Source: Nitrospiraceae bacterium
GTDB taxonomy: Bacteria; Nitrospirota; Thermodesulfovibrionia; UBA6902
Direction: 5' to 3'
Length of the DNA stretch: 35,719 bases
Assembly (NCBI GenBank): GCA_020356065.1
Contig: CP070632.1
Coordinates: forward strand, 1,694,468-1,730,186
Under the pieces are notes generated by a model. That model was not told the DNA's origin, did no database searches, and saw only the letters and a list, made by a program, of their open reading frames with translations. A program made the position numbers and the translations under genes. This document shows positions 1 through 35,719 of this stretch, in pieces. Positions within the stretch are counted from its first letter, which is position 1. Each line of letters starts with the position of its first letter.

Positions 1-455
1 CCGTTCACAGCAGCAGCAGACACTCCATCAGGGAACCCCTCTGTCTTCATACCGCGATTGCCTTCAACTACTTCGGCCAGGGTGTTATCAAGAGAGCCCA
101 TGATTCTCCCTGCTTTTGAATGGTGTGAGTTGATAAACTCATCAACTTCTTTTTCGTGGCATCTGGAACAATCCTTTGGTGAAACAATGATTGAAACGAA
201 AACCCCTTCATGTTCAATCGCATCCGGATCGCCCTTCTGGGCCTCATGACATTCGTAACATCCGACATTGGCGCGAAAATGCTTGCTTCTGCCCCATTCC
301 TGGTAAATATTTACACTTGTTTCTTTATGACATCCAACACATTCCTGACTTGCTGTGGACAGATCTTTGGGAATATTAATTGTTGTTTCTGCAAGTGCAT
401 GAGAAAATGTCGCAAGAATACATGCAATAAAAATAAGATATAGAATTTTTTTCAT
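1..455 (-). CDS. HAO-like multihaem cytochrome c, N-terminal part (cut by left edge)
   Basis: This is the N-terminal ~151 residues of an exported multihaem cytochrome; the rest lies beyond the left edge. A signal peptide (MKKILYLIF... cut near ALA-ET) is followed by three c-haem motifs, CVGCH, CYECH and CSRCH. The spacing and the text between them (EWGRSKH, SPKDCSRCH, NSHHSKAG, GSLDNTLAEVVEG) resemble the octahaem hydroxylamine-oxidoreductase-like proteins of nitrate-ammonifying anaerobes rather than NrfA. The start at 455 is chosen because AGGAGG at 465-470 is 9 nt away; an ATG at 461 is too close. It lies 106 nt downstream of napD on the same strand, so it may share its transcript. The likely role is periplasmic reduction or oxidation of nitrite, NO or hydroxylamine, with direction unknown. 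The P460-crosslinking Tyr and the remaining haems cannot be seen. The family call is fairly secure; the substrate is inference. Confidence 0.8.
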   Translation of the reverse strand, partial: MKKILYLIFIACILATFSHALAETTINIPKDLSTASQECVGCHKETSVNIYQEWGRSKHFRANVGCYECHEAQKGDPDAIEHEGVFVSIIVSPKDCSRCHEKEVDEFINSHHSKAGRIMGSLDNTLAEVVEGNRGMKTEGFPDGVSAAAVN

Positions 456-561
456 TACCATTAACCTCCTTTTTATTTTATTTGTGGTTCTTTGATTAAG
501 AATGTCTCATAACCTCCTTTCTTCTGTGTTGGCCCATCGTGTAATCTTCATGTATTACGAC

Positions 562-801
562 TCAAACATCCTGACTTTCAAAATGATGATATGCGAGACT
601 GACCCCTATTACACCGTCAATGTTTCTGATCTGATCAGTTATCTCTGTATCGTCCCCCTTTTTTTCACAATCGATAATCACCAGCACTTTATTCTGATCC
701 ATAATACGTGTGATACTGACTTCCCTGATATTTGCAAGGAAAGCTTTTACCGCTTTAAGTTTCTCCGGCATAGTTTTCACAACCAGACCCGAAACAACCA
801 T
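562..801 (-). CDS. napD: NapD-like chaperone (first copy)
   Basis: A 79-residue protein of the NapD family, the cytoplasmic chaperone that binds the twin-arginine signal of NapA and holds it back until the cofactor is loaded. The family features are the N-terminal strand VVSGLVVKTMPEKLKAV, a central VLVIID strand and the C-terminal IDGVIGVSLAYHHFE, which together form a ferredoxin-like fold. The start at 801 follows GGAGATAAGC. It lies in front of the HAO-like cytochrome gene, and a second napD closes the nap operon at 9061. The cytochrome is Sec-exported, so this copy must serve NapA or another Tat substrate. The TTTACA operator sits about 95 nt upstream of its start codon. Confidence 0.85.
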   Translation of the reverse strand: MVVSGLVVKTMPEKLKAVKAFLANIREVSITRIMDQNKVLVIIDCEKKGDDTEITDQIRNIDGVIGVSLAYHHFESQDV

Positions 802-1106
802 AAAAGCTTATCTCCTTTAGACTTCATTTTTCCGGCCGAAGGCAGCCAAACGGGTAATTGATGGTGTCGATGTTTACATGATAGAGGATTATTCTGTAAA
901 TGTGAGGTTAATGTTTGTAAAGAAAATGTAAAAGATAGGAAATCAATGCCAAATGTTAAAACCCAAAAATTTAATAAATTTCAAATGAAAAAAATATGGA
1001 CCATGGCTGGAGATTAAATCCGGGGTCTTTCGTCAGTTGACATTCATTTGTCATTTGAACTTTGAAATTTGACATTCGGTTTTTGATATTGTTAAATTTC
1101 TGTAGG
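802..1106. other. Intergenic region upstream of napD
   Basis: This 305-nt gap between the response regulator and napD holds the napD-side TTTACA operator (895-932). It also holds an AT-rich stretch with a 9-bp direct repeat, TTGACATTC at 1037-1045 and 1069-1077, and a further TTTACA in the opposite orientation at 873-878. I see no RNA gene and no clear terminator for the response regulator. Confidence 0.6.
895..932 (-). promoter_or_regulatory. Candidate response-regulator operator upstream of napD-hao (TTTACA repeats)
   Basis: Read on the minus strand, TTTACA occurs three times as TTTACA-N5-TTTACA-N15-TTTACA, with TTAAC inside the long spacer. The array in front of napA (3675-3712) has the same spacing, the same orientation relative to its gene and 30 of 38 identical bases. 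OmpR-family regulators bind tandem half-sites about one helical turn (11 bp) apart, which fits. Assigning it to the regulator at 1107-1799 is inference from position and architecture. Confidence 0.65.
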
Positions 1107-1799
1107 TCAGTCCATAAACCGGTACCCGGCCCCTGACACCGTTATGATGTATTCCGGTTTTGCAGGATCTTTTTCAATCTTTTGCCTCAGGTGTTGTATG
1201 TGAACATCAATAACTCTGCTCCATGAATAAATATGCGAGTCTTTCCAGATATTCTTTCGTATTGTTTCCCTGCTTAATGCCTCTCCTCTGTGACTCACAA
1301 GAAAACATAACAGATGATACTCTTTTGGCGTGAGGTCAATATTGTGCCCCGACACAGATACGAGACGTTTTTTATAATCAATTTTCATGTTCCCGACCTC
1401 TATCTGCTCCTCGTTTAATGGTGACTTGACCCTCCTGAGGCAGGCCTTGATCCTGGCAACCAGTTCCAGTGTTTCAAAGGGCTTTACCACATAGTCATCA
1501 GCCCCGCTTTCCAGCCCCATGACCTTGTCTGATATCTTGTCTTTTGCCGTGAGCATGATAATCGGTACTTCCGCCATATCCTTTCTCAACTCACGACATA
1601 TTTCCATCCCGTCTCCGTCGGGCAGCATTATGTCCAGAATAATAAGATCCGGTACCGAAAGAGCCAACACTTCCCGTGCCTTCTGCCATGTATCTGCTGT
1701 ATCAACCTGATAGTTATGAAGTTCAAGGTTTGCCTTCAGGACCTTTAGAATGTCAGCATCATCATCGACTGCCAGAATACGATTATTCATTGCGTGCAT
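1107..1799 (-). CDS. OmpR/PhoB-family response regulator
   Basis: A 230-residue two-component response regulator. The receiver domain (residues ~7-120) has the acidic pocket VDDDAD, the phosphoacceptor D56 in LIILDIMLP, the conserved T of MLTAKD and the K of DDYVVKPF. The C-terminal winged-helix DNA-binding domain (~135-228) contains LTPKEYHLLCFL and the recognition-helix region SRVIDVHIQHLRQKIE. It overlaps the upstream sensor-kinase gene by 17 nt, so the two are translationally coupled and almost certainly partners. Starts at M1 (1799) and M4 (1790) are both possible. Its neighbours are the nap cluster and an HAO-like gene, so it likely controls nitrogen-oxide respiration. The TTTACA arrays on both sides are its most plausible binding sites, which is inference. 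Confidence 0.95.
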   Translation of the reverse strand: MHAMNNRILAVDDDADILKVLKANLELHNYQVDTADTWQKAREVLALSVPDLIILDIMLPDGDGMEICRELRKDMAEVPIIMLTAKDKISDKVMGLESGADDYVVKPFETLELVARIKACLRRVKSPLNEEQIEVGNMKIDYKKRLVSVSGHNIDLTPKEYHLLCFLVSHRGEALSRETIRKNIWKDSHIYSWSRVIDVHIQHLRQKIEKDPAKPEYIITVSGAGYRFMD

Positions 1800-3441
1800 A
1801 CCTGTTGTCTGTTTTAAGTGTAAAAGCTATGGCGCTCCCCTGTCCTTCGGGAATATCAAGCACCCTGATTTCACCGTTATGGGCCTCTATTATACCCTTG
1901 CATATGGCCAGTCCAAGGCCGGTGCCCCTTCTCTTGCCCACTGTATAAAACTTGTCAAAAATCTTTTCCCTGACCTCTGCAGGTATGCCAGGACCTTTGT
2001 CCTTGATCACCACCTGTACCTGTTTCTCATCCTCTGTAACTTCAACCTCGATCACTGTTTCATCAGGACAGAAATGGATGGCATTGGAGATAAGATTTAT
2101 CAGGACCTGCCTTATCCTGTCTTCATCTGCACTTATGATAATTTCCGGTTCCGCGATTATCCTGAAAGTTATATTTCTCTCCTCGGTCAGGGACTGAACA
2201 GAAATTATGACTTCCTTGATCAGAGATATCATGTCTACGTGATCGATATGCAGATCAAACATTCCTGATTCAAGCCGCTCAAGATCAAGAGTATCATTGA
2301 CCATATGTGTAAGCCTGTCAGCGTTATTTTTCAGAACATTCAGAAACTCCATAATCTCTTCCCGGTCCCTTCCCTGCACGCTCATTTTCTGAATCCTGGC
2401 CGATATGAAATCCATTGCCCCTTTTATCGATGTCATGGGAGTCCTTAATTCATGGGATATTTTGGCAATAAAGTCAGATTTCTTTTCATTGAGCTCGGCG
2501 AGTCTTTCATTTGCCTCTTCAAAACTCCGCGTAGCGGTCCTTACCTTGTCCTCAAGTTCACTGTGATATTCTCTCAGTGATTTGGACATCTGGACAAATG
2601 AACTGCTCAGGTCCTCGAGCTCATCTCCTGTCCGGAGTGCTGCCGTCTCGCTTGTGTCTCCTCGGGAGAAATCCTCTATGGATGTCTTCAACTGCTTTAC
2701 AGGTCTGAGGACAAGTGCTTTCATCATGAAGAACAGGACAACCATCAATATAAAAATTGTAGCGATACTCGCGGCGATCATGGTCCTTTTTTCAGATTGT
2801 ATCATTGATAGAGCATAATTCATGGGTATGGAAACACTAATGGCACCTCTCACATCTCCTACTTTATAACCCTGATGAGCATGGCAGCTGAGACACGCAT
2901 CCTCAACATATAACGGTGCTATATAGCGGTAGAAAAGAGAGGAGTCTATCTCCTCAATTTTCGAAGCATCTTTGGCATTGCCAAACTCAAATTTCCTGAG
3001 AGCAGACTCTTCAAATTCATCAGGTGCATTTTCCGGATTTGTCAGCTTCAGACTTGTTATGTTGAACAGATACGCACCTTCCTCCCTGGCGTATTTTGAA
3101 AGCTCTTTCGTGACCATTGCAGGACTTTCTCTTATGTACTTCTTTCCTCTGAGGTCAACAAGCTCGGAATCAGAAAGATAGGGACTGGCCTTTTTCCAGG
3201 GGAACTTTTCTACGAAAACTCCGCCGTGGTCAGCTATCCATCTCCTCGTCAGCACTATTTGTGAAAACAGCGTCTTTGCCTGTATATCAAGCTGCTCAAT
3301 TATCAGATCACTGTCTTTTTTCGATATAAAGTAAGAGGATATAGACATTGCAACAATCAAAACGACACCTGTTCCGATTATAAATTTCAGACTTAAACTT
3401 ATCCTCAGCGACCGGAATTCCTGAATTAGTTTTTTCAACAT
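1783..3441 (-). CDS. Membrane sensor histidine kinase with c-haem DUF3365 sensor domain
   Basis: A 552-residue kinase. Order: an N-terminal membrane helix (~residues 18-38), a periplasmic DUF3365 (Tll0287-like) domain with a c-haem motif CLSCH at 183-187 followed by HQGYKVGDVRGAISVSIP, a second helix (~220-242), HAMP (~245-295), a short coiled coil, HisKA with phosphoacceptor H330 in ISHELRTP, and a HATPase_c domain with N-box NLISNAIHF, DKGPGIP and GTGLGLAICKGI. A covalent haem in the periplasm suggests sensing of redox state or a haem ligand such as NO or nitrite; which one is not readable from sequence. It overlaps the response-regulator gene. A TTTACA-N5-TGTAAA inverted repeat lies about 40 nt upstream of the start and may allow autoregulation. 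It is divergent from napA. Confidence 0.93.
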   Translation of the reverse strand: MLKKLIQEFRSLRISLSLKFIIGTGVVLIVAMSISSYFISKKDSDLIIEQLDIQAKTLFSQIVLTRRWIADHGGVFVEKFPWKKASPYLSDSELVDLRGKKYIRESPAMVTKELSKYAREEGAYLFNITSLKLTNPENAPDEFEESALRKFEFGNAKDASKIEEIDSSLFYRYIAPLYVEDACLSCHAHQGYKVGDVRGAISVSIPMNYALSMIQSEKRTMIAASIATIFILMVVLFFMMKALVLRPVKQLKTSIEDFSRGDTSETAALRTGDELEDLSSSFVQMSKSLREYHSELEDKVRTATRSFEEANERLAELNEKKSDFIAKISHELRTPMTSIKGAMDFISARIQKMSVQGRDREEIMEFLNVLKNNADRLTHMVNDTLDLERLESGMFDLHIDHVDMISLIKEVIISVQSLTEERNITFRIIAEPEIIISADEDRIRQVLINLISNAIHFCPDETVIEVEVTEDEKQVQVVIKDKGPGIPAEVREKIFDKFYTVGKRRGTGLGLAICKGIIEAHNGEIRVLDIPEGQGSAIAFTLKTDNRYARNE

Positions 3442-3480
3442 TGGTCATGAAAGAGAACGGGAATCAGCCTCTATTCTCCC

Positions 3481-3497
3481 TTTACAGACATTGTAAA
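3481..3497 (-). promoter_or_regulatory. Inverted TTTACA/TGTAAA site upstream of the sensor kinase
   Basis: TTTACA at 3481-3486 and TGTAAA at 3492-3497 form a perfect inverted repeat with a 5-nt spacer, 40-56 nt upstream of the kinase start. The half-site is the one repeated in the two nap/hao operators, but here the copies face each other. It may be an autoregulatory site; a chance palindrome in AT-rich DNA is possible. Confidence 0.35.
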
Positions 3498-3581
3498 AGC
3501 TCATGGTCAGCGTGTCAAATAACAGGGGATCAGATATATGAGTCTTATAGAAATTACGATGTGGTCCTATCATTTAATAAT

Positions 3582-3599
3582 TTTAATACCGGTATTAAA
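3582..3599. promoter_or_regulatory. 18-bp perfect palindrome in the nap control region
   Basis: TTTAATACCGGTATTAAA reads identically on both strands. It lies 141 nt upstream of the kinase start and 313 nt upstream of napA. A perfect 18-bp dyad without a loop is typical of a homodimeric repressor or activator site, not a terminator. The cognate regulator is unknown. Confidence 0.5.
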
Positions 3600-3674
3600 C
3601 ATCTATCAAATACATCCCCAGCGCATTACAATCTGAGTATAGGCACCAGAGATCAGATCGTAGTCGAGACAAAA

Positions 3675-3712
3675 TTTACAACATCTTTACAATCTTTAAC
3701 ACCCCATTTACA
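3675..3712 (+). promoter_or_regulatory. Candidate response-regulator operator upstream of napA (TTTACA repeats)
   Basis: TTTACA occurs at 3675, 3686 and 3707, with TTAAC at 3696-3700 filling the missing turn, so half-sites recur about every 11 bp. The spacing and 30 of 38 bases match the array upstream of napD (895-932, minus strand). It ends about 200 nt before the napA start codon. Confidence 0.65.
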
Positions 3713-3786
3713 TACATCTCTGGTAAGGTCATGTATACAGTCTATCACCAGTTTTGATCATTCCGGATTAAGCAATGCAGATATTT

Positions 3787-3802
3787 TATGATCTAAATCA
3801 TA
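3787..3802. promoter_or_regulatory. FNR/CRP-family type box upstream of napA
   Basis: TATGAT-CTAA-ATCATA is a perfect 6-bp inverted repeat with a 4-nt spacer, and it contains the TGAT-N4-ATCA core of FNR, DNR and NNR-type sites. Its centre is about 117 nt upstream of the napA start. Control by an oxygen- or NO-sensing CRP/FNR regulator is a reasonable inference; no such regulator is encoded in the window. Confidence 0.5.
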
Positions 3803-3911
3803 GCAGTTTCATTATTTCTGAATTAATCTTTCCGTACACAAATGTCTTTTTTTTAAGAATATTCTGTTATTTAATTAACATGAAAATATCATAACCATGG
3901 GGAGGTCTGTC

Positions 3912-6683
3912 ATGAAAGTATCCAGAAGAGATTTTATGAAAACAACTGCAGCAGTGAGTGCTGCAGCAGCCGTCGGCATACGTGTTCCTGATGAATTAAG
4001 GGCAGCCGCAAAGGAAACTGAAGCAGGATGGCGCTGGGATAAATCAGTATGCAGATTTTGCGGCACAGGATGCGGCATTATGATTGCGACGAAAAATGAC
4101 ATGATCGTTGCTGTTAAAGGAGACCCTCTTGCACCGGTCAATATTGGACTTAATTGTATTAAGGGATACTTTAACGCAAAGATCATGTATGGCGCAGACA
4201 GACTGACCGACCCGCTCCTGCGGGTAAATGATAAAGGTGAATTTGACAAAAAAGGAAAATTCCAGCCGGTGAGCTGGGCAAGAGCATTCGATGAAATGAC
4301 GAAGCAGTTTAAGAAATACTACAGTGAACTGGGCCCGACAGGTGTCGCTGTTTTTGGATCGGGACAGTATACGATTATGGAGGGTGTTGCTGCTGTAAAA
4401 TTGGTCAAAGGAGGTTTCAGAAGCAATAACATTGACCCGAATGCCCGCCACTGTATGGCAAGCGCAGTTGTAGGATTTATTCAGACATTCGGCATTGACG
4501 AACCTGCCGGCAATTACGATGACATGCATTACTCCGATACAATTGTCCTGTGGGGAGCGAATATGGCTGAAATGCACCCGATCCTGTGGTCAAAGATAAC
4601 CGATAGAAAGCTCAGTAAACCTGACTGGGTCAAGGTCGTGAATCTTTCCACTTTTGCAAATAGATGTTCGAGCATCTCGGACATTGAGATTATCTTCAAG
4701 CCGAATACCGATCTGGCAATCCTTAATTATATAGCACGGGAAATCGTCTATAATCGTCCGGAAGCAATTGACTGGGATTTTGTCAATCAAAACTGTATCT
4801 TTGCAACCGGACCGGTGGATATTGGATATGGAATGCGCTCACAGGTTAATCATCCAAAGTTTAAATCGAGCGAACTTGATACCGTGGCTAAAGAGGCCTC
4901 GAAAATCATTACAGAGGCGGAAGCTCACGGTATGAGCGCCCTCGGCATTAAAGCCGGGCAGAAGATGGAAATGAATAACACGAAAGCTCCGGTAAAACAC
5001 TGGGCCATCAGTTATGAAGACTTTAAAAAAGGTCTTGAGCCCTACACTCTTGACTTTGTCGCAAAGCTGGCTAAAGGTGATCCCGATGAGTCGCTCGATT
5101 CATTTAAGGAAAAACTTAAAAAACTCGTCGACTATTACGTTGACACGAAAAGAAAGGCGACGAGTTTCTGGACCATGGGATTTAACCAGCATGTTCGCGG
5201 TTCGTGGGTAAATGAACAGATGTATATGGTCCATCTCCTGCTTGGCAAACAGGCACAGCCCGGGAACGGAGCGTTCAGTCTGACCGGCCAGCCAAGTGCA
5301 TGCGGAACGGCAAGGGAGGTCGGTACATTCGCGCACAGGCTTCCGGCAGACATGGTGGTTGCCAACCCCGAACACAGGAAGAAATCAGAGGAATTGTGGA
5401 AGTTGCCTGATGGGACTCTCAATCCCGTTGTAGGTTCTCATTACACAAAAATCATGAGAGATTTGGAGGATGGAAAGATAAAGTGGGCCTGGGTACAGGT
5501 GAACAATCCCTGGCAAAATACAGCAAATGCGAACCACTGGATAAAAGCAGCGCGTGAAATGGATAACTTCATAGTCGTATCCGAAGGGTACCCGGGAATA
5601 TCTGCAAAAGTGGCAGATCTCATTCTGCCCACTGCCATGATCTTTGAGAAATGGGGGGCCTATGGCAACGCGGAAAGAAGAACCCAGCACTGGAGGCAGC
5701 AGGTGACTCCGATTGGCAATGCAATGTCTGACATGTGGCAGACGATAGAATTCTCAAAACGGTTCACGCTCAGAGAAGTCTGGAAGGAACACAAGATAAA
5801 CGACAATGTCACTCTTCCTGATGTGTTAACTAAAGCAAAGGAGATGGGCTACAAAGAAACCGACACGTTATATGACGTGCTTTTTGCTAACAAGGATGCA
5901 AAATCCTACAAATGGCCCGATCCTGTGGGCAAAGGGTTCATTAATTCTGAAGCCGCGGGCGACAAGAGAGATGTAGAAGGATTTAAGGGATACGGATTTT
6001 TCATCCAGAAGTATCTGTGGGAAGATTATAGACAGTTCGGGCTGGGTAATGGACATGATCTTGCTGATTTTGATACCTACCACAAGGTAAGGGGATTGAA
6101 ATGGCCGGTCGTGGATGGAAAGGAAACGCACTGGAGATTCAATGCTGAATATGATCCATACGCAAAGGCTGCGAATCACGGGAAGTTCGCTTTTTATGGA
6201 AAAGCCCTGAAGGAGATACCGCAGGGAGATCTTTTCGGACCCAAAGGGGAAGAAAAGGTCAAGCTGCCCAACAAGGCAAAGATATTTCTCAGATATTATG
6301 CAGAACCGGCTGAGGTGCCGGACAAGGAATATCCGTTATGGATGTGTACCGGGAGAGTGCTGGAACACTGGCACAGCGGCACCATGACCATGCGGGTTCC
6401 TGAACTCTATCGCGCTGTTCCTGAGGCGCTTTGCTTCATGCATCCGAAAGACGCAGAATCCCACGGTTTCAAAGACGGCCAGTTGATCTGGATTGAATCA
6501 CGAAGAGGAAAAGTTAAGTCAAGAGTGGAAACACGGGGACGGAATAATCCTCCCAGAGGGATGATTTTTGTACCGTGGTTTGATGAAAGGGTCTTTATCA
6601 ATAAGGTTACGCTGGATGCAACATGTCCGATGTCAAAAGAGACAGACTTTAAGAAGTCTGCAGTCAAAGTATATAAGATTTAA
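3912..6683 (+). CDS. napA: Periplasmic nitrate reductase catalytic subunit NapA
   Basis: NapA reduces nitrate to nitrite in the periplasm with a Mo-bis-MGD cofactor and one [4Fe-4S] cluster. The 923-residue protein opens with a Tat signal (SRRDFMK). The cluster ligands are C47, C50, C54 and C82 (CRFCGTGC...GLNC). C181 in ARHCMASAV is the expected Mo ligand. Later family blocks are [48 protein letters not shown] and the C-terminal [22 protein letters not shown]. It is longer than the usual ~750-830 residues because of insertions, for example around 385-415. Start 3912 is chosen over the in-frame ATG at 3897 because GGGGAGG (3899-3905) lies between them at proper spacing. It heads an A-G-H-B-D cluster. 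Confidence 0.96.
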
Positions 6684-6689
6684 CGGGAA

Positions 6690-6759
6690 GTAGTCAGAAG
6701 TTAGTAGTGAGCATTAGGGATTTCGGGTAACTTCTTGCTCACTACCGGCTACTAGCTAC
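6690..6759. repeat. Imperfect palindromic intergenic repeat, family with AGAAGTTAGTAGT core (copy 1)
   Basis: Between napA and napG lies an imperfect inverted repeat with inner arms GTAGTGAGC (6704-6712) and GCTCACTAC (6737-6745) and outer arms GTAG and CTAC. It shares the 13-mer AGAAGTTAGTAGT and its general layout with 21661-21731. In RNA it would form a stem-loop inside the nap operon and could affect transcript stability or the NapA:NapG ratio. That effect is inference. Confidence 0.6.
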
Positions 6760-6824
6760 CTGATCCTTTACAAGGTGATGTTACATAGATGCTCAAAAAT
6801 AAACCTGACAACGATGAGGTAACA

Positions 6825-7610
6825 ATGCCTGAGAGAAGAGAGTTTCTACTGAAGACATTTAAAAGCCTTGGATTAGCAGCGACAGGAGGACTGGTGTGGA
6901 GCGGAGTTATCGAAGAAGGCAGGTCCGCTCCACTCATTCTGAGACCGCCCGGAGCAGTCACCGAAAAAGAGTTTCTCGCTACGTGCAGTAAATGCGGTAT
7001 GTGTACTGAAGCATGCCCGTACAATGCATTGGCGCTGGCAAAACCGGGCGATAACAAGCCGATCGGGACACCGTACTTCATTCCCAGAACAAATCCCTGT
7101 TATATGTGCAAGGATATACCCTGTGTCCCTGCCTGCCCGACCGGATCACTCGATAAAGATCTTGTTAGTGATAAAGACGAAAATGGAAACAATAAACTTA
7201 ACATTAATCTGGCGAAGATGGGACTGGCTGTCATTGACCGCGAGACCTGTATAGCTTATGCCGGTATTCAGTGTGACGCATGCTACCGGGCCTGTCCCTT
7301 GATCGACAAAGCAATAACAGTCGACTACACCAGAAATATCAGGACCGGCAAACATGCGATGCTTGCACCAGTCGTGCACAGTAATTCGTGTACAGGATGC
7401 GGATTATGCGAAAAGGCCTGCATAACAGATAAGGCTGCCATATTTGTACTGCCCCGAAAGATTGCCATGGGAGAGTCAAGTGAACGTTATATCAGAGGCT
7501 GGGATGAACGTGATGAAGAACGTATGAAAGAGGTGACAGAAGATATTACAACTCAAACACCGCGGAGTGACAGAAGCGCTGTTGATTATTTGAATCAGGA
7601 GGAGTTTTAA
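6825..7610 (+). CDS. napG: NapG-type ferredoxin, quinol dehydrogenase subunit
   Basis: A periplasmic iron-sulphur protein that with NapH passes electrons from the quinol pool toward NapB and NapA. It has an N-terminal twin-arginine motif (ERREFLLK) and four [4Fe-4S] cysteine groups: C54-C64, C92-C104, C142-C157 and C189-C199. Four clusters in ~260 residues is the NapG pattern. Start 6825 is preferred because GAGGT lies 4 nt upstream and this puts the Arg pair at residues 4-5. An in-frame ATG at 6789 would add 12 residues and has a more distant AAGGTGAT. No napC gene is visible, so NapG/NapH is probably the only electron entry to this Nap system. Confidence 0.93.
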   Translation: MPERREFLLKTFKSLGLAATGGLVWSGVIEEGRSAPLILRPPGAVTEKEFLATCSKCGMCTEACPYNALALAKPGDNKPIGTPYFIPRTNPCYMCKDIPCVPACPTGSLDKDLVSDKDENGNNKLNINLAKMGLAVIDRETCIAYAGIQCDACYRACPLIDKAITVDYTRNIRTGKHAMLAPVVHSNSCTGCGLCEKACITDKAAIFVLPRKIAMGESSERYIRGWDERDEERMKEVTEDITTQTPRSDRSAVDYLNQEEF

Positions 7611-7654
7611 CCCCCTTTAATTCCCCCTCATTACGGGAGGGATAAAAGTGGGGG
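7611..7654. repeat. C-rich palindromic intergenic repeat (copy 1)
   Basis: An imperfect inverted repeat begins right after the napG stop, with arms of the type CCCCCTTTAATTCCCCCTC and GGGAGGGATAAAAGTGGGGG around an ATTAC loop. A closely related element sits at 35385-35420. It lies between napG and napH and precedes the napH ribosome site, so it is probably a mobile or dispersed palindrome rather than the operon's end. Confidence 0.55.
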
Positions 7655-7684
7655 TAGCATCATGCGTGAAGGAAACAATATAAA

Positions 7685-8485
7685 ATGCATAAATACAGAT
7701 ACCAGATATCCAGAAGAATAACACAGACAGCGATTTTGTTTCTTTTTTTCGCCGGCAATGCTTTCGGGTGGAACGTCCTGAGAGGGAACCTGAGCTCAGC
7801 GAACGTATTGAACACAATTCCCTTAACAGACCCGTTTACCGTACTGCAGAGTTATTCTGCGGGGGCGTCTCTGGCGACAGATGCAATCATTGGAGCGATC
7901 ATCATCATTCTTTTCTATGCCCTTGTGGGCGGCAGAATCTATTGCGGGTGGGTATGTCCTGTTAATATGGTAACGGATTTGGCCAATAAATTACGCACAG
8001 CACTTAAATTTGATGAAAAAGTTACTCCATGGAAAATGAATAGAGGGACGAGATACTGGGTAATAGCTCTGTCTTTAATATTGTCTTCACTTCTCAGCAT
8101 TGCAGCCTTTGAATGGATAAGTCCCATAGGAGCCATGCACAGAGGTATCATATATGGATTTGGTTTTGGTTGGACATTTGTACTTGCTGTTTTCTTATTT
8201 GACCTTTTTGCAGTAAAAAATGGATTTTGCGGTCATCTCTGTCCCCTTGGTGGATTTTACTCACTTATAAGCAGATTTGGTTTCCTGAGAATAGGCTATG
8301 ACAAAGATAAATGTACCATGTGCATGAAATGCATTGATATATGTCCGGAAAAACAGGTATTGCACATGGTTGGAAACCGGAGTGGGGTCGTCATGTCCGG
8401 TGAATGTATAAACTGTGGCAGATGTATTGAAGTTTGCAATGATAATGCGGTGAAATTCAGTAACATTTATTCAAAGAATATTTAA
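7685..8485 (+). CDS. napH: NapH-type membrane quinol dehydrogenase subunit
   Basis: An integral membrane partner of NapG that oxidises quinol. The 266-residue protein has four or more membrane helices (about residues 15-30, 65-82, 123-143 and 158-178). The two cytoplasm-facing motifs CGWVCP (87-92) and CGHLCPLG (182-189) are characteristic of NapH. Two [4Fe-4S] motifs follow at C210-C220 and C241-C251. GAAGGA precedes the start. It lies 74 nt after napG and 19 nt before napB, in the usual G-H-B order. The second ferredoxin group ends C-x2-C-x2-C-x3-C then N instead of P. Confidence 0.94.
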   Translation: MHKYRYQISRRITQTAILFLFFAGNAFGWNVLRGNLSSANVLNTIPLTDPFTVLQSYSAGASLATDAIIGAIIIILFYALVGGRIYCGWVCPVNMVTDLANKLRTALKFDEKVTPWKMNRGTRYWVIALSLILSSLLSIAAFEWISPIGAMHRGIIYGFGFGWTFVLAVFLFDLFAVKNGFCGHLCPLGGFYSLISRFGFLRIGYDKDKCTMCMKCIDICPEKQVLHMVGNRSGVVMSGECINCGRCIEVCNDNAVKFSNIYSKNI

Positions 8486-8504
8486 GGAAAAGGAGGGCGT
8501 GATT

Positions 8505-9044
8505 ATGTTAAAAGATAGCACAATATGGCTCATGGCAGTTCTGATTTTCACTATTTTTTCAGGATCAAGTCTTATATATGCTGAGAACATTACCGAAGAG
8601 GAGCTTGGTCTGCGGAAGGAAAACCTGTATGACGAACAATCCACAATTCCTGTTCGGGGAGAGCCTATACAAAAAGAGCCGGGGGAGAGTACACCGATCG
8701 AAAGAGCGTTTGAAAACAGCCCGCCTCTTATCCCCCATGACATAACAGGTATGCTTCCTCTTGCTCAGACAGAAAATATCTGTTTGGACTGTCATATGCC
8801 AGATGAAGCAGTAAGCCAGGGAGCAACTCCAATCCCGGAATCTCATTTTGTAGACCTTGGAACAGGAGAGGATCTGAAAGGAAAACTTGATGGCGACCGT
8901 TTCAACTGTATGCAGTGTCATGTAATCCAGACAGCGGTCACTCCGGCAGTCGCTAATCTCTTTAAGGGTGATTTCAGAGATGAAAAAGGGAAATACCGTT
9001 CAAATCTGCTGGATATTTTAAATGAAGGTGTTGAAACCGACTAG
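8505..9044 (+). CDS. napB: NapB-type dihaem cytochrome c, electron-transfer subunit
   Basis: The periplasmic dihaem cytochrome that feeds electrons to NapA. A signal peptide spans about residues 1-26 (LIFTIFSGSSLIYA). Haem motifs are CLDCH (93-97) and CMQCH (135-139). H78 in IPHD and H114 in PESHFVD match the positions of the distal ligands in NapB. The start at 8505 is chosen because AGGAGGG lies 7 nt upstream; a GTG at 8499 almost touches that ribosome site. At 179 residues it is slightly longer than typical NapB, mainly by an N-terminal linker rich in Glu and Pro. Confidence 0.92.
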   Translation: MLKDSTIWLMAVLIFTIFSGSSLIYAENITEEELGLRKENLYDEQSTIPVRGEPIQKEPGESTPIERAFENSPPLIPHDITGMLPLAQTENICLDCHMPDEAVSQGATPIPESHFVDLGTGEDLKGKLDGDRFNCMQCHVIQTAVTPAVANLFKGDFRDEKGKYRSNLLDILNEGVETD

Positions 9045-9060
9045 GAAAAGGAGGACAATT

Positions 9061-9339
9061 ATGAACGTGTCCAGCATTATAGTGAAAACATCAAGTGAGA
9101 ATGTGCAGAATGCAATAAATAGTATCAATGCCATGGAATTCTGTGAGACCCATTTTTCTGATCCTGATGGAAGAATTGTGGTGACCATCGAGGGGGAAAA
9201 TCTTGACCGACAGATGGCGATTATGAAAAAGATACTGAATATCCCCTTTGTATATGGCGCCAGTCTTGCTTATTCCTATTGTGAGGACGAACTATCAGAT
9301 TCTCTTGATAAAATAAAGAAACAGCGATCAGCTTTATAA
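9061..9339 (+). CDS. napD: NapD-like chaperone (second copy)
   Basis: A 92-residue NapD-family protein ending the nap operon, 16 nt after napB. NVSSIIVKTSSENVQNAINSI and the later FVYGASLAYSYCEDE match the two conserved ends of the family. A strong AAGGAGG precedes the ATG at 9061; the open frame also extends upstream into napB, but that part is a shadow. It differs clearly from the copy at 562-801 (IITKIMDQNK and IGVSLAYHHFE there), so the two are not a recent duplication. One copy may serve NapA and the other a different Tat enzyme. Confidence 0.9.
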   Translation: MNVSSIIVKTSSENVQNAINSINAMEFCETHFSDPDGRIVVTIEGENLDRQMAIMKKILNIPFVYGASLAYSYCEDELSDSLDKIKKQRSAL

Positions 9340-9392
9340 GAGCATACCCTTCCTGTAAATGGCTTTACTTATCAGCGAAGGTGAAGGGATAC

Positions 9393-9421
9393 GCCCTAAC
9401 GGATATATCCCGTTCTTAGGC
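9393..9421. other. Imperfect inverted repeat upstream of the sigma-54-like promoter
   Basis: GCC-ctAACGG and CCGTT-ctta-GGC flank an ATATATC centre. It lies 70-100 nt upstream of the GG-N10-GC promoter at 9494, where enhancer sites for sigma-54 activators are usually found. It could instead be a weak end-of-operon hairpin for nap. Confidence 0.3.
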
Positions 9422-9493
9422 ATGTATCGTTCCCCTTTTCATCATTTTTTCATGACCTCATGATGTCTTTTGCTCATTTTTTTCTGGAAATCC

Positions 9494-9508
9494 TGGCACA
9501 ATTCAGGC
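9494..9508 (+). promoter_or_regulatory. rpoN-dependent: Sigma-54 (RpoN)-type promoter candidate
   Basis: TGGCAC-AATTC-AGGC keeps the invariant GG-N10-GC spacing and the full TGGCAC -24 element; the -12 TT is AG. Transcription would start near 9520, about 37 nt before the kinase-like gene. No RpoN activator is encoded in the window. Confidence 0.5.
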
Positions 9509-9556
9509 TAGACGAACAAGGAAAAATGAGATACGATTGAGGTAAGAGGTCACATA

Positions 9557-10561
9557 ATGGTCAATCAGTCAATTATGGACAGGGGAGAATTTACCCAGGA
9601 GGATCTGAAGAAGCTGGCCGCTCAATGCATAGGGCATGTTCGGGTACCCGACAAGTTCAGAATCATAACCGACACCTCTAATTTTTTCAGTGTGGATTTT
9701 AATGACATCCTGGTCCTTGACGGCAATCCCTATCTGATCAGGAATTATGAAAGGGAAGGCAGATTTGGCATTGAAGACCAGCCAAAATACTGGGTCAAAA
9801 GGGCGATAGAACTGACCACCGGAAAACTGAAAGTCATTAAAATGGTCTTCCCGGAAAAATTTACCGCACGAATAGGCGATCTGACCTTTGATTGCGTCCG
9901 CAGTCCAAAAAAAGAAGCACGTATTCTTGAGCTGGTGAGAGGTCACCGGAATTTTATGCAGGGCATGAGCACCAAAGATTCCGCCGGAAATATTATCAGA
10001 ATTATTGACTATATTCGGGGCTCCACAATGGCAGATTATGTCCTCACACTTGGGAATGACCATTACGAATATTTTTTTGAATTCTTCCCCCCCCTGTTAA
10101 ATGATTATATTGATTTGGTTAAAGCCATTCAGTTTCTACATAACAGTGGGGAGAAACATGGTGATATCAGACGCGATCATATCATCAGAAGTAAACATGA
10201 CAGCTCTTACTGCTGGATAGATTTTGATTTCAATTACTGGCATCAGGAAAACATGTTCACTTATGATATGTTTGGCCTGGGGAATATTCTCATATACCTG
10301 GTAGGCCGGGGAGATGTGACATCACAGCACCTTCGCAAGAGCAGCACTTCTGTATTTGATCAGTTGATCACAGGTGACCTGAACATTGTTTTTAATAACC
10401 GGGTTGCCAATCTTCAAAAAGTGTATCCCTATATACCCGATGTACTCAATAATATCCTGCTCCATTTTTCATTCAGTGCCGACACATTCTATGATGATAC
10501 CGACCAGTTCCTGAGTGACCTCGAGGAAGCGAAAACATATATAAATACCTTTACAAAATGA
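9557..10561 (+). CDS. Protein-kinase-like protein with degenerate motifs
   Basis: A 334-residue protein with a recognisable but diverged kinase fold at ~88-270. K95 in KVIKMVF fits the ATP-anchoring Lys and E120 in KKEARIL the helix-C Glu. HGDIRRDHII (201-210) replaces HRDLKxxNxx: it keeps Asp203, has Arg for Lys and His for the metal-binding Asn. IDFD (221-224) replaces DFG. A glycine-rich loop is not evident. The ~85 N-terminal residues form no domain I recognise. It overlaps the next gene's leader and sits behind a sigma-54-like promoter, so kinase-like protein, UspA and hemerythrin probably form one stress operon. It could be an active atypical kinase, a pseudokinase, or a small-molecule phosphotransferase. 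Confidence 0.75.
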   Translation: MVNQSIMDRGEFTQEDLKKLAAQCIGHVRVPDKFRIITDTSNFFSVDFNDILVLDGNPYLIRNYEREGRFGIEDQPKYWVKRAIELTTGKLKVIKMVFPEKFTARIGDLTFDCVRSPKKEARILELVRGHRNFMQGMSTKDSAGNIIRIIDYIRGSTMADYVLTLGNDHYEYFFEFFPPLLNDYIDLVKAIQFLHNSGEKHGDIRRDHIIRSKHDSSYCWIDFDFNYWHQENMFTYDMFGLGNILIYLVGRGDVTSQHLRKSSTSVFDQLITGDLNIVFNNRVANLQKVYPYIPDVLNNILLHFSFSADTFYDDTDQFLSDLEEAKTYINTFTK

Positions 10562-10572
10562 GAGGAGATGAA

Positions 10573-11061
10573 ATGTTGCCCAGTAAAAATACAGCTCGTG
10601 TAAAACCGGAAACGGACAGACATGTTCTTGTTGCGCTGGATGAATCAGAAAATGCAAAAAGGGCCCTTTTATACGCTGCTGATTTTCTCGGCGGTTCCCC
10701 GGGCTTTCGAGTTACCCTTTTAAGCATTATTGCCGACCCATCGGAAGATTATTTCACTAGCAGTTCTGAAAGAGATGCCTGGATAAAAGATAAAATATCC
10801 AGGTCCAAAGAGCTGTTACATGGGTATCGCGAGATATTAGTTCAGTCCGGTTTTCGGGTCGACAAAGTCGATGTTAAAGTTGAAGTGAAGAACTGCCCCT
10901 CGATTGCTGACTGTATCCTTGAGATTCAGAGGGAGCTCGGGTGCTGTACAATTGTTGTGGGAAGAAGGGGTATAAGCAAAAAAGAAGAGTTTATTTTCGG
11001 CAGCACTTCAAACAAACTGCTTCATTCAGGTAAGAACTGTGCCGTTTGGGTAATAGAGTAA
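10573..11061 (+). CDS. Universal stress protein, UspA family
   Basis: A 162-residue single-domain Usp. The N-terminal strand HVLVALDESENAKRAL and the C-terminal G-R-R-G-x9-G-S-T motif (GRRGISKKEEFIFGST) match the ATP-binding subclass. Start 10573 is chosen because AGAGGAG lies about 6 nt upstream; an ATG at 10558 overlaps the previous stop. It is translationally close to the kinase-like gene, which suggests a shared stress or redox role. Its ligand state is unknown. Confidence 0.88.
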   Translation: MLPSKNTARVKPETDRHVLVALDESENAKRALLYAADFLGGSPGFRVTLLSIIADPSEDYFTSSSERDAWIKDKISRSKELLHGYREILVQSGFRVDKVDVKVEVKNCPSIADCILEIQRELGCCTIVVGRRGISKKEEFIFGSTSNKLLHSGKNCAVWVIE

Positions 11062-11171
11062 CATTCAGAGTTTCTGCTGCTGATGTACTTTTTTTATATG
11101 TAAGATAGATCTCGAAAAAACTTTTAATTTACTGCATACTTGCTTTCAGAATAATAAAAGAGAGGCCGAAT

Positions 11172-11602
11172 ATGGAAATAACCGATAAATTGAAGAAACA
11201 GCATGAGGAAATTTTTAAACTGATGACCGAAATGTCCTCTAAATTGAATTCTGATGACATTGCAAGGGATCCTTCTCAGGTCTGCAAGTTAATATCAGAT
11301 CTTGCAGATGACCTTAATTATCATCTCACAATGGAAGATCACTCTTTTTATCCAAAGTTGTTTAATCATCCTGACAAACATATCGTTGAAACCGCACAGA
11401 AGTTCGTCCGTGAAGTGATCGGTATAAAAGATTCCTTTACTCTTTATACATCCAGATGGAAAGATCATGGTTCAGTACAAAATAATCCTGATAATTTTAT
11501 GAGGATACAAGAAAGATGTTCGAATCTATAACTGACAGAATTTATAAGGAAGACAATATTCTTTATCCTCTGGCTGACAATCTTAGAGAGCAAATGTTCT
11601 GA
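11172..11602 (+). pseudogene. Hemerythrin-like (HHE) protein gene, apparently frameshifted
   Basis: The first frame codes for 119 residues with hemerythrin-type ligand helices: H11 in KKQHEEIF and H51, E55 and H57 in YHLTMEDHSFYPKL. It ends abruptly (IQERCSNL) where the family continues. In the -1 frame the missing last helix is present (MFESITDRIYKEDNILYPLADNLREQMF, in two pieces: ITDRIYKEDNILYPLADN and flanks), ending at 11602. Adding one T to the TTTT run near 11495-11498 joins the frames as DNFYEDTRKMFES. The final helix supplies Glu/Asp ligands, so the short form would be impaired. It may be a real mutation, a sequencing slip in a homopolymer, or slippage. It follows usp by 110 nt. Confidence 0.7.
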
Positions 11603-11776
11603 ACACTACAACTGCATACAAAGTATGTAACCTCTTTTCAAGCCTCAATTATATAATCACTGCAAAGGATGACATTGTTGCACTACCTTCTCTTCCTGAG
11701 AAATTGACCCGTGTTCGGTTAATAGGTGAGTAAGCGTTTATTGACCATGCAACAGATCACTCGATATCAAATAAAG

Positions 11777-12082
11777 CTATTCCTGCATCTCCTCCTCAAC
11801 ACATGTCAGCATTACCTGATAACTGCCGCCTGTCTGCTCTGATATATGTCTGCAATAGCTCTCTACCTGCCAGGGAATAGCCATCCCGGATAATTTCTTT
11901 TCAGCCATTTTTTCCTGATCCATACACATCTTCATTTCCGATGAATAAAAGTCATTTGTTCTCGATATGCGTTTACAGTATTCTAACATTCCGGATGGCC
12001 CACGTACTGCCGTACATCCAAAAAAAAGGACAGCTATGCCCACGCAAAGTGTTAACAACATAAATGCCCTTGAGTTATTCAC
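11777..12082 (-). CDS. Small lipoprotein with duplicated Cys motif, unknown function
   Basis: I do not recognise a family. The 101-residue product has a signal peptide with lipobox LFFG-C at residues 20-23, so it should be lipid-anchored. The mature part contains the same motif twice: YCKRISRTNDFYSSEMKMCM and YCRHISEQTGGSYQVMLTCV, that is YC-x2-IS-x5-6-Y-x2-M-x2-C followed by acidic residues. The four Cys could form two disulphides. No SD is obvious at 12082. It is divergent from the mannosyltransferase-like gene and has no operon partner. Confidence 0.7.
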   Translation of the reverse strand: MNNSRAFMLLTLCVGIAVLFFGCTAVRGPSGMLEYCKRISRTNDFYSSEMKMCMDQEKMAEKKLSGMAIPWQVESYCRHISEQTGGSYQVMLTCVEEEMQE

Positions 12083-12163
12083 TCATCTAATATAGCAATA
12101 ATGATTCAAATTTTCATGTCTGTTGTTTGCTATTTGTACATTCATTTTAATAGCATATTGTGC

Positions 12164-13255
12164 ATGTTGAAAAAATCATCTGGACGGAATCTCAAAGTCC
12201 TTGCTCTTGAACCTTATTTTGGAGGCTCTCACAGGTCTTTCCTTGATGGTCTGAGGACCAGCCTGCCTTTTGATTTTGAATGTATGACGCTTCCCGCACG
12301 CAAATGGAAATGGCGAATGAGACTTTCAGCTCCTTATTATGCCGAGCAACTGAAACAGTCAGGAAAACGTTATGACCGGATACTGTGCTCTACCTTTTTG
12401 GACGTGGCAGCGTTCAGAGGGCTTGCCCCTGAATGGGTCAGACAGGTGCCTGTGCTTACCTATTTTCATGAAAATCAGTTTATGTATCCTGTACAGATTG
12501 ATCATGAGAGAGACTTTCATTTTGCTCTAACCAATGTAACTACAGCACTGGCCTCAGACCGGATTGCCTTTAACTCAATTCACAATTTAAAGACATTCAC
12601 AGCAGGCATAAAGAAGCTGATGAAGAGTTCATATGATCTTAAACTGAAAGACCCTGTGAAAGAAATCACATCAAAAGCAGTAATCATTCATCCCGGGATG
12701 AATTTCTCTGATATTGATAATGCGCCGGATCCTGTAAGAAAGGGGCCTCCTGTTATATTGTGGAACCACCGGTGGGAACACGATAAGAACCCGGACCTCT
12801 TTTTCAAAACGCTTTTTGATCTGGATAAGAAAGGGATAGACTTCAAGCTTATCGTTTTGGGCGAGTCTTTTAAGGAGCGTCCACCTGTCTTTGAGAAGGC
12901 ACAAAAAGTTCTGGCAAATAAAGTAATGCACTTTGGATATATCAAATCAGTAGGCGATTATGTAAAAATGCTTAAACAGGGAGATATCGTGGTATCAACA
13001 GCCGACCATGAATTCTTTGGAATGGCTGTTATTGAGGCAGTAAGAGCAGGCTGCAGACCGCTCCTGCCGGGCAGACTGTCCTACCCCCAGCTGTTCCCTG
13101 CAACATATTTATATAGTGAAAGAAATTTCAAATCCCGGTTAAAGGAACTCATCCTGAAGGGAAACCGCCTGGAGCCTGAACTCGCAAAGAAAATGACAGA
13201 ACCATATTCATGGGAGGCCCTTGTAGCAGAATACAGCTCATGGATATCCGGCTGA
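12164..13255 (+). CDS. tRNA-queuosine mannosyltransferase-like glycosyltransferase (DUF3524)
   Basis: A 363-residue GT-B-type glycosyltransferase. The N-terminal half carries the DUF3524 signature: LALEPYFGGSHRSFLDGL, LPARKWKWRMRLSA, YFHENQFMYP and TALASDRIAFNS. The C-terminal half has a glycosyltransferase-1-type nucleotide-sugar region (LWNHRWEHDKNPDLFF, VVSTADHEFFGMAVIEAV, the usual E-x7-E area). Family members include the enzyme that mannosylates queuosine in tRNA-Asp; bacterial homologues are mostly uncharacterised, so the precise substrate is inference. The ATG at 12164 just before LKVLALEPY is the likely start, although no clear ribosome site is seen; upstream in-frame ATGs at 12101 would add an unlikely hydrophobic leader. 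Confidence 0.82.
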   Translation: MLKKSSGRNLKVLALEPYFGGSHRSFLDGLRTSLPFDFECMTLPARKWKWRMRLSAPYYAEQLKQSGKRYDRILCSTFLDVAAFRGLAPEWVRQVPVLTYFHENQFMYPVQIDHERDFHFALTNVTTALASDRIAFNSIHNLKTFTAGIKKLMKSSYDLKLKDPVKEITSKAVIIHPGMNFSDIDNAPDPVRKGPPVILWNHRWEHDKNPDLFFKTLFDLDKKGIDFKLIVLGESFKERPPVFEKAQKVLANKVMHFGYIKSVGDYVKMLKQGDIVVSTADHEFFGMAVIEAVRAGCRPLLPGRLSYPQLFPATYLYSERNFKSRLKELILKGNRLEPELAKKMTEPYSWEALVAEYSSWISG

Positions 13256-13599
13256 TAGTATAAAAATATGAATGACGTCCTGTATTGAACGATTTTACCT
13301 TCCGGAAGATCGCTCAGATTGTCATGAATAAGCTTTAAGGTTAAATAGATTCAAGATACGATGCATGTGATTAAGTTGGAAAGTACCGTTAATACGTCGC
13401 TTCAAATAGATTCAGCCTGGATTCCGTTGACAATCCTCAATTATCTTCAATTTTATAGAAAACTCAAAAAGAAATACTTCTTTCCGTTATTAATAACGCT
13501 AACCCTTGCTTCAATATGCATTATGTTTCGTTTAAAAAGGTTAAATGAGATATAATTAAATTATGGAATCTTATAAACTCATTGAATAATGAAAGGGGT
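13256..13599. other. Intergenic region, no gene seen
   Basis: About 340 nt of AT-rich DNA. Short open frames here (for example 13361-13555) lack ribosome sites and family features. A TTGACA at 13427 could be a -35 element for the cytochrome gene, but spacing to an AT-rich -10 is poor, so no promoter is called. Confidence 0.5.
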
Positions 13600-14355
13600 A
13601 TGAAAACGAAGACAACAAATAAATTATTTTACTGCACGTATTGTATGTTCATTTTTGTATTGTTAATAAATAATCCATCAGTATGTGCAGGCGAAGCAGA
13701 GAAGCTGACTGGCAAAAAATTTGCTCAACTTGCCCGGGGCGGAATTCTTTATGATAATTGGCTTACAGAGCTTCAAGTGAAAGTGGACAATACCCATCCC
13801 AGTTATCCTTCTGATGGAAAACAAAAGGGTGAAACAACCTGGCGCTGCAAGGAATGTCACGGATGGGACTACAAAGGCAAGGCAGGTGCCTACTCAACAG
13901 GCAGTCATTATACCGGTATTGTAGGAATACGGGCTTATAGTAACCAGAAACCGGAGAAAATCATTAAAGTATTGAAAGATGATACGCATGCTTTTGGGAA
14001 TATGATATCAGATGATGCATACGAGGCCCTTGCACTTTTCGTTGCTTACGGTCAGATAGATGTAGACCTTTATATTGACAGAACAACTAAAAAGAGTACG
14101 GGTGATCCTGCATCTGGGTGGAGGATATATTTGACAACCTGTGTAAAGTGTCATGGTGACGATGGTAAAGAAATAAATTTCAGGGACGAGGCAAAACCTG
14201 AATATATTGGGACGATAGCAAATAAAAACCCCTGGGAAACTTTACACAAAATACGCTGGGGACATCCTGAATCACAAATGATTTCCCTTGTGTTCCTGGA
14301 CCTTGAAGCACAACTTCATGTACTGTCTTTTTGTCAAACAGTGCTGGGGAAATAG
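13600..14355 (+). CDS. Exported dihaem cytochrome c
   Basis: A 251-residue periplasmic cytochrome with a signal peptide (FIFVLLINNPSVCAG) and two c-haem motifs, CKECHGWDYKG and CVKCHGDDGKE, each in its own small cytochrome c domain. Candidate Met ligands lie in AFGNMISDDAYEAL (domain 1) and HPESQMISLVF (domain 2). The layout is like the dihaem electron carriers that accompany oxidoreductases. The ATG at 13600 is chosen because it starts the signal peptide; AAAGGGG lies very close, and an upstream TTG at 13582 is a weaker choice. No enzyme partner is adjacent, so the electron donor and acceptor are unknown. Confidence 0.85.
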   Translation: MKTKTTNKLFYCTYCMFIFVLLINNPSVCAGEAEKLTGKKFAQLARGGILYDNWLTELQVKVDNTHPSYPSDGKQKGETTWRCKECHGWDYKGKAGAYSTGSHYTGIVGIRAYSNQKPEKIIKVLKDDTHAFGNMISDDAYEALALFVAYGQIDVDLYIDRTTKKSTGDPASGWRIYLTTCVKCHGDDGKEINFRDEAKPEYIGTIANKNPWETLHKIRWGHPESQMISLVFLDLEAQLHVLSFCQTVLGK

Positions 14356-15335
14356 AATAGTAATTGTATATTAAAAAGCCTGATCGAACAAAGTTTCAAT
14401 GATAAATATGATTTATCTTGAATCTGCATTTCACATCACACCGACAGATAAATAGGTGTTGTCAATAATCAGAGACCGACATCTATTCTGAATACTTCAT
14501 GATGCAATACACATCATAAAAATCATTTCTGCCCTTTCATAATTTAATTATTCCCCAAGTCTCAATTTACTAATATCTGAAGATATATTATTCTCTTTAA
14601 ATATAGAAACAATTCGTGTATTATTATGACTGTTATTATGAAAGATAACAGGTTAATTAAAAGTAAAACATTTAACATTCTGAGATAGGCATGAAAGAAA
14701 GTCATAAAAATATGATAGGATTTTCTTCTATGCATGTGCATGTTTGCGTCAAACTTGAATCTAAATATATCGATACTCATAAATTGGTGGCAGGAGTAAC
14801 AGGTCATGTATTTACTACGTTGAAAGTCCTACTTTCAAATTATCGTAGTAGATATGAGGGGGGGTGGTTTCCACAGCTGCATTCCTTTACCCTACCCCGG
14901 GTTCAGTCATTCCATCTATGCAAGCTGACGGAAACTTTTGCTATCCCTATCAGCATCTTATTCCCTGTTCAACTCCTGCCGCCACTTATAAGGTATGCTT
15001 CAGATGTGTACTCAGAGTAGAGATAAGGCAGTGGCATGGTTAATAATTATCTGACGAGCGGGTCACCTTGAACAGAAGAGACTCTTTCGTTACCACATTA
15101 TTTATAGGCTGGCAGGTTACTTATAACGTTATCACGCTCTACTGGCAATCTTCAATAATTTAATCTTAAAATGTCCTTTTAACATGATGAAATTCCCGGT
15201 TTTGTAACTTCGCATAAGTTTTGACGAACCTTCTTTTTAGTTATTCATTTACTGCTCTGTATTGTCAATTAATATGACGAATCAGAATTATAAAGATAAA
15301 TATCTTATAATATAATTACATCGGAGGAAGAACCC
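14356..15335. other. About 1 kb without a convincing gene
   Basis: This AT-rich stretch has no frame with family features. A 109-codon plus-strand frame (14691-15020) lacks a ribosome site and reads through a hairpin. Notable content: ACACC/GGTGT inverted pieces near 14440, a bulged hairpin at 14813-14850, and a C/G-rich patch at 14860-14900. It may be the remains of a decayed insertion. Confidence 0.5.
14813..14850. other. Bulged 15-bp hairpin in gene-free DNA
   Basis: TACTACG-TTGAAAGT-CCT-ACTTTCAA-(ATTAT)-CGTAGTA. The inner 8-bp stem and the outer 7-bp stem are perfect and are separated by a 5-nt bulge on one side only. There is no T-tract, so it is not a usual terminator. It could be a structured RNA, a recombination site or a mobile-element end. 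Confidence 0.45.
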
Positions 15336-16289
15336 ATCAAAAAGACAAACAGAAAATTACGTGTATATGAAAATTTGGTTGACTTAATCAGCGATCCTGA
15401 AAATCCTACACCACTGCTTTCGGTAAATGGAAACATCAATCCAAAGGAAGACTATCAAATTTATCTTAAACTTGAGAGGTTCAATCCATGCGGTTCGATA
15501 AAGGACAGGACTGCCTTAAACCTGTTGGAAGGGACTGAAATAAAAAATGGAAAAACAATAGTCGAACCTTCTTCCGGAAACACAGGAATAGCTCTGGCTT
15601 CAATAGCTAACGCGATGGGCATTCCTCTTGAAATAGCCATTCCCTCCGGTGCCCCTGAAGAAAAGAAAGTGTTGCTAAAATTATTAGGGGTAAACCTTTG
15701 GGAAGCAGATGATGACTTATGCCCCTTATATCCAAATGAAGGAGCAAGAGGACTTGTCAAAGGTATTTTGGCAGGCAAAGGGGGAGAAGACTATGTAAGC
15801 CCAAACCAATATGAAAACCCATTAAACGCAATGGCTCATTACAAGTCAACAGGACCTGAAATATGGAAACAGACAGAAGGAAAAGTAAATTATTTCTTTG
15901 CTGGTTTTGGAACATGTGGAACGATCAGCGGGGTTGGGAAATACCTTAAAGAGCAAAATCCTGATGTGAAAATAATTGGTGTTGAACCTAAATCAAGAAA
16001 CCACAACCTTGCTGGTATGAAAAAGATATCGAACCTTCCTGAAGAGCTTATCCCTAACATATTGAACAGGGACGTGATTGATGATATAGTCGAAGTTGAA
16101 GATGACCAGGCTTACCAGACAGCAATTGATCTGGCGAGGAAGACCGGGATATTGATGGGACCAACTACTGGAGCCGTATTATTTTCGGCACTCAAACACT
16201 CAAAGGAAAACCAGGGTGTTGCTGTTGTAATCGCACCTGATGATGCATTCAAGTATGTCAGCCTGTTTGAGGATTATCTGAAGGATTAA
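15336..16289 (+). CDS. Cysteine synthase / PLP fold-type II enzyme, apparent AUC start
   Basis: A fold-type II PLP enzyme of the cysteine synthase/cystathionine beta-synthase group that makes cysteine or a related beta-substituted amino acid. The PLP Lys is in GSIKDRT, the Ser/Asn loop is EPSSGNTGIALA, the phosphate loop is GTCGTISGVGKYL, and PTTGAVLFS lies near the C-terminus. The protein begins KKTNRKLRVYENLVDLI, but no ATG, GTG or TTG stands in frame before this text; a stop lies at 15297. GGAGG (15323-15327) is 8 nt before ATC at 15336, exactly where a start belongs. TTG at 15375 has no ribosome site and would drop 13 plausible residues. It may be a rare AUC start or a base error. Confidence 0.88.
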   Translation: MKKTNRKLRVYENLVDLISDPENPTPLLSVNGNINPKEDYQIYLKLERFNPCGSIKDRTALNLLEGTEIKNGKTIVEPSSGNTGIALASIANAMGIPLEIAIPSGAPEEKKVLLKLLGVNLWEADDDLCPLYPNEGARGLVKGILAGKGGEDYVSPNQYENPLNAMAHYKSTGPEIWKQTEGKVNYFFAGFGTCGTISGVGKYLKEQNPDVKIIGVEPKSRNHNLAGMKKISNLPEELIPNILNRDVIDDIVEVEDDQAYQTAIDLARKTGILMGPTTGAVLFSALKHSKENQGVAVVIAPDDAFKYVSLFEDYLKD

Positions 16290-16585
16290 TGTTACGCTAA
16301 CTGTGACCTGTATACATTCTCATGATAACATGAGGCAATCTGCAGATTTCGACTCTTTTCTCAATTATTTCACGAACATGTTTTCAGATTTTCATTTATT
16401 CATCTGTAATAGAGTGATCTTCTATCCCTCATACTAATATGGAGGTTGATCTTCGATAGTTTGACAATAGAAATTGATTTCTGGAGATTTTACAGGAACA
16501 GCGCATATGGAACTTATTTCCTCACAGTAATAAAAAAAGCCCGCTTACGCTTCATATAGCAATTATATATTACACAAGGTTTCAG
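16290..16585. other. Gap between convergent genes
   Basis: Contains a small perfect hairpin CTCATG-ATAA-CATGAG at 16319-16334 without a T-tract, soon after the cysteine-synthase stop. Read on the minus strand after the OmpA gene, AAGC...GCTT followed by seven T is a weak terminator candidate near 16537-16555. No gene is seen. Confidence 0.35.
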
Positions 16586-17914
16586 CTATTTCTTTTGCAT
16601 TTTATTGATCATAGTAGATATAACCGAGACCACACGGCGGTTCTTCTTTCTGCCCTCTTCTGACTTGTTGTCAGCTACAGGAAGAAGTTCCCCATGACCA
16701 ATTATTTCCAGTCGTGAAGAATCAATGCCGTACTCCACCAGGCGCTGTTTAACGCTATCAGCCCTTCTCAGGGACAGTTCAAGGTTATACTGCTCAGTAC
16801 CAATATTGCAGGCGTGTCCTTCAATTACGGCTTTCGTATCCGGATAGGTCTTTAGAAACTCTGCAAGTTTCCGGATATCATCTTTATGAGTCTCTTTTAT
16901 AACTGCACTATCGAATTCAAACTCTACCTTTAAATCTACCGATACCTTTTCTTTGACCATGATGGCGCATCCTTTTTCATCAACCTTTACCCCTTCAAGC
17001 GTATCCGGACATTCGTCAAGATAGTCATAAATCCCATCACCATCACTGTCCTTTGGACAGCCGTCACTATCAACCGGAATACCTGCCGGCGTGTCAGGGC
17101 ACCTGTCCCTGTCATCGGTAACCCCGTCTCCATCACTGTCCTTCGGACAGCCTTCACCATCAACCGGAACACCTGCCGGCGTGTCAGGGCACCTGTCCCT
17201 GTCATCGGTAACCCCGTCTCCATCACTGTCCTTCGGACAGCCTTCACCATCAACCGGAACACCTGCCAGCGTGTCAGGGCACCTGTCCCTGTCATCGGTA
17301 ACCCCGTCTCCATCACTGTCACCAGGAGGAAGTGAAACAGTTTTTTTCTTTTTAAACGAGAACATATAGTTCAGACCGACTGTATATATAAAATTATTGC
17401 TTATATCATTAAAATCAACCAGATTTTTACGGTTTGTATTTTCCATCTCCAGGATATGGCGAATATCACCTCTCAAAGCCAAAGACTTGGTAATAAAGTA
17501 TTTAATTCCTCCGCCGTAATTAAGCAGATTATCCGTATTATTCACTCCGGATCCCTGAATATCAATAGTCCCGAGACCAGCACTAATGAACGGTACTAAT
17601 TTCTTTTCGGTACGGAAATGATACAAAGCATCTACCCGGTAAAGAGGAATTTTTATATCCGTACCATTTGACGTTGCTTCGGTATTCATGTAATCAAAGT
17701 TACCCTCGATTCCCAGGCTTCGTGTTATATTAATTCCGATTCCCAGCCCATAAACCACACTGTTATTTATGTCTTTGGAATCTGAAAATGCATATCCCCC
17801 AATATGAGGATGAATCGACACCATTCCCGGCCGCATTTCAGCTGTTATATTTTTAGAAGAAACAGCGCATATTAACAAAAATGAACTAACGATAAAAATT
17901 TTCAAGATTTTCAT
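16586..17914 (-). CDS. OmpA-family outer-membrane protein with thrombospondin-3 repeats
   Basis: A 442-residue structural outer-membrane protein. Order: signal peptide (~1-25), an eight-strand-type beta-barrel (~30-190; SLGIEGNFDYM, FISAGLGTI, YTVGLNYMF), a Ca-binding stalk of four TSP3 repeats (DSDGDGVTDDRDRCPDT..., ~198-318) and an OmpA C-terminal peptidoglycan-binding domain (~330-440; FEFDSAVIKETH, VIEGHACNIG, NLELSLRRADSVKQRL, GHGELLPVADN, GRKKNRRV). Three TSP3 units are encoded by near-identical 90-bp repeats, so repeat number may vary. AGGAGAAC precedes the ATG, itself preceded by a small ATCGCT-GA-AGCGAT hairpin. Its role is to tie the outer membrane to the cell wall; a porin role is possible but unproved. 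Confidence 0.93.
   Translation of the reverse strand: MKILKIFIVSSFLLICAVSSKNITAEMRPGMVSIHPHIGGYAFSDSKDINNSVVYGLGIGINITRSLGIEGNFDYMNTEATSNGTDIKIPLYRVDALYHFRTEKKLVPFISAGLGTIDIQGSGVNNTDNLLNYGGGIKYFITKSLALRGDIRHILEMENTNRKNLVDFNDISNNFIYTVGLNYMFSFKKKKTVSLPPGDSDGDGVTDDRDRCPDTLAGVPVDGEGCPKDSDGDGVTDDRDRCPDTPAGVPVDGEGCPKDSDGDGVTDDRDRCPDTPAGIPVDSDGCPKDSDGDGIYDYLDECPDTLEGVKVDEKGCAIMVKEKVSVDLKVEFEFDSAVIKETHKDDIRKLAEFLKTYPDTKAVIEGHACNIGTEQYNLELSLRRADSVKQRLVEYGIDSSRLEIIGHGELLPVADNKSEEGRKKNRRVVSVISTMINKMQKK
17051..17320. repeat. Three 90-bp tandem repeats (TSP3 coding)
   Basis: Units at 17051-17140, 17141-17230 and 17231-17320 encode 30-residue Asp-rich Ca-binding repeats. The second and third differ by about one base; the first has several differences. 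The in-frame, codon-level identity shows recent duplication and makes length change by slippage likely. Confidence 0.92.
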
Positions 17915-18255
17915 AATGTTCTCCTGATCGCTGAAGCGATATGTTACGCTTATTTAGTTATATATCGGTAAAATAACCAAAAATCTTTATCTAAACTTCC
18001 ATAATATAAAGTAAAGTTTTTTTAAAGTAAACAGTAAATTTCAAGGGAAAGTTAAGACAACATTGATCGTGCTATTATGATCTGTCAATCCTGATGGAGA
18101 CTGGTTCACCCAGTAATGTAATCAAATAAAATAATTGGGAAGATAAAATAACCTGATTCCCGCCGGGGTCTGACATCGAATTCAGTCATTTGAGGGATGA
18201 TAATTTTATGAAAGACTTATCATATCAGTCACTACTGAAACCACATAACAGAAGT
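17915..18255. other. Intergenic region between ompA-like gene and pth
   Basis: 341 nt. It holds the 14-bp hairpin ATCGCT-GA-AGCGAT (17927-17940) just upstream of the OmpA ribosome site, and AT-rich sequence likely to include the OmpA promoter. No gene is recognised; a 27-codon frame at 18208 has no support. Confidence 0.45.
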
Positions 18256-18813
18256 TTATCTGGCATGCAGCTTATTCTGGGCCTCTGATACCCCTGTTGA
18301 AAGAATCATGGATATCGCTTCCACAGACTTCACCACTGCCTCTTCCATGAGGGGCTTTTCTTTTTTATTAAAGGGTCTGAGCACATATTTTTCAGGATAC
18401 ATCCTTTCGGATCTGCCTATCCCGATTTTCAGTCTTATAAATTCTTTTGAGTTGAGAAGATCAATAATGGACTGGATCCCGTTATGCCCGCCCGATGATC
18501 CTTTTGTTCTAATTCTTATTAATCCCGGCTCAAGGTCAAGATCATCATGTATGATGATAAAGTTCTCTATTTCATCGTATTTGAACAGGGCTTCTCTCAC
18601 AGCAATGCCGCTTCTGTTCATAAACGTAAGAGGCTTTATCAGGACCACACTCTGGTCCCCGATAAAGCCTCTTCCGTATAGATAGTTAGATGTCTTCCTG
18701 TTTACCGCAATCGAATATCTTGCTGCCAGAGCATCGACAACTGCAAATCCGATATTATGACGCGTATCGGAATATTCTTCGCCTGGATTGCCAAGTCCGG
18801 CCACCAGCCACAT
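18256..18813 (-). CDS. pth: Peptidyl-tRNA hydrolase
   Basis: Cytosolic enzyme that releases peptides from peptidyl-tRNAs dropped by the ribosome. At 185 residues it is the normal length. GLGNPGEEYSDTRHNIGF has the catalytic His in RHNIG; KPLTFMNRSG and HDDLDLEPG, SSGGHNGIQSII and RLKIGIGR are the other family blocks. It starts 10 nt after rplY, the usual order, and likely shares its transcript. A weak ribosome site suggests translational coupling. Confidence 0.97.
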   Translation of the reverse strand: MWLVAGLGNPGEEYSDTRHNIGFAVVDALAARYSIAVNRKTSNYLYGRGFIGDQSVVLIKPLTFMNRSGIAVREALFKYDEIENFIIIHDDLDLEPGLIRIRTKGSSGGHNGIQSIIDLLNSKEFIRLKIGIGRSERMYPEKYVLRPFNKKEKPLMEEAVVKSVEAISMILSTGVSEAQNKLHAR

Positions 18814-18822
18814 AATAAAGGC

Positions 18823-19503
18823 CTACTTTTCTTTCTCTTCCTGTGCAGACTCTTCTTTTGCCTCTTCCTTGCCCTTCTCCCCAACCAGTTCAGGCTCAGC
18901 AGCTTCTCCCTCAGCTTCTTCAGCAGCAACTTCCTCAACCTTTGGAGCACTAACATTAAGAATGGCTCCGGACGGATCAGATATAATTTTTATGCCCTCT
19001 GGTGCAGAGATATCACTGACATGTAACGAATGGCCAATATCTATATGCCCTGCATCAACTTCGATTTTGTCAGGGATTTGTGTAGGAAGGCACTCAACTT
19101 CTATGTCTCTCAGATGGTGCTCGAGAATACCGCCCATCTTTATCCCGATAGGTTCTTTGACTATCTCGATAGGAACAGTTACTTTGACAAGCTTCTTAAG
19201 AGATACTTCAACAAAGTCAACATGTAAAAGCTCATCACTCACCGGATCAGTCTGATAATCTTTCACCAGGACCGGATGTTCTGATTTTTTCGTGCCGTCC
19301 TCATGAAGTTCAATTGTTATCAGGGCATGGTCTCCTGTTCCAGTAAAGATCAGTTTTGACATTTCCTTTCCATGCACCTTGATCGGTCTGGAATTCCCCC
19401 CGGAATAAACTACGGCAGGAAGCATACCGCTTCTCCTGAGGCTTCTCGCTACCCCTTTGCCGACTTCAGGCCTTACATCAGCCTTAACAAGTAATTTTTC
19501 CAT
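18823..19503 (-). CDS. rplY: Ribosomal protein L25 (general stress protein Ctc form)
   Basis: A 226-residue long-form L25 that binds 5S rRNA. The N-terminal L25 domain spans ~4-95 (ARSLRRSGMLPAVVYSGGNSRPIKV, DYQTDPVSDELLHVDFVEVS) and the CTC beta domain ~100-185 (VPIEIVKEPIGIKMGGILEHHLRDIEVECLP in part). The C-terminus is a highly acidic Glu/Ala-rich tail (VEEVAAEEAEGEAAEPELVG...), common in long L25. GGAGGT precedes the ATG. It lies between prs and pth, a conserved bacterial order. Confidence 0.96.
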   Translation of the reverse strand: MEKLLVKADVRPEVGKGVARSLRRSGMLPAVVYSGGNSRPIKVHGKEMSKLIFTGTGDHALITIELHEDGTKKSEHPVLVKDYQTDPVSDELLHVDFVEVSLKKLVKVTVPIEIVKEPIGIKMGGILEHHLRDIEVECLPTQIPDKIEVDAGHIDIGHSLHVSDISAPEGIKIISDPSGAILNVSAPKVEEVAAEEAEGEAAEPELVGEKGKEEAKEESAQEEKEK

Positions 19504-19537
19504 TTCTTAATTTACCTCCATTTATAATAAACCGTTT

Positions 19538-19571
19538 AAACAGCTTGAACCGTTTGAAACGTTCAAGCCGT
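19538..19571. other. Hairpin between prs and rplY
   Basis: GCTTGAAC (19543-19550) and GTTCAAGC (19561-19568) form a perfect 8-bp stem with a 10-nt loop, extended by AAC/GTT. On the minus strand it falls right after the prs stop and before the rplY ribosome site, with no T-tract. It could be a transcript-processing or attenuation structure separating prs from rplY-pth. Confidence 0.4.
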
Positions 19572-19577
19572 TCATAT

Positions 19578-20519
19578 TTAATCAAAAAGAGAACTTACTG
19601 AGGATTCTTCATTAATTCTTTTTATCGCTTCTCCAAGCAGTTTTGCGACGGTGAGCACGGTCAGCTTGCTGCAGCGTTTTTGATTTTCCTCCATGGGTAT
19701 GGTATTCGTAACTATAACATCCTCCAGTACTGAATCATTGATCCTGTCCAGTGCAGGACCTGAGAGAACAGCGTGTGCGCATGCTGCAATGACCCGTTTT
19801 GCGCCATTTTCTTTCAGGGCGGCCGCAGCCTGGGTAATCGTACCGGCAGTATCAATCATATCATCAAAAAGGATCGCATTTTTATTGCTGACTTCACCTA
19901 TAACATGCATGACCTGCGAAACATTTGCTTTTTCTCGGCGTTTGTCAATTATTGCCAGTGATGCATCAAGCCTTTTTGCAAAAGCCCTGGCCCGCTCCAC
20001 ACCACCGGCATCAGGAGAAACAACTACAACATCATTTGCATATTTATCCTTTACATATTCGGACAGAACAGGAGCAGCATAGAGATGATCAACAGGAATG
20101 TCAAAGAATCCCTGGATCTGACCTGCATGAAGATCTATCGTCAATACCCTGTTTATTCCGGTTGCGGTCAACAGGTCGGCTACAAGCCTGGCTGATATCG
20201 GAACTCTTGGCTGGGCTTTTCTGTCCTGTCGTGCATAGCCGTAATAAGGCATGACCGCAGTGATCCGTCTCGCCGATGCCCTCTTAAGTGCATCCACCAT
20301 AAGGAGAAGTTCCATCAGGTTATTATTAACAGGAGTGCATGTAGACTGGACAACATACACGTCAGAGCCTCTGACATTTTCATCTATATGCACGGTAATC
20401 TCTCCGTCACTGAAGGTAGATACAGTTGCCTTTCCCAGGGGAATGTTCAGCACATCAGCAATTTCATTTGCAAGTTTAGCATTGGAATTACCTGCAAATA
20501 TTTTAATACCCTCCGGCAT
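19578..20519 (-). CDS. prs: Ribose-phosphate pyrophosphokinase
   Basis: Makes PRPP from ribose-5-phosphate and ATP for nucleotide, histidine and tryptophan synthesis. The 313 residues are full length. Seen: [20 protein letters not shown] at the N-terminal domain, [10 protein letters not shown], the ATP/Mg site [30 protein letters not shown] with KR in the flexible loop ([12 protein letters not shown]), and the PRPP loop [16 protein letters not shown] precedes the ATG. It stands between tRNA-Gln and rplY. Confidence 0.98.
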
Positions 20520-20627
20520 TGTTCCTCCTGTGTAAATTTATAAGTAACAGTGAGAAGTCAGAAATCTATATTTCTTCCATCCCACTTCTTAATTCTTAGC
20601 TCTGTAATCTTTATAACAAAATTCAGA

Positions 20628-20702
20628 TGGCTGGGGCGGGAGGATTCGAACCCCCGAATGCATGGACCAAAACCATGTGTCTTACCGCTTGACGACGCCC
20701 CA
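20628..20702 (-). tRNA. tRNA-Gln (anticodon TTG)
   Basis: On the minus strand the 7-bp acceptor TGGGGCG/CGCCCCA, an anticodon stem CATGG/CCATG around loop TTTTGGT (anticodon TTG) and a T-arm with GGTTCGAATCC make a complete cloverleaf. Discriminator G and a genomically encoded CCA (20628-20631) follow. It sits between ispE and prs, a position shared by many related bacteria. Confidence 0.95.
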
Positions 20703-20722
20703 AGAAAATGTCTACAGTTCGT

Positions 20723-21634
20723 TCAATCGGTTATTGTATGAACAGCTGCCGTCCAGAAATCCTGAAACTCTCCGGATGCAGCTTCAGCCTCATTCTCTGA
20801 CCTGAACACACCAAACACGGTTGAACCGCTTCCGCTCATTAATGAAAAAACCGCCCCGAGTCTGCGAAGCCTGTCTTTTATTTCAGCAATAACATGGAAT
20901 TCCCTGATGAGGACAGACTCCAAATCATTCAGTTCAGATCCGGAAATGGCGCTAAAATGGGCTTCCTCGATATTCCGGATTAAAAGCTTAATATTATTTA
21001 CTTTTTCTCTTTTTTTTGTCAACTTTGGAAGGTTATCGTACAGCTTTAATGAATTCTCCTGATCCTGTGTTTCCTGTTCCAGCAGCCTGGTCGATTGAAA
21101 ATTTTTATACGCCCAGGCAGTTGAAACGGCAAAAGGGGGCTTAACCAAAAGAATATAGAGCTTTTTTTTATTCTTGCACGGGGTCATCTTTTCTCCCCTG
21201 CCATACACAAATGATGCAGGACCATAGAGAAAAAAAGGGACGTCTGATCCGATCCGGGCAGCTAATTCACTTAATGATTCGGAAGAAAGTCCGAGAGACC
21301 ATAGCTGGTTGAGTCCCATGAGAGCTGCTGCTGCGTCACTGCTCCCTCCTCCCAGACCCGCACCGACAGGGATATTCTTATGAAGTTCCATACATGCGCC
21401 CTCATTGACTGAATACGTGCTTTTCAGTAAAGCAGCAGCCCTGTAAACAAGATTGTCCTTTTCAGCGATACTTCCTTCTGTTTTCAGTGACAGATCATCC
21501 GCAGGTGATATTTTCAGAACATCATAAAGAGATATTTTCTGCATAAGACTCTGGATCTCATGAAATCCGTCATCCCGCAGGCCGAGGATCTTTAAAAACC
21601 AGTTAATTTTTGCAGGGGCTTTCAGGGTAAGCAT
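20723..21634 (-). CDS. ispE: 4-diphosphocytidyl-2-C-methyl-D-erythritol kinase
   Basis: The GHMP kinase of the MEP isoprenoid pathway. The 303-residue protein has the N-terminal APAKINWFLKILGLRDDGFHEI (substrate binding), the phosphate loop PVGAGLGGGSSDAAA, DVPFFLYGPA, and the C-terminal GSGSTVFGVF loop. It has a slightly long, basic insert at ~180-215. No strong ribosome site stands before 21634, and the gene follows the TPR lipoprotein gene after a repeat element. Confidence 0.96.
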   Translation of the reverse strand: MLTLKAPAKINWFLKILGLRDDGFHEIQSLMQKISLYDVLKISPADDLSLKTEGSIAEKDNLVYRAAALLKSTYSVNEGACMELHKNIPVGAGLGGGSSDAAAALMGLNQLWSLGLSSESLSELAARIGSDVPFFLYGPASFVYGRGEKMTPCKNKKKLYILLVKPPFAVSTAWAYKNFQSTRLLEQETQDQENSLKLYDNLPKLTKKREKVNNIKLLIRNIEEAHFSAISGSELNDLESVLIREFHVIAEIKDRLRRLGAVFSLMSGSGSTVFGVFRSENEAEAASGEFQDFWTAAVHTITD

Positions 21635-21660
21635 TGATCGTTGACTGCAACTATTGCATG

Positions 21661-21731
21661 CAGTGAGAAGTTAGTAGTCAGCAGTGAGGAAAATACCTTG
21701 CCTCCCCTGACTACCAGCTACTGACTACCGG
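21661..21731. repeat. Imperfect palindromic intergenic repeat, AGAAGTTAGTAGT family (copy 2)
   Basis: AGAAGTTAGTAGTCAG on the left and CCTGACTACCAGCTACTGAC on the right make an imperfect inverted repeat that shares a 13-mer and layout with 6690-6759. It overlaps the last codons and stop of the TPR lipoprotein gene, so the insertion may have altered its C-terminus. A weaker relative (GTGAGAAGTCAGAA) stands at 20549. Confidence 0.55.
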
Positions 21732-23311
21732 GCTTTTCTGAGGTTTTCAATCTTTCCTTCTATTCTCTCTTTAAGGCCTTCTTCTTTTTCATGATATTCC
21801 AGGGATGCTTCCCATGCCTTTATTGCAGCATCTATATCGTCAAGTTTGATATACACATCTCCCAGGTGCTCCAGAATAACGGGGTCTTCTTTTTCTATCT
21901 CAGAAGCCTTTTTTATTTCCTCAAGCGCCTCATTATACATCCCTTTTTTGTAATATACCCACCCCAGACTGTCTCGTATATACCCCTGATCAGGTTCAAT
22001 GGATATCGCCTTTTTTATGAGATCAAGGGCCTCATCAAGATGGATCCCCCTGTCTGCATATGAATATCCCAAATAATTTAATGCATCGACATGTTCAGGA
22101 TTGACCTCAAGGGTTTTCTTCAGATAATTAAACATTTTCGCATGGTTTAACAGTTTTTCATATACTACTGCAAGACTGAAAAGAATCTCATCGTCTTCAG
22201 GATCAATAGATAGTGCTTTCTTGAATATATCTTCAGCCTTTTCAAAATCCTTTTTCTGAATATAAATCTGTCCCATATAATAGTAGATGTCTGCATTATC
22301 CGGAAGCATGGTGATAAGTAATTCAAATTGATCTATCGCCTCATCATGCCGTCCCATAACACCCAGTATCTTTGCAAGCAGAAATATGGCATTTGCGTTA
22401 TCAGGATCAGTTGCGATGATCTTTCTGAGCTCTTCCTCTGCCTTGTCAAATTGTTTGTTGTCTGCATACATATTTGCCAGCATGCCAATGACTTTCAGGT
22501 TCCCTGGTTCAGATTCCATGATTTCTGTCAGCTGTTCAATTACCTTGTCAAGCTTTCCCTGCTTAAAGTAGAGCGCGGCAATTCTCTTGCGGGCTTCCGT
22601 ATAAAGCGGGTTTAAACTCAGGGACTTCTCATAGCCGGCGATTGCTTTCTCAACATCATCTGTCAATTCATAGGCAAGTCCGAGCGTATAAAAACCATCC
22701 CATAGTAAAGAGTCATACTCAACAGCCTTTTCAAGTTCCTGGATCGCCAGTGCATACTCTTTGATATCTACATAAATCTTGCCAAGATAATATCGTGCCG
22801 TAGAATTGTAGGGATCTTTTTTAACCACATTCTGAAGTGTGAGGACAGCCTCGTCTACTTTTCCGCTGACTCTGAACAGGTATGCTAAATGAATGTGAGT
22901 CTGGGTATTGTCAGGGGCAATGTCAATCAGCTTTTCATACATCTTTATCGCTTTGTCATACTCCTGCTGACGGGCATACAGAGTAGCCAGCATAAACAGT
23001 GCAGGTTCATAGTCCGGCGACATGACAAGCGCATCCTCTGCCGATGTGATGGCTTTGTCAGGCATGTCCATTCTTAAATATGCATGGGCCATTTCGGACC
23101 GCAAATACACAGAATCAGGGTCCTCTTCCAGAGCACGTTTCAGATGATCTAGTGCGACCTCCCATTCATTAGCCATTTCCGCCTCAACAGCTATCATATA
23201 GTGATAATACCCCTTGTCTGAAGGATTGAACACGGCTTGCCTGGTTGAGGCACAGGACACCATTAACGAAAAAATGAGCAGCAATGGAAACCATTTCACA
23301 TGAATAGTCAT
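21725..23311 (-). CDS. TPR-repeat lipoprotein
   Basis: A 528-residue lipoprotein: the signal peptide ends in lipobox LMVS-C (residue 20), so it should be anchored to a membrane. The mature protein is almost entirely TPR units (about 14, with typical A-x3-Y-x5-A and W/L-G-Y-F-A-P-type positions; e.g. YDKAIKMYEKLIDIAPDN, YEKSLSLNPLYTEARKRIA). TPR lipoproteins act as scaffolds in export or envelope assembly, but the partner here is unknown. It is upstream of ispE on the same strand; in several anaerobe genomes a similar gene sits here. It is divergent from rfaE1. Confidence 0.9.
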   Translation of the reverse strand: MTIHVKWFPLLLIFSLMVSCASTRQAVFNPSDKGYYHYMIAVEAEMANEWEVALDHLKRALEEDPDSVYLRSEMAHAYLRMDMPDKAITSAEDALVMSPDYEPALFMLATLYARQQEYDKAIKMYEKLIDIAPDNTQTHIHLAYLFRVSGKVDEAVLTLQNVVKKDPYNSTARYYLGKIYVDIKEYALAIQELEKAVEYDSLLWDGFYTLGLAYELTDDVEKAIAGYEKSLSLNPLYTEARKRIAALYFKQGKLDKVIEQLTEIMESEPGNLKVIGMLANMYADNKQFDKAEEELRKIIATDPDNANAIFLLAKILGVMGRHDEAIDQFELLITMLPDNADIYYYMGQIYIQKKDFEKAEDIFKKALSIDPEDDEILFSLAVVYEKLLNHAKMFNYLKKTLEVNPEHVDALNYLGYSYADRGIHLDEALDLIKKAISIEPDQGYIRDSLGWVYYKKGMYNEALEEIKKASEIEKEDPVILEHLGDVYIKLDDIDAAIKAWEASLEYHEKEEGLKERIEGKIENLRKAR

Positions 23312-23538
23312 AGTGGTATTATGTCACAAACCAATACGATTAACAATATTCGCAGATCAAAGATGCAAGGACTCACAACGTTTGTTCAGGTTAGTAAAAC
23401 TATCTCTGTCAGCTCGCTGCTGATCACATGTTTATACGGCATAAACCGCTATATTCTATAATCATGGGAACAAAACAGTAACATAAGTTGCGAAATATTC
23501 TGTTTCCATGATAAATTTATTAAGAAAATCAACTTATT

Positions 23539-24531
23539 ATGAAGGAACTTTTCAAAAATTTCAGCAGAACCGGCGTACTTGTCGTCGGCGATCTTATGGT
23601 CGACCGGTATATCTACGGCAAGGTGAAAAGAATATCTCCCGAAGCTCCTGTTCCTGTTGTTGAAGTCAACGATGAGACCTTACTTCTGGGGGGAGCTGCT
23701 AATGTTGCACATAATGTACAGTCCCTTGGAGGAAAGGTCTTTATAGCGGGCACCATAGGCAGAGACAATGTCGGAAAGATATTAACAAACAGGTTTACTG
23801 AATTAGGTTTTGACACCGACGGTATTATCGTAGACAGGAAGCGACCGACAACAGTGAAGACAAGGGTGATAGCACACAGCCAGCAGGTCGTCCGCTTTGA
23901 TCGTGAAGTCAAGTCAGACATAAGCAGAGCAACAATATCATTACTCCTGGACTATGTAAAGTCATGCCTGCCTCATATCAAGGGTATCATTATATCTGAC
24001 TACTGCAAGGGATTGATTACCAGAGGGCTTATCAAAAAAATCCTTGAACTGGCCGGCCCCAAAAAGATTGTTACGGTAGATCCCAAAATAGGGCATTTCA
24101 GTTACTATAGTGGTGTAAGCCTCATTACCCCTAATATTAACGAAGCTTCCTTCGGAACAGGAATAGACATCACTGATGAAAAAAGCCTTCTCGCGGCCGG
24201 TAAATTACTGTTAAAAAAACTTAAGTGCAACGCTGTGATGATCACTCGCGGAGAAGACGGGATGTCTCTCTTTGAACATAACGGGAGGGTGACTCACATA
24301 CCAACGTGTGCACAGGAAGTGTATGATGTCAGTGGAGCGGGAGATACCGTGATCGCCGCTTTAACACTGAGTTATGCCAGCGGCGCTTCCTTGAAAGAGG
24401 CGGCAATCATTGCAAACCACGCAGCAGGAGTTGTCGTAACCAGGGTCGGCACTGCCGTTGTCAGCCAGAGGGATATAATTAAGAGTGCAAAGAGCTGTAA
24501 ACCTCAGGTAACCACTTTTAAAAACAGATGA
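23539..24531 (+). CDS. rfaE1: D-glycero-beta-D-manno-heptose-7-phosphate kinase
   Basis: Phosphorylates heptose-7-phosphate at C1 in ADP-heptose synthesis for lipopolysaccharide core. A PfkB/ribokinase-family protein of 330 residues: LVVGDLMVDRYIYGKVKRISPEAPVPVV at the start, GGAANVAHNVQSLGG, ITRGEDGMSLF, and the catalytic DVSGAGDTVIAALTL near residue 265. Only the kinase half is present, so this is the separate HldA/RfaE1 form; the nucleotidyltransferase half is not in the window. It supports an LPS-bearing outer membrane. Confidence 0.95.
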   Translation: MKELFKNFSRTGVLVVGDLMVDRYIYGKVKRISPEAPVPVVEVNDETLLLGGAANVAHNVQSLGGKVFIAGTIGRDNVGKILTNRFTELGFDTDGIIVDRKRPTTVKTRVIAHSQQVVRFDREVKSDISRATISLLLDYVKSCLPHIKGIIISDYCKGLITRGLIKKILELAGPKKIVTVDPKIGHFSYYSGVSLITPNINEASFGTGIDITDEKSLLAAGKLLLKKLKCNAVMITRGEDGMSLFEHNGRVTHIPTCAQEVYDVSGAGDTVIAALTLSYASGASLKEAAIIANHAAGVVVTRVGTAVVSQRDIIKSAKSCKPQVTTFKNR

Positions 24532-24868
24532 CCACGGAATATGACGAGGTCATATGATCGGTGTATATGATTTGTAAATGAGACAGGTATGCTAAAAAAA
24601 GTTATTTATCGATACCCAAGACACAATTATCAAAACACTCTGTTTCGATATCCTCTGAAGCGGCAATGATGCATTGAATCAATCTCATCGCATTTAATAA
24701 GTTTTTTGGCATGCCTGTCTTGACAAATACCTTCATGAATATTTCAGGTTAATGCTGTCCCTGACTTCACTGTTTATGAAAATTGCGCTGTCTGAAGATC
24801 CATTCATAGAAAAACTTTTTTGGTTAAGGTATTATAAAAAGTCATATTACAATTTTAAGGAGCACGTA

Positions 24869-25324
24869 TTGGTCAAACAGATGAAAATAGAGGGACTACT
24901 TTTCGATCCCAGAAGTAACATGTATATTTTGCTGCTTAAAGAGGTAAATGGGAACAATACATTGCCGATCTGGATCGGGAAACCGGAAGCTGATTCAATT
25001 GCCCTCGCCCTGGGTAAAATAGTAACTCCGCGACCTCTTACCCATGATCTGGTGAAGAACGTCATCACCGGAGTTAATATGCAGGTAACAAGAATCATGA
25101 TAACCGAAATCGTTGACAACACATACTATGCCGGCATTTATATTGACAAGGGAGATGGTGAAGAAGTTCATATAGATTCAAGGCCTAGTGACGCCATAGC
25201 TGTTGCCATCAGAATTAATGCGCCGATCTTTGTAAACGAGAGCGTCATAGAGCACAAGAACAACGATGAGCTTGAGGACTGGCTCAAGAAACTGAAACCT
25301 GAGGATTTCGGGAACATAATGTAA
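24869..25324 (+). CDS. Bifunctional nuclease family protein (DUF151)
   Basis: A 151-residue DUF151/BFN protein. Seen: EVNGNNTLPIWIGKPEADSIALAL (family signature), TRPLTHDLVKNVITG-like PRPLTHDLVKNVI, the ITEIVDNTYYAGI strand and DSRPSDAIAVAIRINAPIFV. Members have been described as nucleases in a few organisms; here nuclease activity is only inferred. TTG at 24869 is chosen because AAGGAG (24857-24862) stands 6 nt upstream; the open frame runs farther left to 24752 but without a ribosome site, and the extra 39 codons do not match the family. A strong terminator follows. Confidence 0.9.
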   Translation: MVKQMKIEGLLFDPRSNMYILLLKEVNGNNTLPIWIGKPEADSIALALGKIVTPRPLTHDLVKNVITGVNMQVTRIMITEIVDNTYYAGIYIDKGDGEEVHIDSRPSDAIAVAIRINAPIFVNESVIEHKNNDELEDWLKKLKPEDFGNIM

Positions 25325-25380
25325 GAAGGATGACCGTACAGATTATACAGGGATTCCACCGGTTAAAAAGAGAATTCAAG

Positions 25381-25412
25381 GGTTCAGGATAACATCCTGA
25401 ACCTTTTATTTT
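25381..25412 (+). terminator. Rho-independent terminator after DUF151 gene
   Basis: GGTTCAGGAT-AAC-ATCCTGAACC is a perfect 10-bp stem with a 3-nt loop, followed by TTTTATTTT. It lies 57 nt after the DUF151 stop and 21 nt before recO. The recO promoter or start region must lie inside or after it. Confidence 0.92.
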
Positions 25413-25432
25413 GGTGATCTTTTCCAGACGCA

Positions 25433-26185
25433 ATGCTTACCAGAACAGAAGGCATAGTCCTGAAAACCCAGAAGTACGGCGAAGCCGATCTTATTGTCAC
25501 GTATATTACCCCTGACAGAGGAATCATCAGTGCTTTTGCCAAAAGCCCGAGAAAGACAAAAAGCAGATTTGGCAGCAGTCTTGAGCCTCTGACCCATGCA
25601 AAGATATCGCTATGGGGAAAAGAACAGTCCCTGCCGAAACTTACACAGTCAGACATTATCCATTCCTTTCAAAAAATCAGGGAAGATTATAATGATTTTA
25701 TACATGTATCAAAACTGTCGGAGATACTGTTATCGTTGACACCATCAGACAGTCCTAATAAAAAGCTGTTTTCCTTTTTTTTAAATATACTGCAATTCAT
25801 CTCTTCTTCAGAGCAGGAATCAAAAGAGCCTCTTCACCTTATCTCAAGGATCAGACTTCTTGCGGTCATAGGGTATGCACCGAGAATGAGCGGGTGTGGA
25901 CGGTGCGGAAACAACAGCATTGATTTCTTCCCTGATGCAGGAACAACACTCTGCCGGAAATGCTCAAGACCCTCAGCAGGAGCCAGCAAGCCATTTATCC
26001 GTCTGAATAATCAGATCATACAGTTCTATAAGCACAGTATAGAATGGCCGGTAAACAGATCAAACCGTTTAAAACCCCATGAGGACACACTTACCGCCCT
26101 TTCAGCAGTACTCGACAGGCATCTTCAGTATATCCTTGCAAGAAATCTTCGTTCGTCAGAGTTCCATGCTAATACCGGCAAATAG
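25433..26185 (+). CDS. recO: DNA repair protein RecO
   Basis: RecF-pathway recombination mediator that anneals ssDNA and loads RecA with RecR. The 250 residues show the OB-fold N-terminus (EGIVLKTQKYGEADLIVTYITPDRGIISAFAKSPRK), the helical middle, and a zinc site CGRCGNNS...CRKC at ~158-185. No strong ribosome site precedes 25433, so translation may be weak or the start may be slightly different. The gene directly follows a terminator. Confidence 0.95.
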   Translation: MLTRTEGIVLKTQKYGEADLIVTYITPDRGIISAFAKSPRKTKSRFGSSLEPLTHAKISLWGKEQSLPKLTQSDIIHSFQKIREDYNDFIHVSKLSEILLSLTPSDSPNKKLFSFFLNILQFISSSEQESKEPLHLISRIRLLAVIGYAPRMSGCGRCGNNSIDFFPDAGTTLCRKCSRPSAGASKPFIRLNNQIIQFYKHSIEWPVNRSNRLKPHEDTLTALSAVLDRHLQYILARNLRSSEFHANTGK

Positions 26186-26188
26186 ATA

Positions 26189-26449
26189 TTAAATGATATA
26201 GATGTTGTGGTTCTTCAATAAAGCTATTGTTTTACTGCAGACAGGGGTTGCTGTTTTCAGACTCAGCTTTGCCCCGGATTTTACTTTCTTAATCTGCTCA
26301 AATTTCTCCAGCAGCTTTCTGCCATCTGCCATAATAATTCTGCTTTTCCGTGACATCACAATTGCATAGTGGTTCTTCCCCACCTGTTCTATGACTGTTT
26401 TACCCATGATGCCAAACTCTTTTGGATCGATTAAATTATTCATGTACAA
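26189..26449 (-). CDS. Small conserved-looking hypothetical protein
   Basis: I do not recognise this 86-residue protein. It is basic, with no signal peptide or membrane helix. DPKEFGIMGKTVIEQVGKNHYAIVMSRKSRIIMADGRKLLEKFEQIKKV suggests a short beta-rich segment then a helix. It is convergent with recO, ending 4 nt away. A start at 26443 (MNN) is as likely as 26449. Codon use looks coding, with no internal low-complexity. Confidence 0.55.
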   Translation of the reverse strand: MYMNNLIDPKEFGIMGKTVIEQVGKNHYAIVMSRKSRIIMADGRKLLEKFEQIKKVKSGAKLSLKTATPVCSKTIALLKNHNIYII

Positions 26450-26747
26450 AAGTTTCTCAGATTAAAATCACTTCCTTGCCACAGTCGCAGTGACTCTATG
26501 CGAAGTCGGAGCGATCCTTAGAGGAGAACCGCACCGGGCTCGCTCCGAGAGGGGCAGGAGGAGGTTGTCTTTCGGATATGCCAAGTCAACAAAAGCGATT
26601 ACATCCTTAAAAAGGCTATTCGTTACTACGTCATAAAATTGATGATAAGAAGAGCTGTCCTGTTTGAATGTCCTATAACATAAAATATATCAGCTCTGCT
26701 TATCACCTATTTGAAGCTGTAAAAAAATTGTCATTAAGCCAGGTGCT
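26450..26747. other. Intergenic region with GC-rich inverted repeat
   Basis: TCGGAGCGA (26506-26514) and TCGCTCCGA (26540-26548) are perfect 9-bp arms around a 25-nt loop, inside a patch much richer in GC than its surroundings. No T-tract follows, so it is probably not a terminator. No gene is seen. Confidence 0.5.
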
Positions 26748-27152
26748 TTAATGAGTGACAATTTTAGGCAGTGTCTTTGCCTGGTGTACCCATTGACTAA
26801 TCTGGCTTAACGAAGGCAGTTTGCGGACAAGCTTTTTTGAGTCATTTGCCCGGGTAAGACTGTCCATAAGACTTTCAGGATTCCTGTGAGCCAGTTCCGG
26901 AACACTGTCTACTCCCGAGAACTCAAGCAATTCTCCGTATTCTTCACTGATACCTTTGATTCGGGCGAGATCAACCTGGTTAACCCATTTCAGGATGGTT
27001 TTCTCACCAATTCCGGATTTCTCGGCTATTTCTCTGCGGCCCTGTGGTGAAGCTCCTTTTTCCAGCAGTGACTCAGTTGTTGTGACTCCTGCTTTATTCA
27101 GTTTCCTGGCAAATGACTCTCCTACACCTTCAATTTTTTCAAGTTTTGACAT
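26748..27152 (-). CDS. DUF4332 helix-hairpin-helix protein
   Basis: A 134-residue protein of the DUF4332 type. Two helix-hairpin-helix-like units are visible: LEKIEGVGESFARKLNKAGVTTTESLLEKG and LARIKGISEEYGELLEFSGVDSVPELAHR, the second followed by SLTRAN and a QISQWVHQAK helix. HhH repeats often bind DNA or act as protein-protein modules; function is unknown. The start at 27152 follows GGGAGGGG; the open frame extends 10 codons farther. It is next to a DUF2780 gene on the same strand with 68 nt between. Confidence 0.85.
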   Translation of the reverse strand: MSKLEKIEGVGESFARKLNKAGVTTTESLLEKGASPQGRREIAEKSGIGEKTILKWVNQVDLARIKGISEEYGELLEFSGVDSVPELAHRNPESLMDSLTRANDSKKLVRKLPSLSQISQWVHQAKTLPKIVTH

Positions 27153-27219
27153 ATTCCCCTCCCTCATAATATCAGTCTCCATTCCGAAGATTGGCGTTAT
27201 CGTTGACTAATGTGTACGT

Positions 27220-27600
27220 TTACTGAAGGACCTTTCCCATAAGGTTTTTTATTGTGTCGCCTCCCTTTGATTGTGCGTAATTTAATACGATAGGAATGAA
27301 CTTGTCGACCATTTCTTTATTAAGCCCTAATTTTGAGAATCCGCTGGAAAGGGCTGCAATGTCTCCGAATTTTTCAGCGCTGCCTCCCAATACATGGGTC
27401 GCACTTTTCAGAAGTCCGCTCACTGCACCGCTCTCAGGTGCGGCCTTCATCATATCATCCGTGTCAGGTATAACGTCAGTGACCTTGCTAAAGTCACCTC
27501 CCAGCTTCTCTTTTGCAAGTTTCAGTAACAGGCCGGTCCCTCCCTTTGCCTGTTCATCATTGATACCAAGATTGTTTTTCAGTTCATCTAAAAGGTCCAT
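27220..27600 (-). CDS. DUF2780 family protein
   Basis: A 126-residue soluble protein with helical, Gly/Lys/Asp-rich sequence. LLLKLAKEKLGG, VIPDTDDMMKAAP, and FSKLGLNKEMVDKFIPIVLNYAQSKGGDTI match the DUF2780 family of unknown function. AGGAGG precedes the ATG. No secretion signal. It is divergent from the HerA-like ATPase gene. Confidence 0.85.
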   Translation of the reverse strand: MDLLDELKNNLGINDEQAKGGTGLLLKLAKEKLGGDFSKVTDVIPDTDDMMKAAPESGAVSGLLKSATHVLGGSAEKFGDIAALSSGFSKLGLNKEMVDKFIPIVLNYAQSKGGDTIKNLMGKVLQ

Positions 27601-27916
27601 GATATCCTCCTCTTTTTTTAAAAGTTAACATATCTCATATATATAACATTTAAACTGACCATGCAACTTAATGACCTTAAGAAACATTTACATAGGATTC
27701 AGTCAGACACATATTCTCTTACTTATATTAAAAATTTTATAAGGGAATACCATGATTTTTATCATGTTGCCTGTGTACGGTCCCGAATTGATATTTTTTT
27801 TGGGATAACATTAATGAGCGTTTTTATGTTTTCCGCCTGTATCCATTAATGATATAATGATATGCAATCATAAAATTTCGGGCGCATCAATATGTTGTTA
27901 AAGATCAGGAGGTAGA
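27601..27916. other. Divergent promoter region between DUF2780 and HerA-like genes
   Basis: 316 nt of AT-rich DNA between divergent genes, so it should hold both promoters. A 62-codon frame (27661-27849) has no ribosome site and no family features. I see no clear operator or RNA gene. Confidence 0.45.
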
Positions 27917-30364
27917 ATGGATGATTTTGAAAAATTAGGGGTGTTTTATCTCGGCAGGGAATTTGACCTGAAAGAAAAAAAACTGCTGGAGAACCTTCTT
28001 CTCTATGACTCAAAGGACCTTGTCACACACGCAGTGTGCGTCGGAATGACCGGAAGCGGCAAGACCGGCCTTTGCATCGGACTTCTCGAAGAGGCTGCCA
28101 TCGATGGTATTCCATCAATAGTCGTAGATCCCAAGGGAGACCTCTCTAATCTTCTTCTGACATTCCCGGATCTGAAAGCAGATGCATTCCGGCCGTGGAT
28201 CAATGAATCAGACGCCCAAAAAAAAAATCTGACTCCGGAGGAATATGCCGCGAAACAGGCCTTACTATGGGAAAAGGGATTATCTCAATGGGGACAGGAC
28301 AAAGCACGCATTCAACGCCTTCGTGATGCTGCTGATTTCATGATTTATACGCCGGGAAGCGGTGCCGGCATTCCTGTATCCATACTCCAGTCATTTCAGC
28401 CCCCGGACTCAGCCGTTATCCAGGACAGCGATCTGTTCAGGGAACGTATTAATACAACAGTAACCGGACTGCTCAATTTACTGGGGATTGATGCAGATCC
28501 TATACAGAGCCGCGAACATATCCTGCTCTCTACCATCCTTGATATCACCTGGAAACAGGGACAGGAGATGGAGCTGGCTCATTTGATACAGGCCATTCAG
28601 ACTCCCCCTGTGAATAAAGTAGGCGTCTTTGACCTTGAGTCGTTTTTCCCGTCAAAAGATCGTTTTACCCTGGCAATGAAACTGAATAATCTGCTGGCTG
28701 CTCCGGGATTTCAAAGCTGGCTTGAGGGAGATCCGCTGGACGTCGGCAGTATTTTATATACTGCAGAGGGCAAGCCAAAAGTGTCCATATTTTCCATCGC
28801 GCATCTCAATGACACGGAACGGATGTTTTTCGTTTCCCTGCTGCTCACACAGGTGCTTGGGTGGATGAGAACACAGTCGGGAACGTCAAGCCTGCGGGCG
28901 CTGTTCTATATGGATGAAATCTTTGGGTATATGCCTCCTGTGTCGAATCCTCCGTCCAAAGCACCACTGCTCACACTCTTAAAACAGGCCCGTGCCTTTG
29001 GGTTGGGTGTGGTGCTCGCCACCCAGAACCCGGTCGATCTTGACTATAAAGGACTGTCAAACACCGGCACCTGGTTTATCGGAAGATTGCAGACTGACAG
29101 AGATAAGCAGCGGGTGCTGGATGGGCTGGAAGGATCCGACAGCTCATCCGGGGGCCGATTCGACCGTCAACGAATGGAGCAGATCCTTGCCGGTCTGGGT
29201 GAAAGGGTATTTCTAATGAACAACGTACATGAGGATGCTCCGGTTATTTTTCAGACGCGTTGGGTAATGTCCTATCTTAGGGGGCCACTGGCACGTAATC
29301 AGATAATGACACTAATGGAGCCCGTAAAAAATCAGAGGCAGCGTATCGCTCAGATGCCCGTCACAAAAGCGCCTGCCGGCCAGACCGCTCCTGCTCACAA
29401 AGCGCCTTCAGGACAGTCTAAACCAATACTCCCCCCGGGAATCCCGGAATTCTATATTCCGGTCCGGGCTGCGCAGGTCCAGGGAGCAGGCCTGTTTTAT
29501 GAGCCCGCTCTGATGGGAATCGGCAGAGTGTATTACTCTCATGCAAAAGCAGGTATCACAGCTGAAAAAAAGATTTCTCTGCTTGCCGATTTTGACACGC
29601 ATGGCATCGGGATTGACTGGGATCGCGCACAGAGTCTTGATATCACTGAAGATGATGTTGAGAAATTCCCTGAAGACGATGCCGGTTTTGGTGAGCTTTC
29701 TGAACAGGCAGGTCAGAACAAAAATTACAAGGCTTGGAGCAGCGATTTTAAGAACTGGCTTTACAGAAACAAGACGCTTGAATTATTTAAAAGCCCTTCC
29801 GTATCCTTAATCTCTGAACCCGGAGAATCGGAACGTGATTTCAGGATCCGGGTTCAGCTGGCTGCACGTGAAAAAAGGGATCAGCTCGTTGAAATGATTC
29901 GAAAGAAATACGTTGCCAAGATCGAAAAAATCCAGGAACGTATACGGAAGGCTGAACAATCAGTAGAAAAGGAAAAAGAGCAGGCAAACCAGGAGAAGTT
30001 AAAGACAGCTATCTCGTTCGGCGCTACAATATTTTCTGCGCTTCTGGGAAGGAAAAAGGTCAGTCATTCCTCTTTGGGACGGGCAGCTACTACCGCCCGC
30101 CAGGCGGGCCGCATATTGAAAGAAGGAAAAGATATTGACGCAGCAAAGGAAAATGTGGCGGAGCTTCAGAATAAACTGACTGAACTCGAAACCGCGTTAT
30201 CAGAGGAGACAGAGCAGGTAAAGGCAGACATTGATCCGCTCACTGAAGAACTTGAAATATTTTCTCTTAAGCCAAAGAAAACGGACATAGCGGTTAAGCT
30301 TGTGGCACTTGCATGGGTCCCGTACTGGCAGGATGACAGAGGAGGAATAAAGCCTGCCTGGTAA
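27917..30364 (+). CDS. HerA/VirB4-type ATPase (DUF853)
   Basis: An 815-residue P-loop ATPase of the HerA-FtsK group. Walker A GMTGSGKTG (43-51) precedes PSIVVDPKGDLSNLLLTFPD; Walker B is FYMDEIFGYMP (~331); VLATQNPVDLDYKGLSNTGTWFIGRL is the FtsK/HerA-type sensor block. The end of the ATPase (to ~480) is followed by a Pro/Ala/Gln linker, then a long charged coiled coil (~665-785). DUF853 proteins are annotated as HerA-like, but the partner (NurA or a secretion system) is absent. AGGAGG lies 8 nt before the ATG. The role could be DNA end processing, export or phage defence; none can be proved here. Confidence 0.9.
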   Translation: MDDFEKLGVFYLGREFDLKEKKLLENLLLYDSKDLVTHAVCVGMTGSGKTGLCIGLLEEAAIDGIPSIVVDPKGDLSNLLLTFPDLKADAFRPWINESDAQKKNLTPEEYAAKQALLWEKGLSQWGQDKARIQRLRDAADFMIYTPGSGAGIPVSILQSFQPPDSAVIQDSDLFRERINTTVTGLLNLLGIDADPIQSREHILLSTILDITWKQGQEMELAHLIQAIQTPPVNKVGVFDLESFFPSKDRFTLAMKLNNLLAAPGFQSWLEGDPLDVGSILYTAEGKPKVSIFSIAHLNDTERMFFVSLLLTQVLGWMRTQSGTSSLRALFYMDEIFGYMPPVSNPPSKAPLLTLLKQARAFGLGVVLATQNPVDLDYKGLSNTGTWFIGRLQTDRDKQRVLDGLEGSDSSSGGRFDRQRMEQILAGLGERVFLMNNVHEDAPVIFQTRWVMSYLRGPLARNQIMTLMEPVKNQRQRIAQMPVTKAPAGQTAPAHKAPSGQSKPILPPGIPEFYIPVRAAQVQGAGLFYEPALMGIGRVYYSHAKAGITAEKKISLLADFDTHGIGIDWDRAQSLDITEDDVEKFPEDDAGFGELSEQAGQNKNYKAWSSDFKNWLYRNKTLELFKSPSVSLISEPGESERDFRIRVQLAAREKRDQLVEMIRKKYVAKIEKIQERIRKAEQSVEKEKEQANQEKLKTAISFGATIFSALLGRKKVSHSSLGRAATTARQAGRILKEGKDIDAAKENVAELQNKLTELETALSEETEQVKADIDPLTEELEIFSLKPKKTDIAVKLVALAWVPYWQDDRGGIKPAW

Positions 30365-30437
30365 AGGGACAGAGGGAGTAGTATGATATGTACAAAAACT
30401 GTGTGTCTCTGTGCCTTTGATCCTCTGCCCCTGCTTT

Positions 30438-31832
30438 TTACCGTAATGAAAAACTCTGATGTAAATGAGGGACGTGAATTTTCTTCCCCACTTTTTGTTG
30501 TATCAATTCATCCTTTAAAGGGAGTAACCCTGTCTCTTCACCATGTACGAGACATATCTGTTTCAGATTTTTCATATGATGAAGCCAGTCAATGATAATT
30601 CCCTGGTCAGCGTGCGATGAAAAACCGCCGATGGTGTATATTTTTGATTTGACACGAAAGGAATCTCCGAAGATGTTTACCCTCTTTTTACCCTCAACGA
30701 GCATACGCCCCAATGTGCCGGTTGCCTGATATCCGACAAAAATTATTGATGAATTTTTCCGCCAGATATTGTGCTTCAGATGGTGTTTGATCCTGCCACC
30801 CGTACACATTCCGGAGCCCGCAATAATGATCGCGTTACTCTTGATGAAGTTAATTTTCCGTGACTCGTCCGGTGTTCTTGTCAGCTGAAGTCCCGGGAAA
30901 TCAAAGGGGTCTCCCAAACGCTGCAGGAGTTGTTCTGTTTCATTGTCATAAAATTCAGGATTTCTTCTCATAATGTCCGTCATTTTTATTGCCATGGGCG
31001 AATCGAGAAATACATGAAAGGCAGGGAGCTCTTTACGTTCATGGAATTCCCTTAACATATAGAGCAGCTCCTGGGCCCGCTCTATGGCAAAGGAAGGGAT
31101 CAGGACGTTCCCTCCCCTCTGACATGTATCTTCAATCGCCTTTCTGAGTTCCTCAATTGAGTCATCTATACTTTTGTGATGCCTGTTACCGTAGGTACCT
31201 TCCACAACAGCAAGATCAGCTGCTGCCGGGTATGATGGGTCCCGTATGACCGGCTTTTCCCTGTTGCCAAGGTCCCCGGAAAAGACCATCCTGCCCCAGC
31301 CCTGAATATCGATTTCTATGAAGGCAGAACCAAAGATATGTCCCGCATCCCTGAACATTGCCTTTACTTTGCCATTCAGTCTGACAGTTTTTTCATACTG
31401 TGCAAAAGATGAAAACATCCTCAGTGCATCAAGGACATCAAGGGTGGTATACAACGGATCTCTCATCTGAATCCCTTTGCGCCCCTTTATTCTGGACCAG
31501 CGCTCAAAATCCTCTTCCTGAATTTTCGCAGAATCCATAAGGATGATTTTAGCTATGTCAAAGGTGGCTGACGTGCAGATGATTTTCCCGTTGAATCCCT
31601 TTTTTACAAGGACAGGTATCCTGCCGATATGGTCAAGGTGGCCATGCGTGATCAGAAGATAATCAATGGAGGAGGGATCAAACCCGAAATCATCGTAGTT
31701 TCTTTCTTCCCACTCAGGCTCGCCCTGAAACAGACCACAGTCTACCATAATGCTTAGTCCGCCTGCCCTGAGAAGGTGACATGATCCAGTTACTGTATCG
31801 ACCCCGCCGTGAAATGATAACTGTACGGACAT
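30438..31832 (-). CDS. MBL-fold beta-CASP RNase-type hydrolase
   Basis: A 464-residue metallo-beta-lactamase-fold hydrolase of the beta-CASP type that acts on RNA. The zinc motif ITHGHLDHIG (61-70: H63, H65, D67, H68) is followed by DAGHIFGSAFIEI, FSGDLGNREKP and VEGTYGNR; the beta-CASP insert runs ~230-370; IIAGSGMCTGGRIKHHL, a TTT-like GYQATGTLGRML and the final FSSHADQ and CLVHGE are the C-terminal metal motifs. The likely function is exo- or endonucleolytic RNA processing, as in YSH1/CPSF73-like bacterial enzymes. It is convergent with the HerA-like gene. Not an essential RNase J by length. Confidence 0.92.
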   Translation of the reverse strand: MSVQLSFHGGVDTVTGSCHLLRAGGLSIMVDCGLFQGEPEWEERNYDDFGFDPSSIDYLLITHGHLDHIGRIPVLVKKGFNGKIICTSATFDIAKIILMDSAKIQEEDFERWSRIKGRKGIQMRDPLYTTLDVLDALRMFSSFAQYEKTVRLNGKVKAMFRDAGHIFGSAFIEIDIQGWGRMVFSGDLGNREKPVIRDPSYPAAADLAVVEGTYGNRHHKSIDDSIEELRKAIEDTCQRGGNVLIPSFAIERAQELLYMLREFHERKELPAFHVFLDSPMAIKMTDIMRRNPEFYDNETEQLLQRLGDPFDFPGLQLTRTPDESRKINFIKSNAIIIAGSGMCTGGRIKHHLKHNIWRKNSSIIFVGYQATGTLGRMLVEGKKRVNIFGDSFRVKSKIYTIGGFSSHADQGIIIDWLHHMKNLKQICLVHGEETGLLPLKDELIQQKVGKKIHVPHLHQSFSLR

Positions 31833-32139
31833 ACATGGATTATATCAAAAAACAATACTTACGGGAAAATGTTACATATAATTTATCAGCCCACTGATTG
31901 ATAAAATGATACAGGCATGCTGAATATACGAGAAAATATTATTCAGATAACAGTGTAAAGACAGCTACTGGTTCATCTTTATCAGTGAACTACAAACGGT
32001 CCCATTGCAAGTCAACAGTATGTGAACTGACTCCTCATTCTTTTTATTAAAAGCATCAGGTTGCTGAGATTATTAATAATTTGATCTATTTGCATTTTCG
32101 TGTTATTAATAAAATAGAACAGTAAAGGAGGTGGCAGTC
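31833..32139. other. Divergent intergenic region
   Basis: 307 nt between the MBL-fold gene and the exported unknown. AT-rich; no gene or clear repeat seen. A strong AAGGAGGT (32125-32132) belongs to the downstream gene. Confidence 0.45.
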
Positions 32140-32655
32140 ATGACCACTCATAACCATACATATTTGATTCTCATAATGTGTATGCTTATAATCCCGTTCA
32201 TACTCATTCCTGATGCCAGTGCCATGACAGGATCCCCTTATGAACCCGGATCATGCAGAGGTATAAAACTGTGTGCAAGTCTCGAGGGAGAGGATTTTGA
32301 TATGATTATGTATGCATCAATGGGTTCACAAATTGTCATCCTTTATGATAAAAACACCTCAGGTGAAATATATCCAACCTCAATGGCTTCACTGTATGAC
32401 AGATCAAGAGGCAGTGTCAATGATGCAATCGTTTTTTTAAGCAGGAATCCGGATTACTCGAGATTTACCATTCGCAAAGCAAGCATATCAACAGGATGGT
32501 TTACATCAGAAAAACTCGATTCTGTTTATGTGTTATTACCCAGGTATGCTCTTAAAGAGGCAGAGGCTCCGGAATACGTTTTCTTCGAAAAAGAAGGCAG
32601 GTTAAGAGTTCGCATCAAACCCAAAGTACGAATCCATATATATGATCGAGATTGA
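32140..32655 (+). CDS. Exported protein of unknown function
   Basis: I do not recognise the family. The 171-residue precursor starts with a long hydrophobic segment (LILIMCMLIIPFILIPDASA) cut near SAM-TG. The mature part is small and mixed alpha/beta: CRGIKLCASLEGEDFDMI (two Cys, possibly a disulphide), VILYDKNTSGEIYP, and a basic tail RVRIKPKVRIHIYD. The ATG at 32140 has an ideal AAGGAGG 7 nt upstream; a GTG at 32131 lies inside it. It is a single gene flanked by divergent and convergent neighbours. Confidence 0.75.
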   Translation: MTTHNHTYLILIMCMLIIPFILIPDASAMTGSPYEPGSCRGIKLCASLEGEDFDMIMYASMGSQIVILYDKNTSGEIYPTSMASLYDRSRGSVNDAIVFLSRNPDYSRFTIRKASISTGWFTSEKLDSVYVLLPRYALKEAEAPEYVFFEKEGRLRVRIKPKVRIHIYDRD

Positions 32656-32720
32656 GCACAGACCGTTATCATGTAAGAATACGTTAAAATTTGAACATAG
32701 AGGCGGACAGCAGATAGCCG

Positions 32721-33185
32721 CTATTCAAATATATCCTTCTTGGCCTTCTCATACTCATCACGGGTAATCAGGTTCTTTTCATAAAGCCGTGACAGATCAT
32801 TTAATGCTTTGACATTATCAGTCTCAGGCGCAGTCAGTTCTTTCGGCCGCTGTTTAGAGAGGTGACTCAGTTGCTGGTTAACTGCCGGATCACTCATCCT
32901 GAATCTGGCCAGCCCGCCAAGAAGTTTTATTTCAACATTTTTCCCCTTCAGATCACCAACAACATTTCTTAATTCCTTGCCGTCCTCAATAACTTTTCTG
33001 TAAAACAGATATCCCCAGATAGATATGAGTACGATACCTGTAATCATCCATACCATGTGATTGATAATCCCGTAAAAAAGGAGGATCAAAATCCCTACTC
33101 CGGCAATCAAAATCACATGCATAAACAATATAAGGAAAGCAACAAATATACTTTTAAATAATGAGTTATCTTCCAGTTTACCCAT
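32721..33185 (-). CDS. SHOCT-domain membrane protein
   Basis: A 154-residue inner-membrane protein with two adjacent helices (~13-35 and ~42-64) joined by a short turn. After a ~55-residue linker, the C-terminus DNVKALNDLSRLYEKNLITRDEYEKAKKDIFE is a SHOCT (short C-terminal) motif, an oligomerisation helix pair. AGAGGA is at 33193. No function can be assigned. Confidence 0.85.
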   Translation of the reverse strand: MGKLEDNSLFKSIFVAFLILFMHVILIAGVGILILLFYGIINHMVWMITGIVLISIWGYLFYRKVIEDGKELRNVVGDLKGKNVEIKLLGGLARFRMSDPAVNQQLSHLSKQRPKELTAPETDNVKALNDLSRLYEKNLITRDEYEKAKKDIFE

Positions 33186-33362
33186 ATAAAATCCTCTTGT
33201 ATTTTCTTATATAGTAGCATGTATGGCATTACGATAATTATCGATGCATATGAAAGGGCAAGACGCTCGCCGTTCCTGCAATGGGCAGAGTCAGGAACGT
33301 TTGACTGCCCTGCATATTATTCTTTATACTTTTTAATGACTTCGAAAGGGAGATAACTGATA

Positions 33363-33551
33363 ATGTGTGACACAAATGCATATGTAGACAGCAACGGAAA
33401 TGAAGAACTCTATTTTGAGAATGTTAATCTAATCAGGCCTGAAGACGGCAGGGTATATTTGAAAAACCTTTTTGGTGAAGAAAAGATATTTGAAGGATCA
33501 ATAAAGGAGATTTCTCTCAATAGCCATAAAGTTATTCTAAAAAAGGACTAG
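33363..33551 (+). CDS. cooT: CooT-family nickel-binding protein
   Basis: A 62-residue Ni-binding protein. The conserved Cys2 in MCDTNAYV supplies the metal ligand in CooT. NLIRPEDGRVYLKNLFGEEKIFEGSIKEISL is the family core. In carbon-monoxide oxidisers CooT helps load nickel into CO dehydrogenase; here no cooS, cooC or cooJ is near, so its client is unknown. AGGGAG stands about 9 nt upstream. It precedes the lipoate-ligase gene. Confidence 0.88.
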   Translation: MCDTNAYVDSNGNEELYFENVNLIRPEDGRVYLKNLFGEEKIFEGSIKEISLNSHKVILKKD

Positions 33552-33616
33552 CATTCAGCTTTCAGCTATAAGCCGGCAGCATGAATGTTACGAGTGACCG
33601 CTGATAACCGACTGTC

Positions 33617-34402
33617 ATGCAATTCATTCGATTTATCATCCAGGAACCCTGTCATGCCTTTTTTAACATGGCTCTTGATGAGGCATTATCCGAAGCGGTC
33701 AGACAAAAAATCTCTCCCCCTACCCTCAGATTATACCAATGGGACAGGCCCTCATTAAGCATCGGATATTTCCAGAAGAGTTCTGACATCAGTCTGGAAT
33801 ACTGCAGAACAAAATCTTACCCTGTCGTCAGAAGACAGACAGGCGGAAGGGCAATTCTTCATGATTCTGAATTAACATACAGTTTTACTTCTCCAGGAGA
33901 CTCTTCTTTTTTCACCGGTAGTTTACATGGAAATTACAGAGTCATAAGCACAGCTCTTCTTCATGCACTCAAACTGTCAGGCATAAAAGCTGAGGCTTCC
34001 TTTATTAAGAAAAGAAGCAATGGCAATAGAAATCCGGCCTGCTTTAAGACAGTCTCGTTTGGTGAAATAACTGTCGACAAAAGAAAAGTAATAGGAAGTG
34101 CACAGAGGAGATATAAAGACGGCTTTCTTCAGCATGGTTCGATAGTCCTTGAATTTAATTCAGAAGAATTATGCGCTGCACTGAAAGGCCAGAGACGTCA
34201 GGATTTTGAAAGCATTGGTGCATTAAGGAATTATCTGCCTGATATCACATTTAGTGATTTAAGTCTGGCCATAAAAGAGGCCTTTGAATATAAACTCAAT
34301 GTCAAGTTAATAAATGATACCCCTTCTGCATATGAATTATCACTCGCCAAAAAACTTGAATCAATAAAATACTCATCAGACAAATGGAACTTAAAAAGAT
34401 AA
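33617..34402 (+). CDS. Lipoate-protein ligase family protein (LplA/LipM type)
   Basis: A 261-residue BPL/LPL catalytic domain. Seen: FNMALDEALSEAV, LRLYQWDRPSLSIGYFQ, the adenylate loop RRQTGGRAILHDSELTYSF, and KRKVIGSAQRRYKDGFLQHGSIV with the conserved Lys (K158-ish) that contacts the lipoyl/octanoyl chain. It transfers lipoate or octanoate to E2 or GcvH subunits. It has no C-terminal accessory domain of E. coli LplA. No ribosome site is seen at 33617, so an internal ATG (MALDEA) cannot be excluded. Confidence 0.88.
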   Translation: MQFIRFIIQEPCHAFFNMALDEALSEAVRQKISPPTLRLYQWDRPSLSIGYFQKSSDISLEYCRTKSYPVVRRQTGGRAILHDSELTYSFTSPGDSSFFTGSLHGNYRVISTALLHALKLSGIKAEASFIKKRSNGNRNPACFKTVSFGEITVDKRKVIGSAQRRYKDGFLQHGSIVLEFNSEELCAALKGQRRQDFESIGALRNYLPDITFSDLSLAIKEAFEYKLNVKLINDTPSAYELSLAKKLESIKYSSDKWNLKR

Positions 34403-34432
34403 GTAATCAGTAGCAACCTCTTACCTCTTTTT

Positions 34433-35347
34433 TCATATCTCATACCCCGCAGAATAGACCGGATAATTTACAGACTTTATGTAATAAAGAATAAGTGAAC
34501 TCCACATTACAATTATCAGGTAACTCTGACCAAGGGCATTTAACAGATACACAAACGGTGTCATAAACGGCATAAACTGTATGGGAATCTGAAGACTGAA
34601 GAAAACAGCGTTAACAGCTATCATGCCAAAAAATAATATGATGGAAAAGACAAGGGCCTGTGGTTTCTCCTTGATAAAATTGTAGGCACTGGATATTGAT
34701 GCTGTTGCTCCTTCCATTGTTACTACCGATATTACAAGGGAATAAACAGTAAATATGATACTGGCCAGAATTATGACTATGGACATGATGGCTATGAAGA
34801 TCGTGATAAATGAACTGAAAAATACCTCTATTGTAGATTCTGTTCCTGATATGGTATTCATAATCGTCGCAGATATTCCTCCAATAATAAGCGTGAAAAT
34901 GATCAGTGCCAGTGTCATCAACAGCACCAGAGAAAGCACCCTGAACAAACGGGGAAAATTCCTTCCGGCCTCCCTGAAAAAGGAAGACACTTTAAAAGTA
35001 TATTGCGTATTAACCGCCGCACTTCTTAACACTCCCATTATGCCGCTGAATGAATATAAAATTAGCAGCGAAGAAAAAACCATATATAACATGATCGCTG
35101 CCACCAAAAGGAAGACAAATCCCAGATAACGCGAAACCACATCAAATGGGTTATCCATCATGGAAGGAAGCAAGTCCTTTGCCTGGGCAAGGTCAAAACC
35201 CAGAAAAGCTATGGCGATCAACACAGGCAATCCAAGGAATACAGCCAGGCCCGCAAAATTTATAACGGTAACGATAATCCGGACAACGACAAGAGGCAGA
35301 TTTCTGTTGGCGAGTCTGAAGCCGTCCTTTATGGTTTCAATTATCAT
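34433..35347 (-). CDS. Polytopic membrane protein of unknown function
   Basis: I do not recognise a specific family. The 304-residue product has about six membrane helices (roughly 18-45, 70-100, 135-165, 180-215, 228-255 and 265-290) with few charged residues inside. VTMEGATASISSAYNFIKEKP sits before helix 5, a pattern shared with putative glycerophosphodiesterase-membrane-domain proteins. The upstream neighbour encodes an SH3 protein. A role in membrane homeostasis is only guesswork. Confidence 0.75.
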   Translation of the reverse strand: MIIETIKDGFRLANRNLPLVVVRIIVTVINFAGLAVFLGLPVLIAIAFLGFDLAQAKDLLPSMMDNPFDVVSRYLGFVFLLVAAIMLYMVFSSLLILYSFSGIMGVLRSAAVNTQYTFKVSSFFREAGRNFPRLFRVLSLVLLMTLALIIFTLIIGGISATIMNTISGTESTIEVFFSSFITIFIAIMSIVIILASIIFTVYSLVISVVTMEGATASISSAYNFIKEKPQALVFSIILFFGMIAVNAVFFSLQIPIQFMPFMTPFVYLLNALGQSYLIIVMWSSLILYYIKSVNYPVYSAGYEI

Positions 35348-35384
35348 ATTATCCCATTGTTTCCCCCAATCTCTATACAGGTAT

Positions 35385-35420
35385 TTCCTTCCCCTCCCTT
35401 GACGGGAGGGGATTAAGGGG
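35385..35420. repeat. C-rich palindromic intergenic repeat (copy 2)
   Basis: CCCCTCCC-TTGAC-GGGAGGGG (35391-35411) with outer TTCCTT and ATTAAGGGG flanks makes a strong stem. It is close to 7611-7654. It lies between the two minus-strand genes and could also act as a transcription stop for the SH3 gene, although no T-tract follows on either strand. Confidence 0.6.
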
Positions 35421-35442
35421 ATCCAAACAGATGCCGGAACAT

Positions 35443-35719
35443 CTATATTATCTCTAAGTCAGCCTTTTTAATCCACCCGATCTTTCCATCAGGCCTTCTG
35501 ATCTTGAGCCATTCCTTTCTCAACTGGACTATATATACCTTTGTTCCTTCATATAAAGTGAAATGTATAGTAGCATTCTCAAGAGGCTCAAACCTCGCAT
35601 CAGAGCTTTCAGAAATCAGGACTGCCTCCCTGTTTTCAGCCTCTATCCGGTCAAAAAGAGCATATGCCGTTAAAAAAAAGAATCCTGTTAAACAGGCAAC
35701 AGTAAACATTCTATATCTG
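35443..35719 (-). CDS. SH3-domain protein, C-terminal part (cut by right edge)
   Basis: The C-terminal ~92 residues of a longer protein. One membrane helix (VACLTGFFFLTAYALF) is followed by a bacterial SH3 domain: LISESSDARFEPLENATIHFTLYEGTKVYIVQLRKEWLKIRRPDGKIGWIKKADLEII, split here as ARFEPLENATIHFTLYEGTK and KEWLKIRRPDGKIGWIKK. No stop lies in frame between the first ATG and the edge, so the N-terminus is missing. The layout, and the TPR usually found upstream, resembles BatE-type aerotolerance proteins, which is a guess. Confidence 0.7.
   Translation of the reverse strand, partial: RYRMFTVACLTGFFFLTAYALFDRIEAENREAVLISESSDARFEPLENATIHFTLYEGTKVYIVQLRKEWLKIRRPDGKIGWIKKADLEII

Follow-up and report, generated by a model that had tools for sequence, protein, structure and literature searches.

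Conserved pairing in Nitrospirota of a divergent protein-kinase-fold gene with its own universal stress protein gene

Coupling of protein kinases to universal stress proteins (Usps) is known from Mesorhizobium, Bradyrhizobium and Nitrosomonas, in which Ser/Thr kinases carry the Usp as a tethered domain (PMC1262709, PMC2877116). In KdpD, a Usp is found beside the kinase domains, sometimes as a separate KdpD/Usp polypeptide, and atypical serine kinase activity has been described (PMC11018627). Some Usps are themselves phosphorylated: the Mycobacterium tuberculosis Usp Rv2623 on T237 (PMC5549992), and Escherichia coli UspA, as cited in PMC7472852. What Usps do and how their phosphorylation is controlled have been questions for decades, and a kinase and a Usp that co-occur almost perfectly are a defined couple on which both can be tested.

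The locus described here lies in a 35,719-nt stretch of DNA (the window; G000:C1:1694468-1730186) from a genome assembled as a single contig of 3.17 Mb, the closest named relatives of which are Nitrospirota (Thermodesulfovibrionia) MAGs. Genes for a kinase-like protein, a Usp and a hemerythrin-domain protein are located downstream of napA, napG, napH, napB and napD. The original prediction was of a closely spaced three-gene operon, driven by sigma-54 and possibly serving nitrosative or oxygen stress. All three ORFs were confirmed (kinase-like, 9557-10561; Usp, 10558-11061; hemerythrin domain, from 11172). The short spacing holds for the kinase and Usp genes, which overlap at ATGA if the Usp starts at 10558, but the hemerythrin ORF is 110 nt away from the Usp gene. 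The features are as follows.

9494..9508, plus strand: proposed sigma-54 site, TGGCACAATTCAGGC; rejected as a conserved promoter.
9509..9537, plus strand: sigma-70-type element TAGACG-N17-TACGAT, the likeliest promoter for the pair; common to five relatives.
9557..10561, plus strand: divergent protein-kinase-fold gene, 334 aa (ORF, sub-threshold PF00069 match, AlphaFold2 model, invariant catalytic positions); signature ExRFG, K95, RSPxKEARxL (with E120), HGDIRxDH and IDFD.
10558..11061, plus strand: dedicated Usp (PF00582) with ATP motif GRRG-x9-GS, downstream of the kinase in 58/63 copies and fused to it in L045; start at 10558 (the ATGA overlap) or, more likely, at ATG 10573 with a GGAG ribosome-binding site.
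11172..11531, plus strand: N-terminal part of a hemerythrin-domain ORF (PF01814); optional neighbour, not part of the core.
11507..11602, plus strand: C-terminal remainder of the hemerythrin, out of frame, start approximate; reads TRKMFESITDRIYKEDNILYPL, matching TRKIFSTLCERIKKENSILYPL of L055.

The finding at this locus is a kinase-Usp pair, not a kinase/Usp/hemerythrin triad. A search of 61 related genomes recovered the kinase in 23, each at more than 270 bits (24 rows passed the E-value cut-off, one of which was a weak 18-bit match and was left out). Of 346 genomes searched across the phylum, 48 had it; matches were either strong or absent, with none in between. Flanking DNA was read for 63 Nitrospirota copies, and in 58 the Usp gene was directly 3' of the kinase on the same strand, an adjacency that spans many Nitrospirota families. 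Two of the five exceptions stop at contig edges (L100 and L105). The other three (L040, L106 and L114) belong to one genus (g30), in which the kinase stands alone and the same Usp subfamily is kept at another locus. Among the 61 relatives, 22 of the 23 with the kinase also had this subfamily (called at >200 bits; next best match, 90), and all 38 without the kinase lacked it (Fisher p ~1e-15); in the single kinase-bearing genome with no match, the kinase is cut by a contig end. Synteny of the three genes, the check proposed with the original prediction, was borne out strongly for the first two and not for the hemerythrin. The genes flanking the pair are unrelated and vary by locus, with no common pathway among them.

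In L045 the kinase and Usp form one 491-aa ORF, with the Usp domain at residues 345-490; the fusion was seen only once, in a MAG, and may result from faulty assembly. The two gene trees had 30 of 54 splits in common, and their distances correlated with a Mantel r of 0.77 (none of 999 permutations as high). A 21-member set comprising family f25, which belongs to a different class from the window's order, and part of f1/f3 was recovered in both trees (supports 99 and 95). The agreement of the trees, including this set, suggests that the two genes have been passed on together by descent and, probably, by transfer.

Several loci were recorded in passing. Genome G027 carries two divergent kinase-Usp pairs (L037 and L036), each kinase with a clade-matched Usp. 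At L034 (9590-13061) and L036 the pair is followed on the same strand by a gene for a 385-aa unannotated protein and then a Lon-type AAA protease gene. The kinases and neighbouring genes of L126 and L127 are identical although their genomes are assigned to different families (G313, f8; G339, f17), which suggests contamination or misbinning of one MAG.

The kinase-like protein falls below the gathering cut-off of Pfam Pkinase (PF00069), scoring 17.2 bits in the window and 17.2 to 27.5 bits overall against a cut-off of 31.7, and no NCBIfam family matches it. A profile built from 29 kinase sequences matched eukaryotic protein kinases at 9e-8. The AlphaFold2 model (pLDDT 88, pTM 0.87) matched PDB structures with TM-scores to target of up to 0.66; the top 50 matches listed were all protein kinases or kinase homologues, the best being the kinase-homology domain of Rv3910, placed first, and PknB. 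In an alignment of 88 sequences from Nitrospirota, Zixibacteria and Bacteroidota, the beta3 Lys (K95), alpha-C Glu (E120), HRD Asp (D203) and DFG Asp (D222) were invariant, as were H201, R205, D207, H208 and D224. The earlier description of the protein as kinase-like is therefore upheld, and by its modelled fold and catalytic residues it is a soluble, divergent member of the protein kinase superfamily. Two departures from the canonical kinase were found. The metal-binding Asn after HRD is replaced by His208 in 88/88 sequences, and the glycine loop GxGxxG is absent, its place taken by ExRFG with E67, R69 and F70 invariant; a limited literature search returned no description of this His-for-Asn/ExRFG motif. 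Catalysis could consequently be lost or unusual, and metal use could be altered.

The Usp matches PF00582 at 64.3 bits over profile positions 3-140 of 141 (cut-off 24). It had been described as an ATP-binding type, and the window protein does carry G-2x-G-9x-G(S/T); however, no more than 31 of the 58 partner Usps have it in full, and it is therefore not a family-wide trait.

Outside Nitrospirota the kinase has a different partner. Strong matches were found in 26 of 132 Zixibacteria genomes, and the next gene encoded a PAS histidine kinase in all 20 loci read. The N-terminal 120 residues of this protein match no Pfam model and appear Rossmann-like by eye. In the longer Zixibacteria loci a response regulator-GcvH protein follows. 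In Bacteroidota, flanks could be read for a single copy (L028), which shows the same arrangement, and an Ignavibacteria copy (L027) adjoins cas6. The Usp subfamily was absent from the Zixibacteria and Bacteroidota genomes tested, and no histidine kinase of the Zixibacteria type was found elsewhere in the window genome. Usp-partnered and histidine-kinase-partnered sequences formed two clades in the kinase tree, separated by a fully supported branch, with one change of partner. That the partner differs by clade points to the kinase as a signalling component. The protein after the histidine kinase, a fusion of a response regulator (REC) with a glycine-cleavage H-protein-like domain (GCV_H), was seen in L024 (9016-11647), L025, L026, L028 and L029. 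No literature on this fusion was found; its role may be that of an output linked to lipoyl or redox chemistry.

A GG-N10-GC promoter had been proposed upstream of the kinase. The site is present at 9494-9508, but such sites occur at chance frequency (allowing one mismatch, the window has 15 where shuffles give 16.2) and it is unconserved upstream of orthologues. Two better-scoring sigma-54 matches fall within coding sequence. Scans of orthologue upstream regions, motif counts and local shuffles revealed no conserved -24/-12 sigma-54 element above chance. As RpoN is encoded in the window genome, these results speak only against conservation of a sigma-54 arrangement and not against RpoN dependence itself. 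In one relative only, L031, a sequence 213 nt upstream of the kinase (TGGCACGCTATTTGC) looks like a perfect sigma-54 site.

A second element, TAGACR-N17-TACGAT, was present in 6 of 23 kinase upstream regions including that of the window (shuffles: mean 0.17, maximum 2). The 17-nt spacing is identical in the other five (L030, L031, L032, L038 and L039), one of which reads TAGGAT. An extended -10 element, TGNTATAMT, which more distant kinase orthologues carry, was found in 15 of 63 upstream regions against 0.32 in shuffles. From these motifs, the pair is most likely transcribed from a sigma-70-type promoter at 9509-9537. Only three matches to TAGACR-N17-TANGAT occur in the genome, so that no regulon is apparent, and no riboswitch or other Rfam RNA was detected upstream of the pair.

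The hemerythrin ORF matches PF01814 at 34.5 bits (cut-off 25.3) over profile positions 2-76 of 127 and stops at 11531. The C-terminal helix follows in a different frame that runs to 11602, and comparison with the full-length relative in L055 places a one-base frameshift (one base missing) near 11505-11515; this is either a sequencing indel or a pseudogene. The prediction of a hemerythrin-like protein thus stands for the HHE-domain match but not for a full four-helix domain in one frame. As an obligate third gene it fails, since homologues were present in only 2 of 61 relatives and none adjoined the pair. Hemerythrins of a different type, confirmed by Pfam, do occur close to the pair at other loci: upstream and divergently oriented in L043, and downstream on the same strand in 6 of 12 f25 loci (L110, L111, L115, L116 twice, L117 and L120). 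Sampled genomes contained 0 to 4 hemerythrin genes, giving about 0.1 expected neighbours in 63 loci, an enrichment that, because the window was picked for having a hemerythrin, the f25 loci are kin and the base rate is that of the sampled genomes and not of f25, is no more than suggestive. The neighbours in L043 and f25 weakly encourage a link to oxygen or NO, and from these gene neighbourhoods the hemerythrin is an occasional passenger or optional neighbour, giving a hint of an oxygen or redox setting.

The tie to nap was not sustained: adjacency to nap is unique to the window, and no nap gene lies near any other copy of the pair. Beside the nap genes, on the minus strand at window 1107-3441, is a two-component system whose histidine kinase has a Tll0287-like domain bearing a CxxCH heme motif. 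At window 3-461 there is a multiheme cytochrome-like ORF; together these suggest heme-based redox sensing for nap control. Elsewhere (window 16586-17914, minus strand) an OmpA-family protein has several near-identical calcium-type repeats (DSDGDGVTDDRDRCPDT...PVDGEGCPK), which appear as nested ORFs on both strands.

The core of the locus is probably a two-gene signalling unit: a protein kinase, soluble and divergent, with a Usp of its own. The kinase would sense or receive a signal, bind ATP and either phosphorylate or conformationally switch the Usp, or be gated by it. The two proteins would bind each other, and the Usp would pass a stress or energy signal to a target not encoded nearby. From the pairing across genomes it is very probable that the kinase and Usp are a physical and functional pair. 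The AlphaFold2 prediction of the natural fusion L045 (pTM 0.64) gave no confident domain interface. The Usp being the substrate of the kinase, with phosphorylation as the presumed step, is put at slightly under an even chance. In the main alternative to substrate status, the Usp would be mainly a nucleotide-sensing regulatory subunit: depending on its occupancy by ATP/AMP or a second messenger it would switch the kinase, and the kinase would act on an unlinked target. The KdpD precedent, the strict pairing, the L045 fusion and the G-2x-G-9x-G(S/T) motif of the window Usp are consistent with this, but the complete ATP motif is missing in 27 of 58 partner Usps and the Zixibacteria clade of the kinase works without the Usp subfamily; such a role is regarded as rather unlikely. 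A broader proposal, possible but tentative, is that these proteins are an unnamed family of competent kinases, defined by ExRFG and by HGDIRxDH with its His as metal ligand or phospho-carrier, which switches partner by clade between a Usp and a PAS histidine kinase/REC-GcvH system, and that the Nitrospirota genes would be the first dedicated kinase-Usp substrate pair in the phylum.

His208 in place of the metal-binding Asn and the atypical glycine loop, both found in all sequences, would suit a pseudokinase scaffold that binds ATP or a partner and transfers no phosphate, and the best fold match, the Rv3910 kinase-homology domain, belongs to a family listed among pseudokinases (PMC12599244). 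That survey takes the beta3 Lys, HRD Asp and DFG Asp as its criterion; all three are kept here, which marks the protein as a potential active kinase, and together with the alpha-C Glu they are invariant in 88/88 sequences, unlike the pseudokinase families of the same survey. Judged by its conserved residues the protein is likely to be catalytically active, and a scaffold role is doubtful. The original reading of a sigma-54-controlled nitrosative or oxygen stress operon tied to nap can still draw on the collinear genes, the encoded RpoN, the hemerythrins near the pair in L043 and f25, and the oxygen regulon shared by hemerythrin and Usp genes in Myxococcus xanthus (PMC11841059); it is nevertheless very improbable, as GG-N10-GC is unconserved where sigma-70-type elements are conserved, the hemerythrin is frameshifted and absent beside other pairs, and nap is near no other copy. 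Least probable, and barely credible, is a kinase module that serves in anti-phage defence or resembles a toxin-antitoxin system: PADLOC returned weak matches to the defence kinases PD-T4-6 and MkoA, but the strongest scored 25.8 bits and they are explained by shared kinase motifs, no matches were found on plasmids or phages, and the flanks are housekeeping or signalling genes except for the Ignavibacteria copy beside cas6.

Compared with known systems, the two-gene unit favoured here resembles the proteobacterial and plant Usp-kinase fusions in coupling a protein kinase to a Usp, and in the natural fusion L045 the kinase comes first and the Usp forms the C-terminal part. Compared by domain coupling with the proteobacterial fusions, it differs in consisting mostly of two genes, in Nitrospirota, and in a kinase that falls below the Pkinase cut-off and has its own motifs, HGDIRxDH and ExRFG. 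KdpD/Usp (PMC11018627) likewise couples kinase activity to a Usp module that is sometimes a separate polypeptide, but the KdpD kinase is of Walker type and has a potassium pump as its substrate, where the present protein has a protein-kinase-like fold, and no kdp genes are near the window copy. Rv2623 (PMC5549992) is also a Usp, and its function depends on Thr phosphorylation; it is a tandem-domain Usp, and in the part of that source consulted no dedicated neighbouring kinase is linked to it. The Rv3910 (MviN) kinase-homology domain and PknB share the protein-kinase fold at 12-16% identity, and Rv3910 is without the catalytic residues that are invariant in the family described here. The locus presents a kinase family below Pfam and NCBIfam cut-offs with an invariant His where kinases have Asn, and its switch between a Usp and a two-component partner could reveal how signalling of the Ser/Thr type is joined to two-component signalling.
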